NCBI RefSeq assembly: GCF_001278075.1
Contig: NZ_CP011340.1
Span: forward strand, 8,057,501-8,121,500
Direction: 5' to 3'
DNA from: Streptomyces pristinaespiralis
GTDB taxonomy: Bacteria > Actinomycetota > Actinomycetes > Streptomycetales > Streptomycetaceae
DNA: 64,000 bases
The notes beneath the pieces were generated by a model that searched no databases, had not been told where the DNA came from, and saw only the letters and a list, made by a program, of their open reading frames with translations. Each line of letters begins with the position of its first letter. The first letter of the stretch is position 1. The translations under genes and the position numbers were made by a program. Below are positions 1-64,000 of the stretch, in pieces.

Positions 1-335
1 TGCAGTCCGAAGTCCCCGGGCCGCACGTCGTAGCACTCGCCCACCGGGTCGGCGTCCGGGTCGTACGTCTGGAAGAGCGCGACGGGCTCCTCGTCCAGCA
101 GGGCGAGGAACGCGTGGTGCGTGGTGAGGGAGTCGACGAACTCGTAGGTCTCACGGACCTGTTCGCAGGTGTGCCCCAGCATGCCCCAGAACCGCGCGCG
201 TTCCTCGCTCACCCACGCGTGGATCAGCGGGGCGTCGGCGGCCGGCTCCAACGGCACGAGCCGCACCGTCCCGAACCCGGCGGCGGTGTGCTCGTACACG
301 GCCGCTCGGCGGTGCGCGGTGGTCTCAGTGCTCAT
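1..335 (-). CDS. GNAT acyltransferase of siderophore (IucB/RhbD) type, 3' end outside window
   Basis: Starts with ATG at 335 after a GAGGAGAGAG ribosome binding site, overlaps the last 11 bases of the upstream acylase gene and runs off the left edge, so about 111 residues are visible. The visible part carries the pattern of the IucB/AlcB/RhbD acetyltransferases that acylate hydroxylamines in siderophore assembly: an arginine-leucine-valine-proline start, a His-Ala-Trp-Val stretch, Glu-Arg-Ala-Arg-Phe-Trp-Gly-Met, and a Phe-Leu-Ala-Leu-Leu-Asp strand followed by Glu-Cys-Tyr-Asp. Overlap with the acylase gene indicates one transcript under the iron box at 2389-2412. Function in desferrioxamine-type metabolism is inferred from the family and the iron control; a penicillin-amidase/acetyltransferase pair has been described beside some des clusters. 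Confidence 0.8.
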   Translation of the reverse strand, partial: MSTETTAHRRAAVYEHTAAGFGTVRLVPLEPAADAPLIHAWVSEERARFWGMLGHTCEQVRETYEFVDSLTTHHAFLALLDEEPVALFQTYDPDADPVGECYDVRPGDFGL

Positions 336-2376
336 CTCTCTCCTCGGTCAGGCTGTCCCAGTCGGTGATCACGGGGACGAGTTCTCCGGCCAGCCACAGC
401 GGCAGCTGGTCGCGCAGGTGGGCGTGCCCGGGCACTCCGGAAGCGCCGAACGGGACCACCCACAGGCTGTTCTCGCGGCGCGCCAGGTCCCAGACGTAGC
501 GGGCGGCCGGGCCCCGGGCGCTGCGGTCGGTGATACCGGGCACGCTCGCCGTCGACAGCACGCAGTCGTGGTCGCCCGACACTGAGGGCCACTCCTCGGG
601 CGGCGAGGCGGGCAGCGCCTGCCAGGGGGCGAGCCGGTGCGTGTCGCCCCAGGCGCCGGACGGCGCGCTCACCGCCACTTCCTCCACGGCCTCCCGCACC
701 GCCGCTTCCGCGTCGAGGCCGGGCAGCGCACCCGGGGACAGCAGCCGCTCGAGCGCGAAGGCGACGCGCGGCACCAGAGCCAGCCAGGGGAGGAAGACCT
801 CGGGGAGGCGGGGGAGTTCGGCCAGTCCGGCCAGCGCGGGGCTCGCCGAGAGCTTGAGCACCACCGCGGAGCGAAGGGCCGCGTACACGGCCGCGTCGGT
901 GCTGCCGACGTCCATGCGGCGGTCCCAGCGGGCCAGCCGGTCGCGCAGCGCGGCGGCCTCCGGGCCGAGCCCCTCCAGGCCGGCCAGCAGGTCCAGCAGC
1001 GGGGCGGCGGACGCGAGATACGTGTCCATGTGGATGCGCGACATGTCCCCGGCGGACCAGGACGGCGCCTCGTCCAGCAACTGCCGGATGCGCTCGGCAC
1101 GGTGAGGGGGCGCGAACTCGATGCCGAGCGGAGCGGCCAGGCCGCGCGCGTTCGCCATCACGGCGAAGCCGTCGACCGCCGCACGGGGGGTGGGTTCGTA
1201 GGTGCCCTGCCAGGCGTACCGCGACTCCCAGGCGGGCACCACGCGCAGCCGGTTGGCACGGTCGCGCCGCGGTACCCGGCCGGCCACGCGGTGCAGCAGG
1301 CCGCCGTCGGTGTCGGCGGCCTGGACGACGTTGACCGGCTCCACCCACTGCTCGACGGCGCGGTCCACGTCGTCGACGGTCCTGGCGCGCAGCAGTGCCG
1401 GCAGCGCTCCGAAGCCGATGCCCGCGCCCGCGCGTACGGGGCAGCGCAGGCTGACGGCCTCCGAGCCGTCGTCGGTCGTGATGATCACCGGCCCGCGCTC
1501 CGTCTCGATCACCTCGACCTCGACGGGATCGCCGCCCGCCACCGTGATCGACTCGGTGTGCGCGTGCGCGGGCCGCCAGCCGTCGGGGCCGAGCGCCTCG
1601 ACGGCGTCGCCGCGTCTTCGGAGGCGCTCGCGGTAGAGGTCCTGGTAGTCGGCCATGGCGTTGGTGATGGCCCAGGCGACGGTGCCGGTGTGGCCGAAGT
1701 GGGCGATGCCCGGGACGCCGGGCACGGCGAGTCCGACCACGTCGAACTCGGGGCAGGCCAGCCGGATCTGCTGGTAGATGCCCGGGTCCTCGATGAACCG
1801 GTGCGGATCACCGGCGATGAGCGCGGCGCCCGTGGCGGTGCGTTCGCCGCCGACGAGCCAACCGTTGCTTCCCGAGGTGCCCGGCCCGTCGGTCGCGAAG
1901 AGCTCGACGGACCCGTCGCCGAGCGCCCTGGCGACCTCCTCGCGCCACAGCTTGGTGGGGAATCCGGCGAACAGGATGTGGGTGGAGAGCCAGACGGCGA
2001 GCGGCGTCCACGGCTGCCAGCGGCCGGGGGAGAGGGACACGGCCGCGAAGCGGGGATCGCGTGCGGCACCGGCCTCCAGGCCGTCGTTGACGCCGTCCAC
2101 GTAGCGGCCGATCCAGGCGGCCGTCTCCTCGTCGAGCGCGGCGAGGCACCGCTGTGCGGTGTCGTCCAGGCGCGACATGCGGGCGAACCTGTCCCAGGCG
2201 AGGGCTTCCTCGCCGAGGAAGGCGGCGGAGGTTCCCTGCGACCGGTGCCGGTCGACCTCGATCTGCCAGGCCCGGTCGACCGCGGCGTTGCGGCCCTGGG
2301 CGAAGGCGAGGTCAAGAGCGTTCCCCGCGCGCAGATGCGGGATTCCCCACGGGTCCCGGTAGATCGTCGTACTCAC
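325..2376 (-). CDS. Penicillin acylase family Ntn-hydrolase, iron regulated
   Basis: Predicted 683-residue amidohydrolase. GTG start at 2376, with AAAGGGG about 8 bases upstream. N-terminal Asp-Pro-Trp-Gly-Ile-Pro-His is typical of the alpha chain of penicillin/cephalosporin acylases. The motif Gly-Ser-Asn-Gly-Trp near residues 169-173 is the autoproteolysis site, making Ser170 the probable N-terminal nucleophile of the beta chain; Gly-Asp-Pro-His follows about 20 residues later as usual. No clear export signal is present, unlike many family members, so it may act in the cytoplasm. It is the first gene of an iron-controlled operon with a siderophore-type GNAT, which suggests it releases or removes acyl groups on a siderophore or its precursors. 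Substrate unknown. Confidence 0.88.
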   Translation of the reverse strand: MSTTIYRDPWGIPHLRAGNALDLAFAQGRNAAVDRAWQIEVDRHRSQGTSAAFLGEEALAWDRFARMSRLDDTAQRCLAALDEETAAWIGRYVDGVNDGLEAGAARDPRFAAVSLSPGRWQPWTPLAVWLSTHILFAGFPTKLWREEVARALGDGSVELFATDGPGTSGSNGWLVGGERTATGAALIAGDPHRFIEDPGIYQQIRLACPEFDVVGLAVPGVPGIAHFGHTGTVAWAITNAMADYQDLYRERLRRRGDAVEALGPDGWRPAHAHTESITVAGGDPVEVEVIETERGPVIITTDDGSEAVSLRCPVRAGAGIGFGALPALLRARTVDDVDRAVEQWVEPVNVVQAADTDGGLLHRVAGRVPRRDRANRLRVVPAWESRYAWQGTYEPTPRAAVDGFAVMANARGLAAPLGIEFAPPHRAERIRQLLDEAPSWSAGDMSRIHMDTYLASAAPLLDLLAGLEGLGPEAAALRDRLARWDRRMDVGSTDAAVYAALRSAVVLKLSASPALAGLAELPRLPEVFLPWLALVPRVAFALERLLSPGALPGLDAEAAVREAVEEVAVSAPSGAWGDTHRLAPWQALPASPPEEWPSVSGDHDCVLSTASVPGITDRSARGPAARYVWDLARRENSLWVVPFGASGVPGHAHLRDQLPLWLAGELVPVITDWDSLTEERDEH

Positions 2377-2388
2377 ACTGATTCCCCT

Positions 2389-2412
2389 TTAGGTTAGGCT
2401 CGCCTAACCTAA
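2389..2412. promoter_or_regulatory. Iron box (DmdR/IdeR-type operator)
   Basis: A 24-base near-perfect palindrome with arms TTAGGTTAGG and CCTAACCTAA. It matches the actinobacterial DmdR1/IdeR/DtxR operator (TTAGGTTAGGCTNACCTAA type). It lies 13 bases upstream of the acylase start, where it would cover the promoter, so the acylase/GNAT operon should be repressed when iron is plentiful. Confidence 0.9.
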
Positions 2413-2507
2413 TCCAAGGTGGTTTGCGAAACAATCCGGCCATGGCGGGGGAGGGGTATGAGCCCCGGGGTGAGTCGCCCGCCGACCGCGCCCGTCATAC
2501 TCGTCAC

Positions 2508-3026
2508 ATGACTTCGCCCCTGACGCCACCCGGCGCCGGCCGGTCCCGGACCGCAGGCCCCACGGCCCCCGGTATCCGCCGGGCCACCGCCCGGGACGCG
2601 AAGCGGCTCACCCGCCTGGTCCGGGGTTCCAGCGCCTACCAGGGCCATTACGCCCCGATGGTCGCCGGATACCGGGTGGGGCCGGACTACATCGAGTCCC
2701 ACGAGGTGTTCGCCGCCACCGGCGAGGACGGCAGGGTGCTCGGCTTCTACGCCCTCGTGCTGTCGCCGCCCGAGCTGGACGTCATGCCCGAGCTGGACCT
2801 GATGTTCGTGGCCGACGACGCCCAGGGGCTGGGTATCGGCCGGCTGCTGATCGAGCACCTGCGCGGACGCGCCCGCGCCGCCGCTCTCGACACCGTCCGC
2901 ATCGTGGCGCACCCGCCCGCCGAGGGCTTCTACCTGAGCGTCGGCGCCCGCCGGACCGGCACCGTGCCGGCCCGCCCGCCGGCCGTGATGTGGGACCGTC
3001 CCGAACTGCTGCTCCCTGTCACCTGA
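2508..3026 (+). CDS. GNAT family N-acetyltransferase
   Basis: Single GNAT domain of about 172 residues. The acetyl-CoA loop is visible as Gln-Gly-Leu-Gly-Ile-Gly-Arg-Leu-Leu (Q/RxxGxG/A), preceded by a strand containing Leu-Met-Phe-Val-Ala-Asp, and the C-terminal Gly-Phe-Tyr-Leu-Ser-Val-Gly-Ala is the usual last motif. A reading frame exists upstream to 2424, but ATG 2508 begins just before the conserved Gly-Ile-Arg-Arg-Ala-Thr start of the domain. Divergent from the iron-regulated operon. Substrate cannot be told from sequence. Confidence 0.8.
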   Translation: MTSPLTPPGAGRSRTAGPTAPGIRRATARDAKRLTRLVRGSSAYQGHYAPMVAGYRVGPDYIESHEVFAATGEDGRVLGFYALVLSPPELDVMPELDLMFVADDAQGLGIGRLLIEHLRGRARAAALDTVRIVAHPPAEGFYLSVGARRTGTVPARPPAVMWDRPELLLPVT

Positions 3027-3096
3027 CGGCCGACGCGCTCGCTCCCGCGACGGGCCGCGCGGAGCCGGCCGGCAGCCGGGCCGTACGACAGGACCC

Positions 3097-3122
3097 CGGC
3101 CACGCAACGGGTTGCGTGGCCG
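3097..3122 (+). terminator. Inverted repeat downstream of GNAT gene, probable terminator
   Basis: Perfect 12-base arms (CGGCCACGCAAC and its complement) separated by GG, 70 bases after the GNAT stop. Probable factor-independent style hairpin without a T-run, common in Streptomyces. An operator for the methyltransferase gene is an alternative. Confidence 0.5.
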
Positions 3123-3294
3123 CCCAACTCCCCTGAGTTCCGCATCGGAGGGCCGCTTCCGCGGTGGCGCCACCCGCCCGGAGCCGCGCTCCCGCCGTTC
3201 CGGCTCCAAAAGATCCCGGTCCGTATTGCGGCGTAATGTGACGTATGCGGGCCCGCCCGCGGTCCGCCCCGCAGCCCGGCGGAAGGAGCGGCCA

Positions 3295-4377
3295 ATGTCG
3301 GATCTCGATACGCGGCGCACGTCCCGCGACCTCGGCAGGCAGGAGGAGTTCGCCGGTGAAGTGGTGGACGTACTGAACAAGGGCGCCCTCGCCCTTCTGA
3401 TGAGCGTCGGCCATCAGACCGGTCTGTTCGACACCCTCGCGGGCCTGCCTCCGTCGACCAGTGACGAGATCGCCGAGTCGGCGGGGCTCGACGAGCGTTA
3501 TGTGCGGGAGTGGCTCGGCGGCATGGTCGTCGGCGGCATCCTCGAGTACGAACCGGAGCACGGGAGGTACGTACTGCCGCCCGAGCACGCCGCGTCGCTG
3601 GTCGCCGCGGCCGGACCGGACAACCTGGCCGGCATGATGCAGTACATCGCGCTGATGGGTGAGGTCGAGCAGCAGGTCGTGCGCTGCTTCCGTGACGGCG
3701 GGGGAGTGCCGTACTCGGCGTATCCGCGCTTCCAGGCACTCCAGGCCGAGGAGACGGCCAGGGTCTACGACCAGGCGCTGGTCGACACGATCATCCCCCT
3801 GGTGCCCGACCTGCCCGAACGGCTGCGCGCGGGGATCGACGCCCTCGACGTGGGCACCGGACAAGGTCACGCACCCGTCGTGCTGGCGAAGGCCTTCCCC
3901 CGCAGCCGCTTCCACGGTCTCGACCAGTCGGAGGCGGGCGTGGAGGCCGGCCGTGCGGAAGCGGCCCGGCTCGGGCTCGACAACGTGCGCTTCCTGATCG
4001 GTGATTCGGCGGAGATCAGCGGCGAGTACGACCTGATCACGGCGTTCGACGTCATTCATGACCTCGCCGGGCCGGACGCCACGCTGGCCGCGATCTCCGG
4101 GTCGCTGAGGCAGGGCGGCACCTTCCTCATGGGAGACATCGCCGCGTCGAGCAGGCTCGAGAAGAACGTGGGGCACCCCTTCGGGCCCGCTCTCTTCGGC
4201 TTCTCCGTCTTCTACTGCATGACGACGTCGCTCAGCACCGGCGGAGCCGGCCTCGGCACCGTCTGGGGTCAGGAGACAGCCGTGCGGATGCTCAACGAGG
4301 CCGGCTTCCCGCGCGTCGACGTCCGGACCGTCGAAGGCGACCCGCTCAACGTCTACTACGTGGCGCGGAAGGACTGA
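3295..4377 (+). CDS. Class I SAM-dependent methyltransferase with N-terminal winged helix (Rv2258c-like)
   Basis: About 360 residues. ATG 3295 follows GGAAGGAG at a good distance; the frame is open further upstream but without a binding site. Residues about 20-110 form a winged-helix dimerisation domain as in Rv2258c-type methyltransferases (segment Gly-His-Gln-Thr-Gly-Leu-Phe-Asp-Thr-Leu, then Glu-Arg-Tyr-Val-Arg-Glu-Trp-Leu). The SAM-binding motif I is Leu-Asp-Val-Gly-Thr-Gly-Gln-Gly near residue 185, followed by an acidic strand end (Gly-Leu-Asp-Gln-Ser) and Thr-Ala-Phe-Asp-Val-Ile-His-Asp. It is monocistronic and ends just before a strong bidirectional terminator. Substrate unknown. Confidence 0.85.
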   Translation: MSDLDTRRTSRDLGRQEEFAGEVVDVLNKGALALLMSVGHQTGLFDTLAGLPPSTSDEIAESAGLDERYVREWLGGMVVGGILEYEPEHGRYVLPPEHAASLVAAAGPDNLAGMMQYIALMGEVEQQVVRCFRDGGGVPYSAYPRFQALQAEETARVYDQALVDTIIPLVPDLPERLRAGIDALDVGTGQGHAPVVLAKAFPRSRFHGLDQSEAGVEAGRAEAARLGLDNVRFLIGDSAEISGEYDLITAFDVIHDLAGPDATLAAISGSLRQGGTFLMGDIAASSRLEKNVGHPFGPALFGFSVFYCMTTSLSTGGAGLGTVWGQETAVRMLNEAGFPRVDVRTVEGDPLNVYYVARKD

Positions 4378-4388
4378 CCGGAGGGCCC

Positions 4389-4430
4389 CCGGTGTCCCGG
4401 TGCGCGCCGCCGCGCGCACCGGGACACCGG
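4389..4430. terminator. Bidirectional terminator hairpin
   Basis: Perfect 19-base stem (4389-4407 with 4412-4430) around a 4-base loop, between the convergent ends of the methyltransferase gene (stop 4377) and the secreted-protein gene (stop at 4456). Confidence 0.85.
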
Positions 4431-4455
4431 GGACCGGTCCCGGGTACCGCTCGGG

Positions 4456-5106
4456 TCAGGAGGCAGGCGGCGGCGGCGCCGGCTGTCCCATGTGCAGCCG
4501 GACCGTGTTCCCGTCGCCCGGGATGACCAGGTTGATCAGCGGTGTGGCGAGCAGGCAGTGCTCGAACTTCGGGATGGTGTACGTGCCGGACAGCGTGCCG
4601 CCCTTGAGCGCGTTGAAGCCCGGTTCCGACGTCAGGTCGAGCACCGCCGGGACTTCCGTTCGGCACGAGCTGCCCACCGGCGTCGGAATGCCCGCGACCC
4701 GCAGGTCCTTGAGCCGCAGGGTGAGCTTCGTGGTGCTCCTGACCGCGCCCGTCTTCAGGTCGATCGTGCCGGTGGTCGGCTCGGTCTCGATGAATTCGGT
4801 GGTCACGCTCACGGGAATGGCGCCGATCATCTTGAACGAGCCCGGCGCGGGCGGGAGCACGGTGTCGGCGAGAAGTGTTCCGGCCTTGAGGTCCGCGGTG
4901 ACCTTCAGGACGCCCGGACCCAGCGCAAGGTCGGAGCCGGTGCCGTCGAGGTGCGTGCTTCCGGTCAGTGGATAGTCGAGGCGGATCGGCACCGCGTGGG
5001 CGGGCCCCGAGGTGGCGACGGCCAGCCCCAGCCCCGCTGTGAGGGCGACGGCCCCGCGGAGTGCGGCTCTTCGCCCTCGGGACGGCGCGAATTTCGGACG
5101 CTTCAT
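4456..5106 (-). CDS. Secreted protein of unknown function
   Basis: ATG 5106 gives a 216-residue product with a twin-arginine-like or long Sec signal: basic start, hydrophobic run of Ala/Leu/Gly, and a predicted signal peptidase site after Ala-His-Ala near residue 36. The mature part is about 180 residues, all-beta in appearance, with many Leu-Asp/Thr-Gly turns, two cysteines (Ser-Ser-Cys and His-Cys-Leu) that could form a disulphide, and a Pro-Ala-Pro-Pro-Pro-Pro tail. It resembles conserved Streptomyces exported proteins of unknown function. Longer in-frame extension to 5268 lacks a signal and a binding site. The 5' side is a long intergenic region with its own promoter. Confidence 0.75.
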   Translation of the reverse strand: MKRPKFAPSRGRRAALRGAVALTAGLGLAVATSGPAHAVPIRLDYPLTGSTHLDGTGSDLALGPGVLKVTADLKAGTLLADTVLPPAPGSFKMIGAIPVSVTTEFIETEPTTGTIDLKTGAVRSTTKLTLRLKDLRVAGIPTPVGSSCRTEVPAVLDLTSEPGFNALKGGTLSGTYTIPKFEHCLLATPLINLVIPGDGNTVRLHMGQPAPPPPAS

Positions 5107-5575
5107 CACGGCTCCAGGATTCGGCGCTGCGGGCAGGGCGCGCAGACGCAGGGAATGAGGAAAGTGGAACGGTGCGGCGATCGGTGCGGCTGAACTGTGC
5201 GGCAACAGTGCGTGAACGGTGCGGCGATCGGTCGGTACGTGATTCTTGGCGCCGGGGGAGAGGCGCACGGAAATACCTCGGGAAAGTGCGTGGAAGACGT
5301 GTCCGCGGCGTGTTCGCGGGAAGTGCGACCGGACTCCCGCCCGGCCCCGGACCGTTGCGCGAGAGAGACGTTACGGACGGGTAACCCGGCAGGCAAGAGC
5401 GGCATTTCAAAATTCCGCGCCCCGGCCGCCGGAAGCCTTTTTCTTGTCGTCCGCTCAGCAGCCGCCCCCGGATTCTTGTCCGCGGGTGAGCGCCCGGGGC
5501 CCCGCGCCGCCCGTGCCACGGGCGCTCAGGACGTCGGACGCCCGCCTGTCACACACCTGCCTGGCCGGGCGCCTG
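5107..5575. other. Intergenic region, promoter side of the secreted-protein gene
   Basis: No convincing gene in 469 bases. A 19-base direct repeat beginning GAACGGTGCGGCG is found at 5167-5185 and 5214-5232, 60-120 bases upstream of the secreted-protein start, and could be a regulator site. The part near 5560 is the 3' flank of the sensor phosphatase gene. Confidence 0.5.
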
Positions 5576-8275
5576 TCAGAAGCCCGGCCCGCCGGGAAGC
5601 TGCCCGCCGGGCAGCGGCTGTTCGGTCCAGATGACCTTGCCGTCGGCCGTGTACCGCGTGCCCCAGCGCTCCGCGAACTGCGCGACCAAAAACAGGCCGC
5701 GGCCTCCCTCGTCCGTGATGGCCGCCTGCCGCAGGTGCGGCGACGTGCTGCTGCGGTCGGACACCTCGCAGATCAGCGCGCGGTCCCGGATGATCCGCAC
5801 AAGGATCGGCCCGGCGGCGTAACGGATGGCGTTGGTGACGAGCTCGCTCAGGATCAGCTCGGTGGTGAAGGCGTCCTCCTCCAGACCCCACTCGGTGAGC
5901 CGTTCGGCCACCGCCGCCCGCACTCCGGCCACCGCCGCCGGGTCCGACGGCACCTCCCACTCCGCGACCTGGTCGGACGCCAGGACCCGCGTACGTCCCA
6001 CGATGAGGGCGATGTCGTCCCGGGGGCGTTTTGGCACCAGCGCGCCCAGCACCGTTTCGCAGGTCTCCTCCGGCCCCTGCCCCGGGTGGTCGGCCAGCGT
6101 GCGGCGCAGCAGCTCGAGACCCTCGTCGATCTCCCGTTCCCGGTCCTCGACGAGCCCGTCCGTGTAGAGGACCAGCCGGCTGCCCTCCGGCAGACGCAGT
6201 TCCAGCGTCTCGAACGGCAGACCGCCGAGGCCCAGCGGCGGGCCGCCCGGCACGTCCGCGAACTCCGCCGTCCCGTCCGGGTGGACGACGACCGGCTGGA
6301 GGTGCCCGGCCCGCGCCATGCTGCAGATGCCCGAGACCGCGTCGTAGATGGCGTAGATGCAGGTGGCGCCGGTGACCCCGGCGTCCCCGCCGTCCTCCGA
6401 CTCGTCCTGGTCGATACGGGCCACGAGCTCGTCCAGATGGAACATCAACTCGTCCGGCGGAAGGTCGAGGCTGGAGAAGTTGTGGACGGCGGTACGCAGC
6501 CGCCCCATGGTCGCGGCGGCGTGGAGCCCGTGGCCGACGACGTCGCCGACCACCAGGGCCACCCGCGCCCCGGGCAGCGGAATGATGTCGAACCAGTCAC
6601 CGCCGACACCGCCGAGCCCGCCCAGGCCGGCCTGCGCGGGACGGTAGCGGTAGGCCACGTCCAGGGCGCTCTGCTCCGGCAGCACGCGCGGGAGAAGACT
6701 GCGCTGGAGCGTGACCGCCATCGTGTGCTCACGCGTGTAGCGGCGGGCGTTGTCGACGCTCACGGCGGCACGCGCCACGAGCTCCTCCGCCAGGGACAGA
6801 TCCTCCTCCTCGAACGGCTCCGGGTTGCTCGCACGCCAGAACAGGGCCACGCCCAGGATCACACCCCGCGCCCGCAGCGGGACCGCGATCATCGAGTGGA
6901 CGCCGTGCTCGAGCAGCATGCGCGCCCGGTCCGGGTCCTGTTCCTGCCACCCGGCCAGAGCGCTCAGGTCCGCCTGGAGCACCGCTTCGCCCTTGCGCAG
7001 CCCCGTCCCCATCGGCGTCGTCGGCACGAAGCGGATCACATGCCCCAGCGGATAGAGCGCCGTGTCCCCGGAACCGCTGAAAGCCGTGCGCCGCATGTTC
7101 GTGTCCGCGCCGGTGGCGGTCGGCTCCTCGCCACGCAGCACGGTCTCCGCCAGGTCCACGGTGGCGAAGTCGGCGAACCGTGACGCGGCGAACCGGGCGA
7201 GCTCCTCGCACGTACGGACGACGTCGAGCGTGGTGCCGATCTCGGTACCCGCGTCGTAGAGGAGCTTGAGCCGCCCCCTGGCCACATCGGCGCGCCCGGC
7301 CAGGGTCTGGAGCTCCGTGGTGTCCCGCAGGGTCGCGACGCTGCCCGGCGGACCGCCGTGCTGGTCCGTCGAGCGCTGGCTGACGGCCACGAGCCGGTCC
7401 CCGACCGGGATGACCTCGTCGGTCACGATCTTCCCGGACGACAGCAGACGGGCGGCGAGCGGGTCCAGCCCCAGCTCCGTCACCGGGGAACCGTCCACGT
7501 CCATCGGCAGTCCGAGCAGTCGGCGCGCCTCGTCGTTGGCGAGCAGCAGCCGGCCGTCGCCACCGACGATGATCACGCCCTCACGGACGGCGTGCAGCAC
7601 CGCGTCGTGATGTTCGTACATACGAGTCATCTCGGCGGGCCCGAGCCCGTGGGTCTGGCGGCGCAGACGTCTGCTCACCAGGGCCGTGCCGCCCGTGGTC
7701 AGCAGCAGTACGCCGCCCGTCACACCGAACAGCAGGGGGAACTGCGCCTCGACGACGCCGCTCACCCGTTCGATGGTGATGCCGGCGGAGACCATGCCGA
7801 TGACCTTGCCGTCCCGCCCGAAGATAGGGACCACGGCCTGGACGAGCGGGCCGATGGTGCCGGTGATCTTCTCGGTGAAGACCTCGCCGTTCCTCGCATG
7901 GCTCAGATCGCCGACGAACTTCTTGCCGATGCGGTCCGGCAACGGGTGCGTGTAGCGGATGCCGTCGGTGTTCAGCACGACGATGAAGTCGACGCCGGAA
8001 CGCTCACGCGCCGCCTCCGCCTTGGGCTGGAGCACCGCGGTGGGATCCGGACTCTGCAGCGCCTCTTCCATCCCGGGGGAGTTGGCGAACGTCTCCGCGA
8101 CGGCGACCGACCGGTTGCGGGCCTCACGCTCGCTGCCTGCGCGGGACTGGAACACGAGCGCCGCCATGGCCGCGGCGACCAGCAGCACCACGATCGCCAC
8201 CTGCAGGAGAAAGACCTGACCTGCGACAGTTCTCATCCGCAGAACCGAGCGCGGGCGGCCGTAGCGTGCGGCCAT
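5576..8275 (-). CDS. Membrane sensor SpoIIE-type PP2C phosphatase with PAS, GAF and HATPase domains
   Basis: About 899 residues. Order: TM1 (21-42), a periplasmic CitA/DcuS-like sensor domain, TM2 (181-200), PAS (about 215-310), GAF (about 330-490), SpoIIE/RsbU phosphatase (about 535-725, with Gly-Gly-Asp-Trp-Phe-Asp and Gly-Asp-Val-Val-Gly-His-Gly metal motifs intact), and a C-terminal RsbW-like ATPase with Glu-Leu-Val-Thr-Asn-Ala. Such proteins couple an extracellular signal to release of a sigma-B-type factor by dephosphorylating an anti-anti-sigma factor, while the ATPase part can act as kinase. The frame is open to ATG 8395, but a sigma-B-like promoter lies at 8388-8411 and GGAGGTG precedes ATG 8275, so the shorter start is preferred. 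Confidence 0.88.
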   Translation of the reverse strand: MAARYGRPRSVLRMRTVAGQVFLLQVAIVVLLVAAAMAALVFQSRAGSEREARNRSVAVAETFANSPGMEEALQSPDPTAVLQPKAEAARERSGVDFIVVLNTDGIRYTHPLPDRIGKKFVGDLSHARNGEVFTEKITGTIGPLVQAVVPIFGRDGKVIGMVSAGITIERVSGVVEAQFPLLFGVTGGVLLLTTGGTALVSRRLRRQTHGLGPAEMTRMYEHHDAVLHAVREGVIIVGGDGRLLLANDEARRLLGLPMDVDGSPVTELGLDPLAARLLSSGKIVTDEVIPVGDRLVAVSQRSTDQHGGPPGSVATLRDTTELQTLAGRADVARGRLKLLYDAGTEIGTTLDVVRTCEELARFAASRFADFATVDLAETVLRGEEPTATGADTNMRRTAFSGSGDTALYPLGHVIRFVPTTPMGTGLRKGEAVLQADLSALAGWQEQDPDRARMLLEHGVHSMIAVPLRARGVILGVALFWRASNPEPFEEEDLSLAEELVARAAVSVDNARRYTREHTMAVTLQRSLLPRVLPEQSALDVAYRYRPAQAGLGGLGGVGGDWFDIIPLPGARVALVVGDVVGHGLHAAATMGRLRTAVHNFSSLDLPPDELMFHLDELVARIDQDESEDGGDAGVTGATCIYAIYDAVSGICSMARAGHLQPVVVHPDGTAEFADVPGGPPLGLGGLPFETLELRLPEGSRLVLYTDGLVEDREREIDEGLELLRRTLADHPGQGPEETCETVLGALVPKRPRDDIALIVGRTRVLASDQVAEWEVPSDPAAVAGVRAAVAERLTEWGLEEDAFTTELILSELVTNAIRYAAGPILVRIIRDRALICEVSDRSSTSPHLRQAAITDEGGRGLFLVAQFAERWGTRYTADGKVIWTEQPLPGGQLPGGPGF

Positions 8276-8387
8276 GAGTTTCTTCTTCACCTCCGCCGTG
8301 AGCCGGGCGAACCGCGCGGAGCGGGGCGTGGACGGTCGTACGCCCCACCCTGCCGCGAGTCGCTCAAGCATGCCAACGCAGGTGGCC

Positions 8388-8411
8388 GTACCCAAGGTCT
8401 TTGCGGAATCC
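8388..8411 (-). promoter_or_regulatory. Sigma-B-type promoter of the sensor phosphatase
   Basis: Read on the minus strand: GGAT, 14 bases, GGGTAC. This fits the Streptomyces sigma-B/F/H consensus GNNT-N14-16-GGGTAY exactly. Predicted transcript start is near 8378, which rules out the upstream ATG at 8395 as start codon. Confidence 0.6.
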
Positions 8412-8498
8412 CGGAGGATCGGAACGCCCCGGCGCCGGCGGAGCGACCCCCGGGTACGCCCGGAGTACGCGGCAGGTGTGTCCGGTCAGGGCACACCT

Positions 8499-8517
8499 CC
8501 CGCGGCCTGTCCGCGGG
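8499..8517 (-). terminator. Short hairpin after phosphoribosyltransferase gene
   Basis: Seven-base G+C stem (CCCGCGG / CCGCGGG) with a 5-base loop directly downstream of the stop codon at 8524 on the minus strand. Confidence 0.45.
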
Positions 8518-8523
8518 CTCTGC

Positions 8524-9174
8524 TCAACGGCCGTCGGCGTGGCTCCGCAGGATGGTGATCACCTCGTCGTCGTCGACCTGGTCGAACCGCTCGTACCACT
8601 GCCCGACGGCGTAGAACGGCTGTGGCTGGTGCGGGCACAGCACCTCGTCCGCGTCCGCGGCGAGCGCTGCCGCGGCCTCCGGTGAACCCACCGGTACGGC
8701 CAGCATCACCCGGCCGGGCTTCATCTCGCGGACGGCGCGCAGTGCGGCACGGGCGGTGACGCCGGTCGCCAGGCCGTCGTCCACGACGAGGACCGTCCTG
8801 CCCGTCACGTCAGGGGCGGGACGGCCGCCCCGGTACAGGTCCTCCCGGCGGTGCAGCTCCGCACGCTCCCTGGCGACCTGCGGGCTCAGCCTGTCGGCCG
8901 TCAGGTCCAGCATGGCGAGGGCCCGCTCGTCGTAGAGCGGAGGACCCTCACCGGCCAGTGCGCCGACACCGACCTCCGGGTTGTACGGAGCGCCGATCTT
9001 CCGTGCCACGAGGACGTCGAGCGGGGCGCCCAGGGCGCGGGCGACCTCGTCGCCGACCGGTACCCCGCCGCGCGGCAGCGCCAGGACGAACGGGTCGGCC
9101 GGCACTCCCTCGCCGCGCTCGAGGAGCCGGCGTGCCAGATCGCGCCCGGCCTCCCTGCGGTCGTGGAACAACAT
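8524..9174 (-). CDS. Phosphoribosyltransferase family protein
   Basis: 216 residues from ATG 9174. The PRPP-binding signature is Val-Leu-Val-Val-Asp-Asp-Gly-Leu-Ala-Thr-Gly near residues 126-136, and the N-terminal Ala-Leu-Pro-Arg-Gly-Gly-Val-Pro-Val-Gly loop is typical of the predicted phosphoribosyltransferases often found beside universal-stress and dormancy genes in actinobacteria. Base specificity is not evident. It is the last gene of a minus-strand run of stress proteins (DUF3140, DUF6480, DUF5709), 87 bases behind DUF5709, so probably expressed with them. Confidence 0.82.
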   Translation of the reverse strand: MLFHDRREAGRDLARRLLERGEGVPADPFVLALPRGGVPVGDEVARALGAPLDVLVARKIGAPYNPEVGVGALAGEGPPLYDERALAMLDLTADRLSPQVARERAELHRREDLYRGGRPAPDVTGRTVLVVDDGLATGVTARAALRAVREMKPGRVMLAVPVGSPEAAAALAADADEVLCPHQPQPFYAVGQWYERFDQVDDDEVITILRSHADGR

Positions 9175-9261
9175 GCCTTGCTCGCTTCCGCCCCGTGCCC
9201 GGAGCCGCACAGGGCTCGTGTCTGCACGGACGGCGCCGGAGCTGGTCGCATGGACCGGGCC

Positions 9262-9750
9262 CTAGCGCTCGCCCATGTCCTCGTCGTCGGTGACGTGCAT
9301 CGCGGCCTCCTCCGCAGAGGCCGCGCCGCCGTCGATGCCGACATCGCGGGCCACCGTGTCGCTCGGCCGCCGGGGAGCGGGGTCGTCCGCGGCCGTGAGC
9401 CGTCCTGCCCTCGGTCCGCCGGCCTCGTCGTCGACCGGTTCGCCGGCGCCGTCCTCGAGGTCGCCGATGCCGTCGCCACGGGGCGGCTCCACGTCGGGGC
9501 GCTCCTGCGCGAGACGCTGGTCGAGGCTCTCGCCCTCCTGCTGCTCCTCGCCGGTGGTGCCGTACTTGCCGACGCCCAGCGGTCGCTCCGGCGGTGAGTA
9601 GCCCTCCGCCATCGTGTCGTCGAGACCCCGCTCGCCGATGACGTTCTGCATGTCGAGGTCGTCGCTGGGACGGTTCTGCACGTCCGAGTGCTCCGGCTGG
9701 TAGACGTCGTCGCCCCGGGCCTCTTCGTGCTGGGCTGCTTCGTCGGACAT
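9262..9750 (-). CDS. DUF5709 acidic stress-type protein
   Basis: 162 residues, very acidic and hydrophilic, no transmembrane segment. The Asp-Asp-Leu-Asp-Met-Gln-Asn-Val, Gly-Leu-Asp-Asp-Thr-Met-Ala-Glu-Gly-Tyr-Ser-Pro-Pro-Glu-Arg-Pro and Glu-Ser-Leu-Asp-Gln-Arg-Leu-Ala-Gln-Glu blocks are those of DUF5709 proteins, a Streptomyces family of unknown function often seen in osmotic or sigma-B regulons. ATG 9750 has AAAGGGAA 6 bases upstream. The predicted protein is mostly disordered. Confidence 0.8.
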   Translation of the reverse strand: MSDEAAQHEEARGDDVYQPEHSDVQNRPSDDLDMQNVIGERGLDDTMAEGYSPPERPLGVGKYGTTGEEQQEGESLDQRLAQERPDVEPPRGDGIGDLEDGAGEPVDDEAGGPRAGRLTAADDPAPRRPSDTVARDVGIDGGAASAEEAAMHVTDDEDMGER

Positions 9751-9832
9751 CGTGTTCCCTTTCTGCGACGTGGTCGAAGCCATGCGCGGCCACAGGGCAT
9801 GGCGAGGAGGCCCGAAGGTGCCGGACCTCTGC

Positions 9833-10063
9833 TCAGAGGATCATGATCAGCGCGTAGGCCAGGAAGAAGGCGGCGAAGACCACGACGACGAGGCCGATGG
9901 CGATCATCGGGCCCTTCGCCCAGCCGCGCGACAGGTCGGCGGGCGGCCCGGTCTCGGAACCGGTGCTCCCCTCGCCCGGCGGCGTCTCACCGGGGGGCAC
10001 GGTGTTGCCGGGGCGGACTCCTGGAGTGTTCCGCGGGTCAGGATCCGAAGGCTGACTGTTCAT
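9833..10063 (-). CDS. DUF6480 small membrane protein
   Basis: 76 residues: a Pro/Gly/Asp-rich N-terminal half with Asp-Pro-Asp-Pro-Arg-Asn-Thr-Pro-Gly-Val and Pro-Pro-Gly-Glu-Thr-Pro-Pro, followed by one C-terminal transmembrane helix of about 23 residues. This is the layout of DUF6480 proteins of Streptomyces. Function unknown. Lies in the minus-strand stress gene run. Confidence 0.72.
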   Translation of the reverse strand: MNSQPSDPDPRNTPGVRPGNTVPPGETPPGEGSTGSETGPPADLSRGWAKGPMIAIGLVVVVFAAFFLAYALIMIL

Positions 10064-10137
10064 ACCGGGCGAGTGCCCGGAATCCACCGAATCAACATCC
10101 CGGATCGCAGGACCTCGCGCACCGGCCGGGCCGACCG

Positions 10138-10476
10138 TCATCCAGCCTTCAGCGGGTCGTGTCCGAGGCTCATCAGCCGGTGCCTCCGGTGGGTGTCGTC
10201 GGTGGTCCCGGCCGCACCCTGCTCCTGCCGCTCCGCCTCGACCCGGTCCACCACCTCGTACATGATCCGGACGTCCTCGTCGGTGAGGTCGGTGCGGCGC
10301 TTCTGGAGTATCGCCAGGACATGGCGGCCGGTGGCCGGACCGGCCTGGTCGGGCAGCGGCTCGGTGTCCTCCCCGGCATCCTGGACCTGAAGCCAGGCGC
10401 TCAGCTCCTGCGAGGTCATGTTGACCACGCTGTGGAACTCGTCCCAGAGTGCGTCGAGTTCAAGGGCGTTCGTCAT
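10138..10476 (-). CDS. DUF3140 family protein
   Basis: 112 residues beginning at ATG 10476. The N-terminal block Leu-Trp-Asp-Glu-Phe-His-Ser-Val-Val-Asn-Met-Thr and the following Gly-Arg-His-Val-Leu-Ala-Ile-Leu-Gln-Lys-Arg-Arg-Thr-Asp-Leu-Thr match DUF3140, a family related to DNA-binding/stress proteins of unknown role. A sigma-B-like promoter is found on the minus strand at 10586-10611, giving a leader of about 100 bases. Confidence 0.78.
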   Translation of the reverse strand: MTNALELDALWDEFHSVVNMTSQELSAWLQVQDAGEDTEPLPDQAGPATGRHVLAILQKRRTDLTDEDVRIMYEVVDRVEAERQEQGAAGTTDDTHRRHRLMSLGHDPLKAG

Positions 10477-10564
10477 GAGCGGGCCTCCCGGTAGCTGATT
10501 CCAAGGGCTGCATGTACACGCAGACACGGCCGCCGGCGCCCGCCATGGTGACGGCGCACCGCGC

Positions 10565-10611
10565 GAGTACCGCCGGGCCGACCGGGTACCCGGCGTCCAC
10601 CGGCGCGAACC
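10565..10611. promoter_or_regulatory. Divergent sigma-B-type promoters sharing a palindromic -10
   Basis: The octamer GGGTACCC at 10584-10591 gives a -10 on each strand. Plus strand: GAGT at 10565, 15 bases, GGGTAC. Minus strand: GGTT, 16 bases, GGGTAC. Both fit GNNT-N14-16-GGGTAY. The plus promoter would serve UdgX and the minus one DUF3140. Confidence 0.6.
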
Positions 10612-10634
10612 TGCCGGAACGGGAGGCGAGGACG

Positions 10635-11360
10635 GTGGCCGTCGACGTCAACGGGGACAAGGAGGAAGCGGGACAGGGCTACGACGCCGGCCCCTTCGTT
10701 CCACGGCGCGGCGGCCTTCCGGCGCTGCGCAAGGCCGCGGCCGGCTGCGAGGGGTGCCCGCTGTTCCGGAACGCGAGCCGGACGGTGTTCGGTGCGGGCC
10801 CGTCCTCCGCGCGGGTCGTCGTCGTGGGGGAGCAGCCGGGCGACCAGGAGGACCGGCAGGGGGCGCCGTTCGTCGGACCGGCGGGCAGGCTGCTGCGTGA
10901 AGCGCTCGAGGAAGTGGGCATCGAGGAGGAGTCGGCCTACTTCACCAACGCCGTCAAGCATTTCAAGTTCGAACCCGCGGCGCGGGGCAAGCGCCGCATC
11001 CACAAGTCGCCCAGCCTGCGGGAGATGTCGGCGTGCCGGCCGTGGCTGGCCGCCGAACTGCGGGTGATCCAGCCGGAGCTGGTGCTGGCTCTGGGCGCGA
11101 CCGCGGGCAAGGCCCTGCTCGGCGGCTCGTTCCGGATCAGCGAGCAGCGGGGCCTGCTGCTGCCCATGCCGCCCTGGGACGCCCTCGGCCGTACGGCCGT
11201 GTCCGGGGCCGACGGGCTGCCGGCCGAGGAGGCCGCCACGCACGGCTGCGTGGTCGGCACGATCCACCCGTCGGCGGTTCTGCGGGCGGACGACCGCCGC
11301 GCGGCCTACCGGGGCCTCGTCACGGACCTGCGGGTGGCGGCCGACGTGCTCGCTGCGTGA
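10635..11360 (+). CDS. udgX: UdgX-type uracil-DNA binding glycosylase
   Basis: About 241 residues from GTG 10635, chosen because GGGAGG lies 8 bases upstream and the sigma-B-like promoter ends at 10589; the frame is open back to ATG 10512. Family-4 UDG fold with Cys38 and Cys41 as first iron-sulphur ligands, motif 1 Gly-Glu-Gln-Pro-Gly-Asp-Gln-Glu-Asp (65-73) and motif 2 His-Pro-Ser-Ala near the end. The Lys-Arg-Arg-Ile-His insertion (119-123) is the UdgX hallmark; its histidine (His123 here) forms the covalent adduct with uracil-containing DNA in the mycobacterial enzyme. Expected role is trapping or removing uracil in DNA under stress. Confidence 0.9.
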   Translation: MAVDVNGDKEEAGQGYDAGPFVPRRGGLPALRKAAAGCEGCPLFRNASRTVFGAGPSSARVVVVGEQPGDQEDRQGAPFVGPAGRLLREALEEVGIEEESAYFTNAVKHFKFEPAARGKRRIHKSPSLREMSACRPWLAAELRVIQPELVLALGATAGKALLGGSFRISEQRGLLLPMPPWDALGRTAVSGADGLPAEEAATHGCVVGTIHPSAVLRADDRRAAYRGLVTDLRVAADVLAA

Positions 11361-11567
11361 CCTCCGCCGGCGCGTGGCCCGACAGGGCCGAGGCCGCCCG
11401 GCCCCCGGCCCTCGGCCCGCCGACGTCCGGGCCTTGGGCCGCCCGGCCTGCCGCGGCGGGCCGGGCCGGCCGGGCCTGCCCCATGGGGCGGGGGCCGGTG
11501 GTGGATACGATCATGCGTGCCGGCGACGACGGGGCCGGCCACCCCTCTTGTCCCCGAAGGAACCGGC

Positions 11568-12158
11568 ATGTCGGCCAGCGCCGTGCAGAAGACCAGCGAC
11601 CTTGCCCGCACGGTCACGGACGTTCTCCAGCCACGCAACGTGCTGCTTCTCGGGATGCTCGGTATCGGTCTCGCCGCCGCGGGCAGTTGGACCGGCCTGA
11701 TCTGGGGGCTGCTCGGGGCTCTGTGCGCGGGCATCGTGCCCGCCGCGTACATCGAGCGGGAACGCCGCCGTGGCACCTTTGGCGACAGGCACGTCGTCGA
11801 CCGCCGGCAGCGGCCCCCGATCTTCTTCGTGATCCTCGGCTCCATAGGCATCGGCGCCCTGGTGATGGTCCTCGGCGACGCCCCCGTCGGCATCCTCGTC
11901 GCGATGACCGCCCTGTGGGGGATGACCGTCGTCCTCCTCGCCGTGAACACCGTCTGGAAGATCAGCGTCGACTCGGCCGTGGCCTCCGCCGTCACGGCTC
12001 TCCTCTGCGCCGTCCACTCCCCGTGGTGGACCGCCGGGTACGTCCTCGTGGCCGCGGTGTGCTGGTCACGCGTCGCGCTCGGCCACCACTCCGTGGCGCA
12101 GACCGCCGCGGGCGCCGGGCTGGGCGCGGCCACCGCCGCGGCGTTCATGGCCGTGTGA
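11568..12158 (+). CDS. PAP2-like integral membrane protein
   Basis: 196 residues, about five transmembrane helices. The C-terminal Ser-Arg-Val-Ala-Leu-Gly-His-His-Ser-Val-Ala-Gln resembles motif 3 of type 2 phosphatidic acid phosphatases (SRxxxxxHxxxD), with Gln in place of the usual Asp, and Trp-Lys-Ile-Ser-Val-Asp-Ser-Ala a weak motif 2. The canonical motif 1 lysine-arginine set is not obvious, so catalysis is uncertain. ATG 11568 follows GGAACCGGC; located 207 bases behind UdgX. Confidence 0.65.
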   Translation: MSASAVQKTSDLARTVTDVLQPRNVLLLGMLGIGLAAAGSWTGLIWGLLGALCAGIVPAAYIERERRRGTFGDRHVVDRRQRPPIFFVILGSIGIGALVMVLGDAPVGILVAMTALWGMTVVLLAVNTVWKISVDSAVASAVTALLCAVHSPWWTAGYVLVAAVCWSRVALGHHSVAQTAAGAGLGAATAAAFMAV

Positions 12159-12230
12159 GCTCGCGTCCGCCGGACCGGCCTCGTCGAGCCCGATGCGGCA
12201 GCCCGTGGCCCGAGGCCCCGGCGGACCGGG

Positions 12231-13286
12231 TCAGCCTGCCCCGGGAGCCCCGCGTCCGCGCTCGGCGCCCGCCCGCGCCAGGCCGTCACGCCGGTAACGC
12301 TCGACGGCCCGCCGGGTCTCCTCCGCGATCAGGTCCGCGTTGAGCGCGCCTGCCGCGCGGACTCCCGCGGCGGCGGCGCCGATGACCTGATCGGTCACGT
12401 TGGCGACGTTCCCGGCCACCCACACGCCGGGGACGGCGGTCGCACCGGTCGGGTCGGCGGCGACGTGGCTGCCGATCACCACGCCGTTGACCTCCTGCTC
12501 ACTCGCCTCGAGACCCAGCCCGGCCAGGAAGGCGGCGCGGGCGGTGAAGCGGGGCGCGACCACGAGTGCCTGCCGGGCGATCACCTTGCCGCTCTCGAGC
12601 GCCACGCCGCTGAGCCGGTCGTCCGTGACCTGCACGGACGTCACCCGGCCGTCGACGACGGCGATGCCGCGGGCGGCCAACTGCTCGTACTCCTCATCAG
12701 AGGGCTCGGGGCCGGTGTGCAGGAAGAGCGTCACGTCGTCGCTCCACTGCCGCCACATCAGGGCCTGGTGGACGGCCAGGGGGCCGGTCGCCAGAATGCC
12801 GATGGCCTGGTCGCGCACCTCCCAGCCGTGGCAGTAAGGGCAGTGCAGGACCTCGCGGCCCCACCGTTCGACCAGCCCCGGCACCTGGGGAAGCTCGTCG
12901 ACCAGGCCGGTGGTCACGAGCAGCCGGTCGGCCTCGACCGTCGCGCCGCCGTCGAGCACCAGGCGGAACCGCCCGTCCGCGAGCCGCTCGGCGCCGGCGA
13001 CGTTGCCGCGGACGAGCTCGCCGCCGTAGCGGCCCACCTCGGCGCGGCCCGTGGCCAGCAGCTGCGACGGCGCCACGCCCTCCTGGGTCAGGTACGAGTG
13101 GACGTGGCCGGCCGGGGCGTTCCGCGGCCGGCCGGAGTCGATGACGAGCACCGAACGACGGGCCCGGCTCAGCGCCAGGGCCCCGCTGAGACCGGCGGCG
13201 CCACCGCCGACGACCACGACGTCGTAGCGCGGGCGGGCGGGAACGTCGTGGCCGTCGGTGAAGGTCTGAACTGTGTCTGTGGGCAT
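12231..13286 (-). CDS. NAD(P)/FAD-dependent oxidoreductase, thioredoxin-reductase-like
   Basis: 351 residues. FAD dinucleotide fold Val-Val-Gly-Gly-Gly-Ala-Ala-Gly-Leu (25-33), a redox-type Cys-Pro-Tyr-Cys at 149-152 inside His-Cys-Pro-Tyr-Cys-His-Gly-Trp-Glu, and a C-terminal Gly-Val-Trp-Val-Ala-Gly-Asn-Val FAD motif. This matches the small thioredoxin-reductase-like flavoproteins of actinobacteria. The second nucleotide-binding region lacks a clear GxGxxA, so NADPH use is uncertain, as in ferredoxin- or thiol-oxidising relatives. Start ATG 13286; upstream in-frame extension has no binding site. Probably cytosolic redox defence. Confidence 0.82.
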   Translation of the reverse strand: MPTDTVQTFTDGHDVPARPRYDVVVVGGGAAGLSGALALSRARRSVLVIDSGRPRNAPAGHVHSYLTQEGVAPSQLLATGRAEVGRYGGELVRGNVAGAERLADGRFRLVLDGGATVEADRLLVTTGLVDELPQVPGLVERWGREVLHCPYCHGWEVRDQAIGILATGPLAVHQALMWRQWSDDVTLFLHTGPEPSDEEYEQLAARGIAVVDGRVTSVQVTDDRLSGVALESGKVIARQALVVAPRFTARAAFLAGLGLEASEQEVNGVVIGSHVAADPTGATAVPGVWVAGNVANVTDQVIGAAAAGVRAAGALNADLIAEETRRAVERYRRDGLARAGAERGRGAPGAG

Positions 13287-13390
13287 GTGGTGTACCTCCG
13301 TTCGAGGAGATACTGCGCCCGATGCGTGCGGCACCGCAAAGATACTTGCCGAACCGGCAACAAGATCACCCTGGAAGGAGCTCCCCGGGC

Positions 13391-13765
13391 TTATTCCCCG
13401 CGCGGCAGCAGGGGACCGAGCGGGCCGAGATCGATGTTCAGGTCCCCGGGCTCGAGGCCGAACTTGTCGCGCAGGACGTCCATACGGTCCTCGAGCAGCA
13501 TCAGCGTCACGCCGATGCGCTCCTCCTGGTCCTCCGTGAGCTCACCGGTGTCCACACGGCGCAGTGCCTGCCGCTCCATCAGCTGCCTGAGCAGCTCGAC
13601 CACGGTCAGCACCAGCCTGGCGAGGTCCCGCTCCACGGTGTCCGGGTCGAGTTCCACCCGGCGGCGCCGGCTCTCGTCCCCGTTCACCGTTTCCGCCCGG
13701 CCCGCGGTCAGGTCGTCGATCCGCGCGGCGGCGTCTCGCGCGCTCCCGCTCCCGTTCGCGCTCAT
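13391..13765 (-). CDS. gvpK: Gas vesicle protein GvpK
   Basis: 124 residues. Core segment with Val-Glu-Leu-Leu-Arg-Gln-Leu-Met-Glu-Arg-Gln-Ala-Leu-Arg-Arg-Val and Glu-Glu-Arg-Ile-Gly-Val-Thr-Leu-Met is the GvpK signature. GvpK is a minor assembly component. It is the last gene of the operon; its ATG overlaps the gvpS stop by 4 bases (ATGA), so translation is coupled. Confidence 0.92.
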   Translation of the reverse strand: MSANGSGSARDAAARIDDLTAGRAETVNGDESRRRRVELDPDTVERDLARLVLTVVELLRQLMERQALRRVDTGELTEDQEERIGVTLMLLEDRMDVLRDKFGLEPGDLNIDLGPLGPLLPRGE

Positions 13766-13986
13766 CGGTTCTCCTCCAGGTCCGGCCACGGCGAGGGCAC
13801 CCGCGGACCGACCGAACTGATCAGCGCCGACAGATCGATCCTCACCAGGTCCACGTCGGCGATCCGCAAGGTGAGGTCGCCGGTCAGGACCACGCCGCCG
13901 GCGAGGAGCCGGTCCAGCAGGTCGACCAGCGCCAGCTCCCGCCGCGCCGCCGGTGAGGTGTCGTCGACGCGGCCGGTCACCGTCAT
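13762..13986 (-). CDS. gvpS: Gas vesicle protein GvpS (GvpA-like)
   Basis: 74 residues with the GvpA/J fold: Leu-Val-Asp-Leu-Leu-Asp-Arg-Leu-Leu-Ala-Gly-Gly-Val-Val-Leu-Thr-Gly-Asp and Asp-Leu-Val-Arg-Ile-Asp-Leu. Shorter than the shell protein and placed between gvpL and gvpK as in other Streptomyces gvp operons. Four-base overlaps at both ends. Confidence 0.88.
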   Translation of the reverse strand: MTVTGRVDDTSPAARRELALVDLLDRLLAGGVVLTGDLTLRIADVDLVRIDLSALISSVGPRVPSPWPDLEENR

Positions 13987-14780
13987 GCCCCGGCCCGCCC
14001 CTCGTGCGCCTCCTGCCTCACCTGCCGCGGCGGCGCGTCCTGCTGCTCCGAGAGATCCGCGAACGAGTACGGCGCCCAGGGACCGGTCAGTTCCACCCGG
14101 ACACTCGCGTCCCGCGGGGTCAGCCGCTCGACCTGTCCGACGAACGCGTCACTCTCCTCACGCCGCACGAGAAAGGCGGCGTTGAGCACGTTCACACCGG
14201 ACGCCCGCGCGAGTTGACCGCTCTGGGGCCTGTGCAGCCGCTGCCCGTCCGCGCAGCGCGAAAGCTCCGTGTGCAGCTGCCGGGCGAGCGCGTCGGCGCG
14301 GGCCCAGTTCTGCTCACGGGTCTGCCGGCTCCGCATCCGACGGCGGAGGTAGTCGCGGCCGGGCGACGCCGTCCCGTCCCCGCCCCGGGGCGGCGGTCCG
14401 GGGGCCGGTTCCGCCGCGGACGCCCGGTCCGGCTCGGGGTCGGGCTCCGCGTACAGCTTCACGCCCCACTCCACGCGCCCCTCGAGTCTGTCGAGGTTCG
14501 TCGTGAAGCGATTGCGGCCCTCGTCGAGGAGCCGGCGCACCCCGTTCTCGCCGCGGCACACGGTCGCCAGCCGCAGCGGGACCACACCCGTGACCGCGCT
14601 GACGGCGCGGACCACCGACTCGTGCGCGCGGGCCGTCTCCGCCAGCCATTCGAGGTCCTCCAGGCGCCTGCGCAGGGGTGCCTCCTCGAAGTCCTCGGCC
14701 CTCACGTCGCTCACCACGGCGGTCAGGCCGCCGTGCTCGAACGGGCGGGCGACGGCATACACGTAGATCAGCTCGTTCAT
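13983..14780 (-). CDS. gvpL: Gas vesicle protein GvpL (GvpL/GvpF family)
   Basis: 265 residues. The start Glu-Leu-Ile-Tyr-Val-Tyr-Ala-Val-Ala and the C-terminal Val-Glu-Leu-Thr-Gly-Pro-Trp-Ala-Pro-Tyr-Ser-Phe are diagnostic of GvpL/F, an accessory chaperone-like protein of gas vesicle assembly. A Pro/Asp-rich insertion lies around residues 110-135. Placed as second GvpF/L copy between gvpJ and gvpS, with 4-base overlaps on both sides. Confidence 0.92.
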   Translation of the reverse strand: MNELIYVYAVARPFEHGGLTAVVSDVRAEDFEEAPLRRRLEDLEWLAETARAHESVVRAVSAVTGVVPLRLATVCRGENGVRRLLDEGRNRFTTNLDRLEGRVEWGVKLYAEPDPEPDRASAAEPAPGPPPRGGDGTASPGRDYLRRRMRSRQTREQNWARADALARQLHTELSRCADGQRLHRPQSGQLARASGVNVLNAAFLVRREESDAFVGQVERLTPRDASVRVELTGPWAPYSFADLSEQQDAPPRQVRQEAHEGRAGA

Positions 14781-15163
14781 GATGCGTCCCGCTCCCGTCG
14801 ATCGTGCGCGGCAGTCCCGGGCCGCCCGTCCGCCGGCTCCTGGCCGGCCGGCGAGGTCAGGGCCTGCAGTTCTGCCACACGGCCTTCCAACTCGGCGTTC
14901 CTCTGCTCGAGTTCACGACTGCGGGCGCCGGAGGAGAGCCCGGGGTCGTGCTCCCACCAGTCGATGCCCATCTCCTTGGCCTTGTCGACCGAGGCGACGA
15001 TCAGCCGCAGCTTGATGGTGAGCAGCTCGATGTCGAGCAGGTTGATGCGGATGTCACCGGCGATGACGATGCCCTTGTCGAGGACCCTTTCGAGGATGTC
15101 CGCGAGGTCGGTACCGCCGCCGGAGTCGTACGGGCCGGGATGCCGGCCGGTCGCCATGGTCAT
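14777..15163 (-). CDS. gvpJ: Gas vesicle protein GvpJ (GvpA-like)
   Basis: 128 residues. GvpA-type domain at about 15-75 (Leu-Ala-Asp-Ile-Leu-Glu-Arg-Val-Leu-Asp-Lys-Gly-Ile-Val-Ile-Ala-Gly-Asp; Thr-Ile-Lys-Leu-Arg-Leu-Ile-Val-Ala-Ser-Val-Asp), then a short coiled coil rich in Glu/Leu and a hydrophilic tail. Presumed minor shell or nucleation protein. Overlaps gvpG and gvpL by 4 bases each. Confidence 0.9.
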   Translation of the reverse strand: MTMATGRHPGPYDSGGGTDLADILERVLDKGIVIAGDIRINLLDIELLTIKLRLIVASVDKAKEMGIDWWEHDPGLSSGARSRELEQRNAELEGRVAELQALTSPAGQEPADGRPGTAAHDRRERDAS

Positions 15164-15396
15164 CGTGGGCCTCCCTTCGCCGCCAGCCGCTCCAGCAGCT
15201 CGTCCTCGCGCCGGTCGAACTCGGCCTCGTCCATCTCGCCCGCCTCGAACCGTTCGACGAGCTCGGCGAGTTCACGCTGCACGGCGGCGGGGTCGTAGTA
15301 CTGGCGCTCCGCCTCGGCGACCACCTGCCGAAGCACCCACGACGTGCCGCGGACCGGTGCGAGGGGGAGCAGCAGCAGTTCTCCCAGCAGGCCCAT
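15160..15396 (-). CDS. gvpG: Gas vesicle protein GvpG
   Basis: 78 residues, starting Gly-Leu-Leu-Gly-Glu-Leu-Leu-Leu-Leu-Pro-Leu-Ala-Pro-Val-Arg-Gly, followed by an amphipathic helical part with Glu-Met-Asp-Glu-Ala-Glu-Phe-Asp-Arg-Arg-Glu-Asp-Glu-Leu. This is the standard GvpG layout (membrane-skirting N-terminus, charged helix). Sits 3 bases behind gvpF and overlaps gvpJ. Confidence 0.9.
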   Translation of the reverse strand: MGLLGELLLLPLAPVRGTSWVLRQVVAEAERQYYDPAAVQRELAELVERFEAGEMDEAEFDRREDELLERLAAKGGPR

Positions 15397-15399
15397 CGC

Positions 15400-16119
15400 T
15401 CACTCCACGAAGCTGTACGGAGGGAGCGGGCCGTTGACCTGGAGCCGTAGCTGCGGGTTGGCCTGCTGGAACGCCGAGACCGCCGTCAGGAACTCCTCGG
15501 CGCGGTCCCGCTCCACCAGGTACGACACGTTCGCCACCCGGCCGGAACCGTCCGGCGCCGGCGCCGAGTCGACGGCAGCGCCCTCGAGTGCGCGCTGCAC
15601 CTCCGTGCGGTCCAGCTCCTCGCGCTGCCGCACGGCCTCCACGATCAGTTCGCCCAGCCGCATCTTGTCCTGCTGGCTGCCACCGCCGGCGGCCTGCTGG
15701 GCCAGGCCCATGGCGCGCAGTTCGGGGTCGTCGGCGAGGACGCGGTGCAGCACCGCCTCCTCGTCGTGGTCGGCCTTCACGTTGAACTCGTCCTTGCCGT
15801 CGATCGCTTGGAGCCGCTCGAGGTAGTGGTCCTCCCGCTCGGCCAGCACGGCGGCGACCGCCTCGTCGTCGGGTGACATGCCGCCGAACCGCAGGGGCAG
15901 TACGGCTCCGGCCGTGCCCGCCTCGGTGAGGACGTTCTGATGCGCGAGCAGATCGCGGCGCTTGGGCCGCAGTTCCTCGGTCACGTCACTGACCAGGGCG
16001 GCGAGCCGCCCATGGCTCAGCACCCGGACCGGCCGCGGCGGGTCTCCCACGCCGGGGGTGCGGGAGGCGCGTTCCAGGGCGGGGGAGTTGCGGGCGATCC
16101 CGTAGACGTACGTGCTCAC
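15400..16119 (-). CDS. gvpF: Gas vesicle protein GvpF (GvpL/GvpF family)
   Basis: 239 residues. Thr-Tyr-Val-Tyr-Gly-Ile at the start, Val-Leu-Pro-Leu-Arg-Phe-Gly in the first third and [12 protein letters not shown] at the end identify GvpF, which binds GvpA during shell assembly. First of two GvpF/L paralogues in the operon. Overlaps gvpA by 4 bases. Confidence 0.92.
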
Positions 16120-16553
16120 TCCTGCTCCTCCTTACGGCGCGAACTGCTGGTGCTCCGCCGTGCCCGGGGCATGGACTCCTTCTCCTCCTCCTCGTCGTCA
16201 CGGCCGCCGCCGAGCGCGTCCGAGATGCTCTGCGCGGCGCCGGCCAGTGCGCCCTTGGACTTGCCGCGGGCGCCGGACTCGGTGATCTCGCCGACGAGCT
16301 CGGGGAGTCCGGGGTCCTTGCTGTTGCCCGATTCGAGGTCGAGCCGGTTGCATGCCTCCGCGAACCGCAGGTAGGTGTCGACGCTCGCCACGACGACCCG
16401 CACATCGATCTTCAGGATCTCGATGCCGACCAGGGACACCCGGACGAAGGCGTCGATCACGAGCCCTCGGTCGAGTATCAGTTCCAGGACGTCGTACAGG
16501 CCGGTGCTGCCACCGCGGCTGCCCGAGCTCTGTTGTGCCGGGACAACGGTCAT
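16116..16553 (-). CDS. gvpA: Gas vesicle structural protein GvpA
   Basis: 145 residues. The conserved shell domain covers about residues 18-75 ([34 protein letters not shown]). It is followed by about 65 extra hydrophilic residues ending in Glu-rich and Arg/Ser-rich stretches. Cyanobacterial and haloarchaeal GvpA is about 70 residues, so this is the long-tailed Streptomyces form. It lies 101 bases behind gvpO. Confidence 0.9.
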
Positions 16554-16654
16554 TGCTGTATGTCCTCCCTGTGTGAGGCCGTGCGGGAGCGCAGATCCGC
16601 GCCGGCACGGTCATTGAGTGGGTGGAGTGTCGGAGATGGGCCGGGTGCCCGGCC

Positions 16655-17032
16655 TCAGGAGGACGGGCGGTCGGCCCGTCCGCGCTCGTAACGCCGGGTC
16701 CGCCGGTAGGAGATCAGTTCTCCGTCACGGTCGACCTCGACCTCGTAGGAGGCGAGGAGACTCGCGGTGTCGGGGACGCGGGCGAGCTCGAGCACTTCGA
16801 CGACGAGCTGCCAGCCGTCCTCCGTCCGGGAGAACGACGACACGGATTCCGCGGTCATTCCTGTCAGCTCGGCCAGCTGGGCCCCCGCTGCGCGGAGCAC
16901 CTCCACCGCCCGGAGGGGTCTGCTGCCCCGTTCCCGGTCCGAACCGTTCGTCTCCGACTCCTCGGCGCCTTCCGCGCTCTTCGTGTCCGATGTCTTCTTG
17001 GTATCCGCTGAGTTCTCTGAAGTTCGTCCCAT
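16655..17032 (-). CDS. gvpO: Gas vesicle protein GvpO
   Basis: 125 residues from ATG 17032. The first 40 residues are charged and low-complexity (Ser/Glu/Lys). The domain begins at Ala-Val-Glu-Val-Leu-Arg-Ala-Ala-Gly-Ala-Gln-Leu-Ala-Glu-Leu-Thr-Gly and continues with Gly-Trp-Gln-Leu-Val-Val-Glu-Val-Leu-Glu-Leu-Ala-Arg-Val-Pro-Asp-Thr and Tyr-Arg-Arg-Thr-Arg-Arg-Tyr, the GvpO pattern. It is the first gene of the operon, as in other Streptomyces, and its upstream region has a weak sigma-B-like promoter. Confidence 0.9.
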   Translation of the reverse strand: MGRTSENSADTKKTSDTKSAEGAEESETNGSDRERGSRPLRAVEVLRAAGAQLAELTGMTAESVSSFSRTEDGWQLVVEVLELARVPDTASLLASYEVEVDRDGELISYRRTRRYERGRADRPSS

Positions 17033-17051
17033 AGTTGCCTCAGGACAGCGG

Positions 17052-17076
17052 GTATCCGGACCCGCCGCTCCCAAAC
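17052..17076 (-). promoter_or_regulatory. Possible sigma-B-like promoter of the gas vesicle operon
   Basis: On the minus strand GTTT, 15 bases, GGATAC: one mismatch from the -10 GGGTAC. It lies 20-45 bases upstream of the gvpO start, giving a very short leader. Tentative. Confidence 0.3.
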
Positions 17077-17314
17077 CCCTATGGGGGTTGCCCTCCCGGA
17101 AAAGCAGTGCGTCAGCGCCGGTCGGGGCGGCGTGGACCACGCCGTTCGGCGGCCGGGGACGGGCTCGTCGCAAGCAGCGCTTAGGTGGTATTTCAGCGGG
17201 TTTTTCCGCCTTTGAACCTTTCATTGAATTTCAGGGAGAAATATCCCAATGCAATGCCCGCGGCGGGGTACCCGCACGAAGGCAAGATCCGCATCGTGTG
17301 ACGCAGGAGGAGTC

Positions 17315-18085
17315 TTGACTGACATCGACGGCCCCGACCGCAGGGACCAGAACAAGGCCGCGGCAGCAGCGAGCGCAGTACAGGACAGGACGGCGCAGGG
17401 CGCCCAAGTGGTCAAGGAGAATTCCTCCGGCGTGGCAGGCACTGCCAAGCAGCAGGCTGCGGGGGTCGCCGGCGAGGCCCGTACCCAGGCCAAGGACCTG
17501 GCGGGCCAGGTGCGCGGACAGCTCCGTGAGCAGGCGCAGTCCCGCACCCACAGCCTGGCCTCCGGTCTCCACCAGGTGTCCGACGACCTGATGGAGATGA
17601 GCAGGAACGCCCGATCGGGATCCGGTGTCGCCGGTGCGGTGCGCCGGATAGCCAAGGGCGGCGACCAGGTGGCCTCCCGGATCGAGAGCCGGGGTCCCGA
17701 GGGCCTGCTCGGCGACCTCCAGGACTTCGCACGGCGTAAGCCCGGCATGTTCCTCGCCGGTGCGGCGCTCGCCGGATTCGCCGTCGCGCGTGCCGGCAAG
17801 GGCATCAGCGCCGCGGGTTCCGGCGACGGCGGCACCGGCGACTCGTACGGCGGCGACGAACGCCTCGGATCGGGCCGCGCGGACACCGACGCCCTGTCCG
17901 AGTCGTCCCGGGCCGGACTCGGCCAACCGGATCCGCTGGACACCTACGGCCAGTCGCAGCCACCGCACTACACCCCCGGGTACGGCTCCGGAGAGCCTCC
18001 CGGTCCGGTGGCGACACCGCACACGCCGCCCGCGTACCCCCGCAGCCGGGACGAGGGCGGGAACCCGCCGGCGCAAGGGAGTTGA
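17315..18085 (+). CDS. Ala-rich stress-type protein with one hydrophobic segment
   Basis: 256 residues. TTG 17315 is chosen because AGGAGG lies 7 bases upstream; no ATG in this frame has a good binding site. N-terminal 110 residues are Ala/Gln/Lys-rich and helical (repeated Val-Ala-Gly, Gln-Ala), followed by Leu-Met-Glu-Met-Ser-Arg-Asn, one Gly/Ala-rich transmembrane-like helix near 160-180, and a Gly/Asp/Pro-rich disordered tail. Resembles proteins encoded just before Holin-X genes in Streptomyces. First gene of a three-gene operon; only 3 bases separate it from the next. Function unknown. Confidence 0.75.
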   Translation: MTDIDGPDRRDQNKAAAAASAVQDRTAQGAQVVKENSSGVAGTAKQQAAGVAGEARTQAKDLAGQVRGQLREQAQSRTHSLASGLHQVSDDLMEMSRNARSGSGVAGAVRRIAKGGDQVASRIESRGPEGLLGDLQDFARRKPGMFLAGAALAGFAVARAGKGISAAGSGDGGTGDSYGGDERLGSGRADTDALSESSRAGLGQPDPLDTYGQSQPPHYTPGYGSGEPPGPVATPHTPPAYPRSRDEGGNPPAQGS

Positions 18086-18088
18086 GTC

Positions 18089-18577
18089 GTGGCCACCATC
18101 TACACCGATCAGGCGCCGCCCACCGCGAAGCGCCGGACGGAGACGGGACGCCGGAGGGACACCGGGCGGGTCGTCGAACCGGCGGCCGTACAGCCTGGTG
18201 AGGAGCCGACGGTCGGCGAGCTGGTCGGAGAGATCAGCAAGGACCTGTCACTGCTGGTCCGCGAGGAGATCGAACTGGCCAAGGCGGAGATCAAGGAGGA
18301 GACCACGAAGGCCGGCAAGGCGGCGGGCATGTTCGCCGGCGCCGGTTACGCCGGGCATCTCGTCCTCCTCCTCGGCAGTCTGACCGCGGTCTTCGCCCTG
18401 GCCAACCTCATGGACTGGGCATGGGCGGCACTCATCGTGACCGCCGTCTGGGCCGTGGTGGGCGCGGTGCTCTTCGTACGGGGCCGCAAACAGATGCGGC
18501 ACGTGAACCTCAAACCGGAACAGACCCTGGAAACCCTGAAGGAGGACGCCCGATGGGCACGCAACCCGACGAGCTGA
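18089..18577 (+). CDS. Phage holin family (Holin-X, actinobacterial) membrane protein
   Basis: 162 residues from GTG 18089. Residues about 35-75 carry Pro-Thr-Val-Gly-Glu-Leu-Val-Gly-Glu-Ile-Ser-Lys-Asp-Leu-Ser-Leu-Leu-Val-Arg-Glu-Glu-Ile, followed by two transmembrane helices (about 85-108 and 112-134). This is the Actinobacterial Holin-X family. Despite the name, these are chromosomal stress-associated membrane proteins, not phage lysis genes. Middle gene of the operon; the next gene starts 25 bases before its stop. Confidence 0.82.
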   Translation: MATIYTDQAPPTAKRRTETGRRRDTGRVVEPAAVQPGEEPTVGELVGEISKDLSLLVREEIELAKAEIKEETTKAGKAAGMFAGAGYAGHLVLLLGSLTAVFALANLMDWAWAALIVTAVWAVVGAVLFVRGRKQMRHVNLKPEQTLETLKEDARWARNPTS

Positions 18578-19269
18578 GGAGCGAGGTGGAACACACGCGC
18601 GCCCACCTGGCGCGCAATGTGGACCTCCTTGCCGACAGGGTGGCACCTCGCAGGGTCGCCCGCCGGAAGGCGCATTCGGCTCAGGACCGACTCAGGGGGA
18701 TCAAGGAGCACGTGATGGGCTCGGCCAAGGACACGAGGAGCAACCTGTCCTCCACGGCGCACGACGTCGCGGGCAGCGCCGGAGAGAGCGCGGGGCAGGT
18801 CGGCGAGAAGGCGAAGGACACCGCGGGCAGGGCCAGGGACACGGCGGCCGGCAAGGCGAAGGACACCGCCCACCGGGCGAAGGAGAAGGCCGGCAGGGCG
18901 AAGGGCACGGCCGGACAGGCGCCCGCCCGGATGAGGGAACAGACCCAGGGAAGCCCCCTCGCGGCCGGTGTCATCGCCTTCGGCGCAGGCATGCTGGCAG
19001 CGGCGTTCCTGCCGTCGTCCAAGGCGGAGGAACGCGTGGGCGAGCAACTGAAGGAGCACTCCGGAGAACTCCTCGAACCGGTCAAGCAGACCGCCCACGA
19101 CATGCAGGAAGGTCTGCGGGGCCCGGCCAACGAGGCCGTGGAGGCGGTCAAGAGCGCGGCGCAGGGCGCGGCGCAGACCACGAAGGAGGAGGCGCGAGGC
19201 GCCGGACAGGACACGGCTCAGGGCCTGCGCGAGGCGGGCACGGAGGGAACCCAGCGACGCGAGCCGTAG
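18553..19269 (+). CDS. DUF3618 protein with LEA-like repeats
   Basis: 238 residues from ATG 18553, overlapping the Holin-X gene by 25 bases. The N-terminus (Glu-Leu-Arg-Ser-Glu-Val-Glu-His-Thr-Arg-Ala-His-Leu) is the DUF3618 motif. Residues 60-125 hold repeats of the type Lys-Asp-Thr-Ala-x-x-Ala resembling plant LEA group 3 and desiccation proteins, then one hydrophobic helix (Ala-Ala-Gly-Val-Ile-Ala-Phe-Gly-Ala-Gly-Met-Leu) and a second Ala/Lys/Glu helical tail. Probably an envelope-associated stress protein. Its last 52 bases overlap the convergent HTH gene. Confidence 0.78.
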   Translation: MGTQPDELRSEVEHTRAHLARNVDLLADRVAPRRVARRKAHSAQDRLRGIKEHVMGSAKDTRSNLSSTAHDVAGSAGESAGQVGEKAKDTAGRARDTAAGKAKDTAHRAKEKAGRAKGTAGQAPARMREQTQGSPLAAGVIAFGAGMLAAAFLPSSKAEERVGEQLKEHSGELLEPVKQTAHDMQEGLRGPANEAVEAVKSAAQGAAQTTKEEARGAGQDTAQGLREAGTEGTQRREP

Positions 19270-20810
19270 TCGTAGTCGTGAACCGCACCGTCAGCCAGGG
19301 CACTCGTACGGAACGGCCGGCCGTCGTCGTCGATCCGTACGGTGCCCGTCCGGCCGCCGCTGGACCACCGCAGCTGCAGGTACCACTCGCAGTCGCACCT
19401 GACGGTCCGTCCGGTCACCAGCAGCACCTCGGGATCCGTCGCGGAGACCCGGTAGGGGAACGACACCGCGGGGATCGGCTCACCGGCGTCGTTGCCCGCC
19501 ACCGAGCGGGCGACGGGCCGTGACATGTCGAGGTCGACGTCGAACATCCGAGGCGTGAGAGAGCCGCCGCAGCCCGAGTCCATCCGGTACACGTTGCGCG
19601 GTTCCGGCGTCCGGCGCGCAGCCACACGGACTTGGAGCGATTCGAGCACCACCGCTTCAGGTCCCTTGCCCTGCACGGTGACACGGACCGCGGTCTCGCC
19701 CGCGTGCCCGGCTTGGAGCGCCCGCGACCACTGCTCTGCATCGGCCTCGACGGGCGGCGGCGGAACGTCCGCAGGGGACCGGTCGACGAAATACGCGTGG
19801 CCGCAACCGTGCCGCCAGACGTGATCGTCCGTGACCCAGGTGAACGGCGTCCCCGTGAACGGCGCCGGCGACGACGGCCCGGCGGCGCCGTTCTGCACGA
19901 CGCCGGGCCCGGACCCCTGAGGCCTCCCCGGTGCGCCGGGAGCCGGGGACGCCGTTGCGGACGCGGTCGGTGACGTCGAGGCGGACGGCCCCGGCGGCGC
20001 GGCCGGCGTCGGCCACGACTTGGCCGAACGGACCGCAGCCGGCCCGCCGCCTTCGGCCTGGGTCGTGGACGTGCGCTGCTTGCCGGAGCCGAGGGTGAAG
20101 CCTCCGAACCCGAGGACGAGGGCGAGAACGACGACTGCCGCCCCGACGGCGGCGTACGCGCGGCGGCGGCTGCGCCGTCGCGCGAGCGGTGAGGCCGTGG
20201 CGAGACGCGTCCCTTCCGCCGCCGGTGACTTCCGTACCGCTGCCTGCTCCCGCTCCGGGTCCTCCTGCTGATCACTGTCGTCGGGCCCGGCCGCTTCCGC
20301 GTCGCCGTCGTGGTCGGGGCCGGCGGCATCGCCGTCGTCGTCTGGGCCGGGGGCCTCGCCGTCGTGATCGTCTTCGGGCCCGGCCGCTTCCGCGTCGCCG
20401 TCGTCTGGACCGGGTGCTTCCGCGTCGCCGTCGTCGTCTGGGCCGGGGGCCTCGCCGTCGTGATCGTCTTCGGGCCCGGCCGCTTCCGCGTCGCCCTCCT
20501 TGTCCGGCACCCCTGTCCTTGCCGCTCGTTCCTGACGCGTACCGCGCGCGGCGTCCGCCAGGACCCACAGCCGGTGCAGCGCCACGAGCTCATCGCCCCG
20601 GCACCCGCAGATCCGCGCCAGCCGCTCGACCGGCGCGAACTCCATCGGAACGGTCCGGCCGGAGCAGTACCGGTGCAACGTCGACGCGCCGACGCCCACC
20701 CGGCGCGCCAGCGAACCGTAGGTCCGGCCGGAACGCTCGCGCAGCTCGCTCAGCTTCCGGGCGAATGCCTTTGTCTCCTCGGGCGCGTCGTCCATCGGGG
20801 CTTCCACCAC
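19218..20810 (-). CDS. Helix-turn-helix protein with acidic repeat and single transmembrane helix
   Basis: 530 residues; GTG 20810 with GGGAGGAG 5 bases upstream. An XRE-type HTH lies at about 15-70 (Arg-Thr-Tyr-Gly-Ser-Leu-Ala-Arg-Arg-Val-Gly-Val-Gly-Ala-Ser-Thr-Leu-His-Arg-Tyr). Residues 100-185 are Asp/Glu/Gly/Pro/Ala repeats, then a basic patch, a transmembrane helix near 222-242, a Pro/Ser/Thr-rich stalk and an extracytoplasmic domain of about 200 residues with four cysteines. Known Streptomyces HTH-TM proteins have the same order without the long acidic part. Possibly a membrane-bound regulator; ligand unknown. Ends inside the convergent LEA-like gene. Confidence 0.78.
   Translation of the reverse strand: MVEAPMDDAPEETKAFARKLSELRERSGRTYGSLARRVGVGASTLHRYCSGRTVPMEFAPVERLARICGCRGDELVALHRLWVLADAARGTRQERAARTGVPDKEGDAEAAGPEDDHDGEAPGPDDDGDAEAPGPDDGDAEAAGPEDDHDGEAPGPDDDGDAAGPDHDGDAEAAGPDDSDQQEDPEREQAAVRKSPAAEGTRLATASPLARRRSRRRAYAAVGAAVVVLALVLGFGGFTLGSGKQRTSTTQAEGGGPAAVRSAKSWPTPAAPPGPSASTSPTASATASPAPGAPGRPQGSGPGVVQNGAAGPSSPAPFTGTPFTWVTDDHVWRHGCGHAYFVDRSPADVPPPPVEADAEQWSRALQAGHAGETAVRVTVQGKGPEAVVLESLQVRVAARRTPEPRNVYRMDSGCGGSLTPRMFDVDLDMSRPVARSVAGNDAGEPIPAVSFPYRVSATDPEVLLVTGRTVRCDCEWYLQLRWSSGGRTGTVRIDDDGRPFRTSALADGAVHDYDYGSRRWVPSVPASRRP
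20329..20495. repeat. 71-base exact direct repeat in the acidic segment
   Basis: Bases 20329-20399 are identical to 20425-20495, offset 96 bases (32 codons), inside the Asp/Glu/Gly/Pro coding region of the HTH protein. A slipped-strand or unequal-crossing duplication of recent origin. Confidence 0.85.
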
Positions 20811-20878
20811 ACCCGCTCCTCCCGTCCGGCCGTTTCAGGAGGCGTTTCACCCCGCTCGACAAAGGCCACGTCGCCGGG

Positions 20879-20895
20879 GGTGGAATGGTTCCACC
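20879..20895. promoter_or_regulatory. Inverted repeat in divergent promoter region
   Basis: GGTGGAA, TGG, TTCCACC: perfect 7-base arms between the HTH membrane protein gene and the secreted-protein gene. Possible operator for the HTH protein. Confidence 0.4.
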
Positions 20896-20987
20896 GTTCC
20901 CGAACGGCGCGCGGTCCTTGCAAGTGCCCCTCCCGGCGCCCAGTCTGGCGATCGATCAGCCACATACCTACCGGGGGAAGAATCTTC

Positions 20988-21590
20988 ATGAACCACATCC
21001 GCTCCGCCGCCGTCACCGCGCTGGCCCTGGCCGTGGCCGCCGTCCCGCTCACCACGGCCGGCGCCGCTGCCGCCCCGCTCCCGGCCTTCCTCTCGGCCGC
21101 GCAACTGCCCGCCTCCAGCACTCCCTGGCAGGCCGACCCGGTCCGCAACGGACTGCCGGAGATCGGCTCCGTGTGCACGGCGGGCGTCACGCCGAAGGCC
21201 TCCACCCGTTACCGGGACTTCCGGACCGAGCTGGACACCACTGCCCGCCAGACGACCACCGTCGCGTCCACCACCGCCAAGGCGAAGGCGCTCGCCGAGA
21301 AGCTCCGTTCCTCGATCGAGACCTGCCTGGACCGGCTGAAGGCCGAGGACCCCGGGCTGGAGGGCGAGGCGCTTCACCACGGAGGCATCGACGTCGAGGA
21401 AGGCGCACACGTCTACAGCATCGACACCTCCCACCCCGACGTCGGCTCCACGGACATCGCCCTGTACTCGGTCGGCCGTGACGGCCGCGCCGTGACCGTC
21501 GTCGAGTGGGGCCAGCTGGGTGACCTCGACGGGGCGCCGCTGGAGGGCTTCAAGAAGACGACGGCCGTCGCCGTCGCCAAGCTCTACTGA
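20988..21590 (+). CDS. Secreted protein of unknown function
   Basis: 200 residues. Sec signal peptide with basic start, Ala/Leu/Val core and probable cleavage after Ala-Gly-Ala-Ala-Ala-Ala near residue 28. The mature part has two cysteines (Ser-Val-Cys and Glu-Thr-Cys) and an alpha/beta composition with Ile-Ala-Leu-Tyr-Ser-Val-Gly-Arg-Asp-Gly strands. No family recognised. ATG 20988 follows GGGGGAAG. Divergent from the HTH membrane protein, so the two might be functionally linked. Confidence 0.75.
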   Translation: MNHIRSAAVTALALAVAAVPLTTAGAAAAPLPAFLSAAQLPASSTPWQADPVRNGLPEIGSVCTAGVTPKASTRYRDFRTELDTTARQTTTVASTTAKAKALAEKLRSSIETCLDRLKAEDPGLEGEALHHGGIDVEEGAHVYSIDTSHPDVGSTDIALYSVGRDGRAVTVVEWGQLGDLDGAPLEGFKKTTAVAVAKLY

Positions 21591-21631
21591 CACCGTCAGT
21601 GGGCCGCGGCGCGGCCGGCCGCGCGACACCT

Positions 21632-21668
21632 GGGCCGGCCCCCGCACCACGGGGGCGGGGGCCGGCCC
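21632..21668 (+). terminator. Strong hairpin after secreted-protein gene
   Basis: Perfect 14-base stem (21632-21645 with 21655-21668) with a 9-base loop, 42 bases after the stop codon. Confidence 0.75.
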
Positions 21669-21774
21669 GGTGACGACGGCGACCGACCGCGCCGGCCCTG
21701 CCCCACGGCGGGTCCGCAGGCGCGCGGCCGCATGGTTGCGGGGACCGGCTCGGCGCGCGACGGCGGGACCACGA

Positions 21775-21825
21775 GACGCTGCCCGGTCGGCCGGTCCGTG
21801 AAGGACCGGCCGACCGGGCAGCGTC
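21775..21825. terminator. Bidirectional terminator, 23-base perfect stem
   Basis: Arms 21775-21797 and 21803-21825 pair perfectly around GTGAA. Placed between the convergent secreted-protein gene and the DUF6381 gene. Confidence 0.85.
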
Positions 21826-21844
21826 GAGCCGACTGCGGTGTCGA

Positions 21845-22036
21845 CTACTGCGGCGGGTAGATGTCGCCGCCGCCCATGCTGCTCTCCTGCTCGCTCTGCG
21901 ACTGCAGCCGCTTGGCCTTCTCCTCCAGGCGCTGACGCTCCTGGGGATCGGTCGCGCGCTCCGCGGCCTGCTTCAGCTCCTGCGCCTTCTCGCGCATCTG
22001 ACGGGCACGGCCGCCGGACTCGCCTGCAACGCTCAT
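21845..22036 (-). CDS. DUF6381 small hydrophilic protein
   Basis: 63 residues from ATG 22036 (AAGGAG lies 8 bases upstream; another ATG at 22042 is too close to that site). The helical Gln-Met-Arg-Glu-Lys-Ala-Gln-Glu-Leu-Lys-Gln-Ala-Ala-Glu-Arg-Ala-Thr-Asp-Pro-Gln-Glu-Arg run, cut here by Pro, is typical of DUF6381 proteins of Streptomyces. Function unknown; small charged proteins of this kind are common in stress regulons. Confidence 0.75.
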   Translation of the reverse strand: MSVAGESGGRARQMREKAQELKQAAERATDPQERQRLEEKAKRLQSQSEQESSMGGGDIYPPQ

Positions 22037-22374
22037 GATCATCGCTCCTTGCGGTAACTCGGAAGAGCGGGCCCGACCAGCGAAACAGCGCCGGCCGGCA
22101 ACCGCATCCCGAAGCGTCACCCGCTGTGACCGGCGCAGTTCACCGACGTCGGGCCCGTCCCCCGATGTGCTCAACGCGGGCGTGGGGGCAGGGCGGAACG
22201 GCACGTATGTGAAACCCTCGCCGCGGCGGCGTTCCCTGTGGACCGTGCTCCGGCGGCCGTGTGCTGTCCTCCGCCGTCAGCGCCGGTGTGCCGTCCTCCG
22301 TCCGACGCCGTCCGCCCCCGAATGCCGTCCTTCGGCCGTCGCGTCGAGGCCGAGCCGTGGAAGGAGAAGCCCCC
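22037..22374. other. Divergent intergenic region
   Basis: 338 bases between the DUF6381 gene and the CAP-domain gene. No gene, clear promoter consensus or strong hairpin was recognised; it should hold both promoters. Confidence 0.4.
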
Positions 22375-22986
22375 ATGGACCCCGGCCCGCAGGCAGGCCG
22401 ACCACGTTTGTTCCGCGTCGTCCTGGCTCTCGCGGCAGGAACGGTCCTGCTCGCCGCCGTGGCCGTGGCGGCGTTCATGGTGTCGGCCGGCACGGGCACC
22501 ACGGACACGGAGGCCACGCCCGCTCCCGGCGATGCCGTCGACGGCCCGACCGACACCGCGGCGCCGCTGCCACCCGCCGCCGGGCGGGCCCTCGTCAGCC
22601 GGACCGCGCGGATCACCGCCCTGGTGAACGCGGAACGCGACAAGGCGGGTTGCCCGCGGCTGGCCGTGGACGCGCGGTTGGAGAGTGCGGCGCGTGCCCA
22701 CGCCGATGACATGGCAGCCCGCGGCTACTACGGCCATGTCGGCCCGGACGGCCGCGACGGCGGAAAGCGCATGACCGCCGCCGGCTACACCTGGAGCCGA
22801 TGGGCCGAGAACATCCACCGCGGCCGCGTCGACCCCTCAGCCGTGGTGGCCGACTGGCTGCGCAGCCCCGAGCACCGCGAAAGCATCCTCGACTGCCGCT
22901 TCGAGGACATGGGCGTAGGAGTCAACACCGGGCCCGGCGGCCCCTGGTGGGTCCAGGACCTGGGGACCCGCCGAGGAGCTCGGTAG
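22375..22986 (+). CDS. CAP-domain (SCP/PR1-like) membrane-anchored or secreted protein
   Basis: 203 residues from ATG 22375. One hydrophobic helix at about 18-40 acts as signal anchor. CAP domain about 85-200: Ile-Thr-Ala-Leu-Val-Asn-Ala-Glu-Arg, Ala-Arg-Ala-His-Ala-Asp-Asp-Met-Ala (first His), Tyr-Gly-His-Val-Gly-Pro-Asp-Gly, Trp-Ala-Glu-Asn-Ile and Ser-Pro-Glu-His-Arg-Glu-Ser-Ile-Leu. These include the two histidines and acidic residues of the CAP cavity. Extracellular role unknown. Confidence 0.85.
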   Translation: MDPGPQAGRPRLFRVVLALAAGTVLLAAVAVAAFMVSAGTGTTDTEATPAPGDAVDGPTDTAAPLPPAAGRALVSRTARITALVNAERDKAGCPRLAVDARLESAARAHADDMAARGYYGHVGPDGRDGGKRMTAAGYTWSRWAENIHRGRVDPSAVVADWLRSPEHRESILDCRFEDMGVGVNTGPGGPWWVQDLGTRRGAR

Positions 22987-23025
22987 CGACCGGGCCGGCC
23001 CCGGTCCGGCGCGTGTGCGGGGACG

Positions 23026-23055
23026 GTCTCGTGACGTGACGTGAGGTCACGAGAC
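23026..23055. terminator. Hairpin between convergent genes
   Basis: Ten-base arms GTCTCGTGAC / GTCACGAGAC with a 10-base loop, between the CAP gene (stop 22986) and the GNAT gene (stop 23089). Confidence 0.65.
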
Positions 23056-23088
23056 GCCGCCGGTGGTCGCCGATGTGCTGCCAGGCCG

Positions 23089-23625
23089 TCAGCGGACCCG
23101 CCGGGCCAGCACCTGCCCCGGCCAGGACCCGGACAGGAAACGGTCGGTGGGGGTGAAGCCGTTGCGCTCGTAGAAGGCGACCAGTTCGCCCCCGCCGCCC
23201 GCCCAGCAGTCGACCCGCAGCAGATCCACACCTGCCCGCCGGGTCTCTTCCGCGGCATGGGCCAGCAGCGCCGCCCCGATGCCCCGACCGGCGTGCCGCC
23301 GGTCGGAGACCAGCAGCCGGACGTACCGCTCGGGTTCACCGGCCGGAGCGATCGGCATCTGCGGGCTGGGCCCGGAGTCGAGCACCAGGGCCCCGACGGG
23401 TGTTCCGTCCAGTTCCGCGATGTACGGAGTGTTCTCGGTCGTGTACCGCTCGACCCGCTCCACTCCACCGGGGTTCTGCGAATACGGTGTGGTGCCCCAC
23501 TGCTCGGTGTTGCCTCGATCGTTCATCCAGGCGACCGCGGAGTCGAGCATGTCGAGAACGGCCGGTGCGTCGGCCAGGCTGCCTGGTCTGATCCGTATGC
23601 CGTGTGCTGTGGTGTCGTCGTTCAC
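23089..23625 (-). CDS. GNAT family N-acetyltransferase
   Basis: 178 residues. Ile-Arg-Ile-Arg-Pro-Gly-Ser-Leu-Ala-Asp start, acetyl-CoA loop Arg-His-Ala-Gly-Arg-Gly-Ile-Gly-Ala-Ala-Leu-Leu, then Val-Asp-Cys-Trp-Ala-Gly-Gly and Phe-Tyr-Glu-Arg-Asn-Gly-Phe. Complete GNAT fold. Separate from the next upstream GNAT by 62 bases and probably co-transcribed with it. Substrate unknown. Confidence 0.85.
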   Translation of the reverse strand: MNDDTTAHGIRIRPGSLADAPAVLDMLDSAVAWMNDRGNTEQWGTTPYSQNPGGVERVERYTTENTPYIAELDGTPVGALVLDSGPSPQMPIAPAGEPERYVRLLVSDRRHAGRGIGAALLAHAAEETRRAGVDLLRVDCWAGGGGELVAFYERNGFTPTDRFLSGSWPGQVLARRVR

Positions 23626-23686
23626 GGCGGAAGCCTACGACCGGGTCCACGATCGAGGTCGGCCCGGTGGTCGTTAAGGGGACCGG

Positions 23687-24211
23687 CTACGGGGCGGATG
23701 CCGTGGGCGGACGCACCATGAAGACGTCGATCGGGTCCTGGGCTTCGACGACGAATCCGTGGCGCTCGTAGAGCCGGCGGGCAGCGCTGCCCTGCAGGAC
23801 GTCCAGAGCCACGGTCAGGCCCTGCTCGTCGGTCCGTTCCAGCAGCGTGCGCAGGACGGCGGACCCGAGCCCTCGGCCCTGATGGCGCGGAGCAAGGTAG
23901 AAGTGCTCCAGCCACTGCCTGTCTCCCGCGGGCCGGACCGTGACGCATCCTGCGAGTTCGTGCCCGATCACGATGATCGACGTGTGCTGTGTGGAGAAGG
24001 AGTCCCGCAGCCGCTGCCGGACCCGGTGCTCGTCGTAACGGCCGAGGCGTTCCAGGTCCGGGCGCATGACCGTGGCGCGCAGCTCCGCGATCTCCTCGAC
24101 GTCCGCTGCCACCGCACGGCGCAGCACCCAGCCGGTGCCGTGCGCCGACGCGGTCCGTTCCGGCACCGGCACGTCCGCGCGTGTCCCGCTCCCCACGACC
24201 CCGGCATCCAT
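23687..24211 (-). CDS. GNAT family N-acetyltransferase
   Basis: 174 residues from ATG 24211; a much longer in-frame extension upstream is antisense to the SDR gene and is rejected. Domain starts Val-Leu-Arg-Arg-Ala-Val-Ala-Ala-Asp, with acetyl-CoA loop His-Gln-Gly-Arg-Gly-Leu-Gly-Ser-Ala-Val-Leu and Arg-Leu-Tyr-Glu-Arg-His-Gly-Phe at the end. Not closely similar to the neighbouring GNAT, so not a simple duplication. Confidence 0.82.
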   Translation of the reverse strand: MDAGVVGSGTRADVPVPERTASAHGTGWVLRRAVAADVEEIAELRATVMRPDLERLGRYDEHRVRQRLRDSFSTQHTSIIVIGHELAGCVTVRPAGDRQWLEHFYLAPRHQGRGLGSAVLRTLLERTDEQGLTVALDVLQGSAARRLYERHGFVVEAQDPIDVFMVRPPTASAP

Positions 24212-24244
24212 GGGCCGGAGTATGTCAGCCGCCCGCTCCGACCA

Positions 24245-24275
24245 GGCACTTGGGTGTCTCGCCCGCCCAAGTGCC
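24245..24275 (-). terminator. Terminator downstream of SDR gene
   Basis: Ten-base arms GGCACTTGGG / CCCAAGTGCC with an 11-base loop, about 100 bases past the SDR stop on the minus strand. Confidence 0.6.
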
Positions 24276-24378
24276 CGTGGCTGTCCCGCCTTTGCTCGCG
24301 AACCGGGTCGTGCACGTCGTGAACGCGCACCGGGCGGCCAGGGCCCTGCGGTCGACGCGGAGGACCGGTACACCCGGG

Positions 24379-25290
24379 TCACGCCAGCGGGTCGGTGACC
24401 TTCGCGGGCGACAGCAGGTCGAGCGAGAGGTCCCAGAGACGGCCGGCGAGGTCGGCCCGGCGTGCCGTGCGGCTCGGCGTCTCGCGGACGGCACGGCCCG
24501 AGACCAGGCGACGGGGGCCGTACAGGGCGCCGTTGACCGCGGCAGGGTCGGTCGCGGCGCGCAGCGTGGGCCATGCCCCGGCGGCCGAGGGCTGGGCGGC
24601 GATCCTGTCGGCGACCGAGAGCAGACGCGCCTGGAAGCCGGTGTCCTTGCCGAGTTCGGTGACGGCGTAGCCGGGGTGGGCGGCGAGGGACAGCGCCCCC
24701 CGGCCCTCGTTGCGCCTGGCGAGTTCGGCGGCGAAGAGCATGTTCGCCAGCTTGGACTGGAAGTACGCCGTCCAGCGGTTGTAGCGGCCGCGCCGGAAGT
24801 TCGGGTCGTGCAGACGGATACGGCCCGGACGGTGGCCCATGCTGGTGAGGGTGACCACCCGGGCGCCCGGCGTGGTGTTCAGCCGGGGCAGCAGGCGAAG
24901 CGTCAGCGCCATGTGGCCGAGGTGGTTGACGCCGAACTGGGTCTCGAAGCCGTCGACGGTGCTGGACCGGGGGACCGCCATCAGGCCCGCGTTGTTGATC
25001 AGGAGGTCTATGCGGTCGTCGGGCAGCGCGTCGGCGAAGCCGGCGATCGACGCCTGGTCCGCGAGATCCAGGGAGGCCGTGCGCAGACGGCCTGGATCGA
25101 TGCCGCCGTCGACGAGCGACCGGCGGGCAGCGGCGGCCTTGTCCTGGTTGCGGCAGGCCATCACCACGGCCGCTCCGCGCCGCGCGAGTACGCGGGTCGT
25201 GTCGAGACCCAGCCCGGTGTTGGCCCCGGTCACCACGGCGACGGTGCCCTCGGTGAGGTGGGGCACGTGTTCTTCGGTCCAGCCGGTCAT
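24379..25290 (-). CDS. Short-chain dehydrogenase/reductase (RDH/WWOX-like)
   Basis: 303 residues from ATG 25290. Rossmann motif Val-Val-Thr-Gly-Ala-Asn-Thr-Gly-Leu-Gly near 19-28, Cys-Arg-Asn at the end of the second strand (NADP preference), Asn-Asn-Ala-Gly, Asn-His-Leu-Gly-His, Ser at the Leu-Thr-Ser-Met position and catalytic Tyr-Phe-Gln-Ser-Lys. The layout matches retinol-dehydrogenase-like SDRs of actinobacteria. Divergent from a TetR gene with twin operators between them, so it is likely the direct target of that repressor. Substrate unknown. Confidence 0.87.
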   Translation of the reverse strand: MTGWTEEHVPHLTEGTVAVVTGANTGLGLDTTRVLARRGAAVVMACRNQDKAAAARRSLVDGGIDPGRLRTASLDLADQASIAGFADALPDDRIDLLINNAGLMAVPRSSTVDGFETQFGVNHLGHMALTLRLLPRLNTTPGARVVTLTSMGHRPGRIRLHDPNFRRGRYNRWTAYFQSKLANMLFAAELARRNEGRGALSLAAHPGYAVTELGKDTGFQARLLSVADRIAAQPSAAGAWPTLRAATDPAAVNGALYGPRRLVSGRAVRETPSRTARRADLAGRLWDLSLDLLSPAKVTDPLA

Positions 25291-25307
25291 GGTGCATCTC
25301 CCTAACC

Positions 25308-25345
25308 TGAACATCGGTTCACCATTTATAGTGAACCCCGGTTCA
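25308..25345. promoter_or_regulatory. Twin TetR operators between SDR and TetR genes
   Basis: Two related 14-base palindromes: TGAACATCGGTTCA (25308-25321) and TGAACCCCGGTTCA (25332-25345), spaced 24 bases centre to centre. They lie across the divergent promoters and are the probable sites of the adjacent TetR protein. Confidence 0.75.
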
Positions 25346-25376
25346 TGTTTGGTCAAGCGAAGGTGAGGAGAGCGCC

Positions 25377-25916
25377 ATGGTCCGGGCCGACTCGGCACGC
25401 AATCGGCAGAGCATCCTCGACGCCGCGGGGACACTGCTCGCCTCGCACGGCGACGCCGTCGGCATGGACGAGATCGCCGCCACGGCAGGAGTGGCCGTGG
25501 GGACGCTGTACCGGCACTTCCCGACGAAGACCGACCTGATCGCCGCCGCGGTGGCCGGACTGACGGAGCGGCTCGTCGCAGACGTCCGGGCCGCGGCCGA
25601 CCGGGTCGACAGCGGCGCCGACCCCGTCGCGGAACTCCGCGGCCTCCTCGAGTGGCTCATCCGGAAGCCGGCCGCCGACAAGGCGATCAAGGCGGCGGCC
25701 GCAGGCCTGGCGGCCGATGCCCTGCAGGAGATGGAGAGCCGCGGTTTCGCCGAGCTCGACCGCATCACCGTCGCCGCCCACGCCAGAGGGCTCCTCCGTC
25801 CGGACATCACCACCACGGACTTCGCCCTCATCGCCGCGACCGCACCGGACGACTCGCTGCCCGAGGCGGCCCGCGACCGCTGGATCGAACTGGCACTGCG
25901 CTCCGTCGTCGCCTGA
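25377..25916 (+). CDS. TetR family transcriptional repressor
   Basis: 179 residues from ATG 25377 (GGTGAGGAG upstream). HTH: Ile-Leu-Asp-Ala-Ala, Gly-Met-Asp-Glu-Ile-Ala-Ala-Thr-Ala-Gly-Val-Ala-Val-Gly-Thr-Leu-Tyr-Arg-His-Phe, broken here after Tyr, is a standard TetR N-terminus (residues 8-55). The ligand domain ends with a typical SbtR-like Arg-Asp-Arg-Trp-Ile-Glu-Leu-Ala-Leu. Presumed repressor of the divergent SDR gene and itself through the twin operators. Confidence 0.9.
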   Translation: MVRADSARNRQSILDAAGTLLASHGDAVGMDEIAATAGVAVGTLYRHFPTKTDLIAAAVAGLTERLVADVRAAADRVDSGADPVAELRGLLEWLIRKPAADKAIKAAAAGLAADALQEMESRGFAELDRITVAAHARGLLRPDITTTDFALIAATAPDDSLPEAARDRWIELALRSVVA

Positions 25917-25991
25917 GGCCCCTCCGCCGCCGCTGTGGCCGCGCGCACCCTCAACGGCCCGCCGGTGGTGCCGCGCTCGCCGCAGCGGTAC

Positions 25992-26016
25992 GTCTGACGT
26001 GCGCGGACGGGGGTAT
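25992..26016 (+). promoter_or_regulatory. Sigma-B-type promoter of the hemerythrin gene
   Basis: GTCT, 15 bases, GGGTAT: full match to GNNT-N14-16-GGGTAY. Predicted start near 26026, about 30 bases before ATG 26057. Confidence 0.65.
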
Positions 26017-26056
26017 GTGAGCGGGCGGACACCCCCCAACGACCCGAGGAGCCGAT

Positions 26057-26548
26057 ATGCCGTCAGCGACCAACGACGTCGTCGAGCTGATTCTGGCTGA
26101 CCACCGCCGGATGGAGGAGCTCTTCCGCACCCTGCGCAGCGCCGAGGCCGACCGCGCCGCCGCTCTGCGCGAGTTCTCCGCCCTTCTCGTCGCCCACTCG
26201 GAGGCGGAGGAGGGCGAGGTCTATCCCGCCCTGCGGCGCTACAAGAACGTGGACGGCGACGACGTGGACCACGGCGTCCACGAGCACGAGGAGGCCAACG
26301 AGGCATTGCTCGCACTGCTCGAGGTGGAGGACACCCGATCCGAGGAGTGGGAGGAGAAGCTCGAGGAACTCGTCACGGCGGTCAACCACCATGTGGACGA
26401 GGAGGAGCGCACGCTGCTCAACGACACACGCGAGAACGTCGCTGACGACCGCCGGGCCGAGCTCGGCAGGGCTTTCCGCGAGGCGCGTGCCAAGCACCTG
26501 GACGCCGACTGCGGCAGCGTCGACCACGTACGCGAACTGGTCGGCTGA
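26057..26548 (+). CDS. Hemerythrin HHE cation-binding domain protein
   Basis: 163 residues, all helical. Candidate di-iron ligands: His16 (Asp-His-Arg-Arg-Met-Glu), His47 with Glu51 (Ala-His-Ser-Glu-Ala-Glu-Glu), His75/His77 (Val-His-Glu-His-Glu-Glu) and His111/112 with Glu115 (Asn-His-His-Val-Asp-Glu). Such soluble hemerythrin-like proteins bind oxygen or protect iron in the cytosol. ATG 26057 follows GAGGAG; controlled by the sigma-B-like promoter upstream. Confidence 0.88.
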   Translation: MPSATNDVVELILADHRRMEELFRTLRSAEADRAAALREFSALLVAHSEAEEGEVYPALRRYKNVDGDDVDHGVHEHEEANEALLALLEVEDTRSEEWEEKLEELVTAVNHHVDEEERTLLNDTRENVADDRRAELGRAFREARAKHLDADCGSVDHVRELVG

Positions 26549-26699
26549 CATACCCGGCCCGGCTGTTCGTACGGCCGGACCCCGGTGCGTGCACCCGGTG
26601 GTTCCCGCCGCCGGACCCGGCCGGTGAAAGCCGGCAGGCGGGGCATACGGCCTGCATGAGTGATCTTGTAGCTGCCGCCACGGGCGGTGACCACCGAAT

Positions 26700-27503
26700 A
26701 TGACCGTTCCCTTCAGGCGCCCCGCACGCGGGCAGCGGAAAACGGCTTTCAGCCTCCGGCAGTTGGTCCTCTTCTTCGGCCTCGTCGCCATCGTGCTGTG
26801 CGCCGTGGGGCTCACGCTGAAGCTGATCGTCAGGGCGGCGGAGGAGCGGCCCGCGACGGCGGTCGCCGTCGTCGCCGCCCTCGTCCTGGCCGGGGCCGGG
26901 CTGCGCAGCGCCCGCCGTCGTCGCGCGGCAGCCCGGCTCGCCGAGGACCTCACGGACCTCACCCACCACGTCGCCTCCACGAGCACGGCGGAGGAGGGGC
27001 TGATGCCCGGCCCGGTGCCAGAAGGCGAGGAAGTTCCGACGACGTTCGCAGCGGACGATCTCGCGGCCATGGATCCCGACAGCTTCGAGCAGGCCGTCGC
27101 CGCACTGTGCGAACGTGACGGCTGCCGGGACGTCGAAGTCGTCGGAGGCACGGGCGATCTCGGCGCCGACGTGATCGCCACCACGCCCGACGGGAGGCGC
27201 CTCGTCATGCAGTGCAAGCGCTACGGCCCCATGAACAAGGTCGGATCCCAGGAAGTGCAGCGCTTCGGCGGCACATGCTTCGCCGTGCACGAGGCGGACG
27301 TGGCGGCCGTCGTGACCACGGGCGAGTTCACGCAGCCGGCGACCGAGTACGCCGGCCGGTGCGGGATCCGGTGCTTCGACCACCAGAGTCTCGTCGCCTG
27401 GACCGACGGCAGCGGTCCCGCCCCGTGGGACACCGAAGCGCTGTCGCCGCCCATCGTTCCAGGGCCCGCCCAGGAGACGGGGGACAGCCTCACCGGCAGT
27501 TGA
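26700..27503 (+). CDS. Membrane-anchored Mrr-like restriction endonuclease domain protein
   Basis: 267 residues. Two transmembrane helices (about 21-44 and 52-69), a basic linker, then an Mrr_cat domain at about 125-240. PD-(D/E)xK signature: Gly-Asp-Leu-Gly-Ala-Asp-Val-Ile (Asp157), followed by Gln171-Cys-Lys173-Arg-Tyr, i.e. the D-QxK form of Mrr-type nucleases. Downstream Gly-Ser-Gln-Glu-Val-Gln-Arg-Phe and Thr-Thr-Gly-Glu-Phe-Thr match Mrr relatives. The fusion to two membrane helices is frequent in actinobacteria; role (DNA degradation, modified-DNA restriction) is not established. Confidence 0.85.
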   Translation: MTVPFRRPARGQRKTAFSLRQLVLFFGLVAIVLCAVGLTLKLIVRAAEERPATAVAVVAALVLAGAGLRSARRRRAAARLAEDLTDLTHHVASTSTAEEGLMPGPVPEGEEVPTTFAADDLAAMDPDSFEQAVAALCERDGCRDVEVVGGTGDLGADVIATTPDGRRLVMQCKRYGPMNKVGSQEVQRFGGTCFAVHEADVAAVVTTGEFTQPATEYAGRCGIRCFDHQSLVAWTDGSGPAPWDTEALSPPIVPGPAQETGDSLTGS

Positions 27504-27545
27504 CGCACGCGGGCCCGCCCCCGGACGAACCGAGAACCGTCAGAA

Positions 27546-27567
27546 GGCCCCGCCCGCGGGCGGGGCC
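27546..27567 (+). terminator. Terminator between convergent Mrr and YihY genes
   Basis: Perfect 11-base palindrome arms GGCCCCGCCCG / CGGGCGGGGCC, 43 bases after the Mrr-like stop. Confidence 0.6.
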
Positions 27568-27669
27568 GTGGCATGCCGCCTCCGGACGGGGGCTGAGGCG
27601 GCATCAGCCGTCCACACCACTGCCGTCCGACGACGACACCGGTTCAAGGAGCAGGAGCCGCCTGCCGCG

Positions 27670-28623
27670 TCACGCGTATTCCTCGTGGACGGGCTCCGCG
27701 TCGCCGGCGCGCGCCGCCTCGAGCTGCGCGGCGAACGCGAGACCGAGGAACAGGGCGACACCGGTGATGTTCGCCCACAGGAGCAGTGCCATGAACGCCG
27801 TGAGCGGCCCGTACACCGCGCCGAACGAGCCGCTGCGCTCGACGTAGAGGGCCAACAGCCACGTCGCGGCGATCCACAGGGCCAGGTGGATCGCGGAGCC
27901 GAACGCGAGCCAGGTGTAGCCGGGTTGGACCCGGCGGGGCGACCAACGGAAGATGACGGCCGAAGCCACCCACGCCATGGTGATCCCGAGCGGAATCTGC
28001 AGCCAGTGCCACCACCCCGGCAGGGTGCCGCCGCCGAACGCGTCGACCGCGGCCTGGGCGATGGTGTCACCGGCGACCAGCACGAGGAAGCCGAACGCCA
28101 TGGGCGCACCGGCCGCGACCGAAAGGAACAGGCTCCTGCCGTACTTGGCGGTGAAGGGCCGGTCCCGCTCCACGCCGTAGATCCGGTTCGCGCCACGCTC
28201 CACCTGCGCCATCGCCGACACCAGGCTGACGACGGCGAACCCGAGCCCCAGCCACATCGCCACCGCGCCCCCGGTGTTCGCTCCGGCGCTGCGCCGCCCC
28301 TCCGCCAGGGCGTCCTCGATCAGCCGGGAGCTCGCGCCGGGCGCGATCCGGGTGAGCACGAGTTCGACGGTGCGGCCGACGCTCTCGGTATGGAGGGTCG
28401 CCGCCAGGCCGACCAGGGCGATCGTGAACGGCACCACCGCGAGGGCCATTTGGAAGGCCACCGCGCGAGAGTGGCTGAAGCCGTCGGCGTAGCGGAAGCG
28501 GACGAAGGCGTCGACGAACAGATCGCGCCCGCCGTACTGTCTCAGCGCCGCCCACGCCTCGTCCCCGGAGAGTTCCTCGCCGGCCATGTCCCGTGTCTGC
28601 GGGACACGCTTCGCACTGCCCAT
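27670..28623 (-). CDS. YihY/BrkB family inner membrane protein
   Basis: 317 residues, about six transmembrane helices. Family features: Arg-Ala-Val-Ala-Phe-Gln-Met-Ala-Leu-Ala-Val-Val-Pro near residue 55, Gly-Ala-Asn-Arg-Ile-Tyr-Gly-Val after the third helix, and Tyr-Gly-Pro-Leu-Thr-Ala-Phe-Met-Ala-Leu-Leu-Leu-Trp-Ala-Asn near the C-terminus. Older labels 'ribonuclease BN' are wrong for this family; its function is unknown. Ends in a charged tail. Confidence 0.87.
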   Translation of the reverse strand: MGSAKRVPQTRDMAGEELSGDEAWAALRQYGGRDLFVDAFVRFRYADGFSHSRAVAFQMALAVVPFTIALVGLAATLHTESVGRTVELVLTRIAPGASSRLIEDALAEGRRSAGANTGGAVAMWLGLGFAVVSLVSAMAQVERGANRIYGVERDRPFTAKYGRSLFLSVAAGAPMAFGFLVLVAGDTIAQAAVDAFGGGTLPGWWHWLQIPLGITMAWVASAVIFRWSPRRVQPGYTWLAFGSAIHLALWIAATWLLALYVERSGSFGAVYGPLTAFMALLLWANITGVALFLGLAFAAQLEAARAGDAEPVHEEYA

Positions 28624-28829
28624 TCGTCTCCGCCCTCGGCTCCGCGGCTGCTTCCCGGCCAGGTCCGGGCCCTTGGATCACACTTCCCGGCAAGCGCTCG
28701 ATTATCAGGGATCCGGTCCGGGCCCCGGTTGCGGCGGTCCGCTCGCCGGGGCCCGGTGCGGCGGATCCGCTCCCCGGCACCCGGTTCCAGGGAGCCGGCA
28801 CGCGCGGGAAGCCGTGCCGGCACGACGCG

Positions 28830-30041
28830 TCACAGAAAGCGGCGTATCGGGGTGACCACCGCTTCGCGGAGGCGCTGGACGGGGGAGCGGCGCTTCCAGC
28901 GGCCGTCGACGATACGTTCGCTGACGGCCACGTCCTCGTCGAAGTCGGCGTCGAGGCGCGCGGTGAAGGTCTCGTCGAGGACGGCGAGCATCACCTCCTC
29001 GTCGTGGTCCAGCGAGCGGCGGTTGAAGTTGGTGGAGCCGACGAGGGATGCCACGCCGTCGACCGTGATGACCTTCGCGTGCATCATCGTCGGCTGGTAG
29101 TGCCATATGGTGACGCCGCAGCCGAGCAGCTGCTCGTAGTGCTGCTGCCCGGCGAGTTGGCACACCCGCTTGTCGGTGTACGGACCCGGCAGCAGGATCT
29201 CGACCTCGACGCCTCGCGCTCTCGCGGCGCAGATCATGTCGATGAAGAAGGGGTCCGGGGCGAAGTAGGCGGTGGCCAGGCGGACGCGGACCTCCGCGGA
29301 CTCCAGGGCCACCCGGATCAGGGTCTGCATGTCCTGCCAGCCGATGCTCGCGGAGCCGCGGACGACCTGCACCGTCGCGCTCCCGCTCGGCGTGTGCTCG
29401 ACGAACCGGTCACGGTCGTCGAAGAGCCGGTCGTGGCACTCGGCCCAGTTCTGGGCGAACGAGGCGGCGATGCCGTCGACGGCGGGTCCGCGGACCTCGA
29501 CATGGGTGTCGCGCCACTCGTGTTCGTTACGGGCGTCGCCGCACCATTCCTCCGCGATGCCGACCCCGCCGGTGAATGCGGTCTGCTCGTCCACGACAAG
29601 GACCTTGCGATGGCAGCGGTGGTTCTGCTTGAAGGGCGACAGCCGCAACGGTCTTCGGAACCAGGCCACCTCCACCCCGGCGCGGTCCATCTCGTCCAGC
29701 AGGTCCTTCTCTATGAGCCGGCTGCCGAAGCCGTCGAGCAGCAGGCGGACGCGCACCCCGGCCCGGGCCCGCCCGGCGAGAGCGGCGGCGAAGTCGCGGG
29801 CGATCTCGCCACGCCAGTAGACGAAGGTCATCATGTCGACGGTGTGCCGGGCCTCGTTGATCGCCGACAGCATGGCCGGGAAGATCTCGTCCCCGTTGCG
29901 CAGGACCGTCAGTTCGTTCCCCTCGGTAGCGGCGATCCCGATCAGCCGCTCGAGGCGTCGGCGTATGCGCTGTTTACGGTCCTGCGCCGAGGAAGCGGGC
30001 GCTTCATGCCGGGGGTCCGGCTGATCGAGGGTGGTCGACAT
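28830..30041 (-). CDS. Phospholipase D-like protein, cardiolipin synthase type
   Basis: 403 residues with two HKD motifs: His144-x-Lys146-x4-Asp151 (Cys-His-Arg-Lys-Val-Leu-Val-Val-Asp) and a second near residue 321 (Met-His-Ala-Lys-Val-Ile-Thr-Val-Asp) followed by Gly-Ser-Thr-Asn-Phe-Asn. Leu-Leu-Leu-Asp-Gly-Phe-Gly-Ser and the overall length suit ClsB-type cardiolipin synthases. No transmembrane segment, unlike ClsA. A possible role in envelope lipid remodelling during stress is inferred from neighbours. Next to YihY but 205 bases apart. Confidence 0.85.
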   Translation of the reverse strand: MSTTLDQPDPRHEAPASSAQDRKQRIRRRLERLIGIAATEGNELTVLRNGDEIFPAMLSAINEARHTVDMMTFVYWRGEIARDFAAALAGRARAGVRVRLLLDGFGSRLIEKDLLDEMDRAGVEVAWFRRPLRLSPFKQNHRCHRKVLVVDEQTAFTGGVGIAEEWCGDARNEHEWRDTHVEVRGPAVDGIAASFAQNWAECHDRLFDDRDRFVEHTPSGSATVQVVRGSASIGWQDMQTLIRVALESAEVRVRLATAYFAPDPFFIDMICAARARGVEVEILLPGPYTDKRVCQLAGQQHYEQLLGCGVTIWHYQPTMMHAKVITVDGVASLVGSTNFNRRSLDHDEEVMLAVLDETFTARLDADFDEDVAVSERIVDGRWKRRSPVQRLREAVVTPIRRFL

Positions 30042-30344
30042 AGCTCACCTAGTCCATACGGGCCATGAATACGGGTCGTGGTCCGTCCACGGCCCTGGGG
30101 ACTCGACGACTGTACAGACGGAGGGGCGGCGGGCAGCAGTGGTGCTCATGTCAACGGCGCCCGGCGGCTGCCGGACGGACACGGCCGGCCGGCGCCGGAG
30201 GATCCCGGGACTGCGCGGTCCGCGGCGTAGCCTGGGACGTGGGCATGAGGCCGGGCCCCCAGGGCAAAATCCCGGCGGCCGCAGCCGCGGCCGTGGAACC
30301 GCCGGCTTCCCGGGGTCGCCGGCCCGAACGAGATACGGGACGAC
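30042..30344. other. Divergent intergenic region
   Basis: 303 bases between the phospholipase and PP2C genes. No gene seen. A short direct repeat ATACGGG occurs at 30056-30070 near the phospholipase start. No good sigma-B promoter match was found here. Confidence 0.4.
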
Positions 30345-31529
30345 GTGGAGAATTTCGCTGCTGTCGAGAAGGCGCTGCGCACGGCCGCGCCCCACGAGCT
30401 CGTCGACATCGTGACAGCGGCGCTGGCCGACCACTACGGCGCCCGGCGGACGCAGCTGCGGCTCGCCGACTACGCCATGCGCAGCCTCCAAGCCGTGGAA
30501 CCCGTGCCTCTCGTCACGGAGCCGGTGCCCGTCAACGGCAGTCCGCAGGGGCGCGCATTCGGTGCCCAGGAGCCCGTCGTCACGCAGGATCCGGACCACG
30601 GGGCGGTCGAGGTGCACCTTCCGGTCACGGTCCGCGGCGGGCGGATGGGCGTGCTGTCCGTCACCCTGCCGGAGAACGCGTACACGGCGGCGGTCCTGCC
30701 CGAGATACAGCACATCTGCGAGGTCCTGGGCCACGAGATCCTGGTCGCGGAGCGTGACACCGACCTCTACGACCTCGCCCGGCGGGCCGCGCGGCTCACA
30801 TTGGCCGCGGAGATGCAGTGGCAGCTGCTGCCCGGCCGCTCCTGCTCCCGCCCCGAGTTCTCGCTCGGCGCACACCTGGAACCGGCCTACGCGATCTTCG
30901 GCGACAACTACGACTGGTCCGCCTCCGCCGAACACCTGACGCTCACCGTCACCAACGGCATGGGGGAGGGCATCGAGGCAGCCCTGCTGACCAATCTCGC
31001 CGTCAACGCCCTGCGCAACGCCAGACGCGCCGGTCTCGACCTCCAGGGCCAGGCCATGCTGGCCGACCAGGCCGTCCACGCCCAGTACCACGGCCGTGCC
31101 CACGTCGCCGTCCTGCTGCTGCGCTTCGACATCGCCACCGGTGAGGTGGAGGCGATCGACGCGGGCTCTCCCCGCCTGTGGCGGCTGCGCGACGGAACCG
31201 TCGACCCGATCCCCTTCGAGCAGCAGCTGCCGCTGGGCATGTTCGAGGACACCGTGTACACGCCCCAGCGCTTCACGGTGCGCCCGGGCGACCGGCTGCT
31301 CATCGGCAGCGACGGGGTGTACGACGCCGCCTCTCCCTCCGGCGCGCGTTATGGCGAGCGGGCATTGGCACGGTCGCTGACCGGCACGCGGCTCCTGCCG
31401 CCCACCCAGGTCCCCGGCGCGGTGCTGCACGAACTCGCCGGGCATCACGGGGAGGTGCCGCTCGAGGACGACGCACTGGTCGTCTGCCTCGACTGGCACG
31501 GACGGCCCGACGGGGAGCACCGGGACTGA
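30345..31529 (+). CDS. SpoIIE/RsbU-type PP2C phosphatase, variant active site
   Basis: 394 residues from GTG 30345. Residues 1-165 form a GAF-like N-terminal domain; 170-385 is the SpoIIE-type phosphatase. First metal motif reads Phe-Gly-Asp-Asn-Tyr-Asp (Asp kept), but the normal Gly-Asp-Val-x-Gly-His-Gly motif reads Thr-Asn-Gly-Met-Gly-Glu-Gly, so the second metal aspartate is replaced by Asn. The later Gly-Ser-Asp-Gly-Val and Asp-Asp-Ala-Leu-Val motifs are intact. It may be weakly active or work as a binding protein. Located upstream of the sigma factor gene, it is a likely partner-switch component. Confidence 0.8.
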   Translation: MENFAAVEKALRTAAPHELVDIVTAALADHYGARRTQLRLADYAMRSLQAVEPVPLVTEPVPVNGSPQGRAFGAQEPVVTQDPDHGAVEVHLPVTVRGGRMGVLSVTLPENAYTAAVLPEIQHICEVLGHEILVAERDTDLYDLARRAARLTLAAEMQWQLLPGRSCSRPEFSLGAHLEPAYAIFGDNYDWSASAEHLTLTVTNGMGEGIEAALLTNLAVNALRNARRAGLDLQGQAMLADQAVHAQYHGRAHVAVLLLRFDIATGEVEAIDAGSPRLWRLRDGTVDPIPFEQQLPLGMFEDTVYTPQRFTVRPGDRLLIGSDGVYDAASPSGARYGERALARSLTGTRLLPPTQVPGAVLHELAGHHGEVPLEDDALVVCLDWHGRPDGEHRD

Positions 31530-31727
31530 ACGCCGGCCGTCGGCACCGGCGTACGGCGCCTGGTTCCGTCCGCCCGCGCAGGACGGTCCGCCGGCCGTGC
31601 CCGTGGAAGAGCCACGGCGCCTCATCGCGGGCGAATTCTTTTACCCGGACTTTTCCTGAAGAAACAAGGGCATCAAATGAATGTCCATTCGGGTGAGGGG
31701 CATACGGAATTCCGGAGGTGATGAGAA

Positions 31728-31898
31728 ATGGTTCCCCTGCTTCTCGTCCTACTGCTTGCCCTGGTTCTTTTCGGAGCCGGTTTCGCGCTCAAGGCGCTGT
31801 GGTGGATCGCAGTGATCGTGCTCGTCGTGTGGTTGCTGGGATTCGTGATCCGGCCTGCGGCTTCAGGCGGCCGACGGAGCCGCTGGTACCGCTGGTAG
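31728..31898 (+). CDS. Small hydrophobic membrane protein
   Basis: 56 residues: two closely spaced hydrophobic stretches (3-22 and 25-42) and a basic tail ending Arg-Ser-Arg-Trp-Tyr-Arg-Trp. GGAGG lies about 9 bases before ATG 31728. It resembles the short 'hydrophobic protein' family (Lmo0937-like) induced in sigma-B regulons. Function unknown. Confidence 0.75.
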   Translation: MVPLLLVLLLALVLFGAGFALKALWWIAVIVLVVWLLGFVIRPAASGGRRSRWYRW

Positions 31899-31971
31899 GA
31901 ATCCGTCCCCCGACCGCGGTGAGCGGCTGAGCAGCCGATGTCCACGTGATCCGCGTATGAAAGGAATTCCC

Positions 31972-32055
31972 ATGGAACCGAACCTTTGGGCCCTTATCGA
32001 CGACCTGGCGCACCGGGAGGGGCCCGGAAGTCCGTACGGCGGCTTCATGGGGTGA
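31972..32055 (+). CDS. Candidate 27-residue peptide upstream of the sigma factor
   Basis: ATG 31972 with AAAGGA about 8 bases upstream, 27 codons, stop TGA. The sequence starts Met-Glu-Pro-Asn-Leu-Trp-Ala-Leu-Ile-Asp-Asp-Leu and ends Gly-Gly-Phe-Met-Gly. Codon use is G/C-biased at the third position in most codons. It could be a real small protein or a leader peptide; there is no homology evidence available. Confidence 0.35.
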   Translation: MEPNLWALIDDLAHREGPGSPYGGFMG

Positions 32056-32170
32056 CGTGCTCGCGGAGGCGGGGCGGACCGGAACGGTGTTCCGGTCCGC
32101 CCCGCCGGTCGTTCCGGCCCCCGTCCGGATCCACAGGTCTGAGCCGTCCCGGAAAGGGCAGAAGATTCTT

Positions 32171-32196
32171 GCTTTAGGGAAACTGTTGTCGGGTAG
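32171..32196 (+). promoter_or_regulatory. Sigma-B-like promoter before the sigma factor gene
   Basis: GCTT, 16 bases, GGGTAG: matches the consensus except the last base (G for C/T). It lies 41 bases before ATG 32237 and suggests positive autoregulation. Confidence 0.5.
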
Positions 32197-32236
32197 GGAA
32201 GATCACGACGGCGTACGGACGACCAGAGGAGACGTC

Positions 32237-33115
32237 ATGGCCACCGCGGCACCGATCCAGGAGCAGTCGACGGAGCGGGGCGAGGGGGAAAGCCCCCTCG
32301 AGGGTCCCGGCGGGACCGTTCTGCCGCGCGTCGACGAGGCCTCCGAGGTGGCGCCCGCCGACGCCCGCAGGCTCTCCGCGCTGTTCTTCGACAGGCTCCA
32401 GCACCTCGAGGAAGGCACACCGGAGTACCAGTACGCGCGCAACACGTTGATCGAGATGAACATCTCCCTGGTCCGGTACGTCGCGCGGCGGTTCCGCAAC
32501 CGCGCGGAGTCCGACGAGGACATCGTGCAGGTGGGCACCATCGGACTGATCAAGGCCATCGACCGGTTCGACCTCAGCCGTGAGGTCGAGTTCGCGACCT
32601 TCGCCGTCCCGTACATCCTCGGGGAGATCAAGCGCTTCTTCCGGGACACCAGCTGGGCCGTGCACGTCCCGCGCCGGCTCCAGGAGCTCCGGCTGGAGCT
32701 GGTGCAGGCGGTGAACGAACTCTCCGGCAAGCTGCACCGCGCCCCGACGGCAGCGGAGCTGTCGGAACACCTGGAGATTCCGGTCGAGGAGGTCACGGAA
32801 GGGCTCGTCGCGATGAACGGCTACGTGGCGAGCTCCTTCGACGTACCGAACACCGAAGGCGGCCCGAACGCCGAGGCCCCCTTCGCGGAGCGCTTCGGCG
32901 ACCTCGACCCGGCGCTGGGCCTCGTCGAGGACCTCCAGGCGCTCAAGCCGCTGATCGAAGAGCTCGACGACCGGGACCGTCTGATCCTCCGGCTCCGTTT
33001 CGGCGACGAACTCAAGCAGGCGGAGATCGGGGAACGGCTCGGGATCTCGCAGATGCAGGTCTCACGTCTGCTCACCCGCACACTCACCAGGCTGCGCCAG
33101 AAGATGCTCACCTGA
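32237..33115 (+). CDS. RNA polymerase sigma factor, SigB/SigF/SigG subfamily
   Basis: 292 residues from ATG 32237 (AGAGGAGACG upstream). A 45-residue leader precedes region 2 (Asn-Ile-Ser-Leu-Val-Arg-Tyr-Val-Ala-Arg-Arg-Phe; Asp-Ile-Val-Gln-Val-Gly-Thr-Ile-Gly-Leu-Ile-Lys-Ala-Ile-Asp-Arg-Phe-Asp), region 3, and region 4 ending Glu-Ile-Gly-Glu-Arg-Leu-Gly-Ile-Ser-Gln-Met-Gln-Val-Ser-Arg-Leu. This is the general-stress group. Control by anti-sigma ATPases and PP2C phosphatases is established for the family; several candidates are encoded nearby. Which of the many Streptomyces paralogues (sigB, sigK, sigL and others) it is cannot be settled. Confidence 0.92.
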   Translation: MATAAPIQEQSTERGEGESPLEGPGGTVLPRVDEASEVAPADARRLSALFFDRLQHLEEGTPEYQYARNTLIEMNISLVRYVARRFRNRAESDEDIVQVGTIGLIKAIDRFDLSREVEFATFAVPYILGEIKRFFRDTSWAVHVPRRLQELRLELVQAVNELSGKLHRAPTAAELSEHLEIPVEEVTEGLVAMNGYVASSFDVPNTEGGPNAEAPFAERFGDLDPALGLVEDLQALKPLIEELDDRDRLILRLRFGDELKQAEIGERLGISQMQVSRLLTRTLTRLRQKMLT

Positions 33116-33163
33116 GGTCCCCGGTCCACTGATCGCTCTCGCGTCCGTGCGGCGACGCCGGGG

Positions 33164-33679
33164 TCAGGCGGAGCGCGCGTCCCCGGTCGACGGTTTGCGC
33201 CACGGCGCGGGACCCACGTCGTCCACCGCGTCCTGGAAGCTCGTCAGTCCGTTCAGCAGGGCTCTGCGGTCCGAGGGTGTCATCGTGGCGATCGCTTCCT
33301 CCAGCGCCTCCTGGCGCCTGGCCCTCAAATCGCGCAGGTACGCCTTGCCCCGGCCGGTCAGATGCAGCTCCAGCTCCCGCCGGCTGTGAGCACTCGGGAG
33401 CCGCCGCACGAGCCCGAGGGCCTCCAGCCGGTCGCACAGCCGGCTCACGGACGGCGGGGCGGCGTCCAGCAGCTCACCCAGCGTGCGGAGGTTCATCCCC
33501 TCCTCGTGGTCGAGGCCGTAGAGCACACGCAGCTGGGACGCCGACACGGGGGCCGGGGGCACCAGATCCCTGCCGCGCTCCCAGAGCACCTCCAGAAGCT
33601 CGATGAGTTCGCGCGCCGCCCTGGCGGCCCCGGCGGCGGTCTGCCGCGGGGGCCGCGAGGGTGTCCGGTTCGCGTCCAT
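33164..33679 (-). CDS. MarR family transcriptional regulator (copy 1)
   Basis: About 171 residues. Winged helix: Val-Ser-Ala-Ser-Gln-Leu-Arg-Val-Leu-Tyr, Asn-Leu-Arg-Thr-Leu-Gly-Glu-Leu-Leu-Asp-Ala-Ala-Pro-Pro-Ser-Val-Ser-Arg-Leu-Cys and Ser-Arg-Arg-Glu-Leu-Glu-Leu-His-Leu-Thr. It is clearly paralogous to the protein at 34444-34911 (same motifs and length). The two flank the RsbW-like gene, which suggests duplication and a role in controlling the stress regulator genes. Confidence 0.87.
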   Translation of the reverse strand: MDANRTPSRPPRQTAAGAARAARELIELLEVLWERGRDLVPPAPVSASQLRVLYGLDHEEGMNLRTLGELLDAAPPSVSRLCDRLEALGLVRRLPSAHSRRELELHLTGRGKAYLRDLRARRQEALEEAIATMTPSDRRALLNGLTSFQDAVDDVGPAPWRKPSTGDARSA

Positions 33680-34072
33680 GTCTGGTGACACTCCGTCTCA
33701 GAAGTCGTCGGTTCGCGGCGTCGCTCCTGCGCCGCGCTCCCTGAGCGGAGCGCCGTCCCTGTCTCCCGGCCCGCGTGGGTGGCACTCGGGAAGGCCGCTC
33801 CGCCCGACAACCATATCTTTTCGAGCGTCGCCCCCCTTGATCCCCCGGGGTAAAGATCCCCGACGGCGGCCTAAGAACACCCGATTCGTATCCGGTAATT
33901 CACGATCGATATTTCCGGCTCGTGGCCGGGAAGGTCCGTGGATGCCGATTTCCCCGCCCTGGTGTCATGTACGGGAACAAGGGAACGCGAGTTGAAGAGC
34001 ACGCCGTGTGAAAAGGAGGGCGAGCCGCCGGATGTGCACCGACACCTCAGCGGAAAAGGAGGACCACACGTG
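33680..34072. other. Divergent intergenic region, MarR copy 1 and ATPase gene
   Basis: About 390 bases. The part 33820-33920 is unusually A/T-rich for this genome and probably holds both promoters. The ATPase frame stays open to ATG 33938, so a longer protein cannot be excluded. Confidence 0.4.
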
Positions 34073-34447
34073 ATGATCATTACCTCGGCGGAAGCGGACA
34101 TCGGGGATGCCCGTCGCGCCACCTCGGAATTCGTCGGGCGGGCCGGCCCGGAGACGGCCGTGGACGACGTGGTGCTGGTGGTCTCCGAACTGGTCACCAA
34201 TGCGGTGAAACACACGATCGGCTGGTGGCGGCTGCGCGTCAGCGTGCACCGCCGACGGCTGGTCGTGGACGTGGAGGACGCCAGCTGGGCCCCGCCCGTG
34301 CCGCGGAAGCCCGACGAAGGCGCGGTGGGCGGCCGCGGCTGGCAGATCGTGCAGCAACTCGCCGACAGCATCGAGGTCCTTCCCAACTCCGGGGGGAAGA
34401 CCGTTCGCGCCGTCTGGTCCTGCGGCCGGCCGGGGTCCTCGGCCTAA
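34073..34447 (+). CDS. RsbW-like ATP-binding protein (anti-sigma/HATPase_c_2)
   Basis: 124 residues from ATG 34073, or 125 from GTG 34070, behind AGGAGG. N box Val-Ser-Glu-Leu-Val-Thr-Asn-Ala-Val-Lys-His and G box Gly-Gly-Arg-Gly-Trp-Gln-Ile-Val are complete. This is the compact single-domain ATPase of Streptomyces that acts as serine kinase or anti-sigma factor. It lies two genes from the sigma factor. The stop codon overlaps the convergent MarR copy 2 gene by 4 bases. Confidence 0.87.
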   Translation: MIITSAEADIGDARRATSEFVGRAGPETAVDDVVLVVSELVTNAVKHTIGWWRLRVSVHRRRLVVDVEDASWAPPVPRKPDEGAVGGRGWQIVQQLADSIEVLPNSGGKTVRAVWSCGRPGSSA

Positions 34448-34911
34448 CGCCCCTCGCCGGGTTCCCTGAGGAGCCTCCCCAGGCCGCGCAGGCCCTGCAG
34501 CAGGTCCGCCCGCCGCGTACCGGACATGGCGTCGAGCGCCTCGGTCAGCTCAAGCTCCCGCTTCTCCCGCAACTCCCGCAGATACGCGTTCCCCCGCGCA
34601 CTCAGCCGCAGCTCCAGCTCCCGCCGGCTCGCCGCGCTCGGCGTACGTTCCACGAACCCCAGGCCCTGGAGCCGGTCGCACAGGCGGCTCACCGACGGAG
34701 GGGCGGCTCCCAGCATGTCACCCAGGGTCCGCAGATTGATGCCCTCCTTGCGTTCGAGGGCGTAGAGGACCCGCAACTGCGAGGCGGACACCGGCGTCGA
34801 CGCCGTGTCCCGGCCGCGCTCCCAGATGACCTCGAGCACCTCGATCACGTCACATGCCGCCCGTGAGGCCTCGCGGGTACGCGGCGGGGGTGACGCGGGG
34901 CTGGAATCCAT
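34444..34911 (-). CDS. MarR family transcriptional regulator (copy 2)
   Basis: 155 residues from ATG 34911. Same motif order as copy 1: Val-Ser-Ala-Ser-Gln-Leu-Arg-Val-Leu-Tyr, Asn-Leu-Arg-Thr-Leu-Gly-Asp-Met-Leu-Gly-Ala-Ala-Pro-Pro-Ser-Val-Ser-Arg-Leu-Cys and Ser-Arg-Arg-Glu-Leu-Glu-Leu-Arg-Leu. Divergent from the hybrid kinase gene, so a candidate regulator of it. Confidence 0.87.
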   Translation of the reverse strand: MDSSPASPPPRTREASRAACDVIEVLEVIWERGRDTASTPVSASQLRVLYALERKEGINLRTLGDMLGAAPPSVSRLCDRLQGLGFVERTPSAASRRELELRLSARGNAYLRELREKRELELTEALDAMSGTRRADLLQGLRGLGRLLREPGEGR

Positions 34912-35071
34912 GCGCTTCTTCCTCCGGGGGCGCGCTCGGGCGGGATCACACGGGCCGGGCAGCGGAACCGGTGACGACGGCGGCGCCGTGCCCACGCCGG
35001 AAGCCTATCCTCCGCCCCGGCCGCGCTTTGGTGTGCGCCTCGAGCCGGGGTAGTCTGCGGCGTAATTTGCC

Positions 35072-35089
35072 GTACGACAACCGTCGTAC
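35072..35089. promoter_or_regulatory. Inverted repeat between MarR copy 2 and the hybrid kinase
   Basis: GTACGAC, AACC, GTCGTAC: perfect 7-base arms about 95 bases before the kinase start. Size and position suit a MarR operator. Confidence 0.45.
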
Positions 35090-35182
35090 CGGGTGATGAG
35101 ACGTCGTGGGGGCGGCCCACCGGTCGGGGGGCCGCGGGGAGGGCGCCGCTGCGGCGAGGCGCCCGGCGAGGGGTAGCGAGGA

Positions 35183-38679
<3,497 letters not shown>

Positions 38680-38683
<4 letters not shown>

Positions 38684-41169
38684 CCCCCTCCGAGGACGCG
38701 GTCGGGCAGCACGGGGACCTCGGACCGGCCCTCCACGGTCATCAGGACGAGCCGCCCATCGCCACGATGGGCGCCGGCGTCGACGCCGTCGCCCGGCGAG
38801 TGATCACCACGACGGAGACAGGGGCGCAGCAGACGACCCCCGTCGGCCGTCTGGCTGCCACCGTGGAGCGGCTGCGGGCGGAAGTACGCGCCGCGCACGC
38901 CGCCGCCGACGGCAGGGCGCTGGTCGAACTCGCCAAGGGCATCCTGATCGAACGGCTGCGATGCGGTCCCGCACATGCCGCGCGCCAGCTCGCCGAACTC
39001 GCCGACCAGGCCCACCTGTCCCAGCTGGAACTGGCCGCGGACATCATCAACCAGGCCGCCCGCGACCAGGTCACGGAAGCGGCCGGCGAGTTCGTCCGGC
39101 AGGTGAACCACGGACCGGGCACCGACGAGGACACGGGCTCGTCCGTCTCCGTACGGCTGCGCACGGCGGAGAGCGCCGCGCTCGCCGCCGACGACACCCA
39201 GGCCGTCGCCGGGTCCCTGCTCGAGCACGCACTCGCCCCGCTGGGCGCGACGGCCGTGGCCATCTGGACCGCGGGCTCCGACTCCTCCCTCACCCTGCGC
39301 GGACACGCCGGATTCAGCGCCGACGAGGCCGGACGCTGGCGATACGTGCCGCCCGGTGTCGCGACCGTCGCCCGCCAGGCGCTCATCGAGCGGCGTGCCG
39401 TGCGGTTCTCGTCCCTGGCCGAGGCCCAGGTGCCCTCCATCGGGCAGAAGCAGTCACCCGGCGGCGGCCGCGTCGCCCTGCCCGCCGGAACCGGCGGCCG
39501 GATCCTCGGGGTGCTCGAGATCTGCTGGCCCCAGCAGCCTGCCCCGTGGTCACCGGCGGTCGCCCGCCAGATGGAGGCCCTGGCCGAGCTGTGCGCGCAC
39601 ACCCTCGACAGCCTCCCCGCCCCCGGCACGGAACTGCCGGCCGTACCGGAGCCCGCCGACGTGTCCGAGCTCGTCGACCTGGCGGACGGTCTGTACGACC
39701 CCGCGCTGGTGCTCACCCCGCACGTCGACGCGGAAGGCCACCTCACCGACTTCCGTGTCCGTCACGCCAACGGCAGCTTCGTGGACCCCGCGGGGCGCCC
39801 CCGCAGCGCCGTCAGCGGGGCCCTCCTGCTGGAGGCGTACCCCATGGCGGCCGGTGACAGCGAACTCTTCGAGAAGATCGAACGCGTCTACGCCACGGGC
39901 GAGCCCTTCCGCGCACAGCGCATGACGCTCACCGCGCTCGTGGACCAGGTCCCCCTCGCGTCCGTCGCCGACCTCAGCATCAGCCGGCACGGCGCCAGCG
40001 TCCTGCTCATCTGGCGCATCGAGGACGAGACCGCGCGCCTCGCCAGCCTGCTCCAGCACGCCCAGCGCCTCGGACGCATCGGCGGCTTCGAGGAGAACCT
40101 CGTCACGGGCGACATCACCTGGAACGGACAGCTCTTCGACCTGTACGGACGGGCCGTCACGGAGGACCCGGTGTCGCTGCACGACCTGGCCGAGCACGCG
40201 CACCCCGACGACACCGTCGCCATCGGCCGGTTCCTGCGGACCGTGCTCCACCACCGCAGGCCCACCTCGACGGCCTTCCGTCTCCAGCGTCCCGACGGCG
40301 TGACCCGCCACATCCGGGTCATCGCGGAACCGGTCCTCGACGCCGACGACCGTCTGCTCGCCCTGCGAGGGGCCTACCAGGACATCTCCTCCCAGCACTG
40401 GACCGAGGTGGCGCTCGCCGCCACCCGCGACCAACTCGCCCACACCGAACAGGAGTCGGCCGAGCGCAACCGGCTGGCGCTGCAGCTCCAGCACGCCATC
40501 ATGCCGCCGACCCGCAACCCGCTCGACGCCCCCGGGCTCGAGGTCGCCGTCCGGTACCGTCCGGCGGAGGCCGAGTCGCTGGTGGGCGGCGACTGGTACG
40601 ACGCCGTCGTCCTGCCGTCCGGGCGGATACTGCTCTGCGTCGGCGACATAGCGGGCCACGGCATCAAGGCCGCGACCGGGATGGTGATCCTGCGCAACGC
40701 GCTGCGCGGCCTCGCCGTCACCGGCGCGGGCCCCGGACAGCTGCTGTCCTGGCTGAACATCGTGGCCCACCATCTCACCGAACAGGTCACCGCCACCGCC
40801 GTGTGCGGCCTGTACGACCCGCGGACCCGCGTACTGCGCTGGGCCAGGGCCGGTCATCTGCCTCCCGTGCTGGTGCGCGGACAGCAGGCCGACACCCTGC
40901 CGATGCTCGGCGGACTGCTCCTCGGCGTCATGCCGGACGCCCCGTACCAGGAAGGCGAGGTCCAGCTCGAGCCCGACGACACGCTGCTGATGTACACCGA
41001 CGGCCTGGTCGAACGCCGGGACACCGCCGTCCACGACTCGCTGTCCCAGCTGCTCACGGCCGCCCGGACCCCGGCCGCCTCCCTCGACCGCCGGCTGGAC
41101 CTGCTGCTCACGCACAGCAAGTCGGACACCGACGACGACACGTGCCTCATCGGCATCCAGGTGTCCTGA
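38680..41169 (+). CDS. SpoIIE-type PP2C phosphatase with ANTAR-like, GAF and PAS domains
   Basis: 829 residues. Residues about 45-125 resemble an ANTAR RNA-binding helix bundle (Leu-Val-Glu-Leu-Ala-Lys-Gly-Ile-Leu-Ile-Glu-Arg and a second Ala/Leu helix). GAF follows at about 165-310, PAS domains at about 330-580, and the phosphatase at about 610-829 with Gly-Gly-Asp-Trp-Tyr-Asp and Val-Gly-Asp-Ile-Ala-Gly-His-Gly intact, then Tyr-Thr-Asp-Gly-Leu. ATGA overlap with the hybrid kinase gene implies equal expression. Likely dephosphorylates an anti-anti-sigma factor of the local sigma-B system, comparable to OsaC. Confidence 0.88.
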
Positions 41170-41170
41170 T

Positions 41171-41236
41171 CGCGTACGGGCGTCGTCCTGGGTACCGGCG
41201 TCCTACGTACGGGCGTCGTCCTGCGTACCGGCGTCG
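41171..41236. repeat. Short tandem repeats at the 3' end of the DUF488 gene
   Basis: Two copies of a unit of about 33 bases built from GTACGGGCGTCGTCCTG and GTACCGGCGTC. The second copy encodes the variable C-terminal Asp-Asp-Ala-Gly-Thr-Gln-Asp-Asp tail of the DUF488 protein. Confidence 0.65.
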
Positions 41237-41796
41237 TCGTACACGAGGAGGCCGTCGTGGCGCAGACGTGCGCCTGGCGTGGGGCTGTGCGGCGTGAGGC
41301 GTCCATCGTGCATGAGGTGGTGGACGCGCACGCCGCGGGCCATGACGGCGAAGTCGGCGATCAGACGCCGGTGGCAGCGCCACCACACCGCTTCGCTGCA
41401 CATCACCGCGGTGCGCTCCCGCTGCGCCTGGTCCAGGAGGGCGTCCATGGCCGTGACGAACTCCGGGCTGCGGGTGTGGGCGGCGTAGCCGCGGAAGGAG
41501 GCGTTGCGCCAGACCGTGTCGGGCGAGTCCGGGGACGGTTTGCGGAAGCCGCCCAGGCGCGGCTCCCACCGGTAGGCGATGCCCTCTTGTGGCATCCACC
41601 GGCCCAGCCGCTGCCGTGACACGTCCGGTTCGCGGCGGCTGCCGGGCGCGGTCCGGACGTCCACGACGGCGGTGACGCCGGCTCCCCGGAGCAGGAGCGC
41701 CAGCGTTCCCCGGTCCGCGGTGCTGTGGCCGAAGGTGATCAGTTCGGGCCGGGGCGTCGGAGCGCCCTCCGCCGGGTCGGCGCGGTCATGGTCCAT
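41203..41796 (-). CDS. DUF488 family protein
   Basis: 197 residues. Thr-Phe-Gly-His-Ser near residue 22, Val-Val-Asp-Val-Arg-Thr-Ala-Pro-Gly-Ser, Leu-Gly-Gly-Phe-Arg-Lys, and Cys-Ser-Glu-Ala-Val-Trp-Trp-Arg-Cys-His-Arg-Arg-Leu-Ile-Ala-Asp are the DUF488 motifs. The family is of unknown function; the conserved cysteine, glutamate and histidine suggest an enzymatic site. Convergent with the phosphatase gene, ending 34 bases after it. Confidence 0.85.
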   Translation of the reverse strand: MDHDRADPAEGAPTPRPELITFGHSTADRGTLALLLRGAGVTAVVDVRTAPGSRREPDVSRQRLGRWMPQEGIAYRWEPRLGGFRKPSPDSPDTVWRNASFRGYAAHTRSPEFVTAMDALLDQAQRERTAVMCSEAVWWRCHRRLIADFAVMARGVRVHHLMHDGRLTPHSPTPGARLRHDGLLVYDDAGTQDDART

Positions 41797-41871
41797 ACAT
41801 CGAGTTCACCAGTTCCAGGGCCGCCCGGCACGGCCCGACGGGCCGCGCCTTCTCTGACGCCCGGTGAATCG

Positions 41872-42597
41872 TCACCCGGCTGCTGGGGTGACAGGACTCC
41901 TCCCGTCGCTGAACTCGTCGAGGACGCCTGCCGGTTCGAACCCCTTGGTGATGAGCCGGACGGCGAGACCGACCTCCCACGCGAAGACGGGGACCGCCGC
42001 GACCGCCCCTGGCACGGAGACCTGCTCGTACAGGCCGAACATCACTCCGGTCGCCGAAGCGCAGATCAGCGCGCCCCCTGCGAGTCCCAACACGCCGATG
42101 AACCGTGGGACCAGCCCGGCGCGGTACATCAACCACGCCAGTACGAGCGAGTTGGCTCCCAGGATGACGTTGGGCCCCATGAGGAACGTCCAGTCATGGA
42201 CGGCCACCAGGGTCCTGCCCGCTGTGACGAGCGAGGCGGTGTCACCGGCCGCCGCTCCGTCCGAGCCCCTGCGCAGCGTCACCACCGACAGGACGCTGAC
42301 GATGCCGACGATGATGACGGCGGCCTCGAGGAGGCGGGCGCACACGTAACCCAGTGCGGCCCCCTCGTTCTGCTTCTTCAGGACCGGGAACAGTACGACT
42401 CCCGTTCCCACGACAGCCGCCGCCAGGACGATCTCGCACAGCGCGCCGAGGAACACCCGCGTGTCCGCGCCGGGCCCGACGACGTAGCCCGCGTCGTGCA
42501 GGACAGGGCCGTACAGCGCGAGCCCGCCCATCGCGGCCACCTCGGTGACGAGGAAGAGGACTCCTGCGACGACCGCGGTTCTTCTGGTTGGTACCAC
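41872..42597 (-). CDS. DUF4386 family integral membrane protein
   Basis: 241 residues from GTG 42597, six to seven transmembrane helices. Arg-Arg-Thr-Ala-Val-Val-Ala-Gly-Val-Leu-Phe-Leu at the start, Ala-Arg-Leu-Leu-Glu-Ala, and Pro-Arg-Phe-Ile-Gly-Val-Leu-Gly-Leu-Ala-Gly-Gly fit DUF4386. Function unknown. Divergent from a TetR gene with twin operators between them; probably repressed by that protein. Confidence 0.83.
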   Translation of the reverse strand: MVPTRRTAVVAGVLFLVTEVAAMGGLALYGPVLHDAGYVVGPGADTRVFLGALCEIVLAAAVVGTGVVLFPVLKKQNEGAALGYVCARLLEAAVIIVGIVSVLSVVTLRRGSDGAAAGDTASLVTAGRTLVAVHDWTFLMGPNVILGANSLVLAWLMYRAGLVPRFIGVLGLAGGALICASATGVMFGLYEQVSVPGAVAAVPVFAWEVGLAVRLITKGFEPAGVLDEFSDGRSPVTPAAG

Positions 42598-42616
42598 CGG
42601 ACCACCCCCATAGAAA

Positions 42617-42663
42617 GGTGTACGGCGTACACCTCGGGCTCACGGTAGGTGTACGCCGTACAC
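42617..42663. promoter_or_regulatory. Twin palindromic operators between DUF4386 and TetR genes
   Basis: GGTGTACGGCGTACACC (42617-42633) and GTGTACGCCGTACAC (42649-42663): near-perfect palindromes with the same half-site GTGTACG, 31 bases centre to centre (about three helix turns). Expected binding sites of the adjacent TetR regulator. Confidence 0.85.
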
Positions 42664-42714
42664 TCGTCAAGCGAGGTGCTCGGTACGGCAGGATCACGAG
42701 GGAGCTGGTGGGAC

Positions 42715-43419
42715 ATGGCTCGGCAGGCGGAAGCAGGGCGCCGGACTCCCCTGACCAGGGAACGGGTGCTGCGGGCCGCTGTCGCGCTCGCCGACGGCAT
42801 CGGGATCGAAGCGCTGAGCATGCGCAAGCTCGCACAGGAGCTGGGCGTGGTGCCGATGGCGCTCTACAAGCACGTCGCGAACAAGGAGCAGCTCCTCGAC
42901 GGCATGGTCGATGTCGTCGTGGGCGAGATCGACCCGCCCGCCCCGGGGGCCGACTGGAAGAGTGCGGTACGCCAGAGGGTCCTCTCGGCGCGGCGAGCTC
43001 TCCTCGCACACCCGTGGGCGGCCCGAGTGATCCAATCGCGCAGCGGCCCGACACCGGTCGTGCTCGCGTACATGGACTCGGTGATCGGCATCTTCCGGAC
43101 CGGTGGCTTCTCCGTCGACCTGACGCACCATGTGATGCACGCTCTGGGCAGCCGCATGATCGGAATCACACAGGAACTGTTCGACCCTCCGCCCGGTCCG
43201 CGAGCACAGGTGCCCGCGCCGCAGGAGGGCGCGGGGGAGTACCCGTACGTGATGGAACTCGCCGGCGCGGTGGCCCATGACAAGGACTCCGTGGTGGGCC
43301 AGGGCTGTGACGACCAGTTCGAGTTCGAGTTCGCGTTGGATCTTCTCCTGGACGGGTTCGAGAGACTGCAGCGGCAGGGGTGGTTTTCTGCAGACCACAT
43401 GAGAGACGAGGGCCGGTGA
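42715..43419 (+). CDS. TetR/AcrR regulator with TetR_C-type ligand domain
   Basis: 234 residues from ATG 42715. HTH with Leu-Ser-Met-Arg-Lys-Leu-Ala-Gln-Glu-Leu-Gly-Val-Val-Pro-Met-Ala-Leu-Tyr at about 38-55, characteristic of the TetR class closest to the tetracycline repressor; the C-terminal domain (Phe-Glu-Phe-Ala-Leu-Asp-Leu-Leu-Leu-Asp-Gly) also fits TetR_C. An upstream in-frame ATG at 42649 lies within the operator and is not preferred. Presumed target is DUF4386. Confidence 0.88.
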   Translation: MARQAEAGRRTPLTRERVLRAAVALADGIGIEALSMRKLAQELGVVPMALYKHVANKEQLLDGMVDVVVGEIDPPAPGADWKSAVRQRVLSARRALLAHPWAARVIQSRSGPTPVVLAYMDSVIGIFRTGGFSVDLTHHVMHALGSRMIGITQELFDPPPGPRAQVPAPQEGAGEYPYVMELAGAVAHDKDSVVGQGCDDQFEFEFALDLLLDGFERLQRQGWFSADHMRDEGR

Positions 43420-43486
43420 CGGATCTCCTCTCGGCGGTCATCGGCCATCACCTGACGCGGGCGGGCCGCACGGCTTGATTGGCGCC

Positions 43487-43955
43487 ATGGCCCCGCCGAT
43501 ACCCCCCACGCCCGCCGCCCTGGAGTCGATCGCGGGCACAGCTCGGCTGGACGAAGTCCTGACGTGTCTGCGCGCGCGTCGGCCGGTGTTCCACTCGGAG
43601 GCCGATCCCCAGCACAGCTTCGCCCTCGTGGTGGACGGGGTCGCGCCGAAGGTCAGGTGCCGTCTGGAGGTCCCGGTGCGCGGGAGGGACGCGTCGGAGG
43701 GCGCCCCTGTGGCGCCCGGGCAGCACAGCATGCCCACCAGGGACGAAGAGTTCCGCATCCACGACGGCCGTGAGCTGAGCGGCACCTGCTGTGGGCCGGC
43801 GGCTCCTTCCCGGGCAACACCCGGTGCTCCGCGGCACCTACAGGCTCGCCTGGCGCCCGTACGCGCAGCTGGAGGGCCCAGGAGGCGAGTTCCGCTGCCC
43901 CGCGGTGTTCGTCACTCCGAACCCGGCGCAGGCCCAGCCGCTCCACGACGGGTGA
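43487..43955 (+). pseudogene. Pseudogene with two frameshifts and a probable internal deletion
   Basis: ATG 43487 opens a frame coding Arg-Arg-Pro-Val-Phe-His-Ser-Glu-Ala-Asp-Pro-Gln-His-Ser-Phe-Ala and later Glu-Phe-Arg-Ile-His-Asp-Gly-Arg-Glu-Leu-Ser-Gly-Thr. Sense then moves to the next frame (Leu-Leu-Trp-Ala-Gly-Gly-Ser-Phe-Pro-Gly-Asn-Thr-Arg) near 43786 and again near 43823 (Val-Leu-Arg-Gly-Thr-Tyr-Arg-Leu-Ala-Trp-Arg-Pro-Tyr) before the TGA at 43953. Each shift equals loss of one base. The short distance between the start and end motifs suggests that the centre is deleted. Related intact genes of unknown function occur in Streptomyces (from memory, not verified). Confidence 0.6.
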
Positions 43956-44097
43956 ACGGCAGCCGCCCCGTGCACCGGCCGGCGGGTGCCCGGGTGGCGT
44001 GACGTGGCACCTTCACGGCTGTCGCGTCACCTCGTCACAGATGTGCGAGCCCGGGGGACGCGCGAGGGCGGACTCGGACGTTCGGCATACTCCCGGC

Positions 44098-44601
44098 ATG
44101 GACATACGAGCCGTTGCCCGCGCGCACCTGCTGATCACCGCTCTGCTGGCGCTCGCCGCGGCGGCACTGGCGGCGTTCGGTGGCTTGCTCCTCGGCGGGC
44201 CGGCGATGGCGGCCCTCTCGGGCGTCGTGACCGGTGCAGGCGCCTGCGCCGGGTCGTTCCTCGTCCGGCGCCGCGTCTTCGCCGACCTGCGGAAGGCCGA
44301 GGGGCAGGCTTCTGCCGAGGGTTTCGCCGAGGGACTGTCTCAAGGGGTACTGCTCGGTGTCGCGACCTACCAGGCCGCCGCGTTCCCCCTCGCCGGTCCC
44401 GGCAGCGTCACCGTCGAAGAACGCGCGGCGCGCCGCACCCTCGCCTACCGGATCGCCGCGGATGACGGCCTCCCGCACGCCGTGCGGACGGCCGCGGCCG
44501 CCGCGCTCGAGGCGATCGACGACGGCCTGGACGACGGACGTGCCCGAGATGCGGTCCGGCGACTGGCGCTGGCGGTGTACGAGCAGCGCAGGCACCGCTG
44601 A
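44098..44601 (+). CDS. Small membrane protein of unknown function
   Basis: 167 residues from ATG 44098. Two hydrophobic helices (about 10-34 and 37-58), then a helical cytosolic part with Gly-Phe-Ala-Glu-Gly-Leu-Ser-Gln-Gly-Val-Leu-Leu and a basic Arg/Ala/Leu C-terminal helix. No family recognised. Codon bias is typical for the genome, supporting a real gene. Confidence 0.65.
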   Translation: MDIRAVARAHLLITALLALAAAALAAFGGLLLGGPAMAALSGVVTGAGACAGSFLVRRRVFADLRKAEGQASAEGFAEGLSQGVLLGVATYQAAAFPLAGPGSVTVEERAARRTLAYRIAADDGLPHAVRTAAAAALEAIDDGLDDGRARDAVRRLALAVYEQRRHR

Positions 44602-44646
44602 CCCGGCACGGGACGGACGGCTGACCCCGCACGGGACGGACGGCGC
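44600..44646. repeat. 23-base tandem repeat after the membrane protein gene
   Basis: Two copies of CTGACCC(G/C)GCACGGGACGG plus ACGG in direct tandem at the stop codon of the membrane protein gene. A shorter GGCCGAAA repeat follows near 44710-44740. Confidence 0.6.
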
Positions 44647-44763
44647 AACGTACGGCGCGACGGTGGTGGCGCGGGTGTTCGCTGGTGCTCACCGAGTTCG
44701 AGCCTGTCGGCCGAAAGGGCCGAAAGAGCCGAAAGGCGGCGCAGAAGCCGCAGCCGTCACGCC

Positions 44764-47538
44764 TCACGTCCGGGCCGGGGGAACCCGGACAGGCAGGAGG
44801 GTGCCGCTCAGGGCGCGCAGATGCCACGCGCCGCGGGCCGCGTCGATCAACGGCCGTGCGCTGTGCGGGGAGACGGTCAACTCGAGCCGGGCCTCGGCAA
44901 GGAACTGGAACTGCCCTGCCGGCGCTGCGCTCGCGGTGCGGCGCCGGTCCTCGAAGTCATCAGGTTGGAAGATCTGCAGCAAGGTGAGCGCGTAGTACGT
45001 GTAGGCAGACGCTTCTGTGATCAGTTGCCGAGCCGCCTCCGGTGGCTCGGTCGGAGATCCGGTAGGAGGCACCGCCCCGGAGGCTGCCAGATACTCCAGA
45101 GCCTCCATGAGTTCACTTGTGGTGCCGGCGCGAGCATGGCGCAAGTGGTCCATCACGACACGGTAGGTCGACAACCAGGCCGCGTTCTCGTGCGTCCAGT
45201 GCAGCTTGGACAGAAGGGTGCGGAAGCCTGCAAGCGTGTCGTACAACTCCTCGACGATCAGGCGACCGGAGATCTCGGTGAGCTCGACTGCCGGCGCCTG
45301 CCGAGCGGATGAGATGTCCTCGTGCATTTCGAGCGTGCGACGCCCGTACCGGATCAGGTCCCGGGGGACGCCTCCCGACAGCGCATGCGCCAGCAGCACA
45401 TAGGGCTCGGGAAGGTCGCTGGCCCGCTTGGCCATGATGGCGAGGGACTGCGTCACGTCCCCGGGCTGGACATGCAGGATGTCGTCGAGCGAACTGTCCG
45501 TGGCATCACGGTCAGGGAGCCCCCGTCTGACGAAGGCGGCACCGACATCCTCGGCGACGGAGATGAGGTAGTGCACCTGGGGAACGCCCAGAATTGCTTT
45601 GACCTCACTGAGGAAATGCAGTGCTTGCTGCTCGGTGCCAAGACGGTCGAGCTCGTCGATGCACACGATGGTGCGCCCGCGTTGCCGGTGCACATGGTTG
45701 GCGACATCGCCGAGTCGGGCCCTCAGGTCTTCCACCAACTGCGGAAAGTTCAGGGGAACACTCGCCAGTGACGAGGCATGCGCACTGCCGAGCACGCCGG
45801 GCCCTGCCACGCCCATGTTGAAGGTGGCCGACGTCGACTGGGTAGTTCTGAGTTGGAACAGGTGATCGCGACACTTGATCACCAGTTCGGGTTCTTCCCG
45901 CTTCGTTCTCCAGCGCCCGATGTAGAAGAGCAGCATTCCCGCTACGAAGCAGGCCAGCCGAGCCGGGTTCTCCGAATCGAGCAACAGGGCCTGGAACGTC
46001 GTGCTGCGCCAGATGACGACAGCGGCCGAGCACGCCAGCAGGAAACCGGCCGCCTTCCACCCCCGCTCCTTCATGGAGCTCGAGGTCTTGTCACCGCGGA
46101 CCAAGGCGACGACGCACAGGACCAGCAGGAGCACAATCAGGAGGACCTTGGCCTGACCGGGAGCTGCCGCGTCGGGCAATGCCCCGACGTGACGCCTGAA
46201 GTCGGGGTCGAAAAGGACGCTGAGGAATGCCCCCGGCATCAGACAGTACGCGGTGACGCGGGCCACAGCGGCAGGTCCGCGCAGCAACCTTCGCCGCCAC
46301 CGGGGGGACTTCCTCAGTCGCCAGATGAGCAGTCCCGCCACAGTGACGGAAAGGCCGGCACCGACGCTCCGGCCGTGCCAGATGTCTCCCGCGTGCTGTG
46401 CAACCCAGTGGCCCGCCGTTCCCGCCCGCGAGCGCACTCCGGCGTTGTGCTCGTCCCACCACGCCTTCGCGGTGGCGGCAGTGCCGAGCACGATCAGTGC
46501 GGCGGCGGGAATGCCGAAGAAGAGGCGGCGTCGCAAGCTGCGGAACGCGCGGCGCATGCGCTGACCGGTTCGCACAAAGCCTGACAGCCGCGTCAGCTGC
46601 GGAACCTCGAAGCCTTCACGCCGGATGAACTGCTCGCACAGCGTGACGAACGCCGAATAGACCAAGTCGTAGGGGTGATATGCGGCCGGCACCCTGATGC
46701 GGAGCTGAAAGTCGTTCTTCCCGGCCGACTCATTCAGCAGTGTGGTCTTGCCGGCCCCGCGTGGACCGGACACGGCGATCGTTCCCCCTTCGAGGGCCGA
46801 AAGCTTCCGCTCCAGCTGGCGTGAAGCCTCGCTGGAGACCACCCAGTCGACACTGGCGGCGGTTCGCAGACCGTCGTAGTGGCCCGGCAGGAGAACTGAG
46901 TGCGGATCAGTTCCCATGAGTTCATCGATCACGGCGAGGGCTGCACCGGGCGTGCCGTTGACCCGTAGGTCATCTTCCCACCGCTTCGCCGCATTGCGGA
47001 CCTCCACGGCGGAGAGAGGCAGGTACAGGAGATGGAGAAACAGTTCGAACTGGGTCTTGAGGTTCTGCTTCGACCGCGGCTTGGACACGGCAACGACGAA
47101 GGGCACAGTGGTAGCGATGAACAACGCGACGAGCAGGGCCTGTTCGACCCAGAACGAGAATGCCGACCGCTGCAGGTAGAAGATGGCCGTGACGCAAGCG
47201 GGCACGCTGACAACCGCCAGGGCGGACCACACATCAGCGCCGACGACCTGACGCAGCCGCACCAACTCGGCCCGTGTGCGGTCCAGTTCGCGAACCGCCG
47301 TTCGGTAGCCACGAAGCGATGGTTCGACGTAGGCCAGGGCCCGACCGACCGTATCCGGCGACTCCATCTCGGCGAGCACCGCCGCCGCGGTGACCCCGGG
47401 CCGGGCATCAAATCGCCTTCGGACCTGCGGGGAGTCAAGGCCCGCGGCCACAGCCCGCGCGTACGCTCCGCGTTCGGCTGCTGTGTCGCAGCTGAGTAAT
47501 GGGCCTGCCGCCGGTGTCGGAGGCGTCGCGATCTGCAC
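44764..47538 (-). CDS. KAP-type membrane P-loop NTPase
   Basis: 924 residues from GTG 47538, chosen for GAAGGAA 7 bases upstream; the frame is open to 47712. Two transmembrane helices near 100-150 precede Walker A (Gly-Pro-Arg-Gly-Ala-Gly-Lys-Thr-Thr, about residue 257); five or six more helices lie between it and Walker B (Ile-Val-Cys-Ile-Asp-Glu-Leu-Asp-Arg-Leu, about 623). Insertion of membrane helices between Walker A and B is the hallmark of KAP NTPases. The C-terminal 300 residues hold a helical lid. Proposed roles for the family include membrane-linked signalling and defence; nothing here fixes the role. Confidence 0.82.
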   Translation of the reverse strand: MQIATPPTPAAGPLLSCDTAAERGAYARAVAAGLDSPQVRRRFDARPGVTAAAVLAEMESPDTVGRALAYVEPSLRGYRTAVRELDRTRAELVRLRQVVGADVWSALAVVSVPACVTAIFYLQRSAFSFWVEQALLVALFIATTVPFVVAVSKPRSKQNLKTQFELFLHLLYLPLSAVEVRNAAKRWEDDLRVNGTPGAALAVIDELMGTDPHSVLLPGHYDGLRTAASVDWVVSSEASRQLERKLSALEGGTIAVSGPRGAGKTTLLNESAGKNDFQLRIRVPAAYHPYDLVYSAFVTLCEQFIRREGFEVPQLTRLSGFVRTGQRMRRAFRSLRRRLFFGIPAAALIVLGTAATAKAWWDEHNAGVRSRAGTAGHWVAQHAGDIWHGRSVGAGLSVTVAGLLIWRLRKSPRWRRRLLRGPAAVARVTAYCLMPGAFLSVLFDPDFRRHVGALPDAAAPGQAKVLLIVLLLVLCVVALVRGDKTSSSMKERGWKAAGFLLACSAAVVIWRSTTFQALLLDSENPARLACFVAGMLLFYIGRWRTKREEPELVIKCRDHLFQLRTTQSTSATFNMGVAGPGVLGSAHASSLASVPLNFPQLVEDLRARLGDVANHVHRQRGRTIVCIDELDRLGTEQQALHFLSEVKAILGVPQVHYLISVAEDVGAAFVRRGLPDRDATDSSLDDILHVQPGDVTQSLAIMAKRASDLPEPYVLLAHALSGGVPRDLIRYGRRTLEMHEDISSARQAPAVELTEISGRLIVEELYDTLAGFRTLLSKLHWTHENAAWLSTYRVVMDHLRHARAGTTSELMEALEYLAASGAVPPTGSPTEPPEAARQLITEASAYTYYALTLLQIFQPDDFEDRRRTASAAPAGQFQFLAEARLELTVSPHSARPLIDAARGAWHLRALSGTLLPVRVPPART

Positions 47539-47813
47539 GGAGCGGTTCCTTCGGTGTCGGTGGGGTGCGGTTGCCCGCTTGGGCAAGAGGGTCCGGGACA
47601 TCGCCCGGCGAGTCATGCCGGCCAGGGGTTGCCTCGTCGAGGTCTCTCCCCACAGGTCCGGCATCAGGCGGTCATGGGCTGTGGTCGCAGGTGCCCGGAC
47701 AGCGGCCTGCACGGCAGCCGCCGGCGGGCCGGCACGCTGAGCTGCCGGACCACCGGCGTCGATCGTCGACCAGGCCGCCGGTCCGACCGGACCGGAATCA
47801 CGCCCGTGTCGGC

Positions 47814-48092
47814 TCAGGGGCGTATCTGCTCGATCAGGCGGAGATGGCAGGAGGCCTCGCCCCGGCCGTTCTTCGGCAGCACCCAGAAGGAACCGTCGCT
47901 GTCACGGCCCACCACCGTCGATGTGCCCTTCAGCGAGTCAGGGGTGTGGCTCCTGGCGACCTTGTGCAACTCGACGAGAGCCTGCTCGCGGGTCTTGTTC
48001 CCCGTCACCGGCCGCACGACCTTCACGTGTCGGTGCGATGCCGACCCATCGGCAGTGACCGTCTCCTCTGCGATGATCAACCACGTAGACAT
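47814..48092 (-). CDS. Small conserved-type protein of unknown function
   Basis: 92 residues. Begins Ser-Thr-Trp-Leu-Ile-Ile-Ala-Glu-Glu-Thr and contains Val-Lys-Val-Val-Arg-Pro-Val, Ala-Leu-Val-Glu-Leu-His-Lys-Val-Ala-Arg and Gly-Ser-Phe-Trp-Val-Leu. No signal or membrane helix; predicted alpha/beta. It lies upstream of the KAP NTPase gene on the same strand with a 275-base gap, so shared transcription is possible but not shown. Confidence 0.65.
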   Translation of the reverse strand: MSTWLIIAEETVTADGSASHRHVKVVRPVTGNKTREQALVELHKVARSHTPDSLKGTSTVVGRDSDGSFWVLPKNGRGEASCHLRLIEQIRP

Positions 48093-48215
48093 CCATCAGC
48101 CTTCCTGTAAATGGCTTCGCGTCGTGCGGACATGGCGAGTGACGAGCTGCACCGGGGCGCCCGCCGCGCTGCCGAGGCGGCCGCGCCCTCGGCGGGGGCG
48201 ATTGCCGGCGCGGGC

Positions 48216-48941
48216 CTAACGCACCGGCGGTTTGTACTGCTCCTGCAGGTCCAGGCCGCGCATCAGGTCGAGCATCAGCAACTCGAACATCGGCTCCTGA
48301 TCGGAGAAGAGCGGAGCGAAGTGCCCGAAGACCTCCATTGCGATCTGGCCGTAGAGCGACCGCCAGCAGTTCAGCATCACGACCATGGCGCCGGGGGGAA
48401 GATCCACGCCGGTATCGATCCGGTAGTCCTGCATCTGCTGCCGCAGTCGTGGCTCCATGTCCTCTTCGGCGAGGACCGGGTACGCGCGTTCCGTCCACAA
48501 CTCCACGAAGACCGGGCCCCAGACGGCGGCGAGTCGCCGAACCCAGGCGCTGGTCAGCTCGCCGTGAGCGTCGCCGGCGGCCGTTGACGGTGAGCCGAAC
48601 AGGAGATTGAACTCCGGCTGGTGTGTGATCGCCCACCTGCGGAGTGAACGCACCGGTTCGATCAGCCGCATCGCGAAGTTGTCCGCAGGACACGCATCGG
48701 AAGCAGACTGCAGCTCCGCCACCAGGTGATCGACGATGTCCTCGGCGACACGGCACACGATCTCCGGGAGACCGCCCTGGAAGTGGTGGTAGAGGGCGGC
48801 CGGAGTCACCTCGACACGGCGTGCGATCTCGGCAAGGGTGAGAGCCTCGACCCCCTGGCGCCTGATGATGTCGCGTGCGGCCGATCGCACCTCGGCCGAC
48901 ATCTGCGCGCGCAGCCGCTCACGACGCCCCAAGTTCGCCAT
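48216..48941 (-). CDS. TetR family regulator (WHG-type C-terminal domain)
   Basis: 241 residues from ATG 48941. HTH at about 17-60: Ala-Arg-Asp-Ile-Ile-Arg-Arg-Gln-Gly, Leu-Thr-Leu-Ala-Glu-Ile-Ala-Arg-Arg-Val-Glu-Val-Thr-Pro-Ala-Ala-Leu-Tyr-His-His-Phe (split here by the turn). The C-terminal part with Trp-Arg-Ser-Leu-Tyr-Gly-Gln-Ile-Ala-Met-Glu-Val-Phe-Gly-His is typical of TetR_C_13/WHG regulators. A target gene is not obvious; a palindrome lies upstream at 49132-49146. Confidence 0.87.
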   Translation of the reverse strand: MANLGRRERLRAQMSAEVRSAARDIIRRQGVEALTLAEIARRVEVTPAALYHHFQGGLPEIVCRVAEDIVDHLVAELQSASDACPADNFAMRLIEPVRSLRRWAITHQPEFNLLFGSPSTAAGDAHGELTSAWVRRLAAVWGPVFVELWTERAYPVLAEEDMEPRLRQQMQDYRIDTGVDLPPGAMVVMLNCWRSLYGQIAMEVFGHFAPLFSDQEPMFELLMLDLMRGLDLQEQYKPPVR

Positions 48942-49447
48942 CCGCACCCCTCCCTCACGCCCATCCTCACACCGCAGCCGAGGAACGTGACGTTCAGGGT
49001 GGCGTGCCGCTCGTCGACCTCGGTGGGCTCCGGCAAGGAATTCGCCGGTGATGACGCCCGCCGTCCCCACCTGGATCCCGGTTTCCACCAAGAGGGATGC
49101 CTCCTTGCGCTGCTCGACAACTGCCCCTCTGCTAAAGGGGCTTTAGAAAGTAGCGCATATTTAAGATCCTTCTCCAGACGTCTGCGCCAGGATGGCCACT
49201 TTCGTGTGACCCTTCGGCCGCCGCCGGGCAGCGCATCCTGCTGCCCGGCGGCGGCCGAGCACACAGGTCGGCCCGGCTGCCCACGGCCGGTCCCGCGTTT
49301 CGACCGGGGCGGGGAGAGCGGGTGGCGGGGCGTCGTGTGCATCCGCTGCGCGCCGGACCGCGAGGCGGCGCAGGGCGGCTCGGGAACCGTTCACCTGGAT
49401 CCTGCGTGAGCTCTTGACGTGTTGTCGGCCGGCGGTGAGGGGACCCG
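48942..49447. other. Long divergent intergenic region with palindrome and strong hairpin
   Basis: 506 bases between TetR and lipoprotein genes without a convincing gene. CTAAAGGGGCTTTAG at 49132-49146 is a 6-base-arm palindrome followed by an A/T-rich stretch (49140-49170), a likely promoter/operator. A perfect 19-base stem with 7-base loop lies at 49214-49258. Confidence 0.55.
49214..49258 (+). terminator. Orphan hairpin, terminator or attenuator
   Basis: Arms 49214-49232 and 49240-49258 pair perfectly (19 bases) with loop GCATCCT. It follows the promoter-like A/T-rich part by about 60 bases but precedes the next gene by 190 bases, so it may end a short transcript or attenuate lipoprotein expression. 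Confidence 0.5.
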
Positions 49448-50008
49448 ATGAGAGCGCGGACGATGGTGGGCGTGGCGGTATCGGCCTGGGTGGCGCTGGT
49501 GGCGTGCGGGTGCGGTCCGAAGGACTCGAAGGGGGACGCGGCCGCGAAGCCTCTGCGGCCGTCCGCGTCCAAGGGGGCCGAAGAGCCGTCGGCCACACCG
49601 TCCGTGTCCGCCGGGACCGAGAAGCCGTCGGCCGGGCCGACCGGCGAACAGCCTGGGCCCAGGACGCAGGAGGGCGCGATCCGGCGGTACGAGCAGTACC
49701 TCCACGCCTTGGGCCGTGAGGACATCGACACGGTCTGCGAAGTGGCCGGGCCGGCCGCGAAGCAGGCAGAGGATCAGGGATTCGGCCCGTGCACGTCCAC
49801 GTACGTCGCCGTGTTCCAGATGATCTCGCCCGAGCAGAAGAAGGCTCTGCAAACCGCGACGGTCGACCCGCAGCGCATCGCCGTGCGAACGCCGGAGAAG
49901 ATCGAGATGCCGGTCGAAGCGATCAGGGCCTCCGTCACCTTCTCCGAGAGCGACCTCGGCAGCAGCACCCTGGAGTACCTCAAGAACGACTGGTACATCA
50001 CCGACTGA
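49448..50008 (+). CDS. Secreted lipoprotein of unknown function
   Basis: 186 residues from ATG 49448. Lipobox Leu-Val-Ala-Cys at about 17-20 after a short hydrophobic signal, then a disordered Ser/Pro/Lys/Glu linker to about residue 72 and a compact domain of about 110 residues (Ile-Arg-Arg-Tyr-Glu-Gln-Tyr-Leu-His-Ala-Leu-Gly; Phe-Gln-Met-Ile-Ser-Pro-Glu-Gln) with two cysteines. The helical start and beta end resemble nuclear-transport-factor-2-like lipoproteins (DUF4878 kind), tentatively. Confidence 0.78.
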   Translation: MRARTMVGVAVSAWVALVACGCGPKDSKGDAAAKPLRPSASKGAEEPSATPSVSAGTEKPSAGPTGEQPGPRTQEGAIRRYEQYLHALGREDIDTVCEVAGPAAKQAEDQGFGPCTSTYVAVFQMISPEQKKALQTATVDPQRIAVRTPEKIEMPVEAIRASVTFSESDLGSSTLEYLKNDWYITD

Positions 50009-50588
50009 ACCCCGGACGCGCCGTACGCGGAACTGCCCGCCGGAGGGCTCCGTGCGCCACCGGGGCGGCCGGTCGACGGGCGGCGGCCCGCCGACGGGCT
50101 CCATGCCGCACCGTGCTGCTCCTACCGTCTCGCCGGCACCTGAGCTCGCGATGGAGAAGCATCCGAGGCGGCTGAGTCAACGGCGTACGAGGCTGCGTCA
50201 GATGGCCGCATCCGCTGCCGACAGCATGAGGTCTGCCCGTGACCCGCACCGAAGCGGCCGCGACCACGGCGGACACGTCAGTCGTCGCGACACTGTCGGT
50301 ACTCGGCCGCTTGCTCGCGGTCCGGGCTCTCATCGTCACGGCCGCCGACCCGGTCTGGGCCGCGTCATCCCCTTGGCCCCGAACGGAACCCTGACAGAGG
50401 TGAGATGGGGGCATCGCCCCGCCGATCGCGGTTGGCTGCGCAAAACTCCGTTGCGGCACCACGCGCATCGCCGACATCGTCAGGGCGTCCTGGCCTTGCG
50501 GTTCGCCGCCTCAATACGAGGCCGGCGAAGCCTCCGGCAGGGACAAGGACACTGCCGACATCAACGACACCAAGGGAGCCGGCCCACC
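50009..50588. other. Long region without a recognised gene
   Basis: 580 bases. Short frames exist on both strands but none with recognisable motifs. A GTG-started 51-codon frame (50238-50393) of good codon bias could be a fragment. The 3' end carries the promoter of the DUF2283 gene. Confidence 0.4.
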
Positions 50589-50834
50589 GTGGCAGACGTC
50601 AGAGTCACCTACGACAAGACCGCGAACGCAGCGTACGTGTACCTCACCGATCCGCAGACCCACGTGAAATCCGCTCACATGTACCCCTGCGATCCGGTGG
50701 ACGTCGACGGCATGATCAACCTCGACTTCGACGAGCAGGACCGCCTCATCGGCATCGAGGTGTTGGCGGCCACTTCGAAACTGCCCGAGTACCTGCTCCG
50801 GTCCGCAGAGCGCCTGGACGCCGAAGGGGCATGA
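50589..50834 (+). CDS. DUF2283 family protein
   Basis: 81 residues from GTG 50589, a few bases after AAGGGAGC. Val-Thr-Tyr-Asp-Lys-Thr-Ala-Asn-Ala-Ala-Tyr-Val-Tyr-Leu and Ile-Asn-Leu-Asp-Phe-Asp-Glu-Gln-Asp-Arg-Leu-Ile-Gly-Ile-Glu-Val-Leu define DUF2283, small beta proteins of unknown function that are often linked to toxin-antitoxin-like loci. No toxin partner was seen beside it. Confidence 0.85.
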   Translation: MADVRVTYDKTANAAYVYLTDPQTHVKSAHMYPCDPVDVDGMINLDFDEQDRLIGIEVLAATSKLPEYLLRSAERLDAEGA

Positions 50835-51094
50835 AGCTTGCGGAGCGCAGTGCCACCCGACGGTTGGAGGGCATGGACGCGCTCTGTGCGGTGAGGCCGC
50901 ATCCGGCCACAGGGCTCACGGAAACCCGGTGGCGGTCCACGTCGACCGTTGCTAATCTCCCGGAGGCCGTGCGAGAGAACGAGGAGGTGGTACCCGTGAA
51001 CGCAGTATCGACATGGGTGCTCCCCTCCGGGGTCACGGTCGGGCGATAGGTCGTCCGGGATCGCCGTCCCAGCGCATTCCCGAAGGACACGACC

Positions 51095-51817
51095 ATGCAA
51101 TTCACTTCTGAGCAGCGCCTCGACGACGGCGTCCTCGAGCGCGAATTCACCCTCGGCGAGATCCCCGGCACCCTGTGGACGCCCGGATCCGCACCGGCCC
51201 CGCTGGTCCTGATGGCCCACAACAACGGCCTGCCCAAGGCGGATTCCCGGCTGGTGGCCCGGGCCCGGTACACCGCGGCGCGCGGCTACGCGGTGGCCAC
51301 CATCGACGCCGCAGGGTGCGGCGACCGTCCCCGTTCCGCCGCCGACGAGCAGGCCCGTGCCGACTTCCGGCGGGCGATGCAGGCCGGCGAGCCGGTCGAC
51401 GAGTTCTTGGAGTCCTTCATCGGCCCGCTGGTCGAAAACGCGGTCCCGGAATGGCGGACCACTCTGGACGCCCTCCTCGAGCTGCCCGAGACCGGCGGCC
51501 CGGTCGGGTACTCCGGGGGGTGGGCCGCGCTCGGTATCCGGCTGGCGGTGGTCGAGCCGCGCATCGTGGCCGCGGGTTTCTTCGCCGGGGGGTACGTGCC
51601 CCGTGCCCAGCGCGAGGAGGCCCGGCAGGTCACCGTTCCGCTGCTGTTCCTGCTGCAGTGGGACGACGAAGGGAACCCCCGTCAGCGGGCCCTGGAGCTG
51701 TTCGACGCCTTCGGCAGCAAGGAGAAGACGTTGCACGCCAATCCGGGAGGGCACACCGGCACCCCGTGGTTCGAGCTGGAGGACGGGTGCCGGTTCTTCG
51801 ACCGACACCTGAAGTGA
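51095..51817 (+). CDS. Alpha/beta hydrolase, dienelactone-hydrolase-like
   Basis: 240 residues. Strand Leu-Val-Leu-Met-Ala-His-Asn-Asn-Gly holds the oxyanion region, nucleophile elbow Gly-Tyr-Ser-Gly-Gly (Ser about residue 142), acidic residue in Leu-Gln-Trp-Asp-Asp-Glu-Gly-Asn, and histidine in Gly-Gly-His-Thr-Gly near 223. Compact single-domain hydrolase, no signal peptide. Monocistronic, with a good terminator behind it. Substrate unknown. Confidence 0.83.
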   Translation: MQFTSEQRLDDGVLEREFTLGEIPGTLWTPGSAPAPLVLMAHNNGLPKADSRLVARARYTAARGYAVATIDAAGCGDRPRSAADEQARADFRRAMQAGEPVDEFLESFIGPLVENAVPEWRTTLDALLELPETGGPVGYSGGWAALGIRLAVVEPRIVAAGFFAGGYVPRAQREEARQVTVPLLFLLQWDDEGNPRQRALELFDAFGSKEKTLHANPGGHTGTPWFELEDGCRFFDRHLK

Positions 51818-51869
51818 GGCCGGTCCGTTCGGTGAGCCGCGGACGATAGGCGGTGGTCGGGCCATGATG

Positions 51870-51911
51870 CCGCCATCGAGAAGGACAGGTCCCGGCCCTT
51901 CTCGATGGCGG
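51870..51911 (+). terminator. Terminator of the hydrolase gene
   Basis: Perfect 15-base arms (51870-51884 with 51897-51911) and a 12-base loop, 53 bases after the stop codon. Confidence 0.8.
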
Positions 51912-52528
51912 TGGCCGTGAGGCGCCGTAGGCGTCTGCTGTGGCAGGTGGGTACAAGGGCGGGTCTCGAAGCTCCGTATCTGGCCCCTTCCCTCCTGTCC
52001 GCAACACGCCGCCTGTTGCGCCTTGTTGCGCCCTGTGGCGGGGATGGCCGCCCTCGGTACTGCCAGAAACATGCCTCTCGGACGGCGGCCGTCTCCCAGC
52101 GACCCGTCCGATCCCGTTGGGAACTGCTGGACGACCAGCTCAACGGTCTGCTCCGCCGACCGGTCCGACAGGCTGCGGGCCGGGACGCCGAACCAGGCGC
52201 CTGCGTGCTGGGTGCCCGGAGCAGCAAGACCCGCCAACGGCCCAGCCGCCGACCACGGCGTCCGCGCGCTCGCCTCGGCCCTCGACCGCTTGCGCGCGTG
52301 GCCGGCGGCCGCCGGTGGACGGAGTCGGCTCGCGGCGCGATTCCGTTAGGTGACCTTGACGAGAGGCGCAGGAAGAGGGCCGGGTAGGCAGGTGGGTTCA
52401 CCTGGCAGGGGCGGAGCCGCTGCGCATGAGGACGTCTCATGTCTCCGGCAATGTGGGCAGACAGCTACGCCGCCCCGCCACGGGCTGACACAGTGCCGCC
52501 CCGGCGCGGCGCGGACCGTGCCCCGCTG
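51912..52528. other. Gene-poor region, possible IS remnant
   Basis: About 617 bases with no intact gene. Around 52080-52150 two frames together read Gly-Arg-Arg-Pro-Ser-Pro-Ser-Asp then Arg-Trp-Glu-Leu-Leu-Asp-Asp-Gln-Leu, which recalls the N-terminus of IS5/IS4-family transposases with a frameshift. Too short to be sure. Confidence 0.3.
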
Positions 52529-53188
52529 TCAGCCCGGACCGCCGGTCCAGTCGAAGGGGAAGTGCTTGCTCGACTTCCCGGAGCGGTCCCAGGAGAAGCC
52601 GTACGCGTCGGCGTGGTCGGTGGTGGCCCGTCCCCAGGTGGCGACCTGGCCCGGCCCGACCTCGGCGCCCGGCGCGTTGTGCACTTGCACCCGTGCCCCT
52701 TCCGGGGTGGTCGGCCCGGTCAGAGCCTCTGCGCTTGCCGACACCCGCCCGGGGATCTCCGCGCGCCAGGTGGCCAGGTCGTCGTCGACCTCGATCCGGA
52801 TGGGGGCGAACTCCATGCCCCGCATCTCGGGGCCGAACATCTCGCCGAATTCAGCGGGCCATCCGCCCGCCTCGCCGCCGAAGATGCTCTGGAGAGCGGC
52901 ACGCTGCTGCTCGTCGGAGCGCTCGTCGAAGAAGACAGCGGCGTACGCGTCGGTGTGCTCGCGGGCCCAGGGGTTGCCCACGAATGAGCCGAGCATCACC
53001 ACATTGAGATCGTCGAGCCGTACATCGCCGAAGTTGCCTTCCCGGATGTGCCAGGCGAGCACCCCTTCGCAGTCGCCGTAAGTCGGAGGCTGCGCGAAAG
53101 TGCAGGGGCACGGAATGGCGCACTTGCACACGTCGAACCAGTCGCCGGCCAGATGCCAGCGTGCATCGGTGATGACCTGTTCTGTCAT
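52529..53188 (-). CDS. DUF1326 domain protein
   Basis: 219 residues from ATG 53188. Trp-His-Leu-Ala-Gly-Asp-Trp-Phe-Asp-Val-Cys-Lys-Cys-Ala-Ile-Pro-Cys-Pro-Cys near residues 11-29 contains the four-cysteine motif of DUF1326, with a second conserved part Gly-Arg-Ala-Thr-Thr-Asp-His-Ala-Asp-Ala-Tyr-Gly-Phe. DUF1326 genes are repeatedly found beside DUF2182 membrane proteins, as here; the pair is suspected to handle metal or redox, but no function is proven. Confidence 0.87.
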   Translation of the reverse strand: MTEQVITDARWHLAGDWFDVCKCAIPCPCTFAQPPTYGDCEGVLAWHIREGNFGDVRLDDLNVVMLGSFVGNPWAREHTDAYAAVFFDERSDEQQRAALQSIFGGEAGGWPAEFGEMFGPEMRGMEFAPIRIEVDDDLATWRAEIPGRVSASAEALTGPTTPEGARVQVHNAPGAEVGPGQVATWGRATTDHADAYGFSWDRSGKSSKHFPFDWTGGPG

Positions 53189-53316
53189 GGCGCTTCCCTC
53201 CCGTCGGGCCCATCGGAGCCCACTCGGAGTGGCGAGCCGCGTGACCCGAGCCCGCTCCCCGGGACGCAAGCGGCTTCCCTTCCATCCTGCGCCTCACCGG
53301 AACAGGAAGCGAGTGG

Positions 53317-54123
53317 CTACATCGACGGCCCGGACATCTGAAGCCCGGGCAGCAGCCCGTCCTGGAACGGAGCGATGACGGCCAGGACCAGGAACGCGAT
53401 GCCGACCGCCCAGGTGAGCCACGGGCCCCACCGCCACAGCTTCTCCAGGAAGATCACCGCCGCCAGCCCGGCCATGGCGGCCAGGTTCATCACACCGAGC
53501 GGGACAAGGACGATCATCAGGCCCCAGCAGCAGCCCACGCAGTAGAGACCGTGGTGCGCGCCCACACGCAGATCTCGGACCCACGGCCGGAAGCGCGCGT
53601 ACCGGACCAGGTGCGCCAGCGGATTCCGGCAGTGGAGCAGGCACACCCGCTTCAGCGGCCCGAGCTGATACAGCCCCGCGAGCAGGAATGCAGCGGCGCC
53701 CAACCAGCGACCCGCACCGGGATGGCCGTCCACAAGACTCCCGATGACGGACAGCGCCCCGTACGCGGCCAGACCGAATGCCGTCCAGGAGAGCAGGTAG
53801 CCGGCGGCGAACTGGGTGATGCGGGCGGCGCGGGCGGCGCCGGCCGACTGCCGGCCGATCGACCGTGCCCAGGCGATGGCCACCGGTGCCACCGAGGGGA
53901 ACATCATCGCCACCATCATGATCACCCACAGCAGCAGGAAGAGAGGTAGCGCCAGCCCCATCGTCCCCGGTTCCATGCCCATGTCGCGGGACTGCGCCAC
54001 CGTGAGGATCCATGCCAGCCCCGCCAGCAGGATCATGAGAATCCACGAAACAGCCAGTTCACGCCCCGGCAGGAGGCTCCTGGACTGTGCCGGCGCGGGG
54101 GGCGCGACGCGGAGTTGAAGCAT
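53317..54123 (-). CDS. DUF2182 integral membrane protein
   Basis: 268 residues from ATG 54123, six to seven transmembrane helices. Met-Met-Val-Ala-Met-Met-Phe-Pro-Ser-Val-Ala-Pro in the second helix is the family signature (MMxAMMxP), followed by Leu-Lys-Arg-Val-Cys-Leu-Leu-His-Cys-Arg-Asn-Pro and Gly-Cys-Cys-Trp-Gly-Leu-Met. The Met/Cys/His content suggests copper or other metal binding. Upstream partner of DUF1326, 128 bases apart. Confidence 0.88.
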   Translation of the reverse strand: MLQLRVAPPAPAQSRSLLPGRELAVSWILMILLAGLAWILTVAQSRDMGMEPGTMGLALPLFLLLWVIMMVAMMFPSVAPVAIAWARSIGRQSAGAARAARITQFAAGYLLSWTAFGLAAYGALSVIGSLVDGHPGAGRWLGAAAFLLAGLYQLGPLKRVCLLHCRNPLAHLVRYARFRPWVRDLRVGAHHGLYCVGCCWGLMIVLVPLGVMNLAAMAGLAAVIFLEKLWRWGPWLTWAVGIAFLVLAVIAPFQDGLLPGLQMSGPSM

Positions 54124-54345
54124 GGCGCTCCTTCCAGGGCCCGGCCCGGCCGCGACCGCCGGACGCTCCACGACGGGACACGAGCGGTATCAACGACGGC
54201 CGGTTGTGACGATTCCGCCCGGTTCCTCCAGCAGAACACAGAAGCAGGCCCCGGAGAAGTGCGGCGATGGGTGGCCGTCTGCCTGCGGGACGCAGTCAGC
54301 CCTCGGCGTCCCGAGGGCCGACGAGCGCGGCAGTTGCACACGGTC

Positions 54346-54480
54346 TCAGGCGGTGATCAGGCGGCGGGCCAGGAACCGGGCCATGATCCGGGCCAGGATC
54401 CGGGCCATGGCTTCGGCGACGGGCTGGGCCCGTTCGGCCTGGAGCACGTGGCCGACACCGGGGACGACGTGCCATTGACG
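54346..54480 (-). pseudogene. C-terminal remnant of an alpha/beta hydrolase
   Basis: On the minus strand a frame reads Gln-Trp-His-Val-Val-Pro-Gly-Val-Gly-His-Val-Leu-Gln-Ala-Glu-Arg-Ala-Gln-Pro-Val, followed by Ala-Glu-Ala-Met-Ala-Arg and stop. This is the catalytic-histidine end of a typical alpha/beta hydrolase; the rest of the gene is missing. The tail carries 12-base repeats coding Ala-Arg-Ile-Leu / Ala-Arg-Ile-Met / Ala-Arg-Phe-Leu. It marks a rearrangement border just before the signalling island. Confidence 0.45.
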
Positions 54481-54567
54481 TCGGGGCCGGTGGAGGGGAG
54501 GCGTCACCGGCCACCTCGATTCTGGCGGCGTGTCTTGGTGTGGGTGTGTGGGGCTGTGTATGTCGTG

Positions 54568-56937
54568 TTAGTGGGTGGGGGGTGGGGTGGGGGTGTGTTG
54601 GTGGGGGTGGTTGAGGGCGTTGGTGAGGGTGGTGAGGTGGGGGTGGAGGGTGTTGTGGAGGTGGTTGATGGTGGTGTGGATGTGGTTGTGGTGGTGGGGG
54701 GTGAGGTGGTGGTGGGTGATGAGGTCGGCGGTGTGGGGGGTGAGTTGGTTGAGGAGGTAGAGGTTGGTGAGGTTTTTGAGGTGGGTGTGGGTGGTGGGGT
54801 GGGTGGTGTGGTTGAGGGTGGTGAGGAGGGCGTTGGTGGTGTGGAGGGTGGTGTGGAGGTGGGTCATGGTGAGGGCGGGGTTGGTGGCGTTGTTCCAGCG
54901 GGTGTGGGGGGTGTGGGGGTGGGTGGGGGTGTGGAGGGCTTGTTTGGTGCGGGTGTGCCAGATGTGTTGGGCGTGGTGGAGGAGGTTTTTGAGGTGGGTG
55001 AGGTTGGTGAGGGGGTTGGGGGGGGTGGGGGGGGTGGGGGGTGGGGGTGGGGGGTTGAGGAGGAGGTGGGTGGCGGCTTTGAGGGTGATGAGGAGGTTGT
55101 CGCCTTCGGCGGTGATGGTGCCTTCGAGGTGTTGGGTGTAGTGGGCGAGGGGGTTGTGGGGGTGGAGGGCCCAGGCGCCGCAGCGTTCGCGGCAGGTGGT
55201 GGTGATGGTGCGGGCGTGGTGGGTGGTGAAGGCTTTGGTGAGGGCGGTGAGGTGGTGGGTCTGTTCTTTGGTGGGGGGTGGGTCGGTGGGGTAGCGGGGG
55301 TGGGTGGGGTTGGGGGGTGGGGGGGTGCCGTTGTGGTGGTGGTGGGTGTGGTGGTTGAGGGTGTGGCGGTGCAGGAGGGTGAGGGCGTAGGTGGTGGCGA
55401 GGTGGTCGATGAGGGGGGCGTGGTGGGCGCGGTGGGTGGTGAGGGGGGTGGGGGTGTTGTGGTGGGTGGTGTGGCGGTGGTTGGCGTAGTGGACGGCGAT
55501 GGTGAGGGCGGCGCGGGCGGTGCCGGTGGCGGCGGCGCTCATGCAGAGTTTGCCGAGGGTGACGCGGTCGATGGTGGTGAGGAAACGTTTTTGGGGGTTG
55601 CCGTGGGTGGTGTGGTGGGTGCCGTCGGGGTCGAGGCGGTTGTGGGGGGCCTGGAGGAGGGCGGTGGGGGGGAGGCGGACGTGGGTGAAGGTGGTGATGG
55701 CGTGGTCGACGGGGTGGGGGAGGTGGCGGGGTGGGAGGGGGGTGATGTGGATGCCGGGGTGGAGGCCGTTTTCGTCGTGGAGGGGGGTGAGGAAGAGGTG
55801 GATGCCGCGGTCGGTGCCGTCGTGGGTGATGAGGCGGGCGGCGACGAGGGCGGTTTTGGGGCCTCCGGTGGTGGTGGTGTTGGGCATGAATTTCGCGGCG
55901 CCGGGGGTGGGGGTGTGGAGGGTGAAGCCGCCGGTTTCGGGGTCGTGGTGGGCGGTGGTCTTCAGGTGGGCGGCGTCGTTGCCGTGGGCGAGTTCGGTGA
56001 CGAGGAAGGTGCCGGTGTTGCGCAGGGTGGTGTAGGGGGTGAGGTCGCGGTGTTCGGGGTGGTCGTGGTCGAGGAGGGTGCCGAGGAAGAGGTTGTAGTG
56101 GATGCCGGCGAGGGTGCCCAGGGCGCTGTCGGCGATGCCGGTCCATTCGTGGAGGGCGGCGAGGCGGCGGGGGTCGCGGGCGAGGGCGAGGGGGTCGCCG
56201 GCGGCGGTGGCGTTGAGCAGGCGCAGGCGCTGGTAGGAGCGGGCGGTGCGCTGGGTGGGGGTGAGGTCGTCGTCGTGGGTGAGGAATGCGTCGTGGGTGA
56301 TCAGGGTGCGCCAGGGGGTGTGGATGGTGTCCTGTTCGTCGCCGTCGAACAGCAGGTGGCGCAGTTCGCGGGTGACGGCGTCGGTGGTGGCCTGGTCGGT
56401 GTCGTCGTCGCCGGTGGGCCGGCCGGTGGTGCGGCGGGCGGCGGCGGGCGGCGGCGGGGGGAAGAGGGTGGTGGGTGCGGGGGCGGTGACGGGGGTTATC
56501 GGCGACACCGGTCTACCCACCCCCGCCCCCGTCCCGGTGGCCGTGGCTGTGGCTGTTGCGGCCGCGGTGGCCGTTCCCGTGCCGCCGCCCGCTGCCGCGA
56601 CAGTGCCGCCGCCCGCTGCCGCAAGAGTGCCCGCTGCCGCGAGAGTGCCGCCGGCCGTGACCGCGAGAGTGCCCGCTGACGTGACCGCGAGAGTGCCCCC
56701 CGCCGCGGTCGTGGTGGTGACCGTGGTGGTGCCTGCGGTGGTGACCGTGGTGGTGCCCGTTCCCGTGCCGGTGGTTGCTGTTCCCGTGCCCGTTCGGGTG
56801 GCCCCGTTCGAGCCGGTGCCGGTGCCGGTGCCCGCGTTCGTGCCGGGGGCAGCGTTCGTGCCGGCTCCGGTGGCGGGTGGGGTGGTGGGGGTGTCCTGCC
56901 CGGTGGCGGGGGTGGTGGGCTGGGTCAGCAGGGTCAT
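54568..56937 (-). CDS. aco: Acyl-CoA oxidase, avenolide-type (Aco-like)
   Basis: 789 residues from ATG 56937 (GGGAGAG upstream). Residues 1-150 are low-complexity Thr/Gly/Ala/Val repeats; the oxidase starts near 165. Thr-Glu-Leu-Ala-His-Gly-Asn and Phe-Thr-Leu-His-Thr-Pro-Thr-Pro-Gly-Ala-Ala-Lys-Phe match the FAD/substrate motifs of acyl-CoA oxidases, as does Val-His-Tyr-Ala-Asn-His-Arg. The C-terminal 250 residues are extreme in His/Thr/Pro/Leu because the coding strand is almost all C and A. Aco of S. avermitilis is needed for the butenolide signal avenolide; here too it is divergent from a receptor gene, with ARE-like sites between. Confidence 0.8.
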   Translation of the reverse strand: MTLLTQPTTPATGQDTPTTPPATGAGTNAAPGTNAGTGTGTGSNGATRTGTGTATTGTGTGTTTVTTAGTTTVTTTTAAGGTLAVTSAGTLAVTAGGTLAAAGTLAAAGGGTVAAAGGGTGTATAAATATATATGTGAGVGRPVSPITPVTAPAPTTLFPPPPPAAARRTTGRPTGDDDTDQATTDAVTRELRHLLFDGDEQDTIHTPWRTLITHDAFLTHDDDLTPTQRTARSYQRLRLLNATAAGDPLALARDPRRLAALHEWTGIADSALGTLAGIHYNLFLGTLLDHDHPEHRDLTPYTTLRNTGTFLVTELAHGNDAAHLKTTAHHDPETGGFTLHTPTPGAAKFMPNTTTTGGPKTALVAARLITHDGTDRGIHLFLTPLHDENGLHPGIHITPLPPRHLPHPVDHAITTFTHVRLPPTALLQAPHNRLDPDGTHHTTHGNPQKRFLTTIDRVTLGKLCMSAAATGTARAALTIAVHYANHRHTTHHNTPTPLTTHRAHHAPLIDHLATTYALTLLHRHTLNHHTHHHHNGTPPPPNPTHPRYPTDPPPTKEQTHHLTALTKAFTTHHARTITTTCRERCGAWALHPHNPLAHYTQHLEGTITAEGDNLLITLKAATHLLLNPPPPPPTPPTPPNPLTNLTHLKNLLHHAQHIWHTRTKQALHTPTHPHTPHTRWNNATNPALTMTHLHTTLHTTNALLTTLNHTTHPTTHTHLKNLTNLYLLNQLTPHTADLITHHHLTPHHHNHIHTTINHLHNTLHPHLTTLTNALNHPHQHTPTPPPTH

Positions 56938-56992
56938 GGCCTCTCCCGTGGGATAGGGGTCGTCCGGTGGTCTAGGGATGCGCAGGGCCCCA

Positions 56993-57019
56993 AAGATACG
57001 TACCCACCGGTTTTGTTTT
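56993..57019. promoter_or_regulatory. ARE-like element before aco
   Basis: GATACGTACCCACCGGTTTT and the following GTTTT: arrangement of the ScbR/ArpA-type autoregulatory element (GATACNNACC, then CCGGTTT). It lies 56 bases upstream of the acyl-CoA oxidase start. Confidence 0.7.
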
Positions 57020-57125
57020 CAAGGCGTTGAGCGGGTTTCAGGGTGACGTGCGTCACACTCGAGGGCTGTGGTGACGGCATATGCCGGGTTCCACTGCTGG
57101 TCGGACGCGATCATTCCGCTTGAAA

Positions 57126-57170
57126 GGGACCTTTGGGTCCCGTAACTAAAACCGCCATGGTGGTTTGGTT
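57126..57170. promoter_or_regulatory. Hairpin followed by palindromic ARE-like element
   Basis: GGGACC, TTTG, GGTCCC at 57126-57141 is a small inverted repeat. At 57144-57170 the palindrome AAACCGCCATGGTGGTTT, flanked by AACTA and GGTT, has the AAACC/GGTTT half-sites of AREs. Middle of the aco/receptor intergenic region. Confidence 0.55.
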
Positions 57171-57247
57171 GCGGAGTGTTTACGGGTCGGTGCACGGTGA
57201 CGGGGCCGAGGTGCGGTCACGGGCTGGCCGTAGGGCGCTGGGCTGCT

Positions 57248-57274
57248 AAGATACGAACCCGCCGGTTTCTTTTC
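57248..57274. promoter_or_regulatory. ARE-like element before the receptor gene
   Basis: AAGATACGAACCCGCCGGTT followed by TCTTTTC. Same sequence plan as the site before aco (AAGATACG-AACC-CCGGTTT). About 35 bases before the receptor start, suited to autorepression. Confidence 0.72.
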
Positions 57275-57305
57275 GTTGAGTGCGGGGATGTCGGAGGTGG
57301 TGGTG

Positions 57306-57992
57306 ATGGCGCGGCAGGAGCGGGCCGTGAGGACGCGGCGGGCGATTTTGGTGGCGGCGGCCGAGGTGTTCGACGAGGTCGGTTACGAGGCGGCGACCAT
57401 CTCCGAGATCCTCAAGCGGTCGGGTCTGACGAAGGGGGCGTTGTATTTCCACTTCGCCTCGAAGGAGGAGCTGGCGCAGGGGGTGCTGGCGGAGCAGGTC
57501 CACGCGTTGCCGGACCTGCCTGAGGGTGAGTTGATGCTGCAGACGGCGGTGGACCGGGCGCTTTTGCTGGCGCATCTGCTGCGCCGGGACACCGGGGACC
57601 CGATCGTGCGGGGCAGTGTGCGGCTGACGGTGGAGCAGGGGGCGCTGCGGGACGGGCTGGACCGTCGGGTGCCGATGCAGGCGTGGATGGAGCAGACGCA
57701 GGATCTGTTCGAGCAGGCGCAGGCGGCGGGGGAGATCCTGCCGCACGTGGATCTGGTGGGGGCGGCCAAGACGTTCGTGGGCGCGTTCACCGGGGTGCAG
57801 GTGCTGTCGAACATCATGACCGGCCGGCAGGACATGACCGAACGGGTCGCCGATCTGTACCGGTTCCTGATGACGGCGATCGCGGTGCCCGGGGTGCTGG
57901 TACGCCTGGACTTCTCTCCCGGCCGCGGTGTCCTTGCCTACGAAGAGGCCGTCCGCCGCCGCGACGCGGCCCCCCAGCCCGCCGCCCACTGA
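57306..57992 (+). CDS. Gamma-butyrolactone/butenolide receptor-like TetR regulator (ScbR/AvaR1 type)
   Basis: 228 residues. ATG 57306 is preferred (GGAGG 9 bases upstream and Met-Ala-Arg-Gln-Glu-Arg-Ala start like ArpA/ScbR proteins). HTH: Ile-Leu-Val-Ala-Ala-Ala-Glu-Val-Phe, Ile-Ser-Glu-Ile-Leu-Lys-Arg-Ser-Gly-Leu-Thr-Lys-Gly-Ala-Leu-Tyr-Phe-His-Phe. The Gly-Leu-Thr-Lys-Gly-Ala-Leu-Tyr-Phe-His-Phe recognition region is diagnostic of butyrolactone receptors, and the ligand domain keeps the tryptophan in Gln-Ala-Trp-Met-Glu. Probably represses aco, itself and downstream regulators until the signal binds. Confidence 0.88.
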   Translation: MARQERAVRTRRAILVAAAEVFDEVGYEAATISEILKRSGLTKGALYFHFASKEELAQGVLAEQVHALPDLPEGELMLQTAVDRALLLAHLLRRDTGDPIVRGSVRLTVEQGALRDGLDRRVPMQAWMEQTQDLFEQAQAAGEILPHVDLVGAAKTFVGAFTGVQVLSNIMTGRQDMTERVADLYRFLMTAIAVPGVLVRLDFSPGRGVLAYEEAVRRRDAAPQPAAH

Positions 57993-59446
57993 CCCACCCC
58001 ACCCACCCGCCCCTTCTTCTCCCGTCTTCCTTGCCGCCGTCCGGACCCCCGGGCGGCCGCCGTCGTTTCGTCCCGCACCGCCCACCGGCCGGGCCTGGGG
58101 GCGGCCGTGTCTTCGTTGTGTTCCGGTCTGGGCCGCGCCCCATGCTTGGGGGCGGCCGTGTCTTCGTGCCTTCGCTCCGCCGGCCACGCCCCGGGAGGGG
58201 CCGGGGTTGCTTCGCCGTCCGGGATCCCCGGGCGGCCGCGGTCATTTGGTCCCGCACCCGCCCACCGGCCACGGAGGCGGCAGCGGTCATGCACCCGCCC
58301 ACCGGCCGGGCCTGGGGGCGGCCGTGTCTTCGTTGTGTCCCGGCCTGGGCCGCGCCCCATGGGCTTGGAGGGCGGCCGTGTCTTCGTGCCTCCGCTCCGC
58401 CGGCCATGCCCCGGGCGGGGCCGGGGTTGTGGGCATTTCCCGGTCCGCCGCTGTCGTGGTGTCGGCCTGCCCGCCTGCGGGCCGGTTTGTGGGCGTCTTC
58501 CCGACGGGTGCGGCAGTTTCGCCGTGCTCGCGGCTGCTGTGCCCGGTCCGGGGCCGGTCTTGCGGGCTGTACCTGCGGTCCTGTGGCGTCGCCGTCGTGC
58601 CTCGGGCTTCGTGGTGGCGGAGCGTCGTGGTGGGGCCGGGCTGCTCCAGGGTCCGTGCCTTGTTCCTCCGGTCTTCGGGCGGGCCGTTCCCGCTCCCGGC
58701 CGCGTGCACGGCCGGCTCCCTTGGGCGGGTCGTGCGCGGCTTGTTCGCCGTTGGCCCGTGTCCCGGCCGGAGGGTCTGTCCGGGGCGCTGAGGCCCGCGT
58801 GTTCGCCGCCTGCCGCGTACCGGGGCCGTCTTGGCCGCGTCACCGTTGTCGGGCCTGTGCGCCGGCGTAGCGGCCTGGCGACACCGCCGCTGCACCGCCT
58901 GTTGGGCCTTTTGGTCCGGGCGCGCTCTGGTGTCGGCGCGGCAGCGGGCCGCCGTGCCGGCAGGCGGCCTCCGGCCGCGAGCGCCCGCCGTGGCCTGTGT
59001 CGTGTCTCGGGGCTGGAACACCCGGGGGAGTCCGTTCCTGCAGGGTGGTGTGTCCGTGCGGCCGGTCCCGGGGGTGGGCGCGGCTGCGCCGCGTCCACCA
59101 ACCCGCCCGCCCCGCACAGCTCGAGAGTTCCGCCCGCCGTCCCGCCGTCCCGCCCGTCCCGCACGGTTCGCACAGCTCGAGGGTCCGCCCGCCGTACCAC
59201 TCCGTACCGCCGCGTCCCGCCGTCCCGCTGTCCTGCTGTTCCTGCTGTGTCGGCCCGGTGGGGTCCTGGGCTGCGCCGCACCGGCCGGTCTGTCGTCCGG
59301 TCGCCCCTGGGGGTCGGGGCCCGGGGCGCCGGGACCTTGGGGTCGGGGGGTGGGGGTGGGGTGCGGGGGTGCGGGGGTGGGCAGGGTGGCGGTGCGCGCC
59401 GTGGGGCGCGGGTTCCGAGGGAGCCTGGACGGAAGGGGAGTTGGCC
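57993..59446. other. 1.45-kb intergenic region with tandem repeats
   Basis: No gene with supported start, motifs or codon pattern was found between the receptor and P450 genes. The region is very G+C-rich and has imperfect duplications at 58037-58430 and a 26-base pair of direct repeats (CGCACAGCTCGAG type) at 59113 and 59169. It may be decayed sequence or a non-coding spacer. Confidence 0.55.
58037..58430. repeat. Imperfect tandem duplication
   Basis: Unit A 58037-58210 and unit B 58215-58430 align over their whole length with scattered changes; unit B has a 37-base insertion at 58271-58307 that copies CCCGCCCACCGGCC. Each unit itself holds GGCGGCCGTGTCTTCGT twice, so this 17-mer occurs four times. 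Confidence 0.8.
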
Positions 59447-60766
59447 ATGGAGATCGACACGGACGTGGATGTGGACGTGGATGTGGATGTGGAGTCGGGT
59501 GGGGAGTCGGTGGGGTGTCCGTACGCGCTCGATGTGACGGGGCGTGATCTGGCGGGAGAGGCGGCCATGCTGCGGGAGCGGGGGCCGGCCGCGCGGGTGA
59601 TGCTGCCCGGCGGGGTGCGGGCGTGGGCGGTGACCGGACACGAGCCGCTCAAGCGGCTGTTGACGGACAGACGGGTCTCCAAGGACGCGGGCCGGCACTG
59701 GCCGGCGTTCGTCGAGGGGCGGATCACGCCGCAGTGGCCGCTGTACCACTGGGTGTCGGCCCCCACGATGCTGTTCGCCTACGGGGAGGAACACACCCGG
59801 CTGCGGCGGCTGGTGGCCGGGGCGTTCACCGCGCGCCGCAGCCGGGAACTGGCGCCGCGGATCGAACGGATCACCGCCGCCCTGCTGGACGAGATGACCC
59901 CCACCGCCCCCACCGGTGCCGATGGCGGTGAGGGGGTGGTGGATCTGCGGACGGCGTTCGCGAAACTGCTGCCGATGCGGGTGATCTGTGAACTGTTCGG
60001 TGTCGAAGGACCCGACCGGCAGGCCCTGTGCGCGGCGATCGACACCACTCTGGGCACCTCGGTACCGGCCGACGAGATGGCCCGGGCCCAGGACCGGGTG
60101 ACCGAACTGCTGGCCGCGCTGGTCGCCCGCCGGCGCGCCGAGCCCGGCCCCGACCTGACCTCCGCGCTGATCGCCGCCCGCGACGGCGGGGAACGGCTGA
60201 GCGAACAGGAACTGATCTCGACCCTGAACCTGATGATCGGCGCCGGCCAGGAGACCACCAGCAACCTGATCAGCAACGCGGTCGCCGCCCTGCTCTCCCG
60301 GCCCGCCCAGCTCGAACACCTGCGCGCGGGCCGCGCCGACTGGCCCGACGTGATCGCCGAGACCCTGCGCACCCACAACCCCGCCGCCTACATCCCCCTG
60401 CGCTACGCCGTCGAGGACATCGACCTGGACGGCGTCCTCATCCGCAAGGGCGACGTGATCATCGTGTCCTTCGCCGCCGCGGGCCTGGACCCCGCCCGGC
60501 ACGGCAAGGACGCCGACACCTTCGACCTGCTGCGCCCGCACGGCGAGAGCGTCGCCTTCGGCCACGGCGTCCACTACTGCCTGGGCGCCCCGCTGGCCCG
60601 CCTGGAAGCCACCATCGCCCTGTCCGCGCTCTTCGCCCGCTTCCCCGGCATACGCCTGGCCCGCCCGGTCGGCGACCTGCAGCCCCTCGAGTCGTTCATC
60701 ATCAGCGGCTACCGCACCCTGCCCGTCCACCTCGGACCCCCCACCACCACACCGGCCACCCCCTGA
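59447..60766 (+). CDS. Cytochrome P450, avenolide Cyp17 / tylosin Orf18*-like context
   Basis: 439 residues from ATG 59447 (GGGGAG upstream). I-helix Gly-Ala-Gly-Gln-Glu-Thr-Thr, ExxR as Glu-Thr-Leu-Arg, and heme loop [10 protein letters not shown] with Cys378 are all present, so a working P450 is expected. Residues 3-16 are a repeated Asp-Val acidic tail coded by a GTGGAT-type DNA repeat. A P450 beside aco and a receptor gene matches the avenolide locus, where the P450 hydroxylates the signal precursor; that role here is inferred from context. Confidence 0.85.
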
Positions 60767-61276
60767 CCCGCCACACCGACCCCTGACCTCGTCCGGGGGC
60801 CGGGCCTGCGAACCCCTGACGAGGCCCGCCCCGGACCGCGCCCCCGGCACCGGACCGGGCGGGCCTGCGATCCCTGACGAGGCCGGACCGGGCCCGCCCC
60901 CGACCGGCCGGGCCCTGCCCCCCGGGACAGGCCGGGCCTGCCCGGGGGCAGGGCCCGCGCCGCGGCCCCCGGGACAGGCCCGCGCCCGGACTCTTCGCCG
61001 CGCCCCGGGGGTTGACCGCCGGCCCCGCCGCCCCGATGCCCCGCGGTGCGGCGGGTGCGGCGGGGCCGTGCCCGTCCCGGGGCCGTGCCTGTCCCAGGGG
61101 TGCGGGTGCGGGTGCGGGTGCGGTCCCGGGCGTCGGGGCGGGTGCGTGGTCCCCGGGACACACGGCCCCGTCCCCGGGGGGCCGTCTGTCCCGGTTCCCG
61201 GCCCCGTGCGCGGGGTGCGGGGCGGGTGGCCAGGGGCGGAGCGGGCGGGGATGCAGCGGAATCCCCTCACCCACTT
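60767..61276. other. GC-rich intergenic region
   Basis: 510 bases, almost all G and C, with many short repeats of GGCCGGGCCTG and CCCGGGACAGGCC type. No gene seen. It ends in the ARE at 61277-61298. Confidence 0.5.
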
Positions 61277-61298
61277 ACAAACCGCGTAAGCGGTTTGT
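61277..61298. promoter_or_regulatory. Palindromic ARE before the second TetR gene
   Basis: ACAAACCGC, GTAA, GCGGTTTGT: perfect 9-base arms, the most symmetric ARE-like site of the window. It lies about 145 bases before ATG 61442. Confidence 0.78.
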
Positions 61299-61441
61299 TA
61301 ATCTTGGGTGTCGTCCCGCGGCCGGTGGGGGAGCGGGGCATGGCGTGTGCCGCCCGGTGTCCGGGTCTCCGCCGTGCGGGGTGAGCGCAAGGGGCGGGGC
61401 GTGTGTGCGGTCCGCCGTCCGTCAGTGAGGGGATCGCTGCG

Positions 61442-62065
61442 ATGGTCAAGCAGGAGCGTGCGGCCCGCACGCGGCAGGCGCTGGTGCGTGCCGCGGCCGA
61501 AGTGTTCGCGCGGGAGGGGTTCGCGCCCGCTTCGCTGGCCGTCATCAGTGCCCGGGCCGGGGTCAGCAACGGGGCGCTGCACTTCCACTTCGAGAACAAG
61601 AACGCGCTGGCGCGGGCGGTGGAGCAGGAGGCGGCCGAGCGGCTGGGTGTGATCATCGCGCCCGGTCCGGTGCTGCCGGGCGGGGCGCTGCAGGCGCTGG
61701 TGGACGCCACCCATGTGCTGATGGGCGCGCTGGCCGACGACGTGGTGGTGCGGGCCGGGTTCGACCTGAGCGCGGACCCGTCCCGGCCCGGCGGCCCGGA
61801 CCTGCGCGGGGTGTGGCGGGGCTGGGTCGAGCGGATGCTGCACGACGCCGAGCGGGAGGGCCACCTGGCCGAGGGCCTGTCCTCGCGCGGTGCCGCGCCG
61901 GCCGTCGTCGCGGCCACCGTCGGCTTCGAGGTGCTGGGCGCCGCGGACCGCGAATGGCTGTCCGCATGCAAGATCACCGGCTTCTGGGAGTTGATGCTGC
62001 CCCGCCTCGCCCCCGGCCTGCCCATCGTCCCCGCCGGCCCGCACGGCACCCCCACCCCCCAATAG
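61442..62065 (+). CDS. Pseudo-receptor-type TetR regulator (AvaR2/ScbR2/TylQ class)
   Basis: 207 residues from ATG 61442 (GAGGGG 9 bases upstream). Starts Met-Val-Lys-Gln-Glu-Arg-Ala-Ala-Arg-Thr-Arg-Gln-Ala-Leu, with HTH Leu-Ala-Val-Ile-Ser-Ala-Arg-Ala-Gly-Val-Ser-Asn-Gly-Ala-Leu-His-Phe-His-Phe. The Val-Ser-Asn-Gly-Ala-Leu-His-Phe-His-Phe form, instead of Leu-Thr-Lys-Gly-Ala-Leu-Tyr-Phe, is typical of ScbR2/TylQ/JadR2 pseudo-receptors, which often sense antibiotics rather than butyrolactones. Probably represses the following SARP gene. Confidence 0.85.
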   Translation: MVKQERAARTRQALVRAAAEVFAREGFAPASLAVISARAGVSNGALHFHFENKNALARAVEQEAAERLGVIIAPGPVLPGGALQALVDATHVLMGALADDVVVRAGFDLSADPSRPGGPDLRGVWRGWVERMLHDAEREGHLAEGLSSRGAAPAVVAATVGFEVLGAADREWLSACKITGFWELMLPRLAPGLPIVPAGPHGTPTPQ

Positions 62066-62226
62066 CAGACCACCCGCCCTGTTTCCTGTGGCGCCCGTCC
62101 GGACGCCAGCCTCCACCCGACCGCCCGCACCACCCCCTTACGCCCCGTTTTCGCCCCACTCCGGTCGGGCCGTTCGGATGCGGCGGCGCGAAACACCTCC
62201 CAGAAAACAGCACGAGCGGTCTTGTA

Positions 62227-62255
62227 TTGACAAACCGTCCGTCCTGTTTTTTACT
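62227..62255 (+). promoter_or_regulatory. SARP promoter overlapped by an ARE
   Basis: TTGACA at 62227-62232 is a good -35; a T-rich -10 region follows 17 bases later. The ARE-like sequence ACAAACCGTCCGTCCTGTTT fills the spacer (62230-62252), so a bound receptor would block RNA polymerase. About 95 bases before the SARP start. Confidence 0.65.
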
Positions 62256-62348
62256 CGGTGGTGTCCGGCTGCTCACGCGGGCCGGGTGTGCTGCGGCCGG
62301 CGTGCTGCGGTGAAGGCGTGTGCGTGATTTCGACACAGGGGAGACGGC

Positions 62349-63251
62349 GTGGACATCGATGTGCTGGGGGAGCTGGCCGTCAGGGAGAACGGGGTCTCGG
62401 TGACCCCCACGGCGCCCAAACCGCGCCAGGTGCTGGCCCTGCTGGCGCTGCACGCCGACCGGGTGGTGCCGGTGGCGTCGCTGACCGAGGAGCTGTGGGG
62501 GCAGCGGCCGCCGCGCAGCGCGCGCACCACGCTGCAGACCTACGTCCTGCAGCTGCGGGAGCTGATCTCGGCGGCCCTGGTCCACGACACCCCGCCGGAC
62601 ACCCCGCCCGGCACGCCGCCCGGCACGCCGCCGGGCACCGTGGCGGGGGGCGGGCACGGCACGCCGCGGGGCGGGCGGCGCAGCGCCAAGGACGTGCTGG
62701 TGACCTCGCCGGGCGGCTATCTGCTGAACACCTCCGGCGGCACCAGCGACGTGCGCACCTTCGAGCTGCTGGCCGGGCAGGGATACCGGGCGATGGACGC
62801 CGGGGACTTCGCCGGCGCCGCCCGCCAGCTGCGGGAGGCACTGGCGCTGTGGACCGGCTCCGCGCTGGCCGGGGTGCAGAGCGGGGTCCTGCTGGAGATG
62901 CACGCACGGCGCCTGGAGGAGACCCGGCTGTGCGCGCTGGACCAGCGCATCGAGGCCGACCTGCGCCTGGGCCGCCACCGCGAGCTGCTGGGCGAACTGA
63001 CCGTCCTGGTCAGCCGCTACCGCACCCACGAGAACCTGCACGGCCAGTTCATGCTCGCCCTGCACCGCTCCGGCCGCCGCAGCGAGGCACTGGAGGTCTA
63101 CCAGCGGCTGCGCGCCGCCCTCGTGCGCGAGCTGGGCCTGGAACCCTCGGCCGCCCTGCGCCGCCTGCAGCGCTCGATCCTGATGGCCCACCCCGAACCA
63201 CAGCTCGAGCCCGCCCCCCGCACCGGCGAGCGGCTGAGCCGGGCCGGCTGA
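62349..63251 (+). CDS. SARP family pathway-specific activator (AfsR/DnrI/RedD type)
   Basis: 300 residues from GTG 62349 behind GGGGAG. N-terminal OmpR-like winged helix (about 1-100: Pro-Lys-Pro-Arg-Gln-Val-Leu-Ala-Leu-Leu-Ala-Leu; Leu-Trp-Gly-Gln-Arg-Pro-Pro; Leu-Gln-Thr-Tyr-Val-Leu-Gln-Leu-Arg), broken by a Pro/Thr/Gly insertion at about 80-105, then the bacterial transcriptional activator domain (Leu-Arg-Glu-Ala-Leu-Ala-Leu-Trp-Thr-Gly; Gly-Arg-His-Arg-Glu-Leu-Leu-Gly-Glu-Leu). Short SARPs of this type, for example TylS, activate antibiotic clusters. Control by the ARE upstream is likely. Confidence 0.92.
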   Translation: MDIDVLGELAVRENGVSVTPTAPKPRQVLALLALHADRVVPVASLTEELWGQRPPRSARTTLQTYVLQLRELISAALVHDTPPDTPPGTPPGTPPGTVAGGGHGTPRGGRRSAKDVLVTSPGGYLLNTSGGTSDVRTFELLAGQGYRAMDAGDFAGAARQLREALALWTGSALAGVQSGVLLEMHARRLEETRLCALDQRIEADLRLGRHRELLGELTVLVSRYRTHENLHGQFMLALHRSGRRSEALEVYQRLRAALVRELGLEPSAALRRLQRSILMAHPEPQLEPAPRTGERLSRAG

Positions 63252-63520
63252 CACCACCCCCGGCCCGGCCCGCGCCGACCCGGCTCCGGAATCGGGCCCA
63301 CGGTCCGGGTCCGGAATTCCGGTACGCGGCCGGCCACCGGATGCGGCACGCGGCACGCGATCCGCACGGGCGTACCGACCACACAGCAAGACCCGACCTC
63401 GGCAGAGGCAACCACCCACGCGCCGCCGGCGCGCAGGCGCCAGGGGTCACCAGGGGCAAGGGCCGGCCCGAAAACAAGGAGGGCCGGCAGGTGAACGGGG
63501 AAGAGAAAGGGGAAACCGGG

Positions 63521-64000
63521 ATGCAGGCCAGATCGGAGCGCACCCGCCGCAGGCTGGTCCTCGCGGGCGCCCAGATGTTCGACCGGTACGGCTACGCCAG
63601 TGCCACACTCGGCCAGATCGCCGGCGCCGCCGGCATGACCAAAGGCGCGCTGTACTTCCACTTCGCCTCCAAGGAAGGCCTGGCCGACGCCGTCCAGGAA
63701 CGCGGCCGGCAACTGCTGTGCGACTTCGTCCAGCAGCAGTGGGAGGCTGGCGCCGCCCCCCTGCAGGCACTGATCGACCTCACCCACTGGCTGGCCGACG
63801 CCCTCTACCAGGACCCCGTCGTACGCGCCGGACTGCGCATCACCAACGAACGCGCCGGCCGCCACCCCGCCGCCACCGACTTCCACCAGACCTGGATCAC
63901 CGAGGTCCTGCGGCTGCTCGGCCAGGCCGCCGCCGCCGGCGACCTGCGCGAGGACGCCGCGGGCGAAGGCGGCCAGAGCCTGCTGACCGCCGCCGTCTGC
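63521..64000 (+). CDS. Butyrolactone-receptor-like TetR regulator, cut by window end
   Basis: 160 residues visible; ATG 63521 follows GGGGAA, with GTG 63491 as alternative. HTH: Leu-Val-Leu-Ala-Gly-Ala-Gln-Met-Phe, Gly-Gln-Ile-Ala-Gly-Ala-Ala-Gly-Met-Thr-Lys-Gly-Ala-Leu-Tyr-Phe-His-Phe. The Thr-Lys-Gly-Ala-Leu-Tyr-Phe-His-Phe motif again marks the receptor class. A third family member in the same island, comparable to AvaR3 or to the several srr receptors of S. rochei. C-terminus lies outside the window. Confidence 0.85.
   Translation, partial: MQARSERTRRRLVLAGAQMFDRYGYASATLGQIAGAAGMTKGALYFHFASKEGLADAVQERGRQLLCDFVQQQWEAGAAPLQALIDLTHWLADALYQDPVVRAGLRITNERAGRHPAATDFHQTWITEVLRLLGQAAAAGDLREDAAGEGGQSLLTAAVC

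Follow-up and report, generated by a model that had tools for sequence, protein, structure and literature searches.

The stretch of DNA analyzed here, called the window (64,000 nucleotides; positions 8,057,501–8,121,500 of the 8,532,592-bp contig NZ_CP011340.1), carries the pristinamycin regulatory region of Streptomyces pristinaespiralis, a locus that is already published. We are highly confident that it is an autoregulator locus in which an avenolide-type butenolide arises via SnbX and SnbU, acts on SpbR at ARE sites, and is relayed to the pristinamycin genes. In this scheme, SnbX (an acyl-CoA oxidase) and SnbU (a P450) would help to make the butenolide; SpbR would repress snbX, spbR, and downstream regulators through ARE sites; binding of the signal would release SpbR from DNA; and PapR5, PapR3, and the SARPs would relay the signal to the pristinamycin genes that start just past 64 kb. 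The exact ligand, the role of SnbX in making it, and the repression of snbX by SpbR are parts of the scheme that we infer. The features of the locus are listed in Table 1.

Table 1. Features of the butenolide-type regulatory locus and of the adjoining repeat edge, in window positions
Feature	Position	Strand	Evidence or detail
snbX, acyl-CoA oxidase (Aco/Orf18 homologue)	54568–56508	−	gene calling, profile search, homologue comparison
ARE-like operator, upstream of snbX	56994–57020	+	motif scan against shuffles
ARE-like operator, upstream of spbR	57249–57275	+	motif scan against shuffles
spbR, butenolide-type receptor, AvaR1-like	57306–57992	+	profile search, pocket comparison
snbU, P450 (Cyp17/Orf16 homologue according to the available part of PMC7554373)	59447–60766	+	gene calling, Pfam; 1,320 bp
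papR5, ScbR2-type regulator lacking the residues that contact avenolide	61442–62065	+	profile search, pocket comparison
SARP activator with BTAD domain, probably papR4 (name inferred from position)	62349–63251	+	profile search
papR3, third ScbR-type regulator, 215 aa	63521–64168 (window-equivalent; overruns the window end at 64000)	+	profile search
Right-arm terminal inverted repeat, innermost part, running on to the chromosome end	54565–64000		mirrored-arm identity
Stretch of snbX absent, in frame, from the left-arm copy	54685–55329	−	residues 537–751 of the 789-aa form; EGDN at 611

The earlier note had described six genes with the oxidase divergent from a ScbR-type receptor, and gene calling and profile searches reproduced these genes in the same order and orientation, with snbX (−) divergent from spbR (+). 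With the NCBIfam profile ScbR_bind_reg (cutoff 150 bits), three TetR proteins passed: SpbR scored 204.7, PapR5 176.7, and PapR3 160.3 when limited to its in-window portion and 183.8 at full length. Genome-wide, six of the 81 matches exceeded this cutoff, and these were only SpbR, PapR5, and PapR3, each in two copies. The locus was equated with that of Handel, Kulik and Mast (2020; PMC7554373, cited throughout from the part of its text available to us) on the basis of the species, the snbX/spbR/snbU/papR5 neighbourhood, the size of snbU, which equals the one given there, and a nearby carboxyltransferase. That paper places snbU between papR5 and spbR, snbX downstream of spbR, and snbS, snbW, and snbV beside the regulatory genes, upstream of papR3. 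A new, uncharacterized cluster was rejected as an interpretation because the locus is already in print. Between spbR and snbU, 1.4 kb (57993–59440) contained no gene call but repeated GGGGCGGCCGTGTCTTCG pieces. Plasmid records gave 72 matches, none covering 80% of the query, and the 20 listed matched mainly the SARP and receptor genes.

SnbX matched the Pfam families ACOX and ACOX_C_alpha1, both above cutoff. An alternative ATG start at 56937 would extend the 646-aa form to 789 aa by an N-terminal tail rich in Thr, Ala, and Gly; matches in other genomes mostly began at about residues 35–60 of the 646-aa form. A protein recorded under the name S. pristinaespiralis was 100% identical (rounded), differing in the N-terminal tail and a few residues. 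The EGDN motif of SnbX (residue 611) aligned with the EGEN and EGDN motifs in two acyl-CoA oxidases of known structure and was present in all of the 120 homologues listed (the best 120 of 1136); its glutamate is presumably the catalytic base. SnbX relatives (E ≤ 1e-30) were found in 55 of 150 Streptomyces genomes, including that of S. pristinaespiralis. The C-terminal part of SnbX (residues 537–789) consisted of 17% His and 22% Thr and the near-identical protein P0001, over its whole length, of 11% His and 22% Thr; the medians for the 120 listed homologues were 4.7% and 7.8%. Within 54568–56508, the third codon position was 89% C and 0.2% T.

The oxidase and P450 genes both lie beside the receptor gene, as in avenolide-type systems. 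Of 80 P450 loci selected by name, two contained homologues of SnbX and SpbR together at the thresholds applied, namely those of Streptomyces sp. WAC05374 (L009) and S. alkaliterrae (L010). The aco–receptor–P450 order recurred in both, their P450s were 62–65% identical to SnbU, and in S. alkaliterrae a PapR5-like gene followed the P450. SnbU is reported to be 63% identical to Cyp17 (PMC7554373). The aco–avaR1–cyp17 locus of S. avermitilis resembles ours in combining oxidase, receptor, and P450 (according to PMC7554373), in an ARE at the oxidase gene, and in the receptor pocket residues, the likeness of Aco and Cyp17 being as published. It differs in residue 130 of the receptor (His in AvaR1, Gln in SpbR), in the unusually His/Thr-rich SnbX, and in the antibiotic controlled. 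The orf18*–tylP–orf16* genes of S. fradiae (tylosin) form the same three-gene core according to PMC7554373 and the available table of PMC7347384 (the AvaR1 structure paper; eLife 2020, likewise cited from its available part); an S. fradiae oxidase (P0082), possibly Orf18*, was among the listed SnbX homologues at 48%.

The snbX–spbR intergenic region contained two ARE-like sites, one of them in the oxidase promoter as expected of an avenolide-type locus, and none occurred in shuffled sequences. Paired sites were also present in L009, L010, and L106. Sites scoring above 18 were found in all 11 aco loci of the set L123–L133 versus three of the 55 P450 loci L034–L088; this control covered 55 of the 80 P450 loci, and L012, among the other 25, has two sites above 18. 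Of the five aco loci from L123–L133 with sites shown, three (L124, L125, and L129) had one site only. Using a matrix built from only two sites, we detected no ARE above shuffled background before papR5, the SARP gene, or papR3 (best score about 13, shuffles up to 19.3). Contrary to this null result, PMC7554373 reports binding of SpbR at the promoters of papR5 and papR4, at that of spbR itself, and at those of most of the papR genes.

In PMC7554373, where snbX was named and snbU was the gene mutated, extracts of the snbU mutant failed to prevent DNA binding by SpbR, PapR3, and PapR5, and the receptor ligand was alkali-stable, as avenolide is. The mutant produced twice as much pristinamycin IA and approximately 40% more IIA; since pristinamycin went up rather than down, the signal does not work simply as an inducer. 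This result counts against the proposed mechanism, as does the lack of a detectable ARE before papR5, the SARP gene, and papR3.

A search for AfsA (PF03756) gave no match in the S. pristinaespiralis genome. Because the built-in controls of that search also gave no match, the same search was run across the genus as a control: 48 of 61 Streptomyces genomes matched, with S. pristinaespiralis among the 13 that did not (48 of the 60 others). A gamma-butyrolactone system of the AfsA kind was rejected on this basis; the earlier note had seen no AfsA-type synthase in the window, and none was found in the rest of the genome, including the DNA beyond 64 kb. A-factor and SCB gamma-butyrolactone systems share the TetR receptor and the ARE logic with this locus, but AfsA/ScbA belongs to them and was not found here. 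The same note's proposal of a butenolide-type signal made by an Aco/P450 pair is supported by the AvaR1-like pocket of SpbR described below, the AREs, and the snbU-dependent, alkali-stable ligand (PMC7554373), with the limit that the signal does not act as a simple inducer. The note was right about the content of the locus and very probably about its function.

A metabolite cluster beyond 64 kb, which had been predicted, was present: the next 77 kb showed the content expected of the pristinamycin cluster. It encodes a carboxyltransferase, an MFS transporter, a DegT aminotransferase, an AMP ligase, an ornithine-cyclodeaminase-like enzyme, a P450, a PabAB-like enzyme, and another SARP, with support from Pfam: of ten proteins searched, all but two gave a match at 1e-10, and one of those two is a 73-aa fragment truncated where the locus stops. 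Inspection of the translations by eye also showed large PKS/NRPS genes and an HMG-synthase-type cassette. We take products encoded past 64 kb to be HpaA, SnbA, PipA, and PapA.

The comparison of SpbR with AvaR1 that the note had called for gave 73% identity. To compare ligand pockets, we used eleven AvaR1 positions from PMC7347384 (64, 85, 88, 108, 127, 130, 131, 158, 161, 162, and 165); some helix residues are numbered one off in that paper, and we adopted the numbering that agrees with the PDB sequence at all 11 residues. SpbR keeps 10 of the 11 residues, avenolide contacts such as Gln64, Thr108, and Trp127 among them, the exception being Gln for His at position 130. PapR5 and PapR3 lack Gln64, Thr131, Phe161, Thr162, and Gln165, and at the lactone contacts (Gln64, Thr162, and Gln165) they carry Ala/Val/Glu and Gly/Cys/Gly, respectively. 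PapR3 has Gly64, Val161, Cys162, and Gly165, and PapR5 and its five homologues share Ala64, Thr161, and Val162. Only Leu88 and Trp127 are common to SpbR, PapR5, and PapR3 among the eleven positions.

Receptors were surveyed in fourteen aco loci (L009, L010, L106, and L123–L133) and four loci without aco (L012, L030, L033, and L047). The full pocket was readable in 12 of the 14 aco loci, and all 12 had Gln64, Leu88, Thr108, Trp127, Phe161, Thr162, and Gln165, as in SpbR. In the incomplete L106 receptor, the four readable positions agreed with this set; L131 gave none. Positions 85, 130, 131, and 158 varied. Each of the four receptors without aco keeps part of the set and differs from it in at least one residue among positions 64, 88, 108, 161, and 162. 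Thr131, which in AvaR1 contacts the C10 hydroxyl of avenolide, is kept in SpbR and was found in only one of the 12 aco-linked receptors (L128), a further point against the proposed mechanism.

These pocket differences bear on whether SpbR, PapR5, and PapR3 all sense one identical avenolide-type signal, a reading that we rate as quite possible, somewhat short of even. Its support is experimental: gel shifts of all three receptors were prevented by wild-type extract but not by snbU-mutant extract (PMC7554373). Against it stand the five AvaR1 residues missing from PapR5 and PapR3, together with the loss of Gln64 and Thr162 in all five PapR5-like homologues, although Gln165 is kept in two of the five and two of these homologues are only 32–36% identical. 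Judging from sequence, the pocket split speaks against all three receptors sensing one butenolide in the AvaR1 manner, and, as the lactone-contact residues are absent, PapR5 and PapR3 may not sense the signal of SpbR, contrary to PMC7554373; the available text of that paper itself does not commit to a single molecule for all three.

Comparison of the chromosome arms revealed that the locus lies at the inner edge of a terminal inverted repeat. Window positions 55330–64000 were identical to the mirrored left arm; the same was true of the 77 kb that follow and of three 20-kb pairs taken as samples, including one at the chromosome ends. The compared part of the pristinamycin cluster (55330–64000 plus the next 77 kb) is thus duplicated exactly. 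Positions 54565–54684 also matched exactly between the arms, on the far side of a 645-bp gap where left-arm sequence is missing, and positions 1–1500 were single-copy. The repeat begins at 54565, 3 bp past the snbX stop, and near 419883 in the left arm, giving sizes of 420,528 bp (right) and 419,883 bp (left). Just inside the unique region, 52529–54036 (−) encodes a DUF1326 protein and a PpoB2-type copper chaperone; these stretches matched several of the 61 Streptomyces genomes and are uninformative on the aco locus. The 645-bp gap is an in-frame deletion in the left-arm snbX, flanked by 13-nt repeats (GTTGTGGTGGTGG), that leaves a protein of 574 aa, compared with 789 aa, without the EGDN motif; PF01756 matched once in the genome, in the right-arm SnbX only.

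The repeat as such is known, as the available part of PMC6158609 mentions that strain HCCB 10218 has long terminal repeats; together with the SPRI locus tags, these make HCCB 10218 the likely strain of the window. Our literature search found a single paper on snbX in this species and nothing on a repeat edge at snbX or a short snbX allele. The locus in PMC7554373 comes from strain Pr11, and we found no mention of a terminal duplication or a short second snbX in its available text. Appendix 1-table 2 of PMC7347384 lists SPRI_RS34860/34865/34870 and SPRI_RS01560/01555/01550 as putative butenolide systems; by locus tags and gene order, these two loci fit the two arms of one duplication. What we add to a known locus is small: the recognition that the two listed loci are arms of a single duplication, the damage to the second snbX, and the split among receptor pockets, none of which we found in the literature available to us.

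Combining the deletion with the pocket comparison, it is conceivable, if rather doubtful, that the locus is split twice, with only the right-arm SnbX keeping EGDN and only SpbR having a butenolide pocket; PapR5 and PapR3 would then respond to another ligand, one that is secondary or depends on snbU. It is unlikely that the duplicated arm and the short snbX are assembly artefacts of a single locus with one snbX. A 420-kb repeat does exceed ordinary read length, and both ends of the deletion fall in low-complexity GTGGTGG DNA, where they share 13 identical nt; however, the inner flanks of the two arms differ, the deletion lies at most 0.8 kb from the edge and so within reach of single long reads, and the terminal repeats of HCCB 10218 are named in PMC6158609. 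Moreover, a second S. pristinaespiralis oxidase record, marked partial, ends one residue before the SnbX end, which fits a contig stopping at the same repeat edge. Very improbable is the idea that SnbX and SnbU have catabolic or tailoring roles and merely lie beside regulators, with the SpbR ligand coming from elsewhere. In its favour, no purified product of either enzyme was found in the available literature, and SnbU shows similarity, at scores under the NCBIfam cutoffs, to several families of tailoring P450s. Against it stand the ligand loss in the published snbU mutant, the synteny with L009 and L010, the ARE-like sites at aco loci, and the conserved aco-linked receptor signature; a catabolic oxidase was rejected in view of the mutant, the AREs, and the synteny.

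The analysis ties the locus to an antibiotic-control system already in print, and its status is revised to known. With the signal read as an avenolide-type butenolide made via SnbX and SnbU, the pocket comparison offers a way to test directly whether it is sensed by one or more of the three receptors, and by which. In a strain with the duplication, a single insertion disrupts one of two snbU copies; since the published snbU mutant lost the ligand, its strain presumably had one copy or lost both, and snbU knock-outs would need a copy check. If the locus is indeed split twice, loss of the right arm end could abolish signal synthesis, as only the right-arm SnbX keeps EGDN, while the receptor and antibiotic genes would persist in their other copies.
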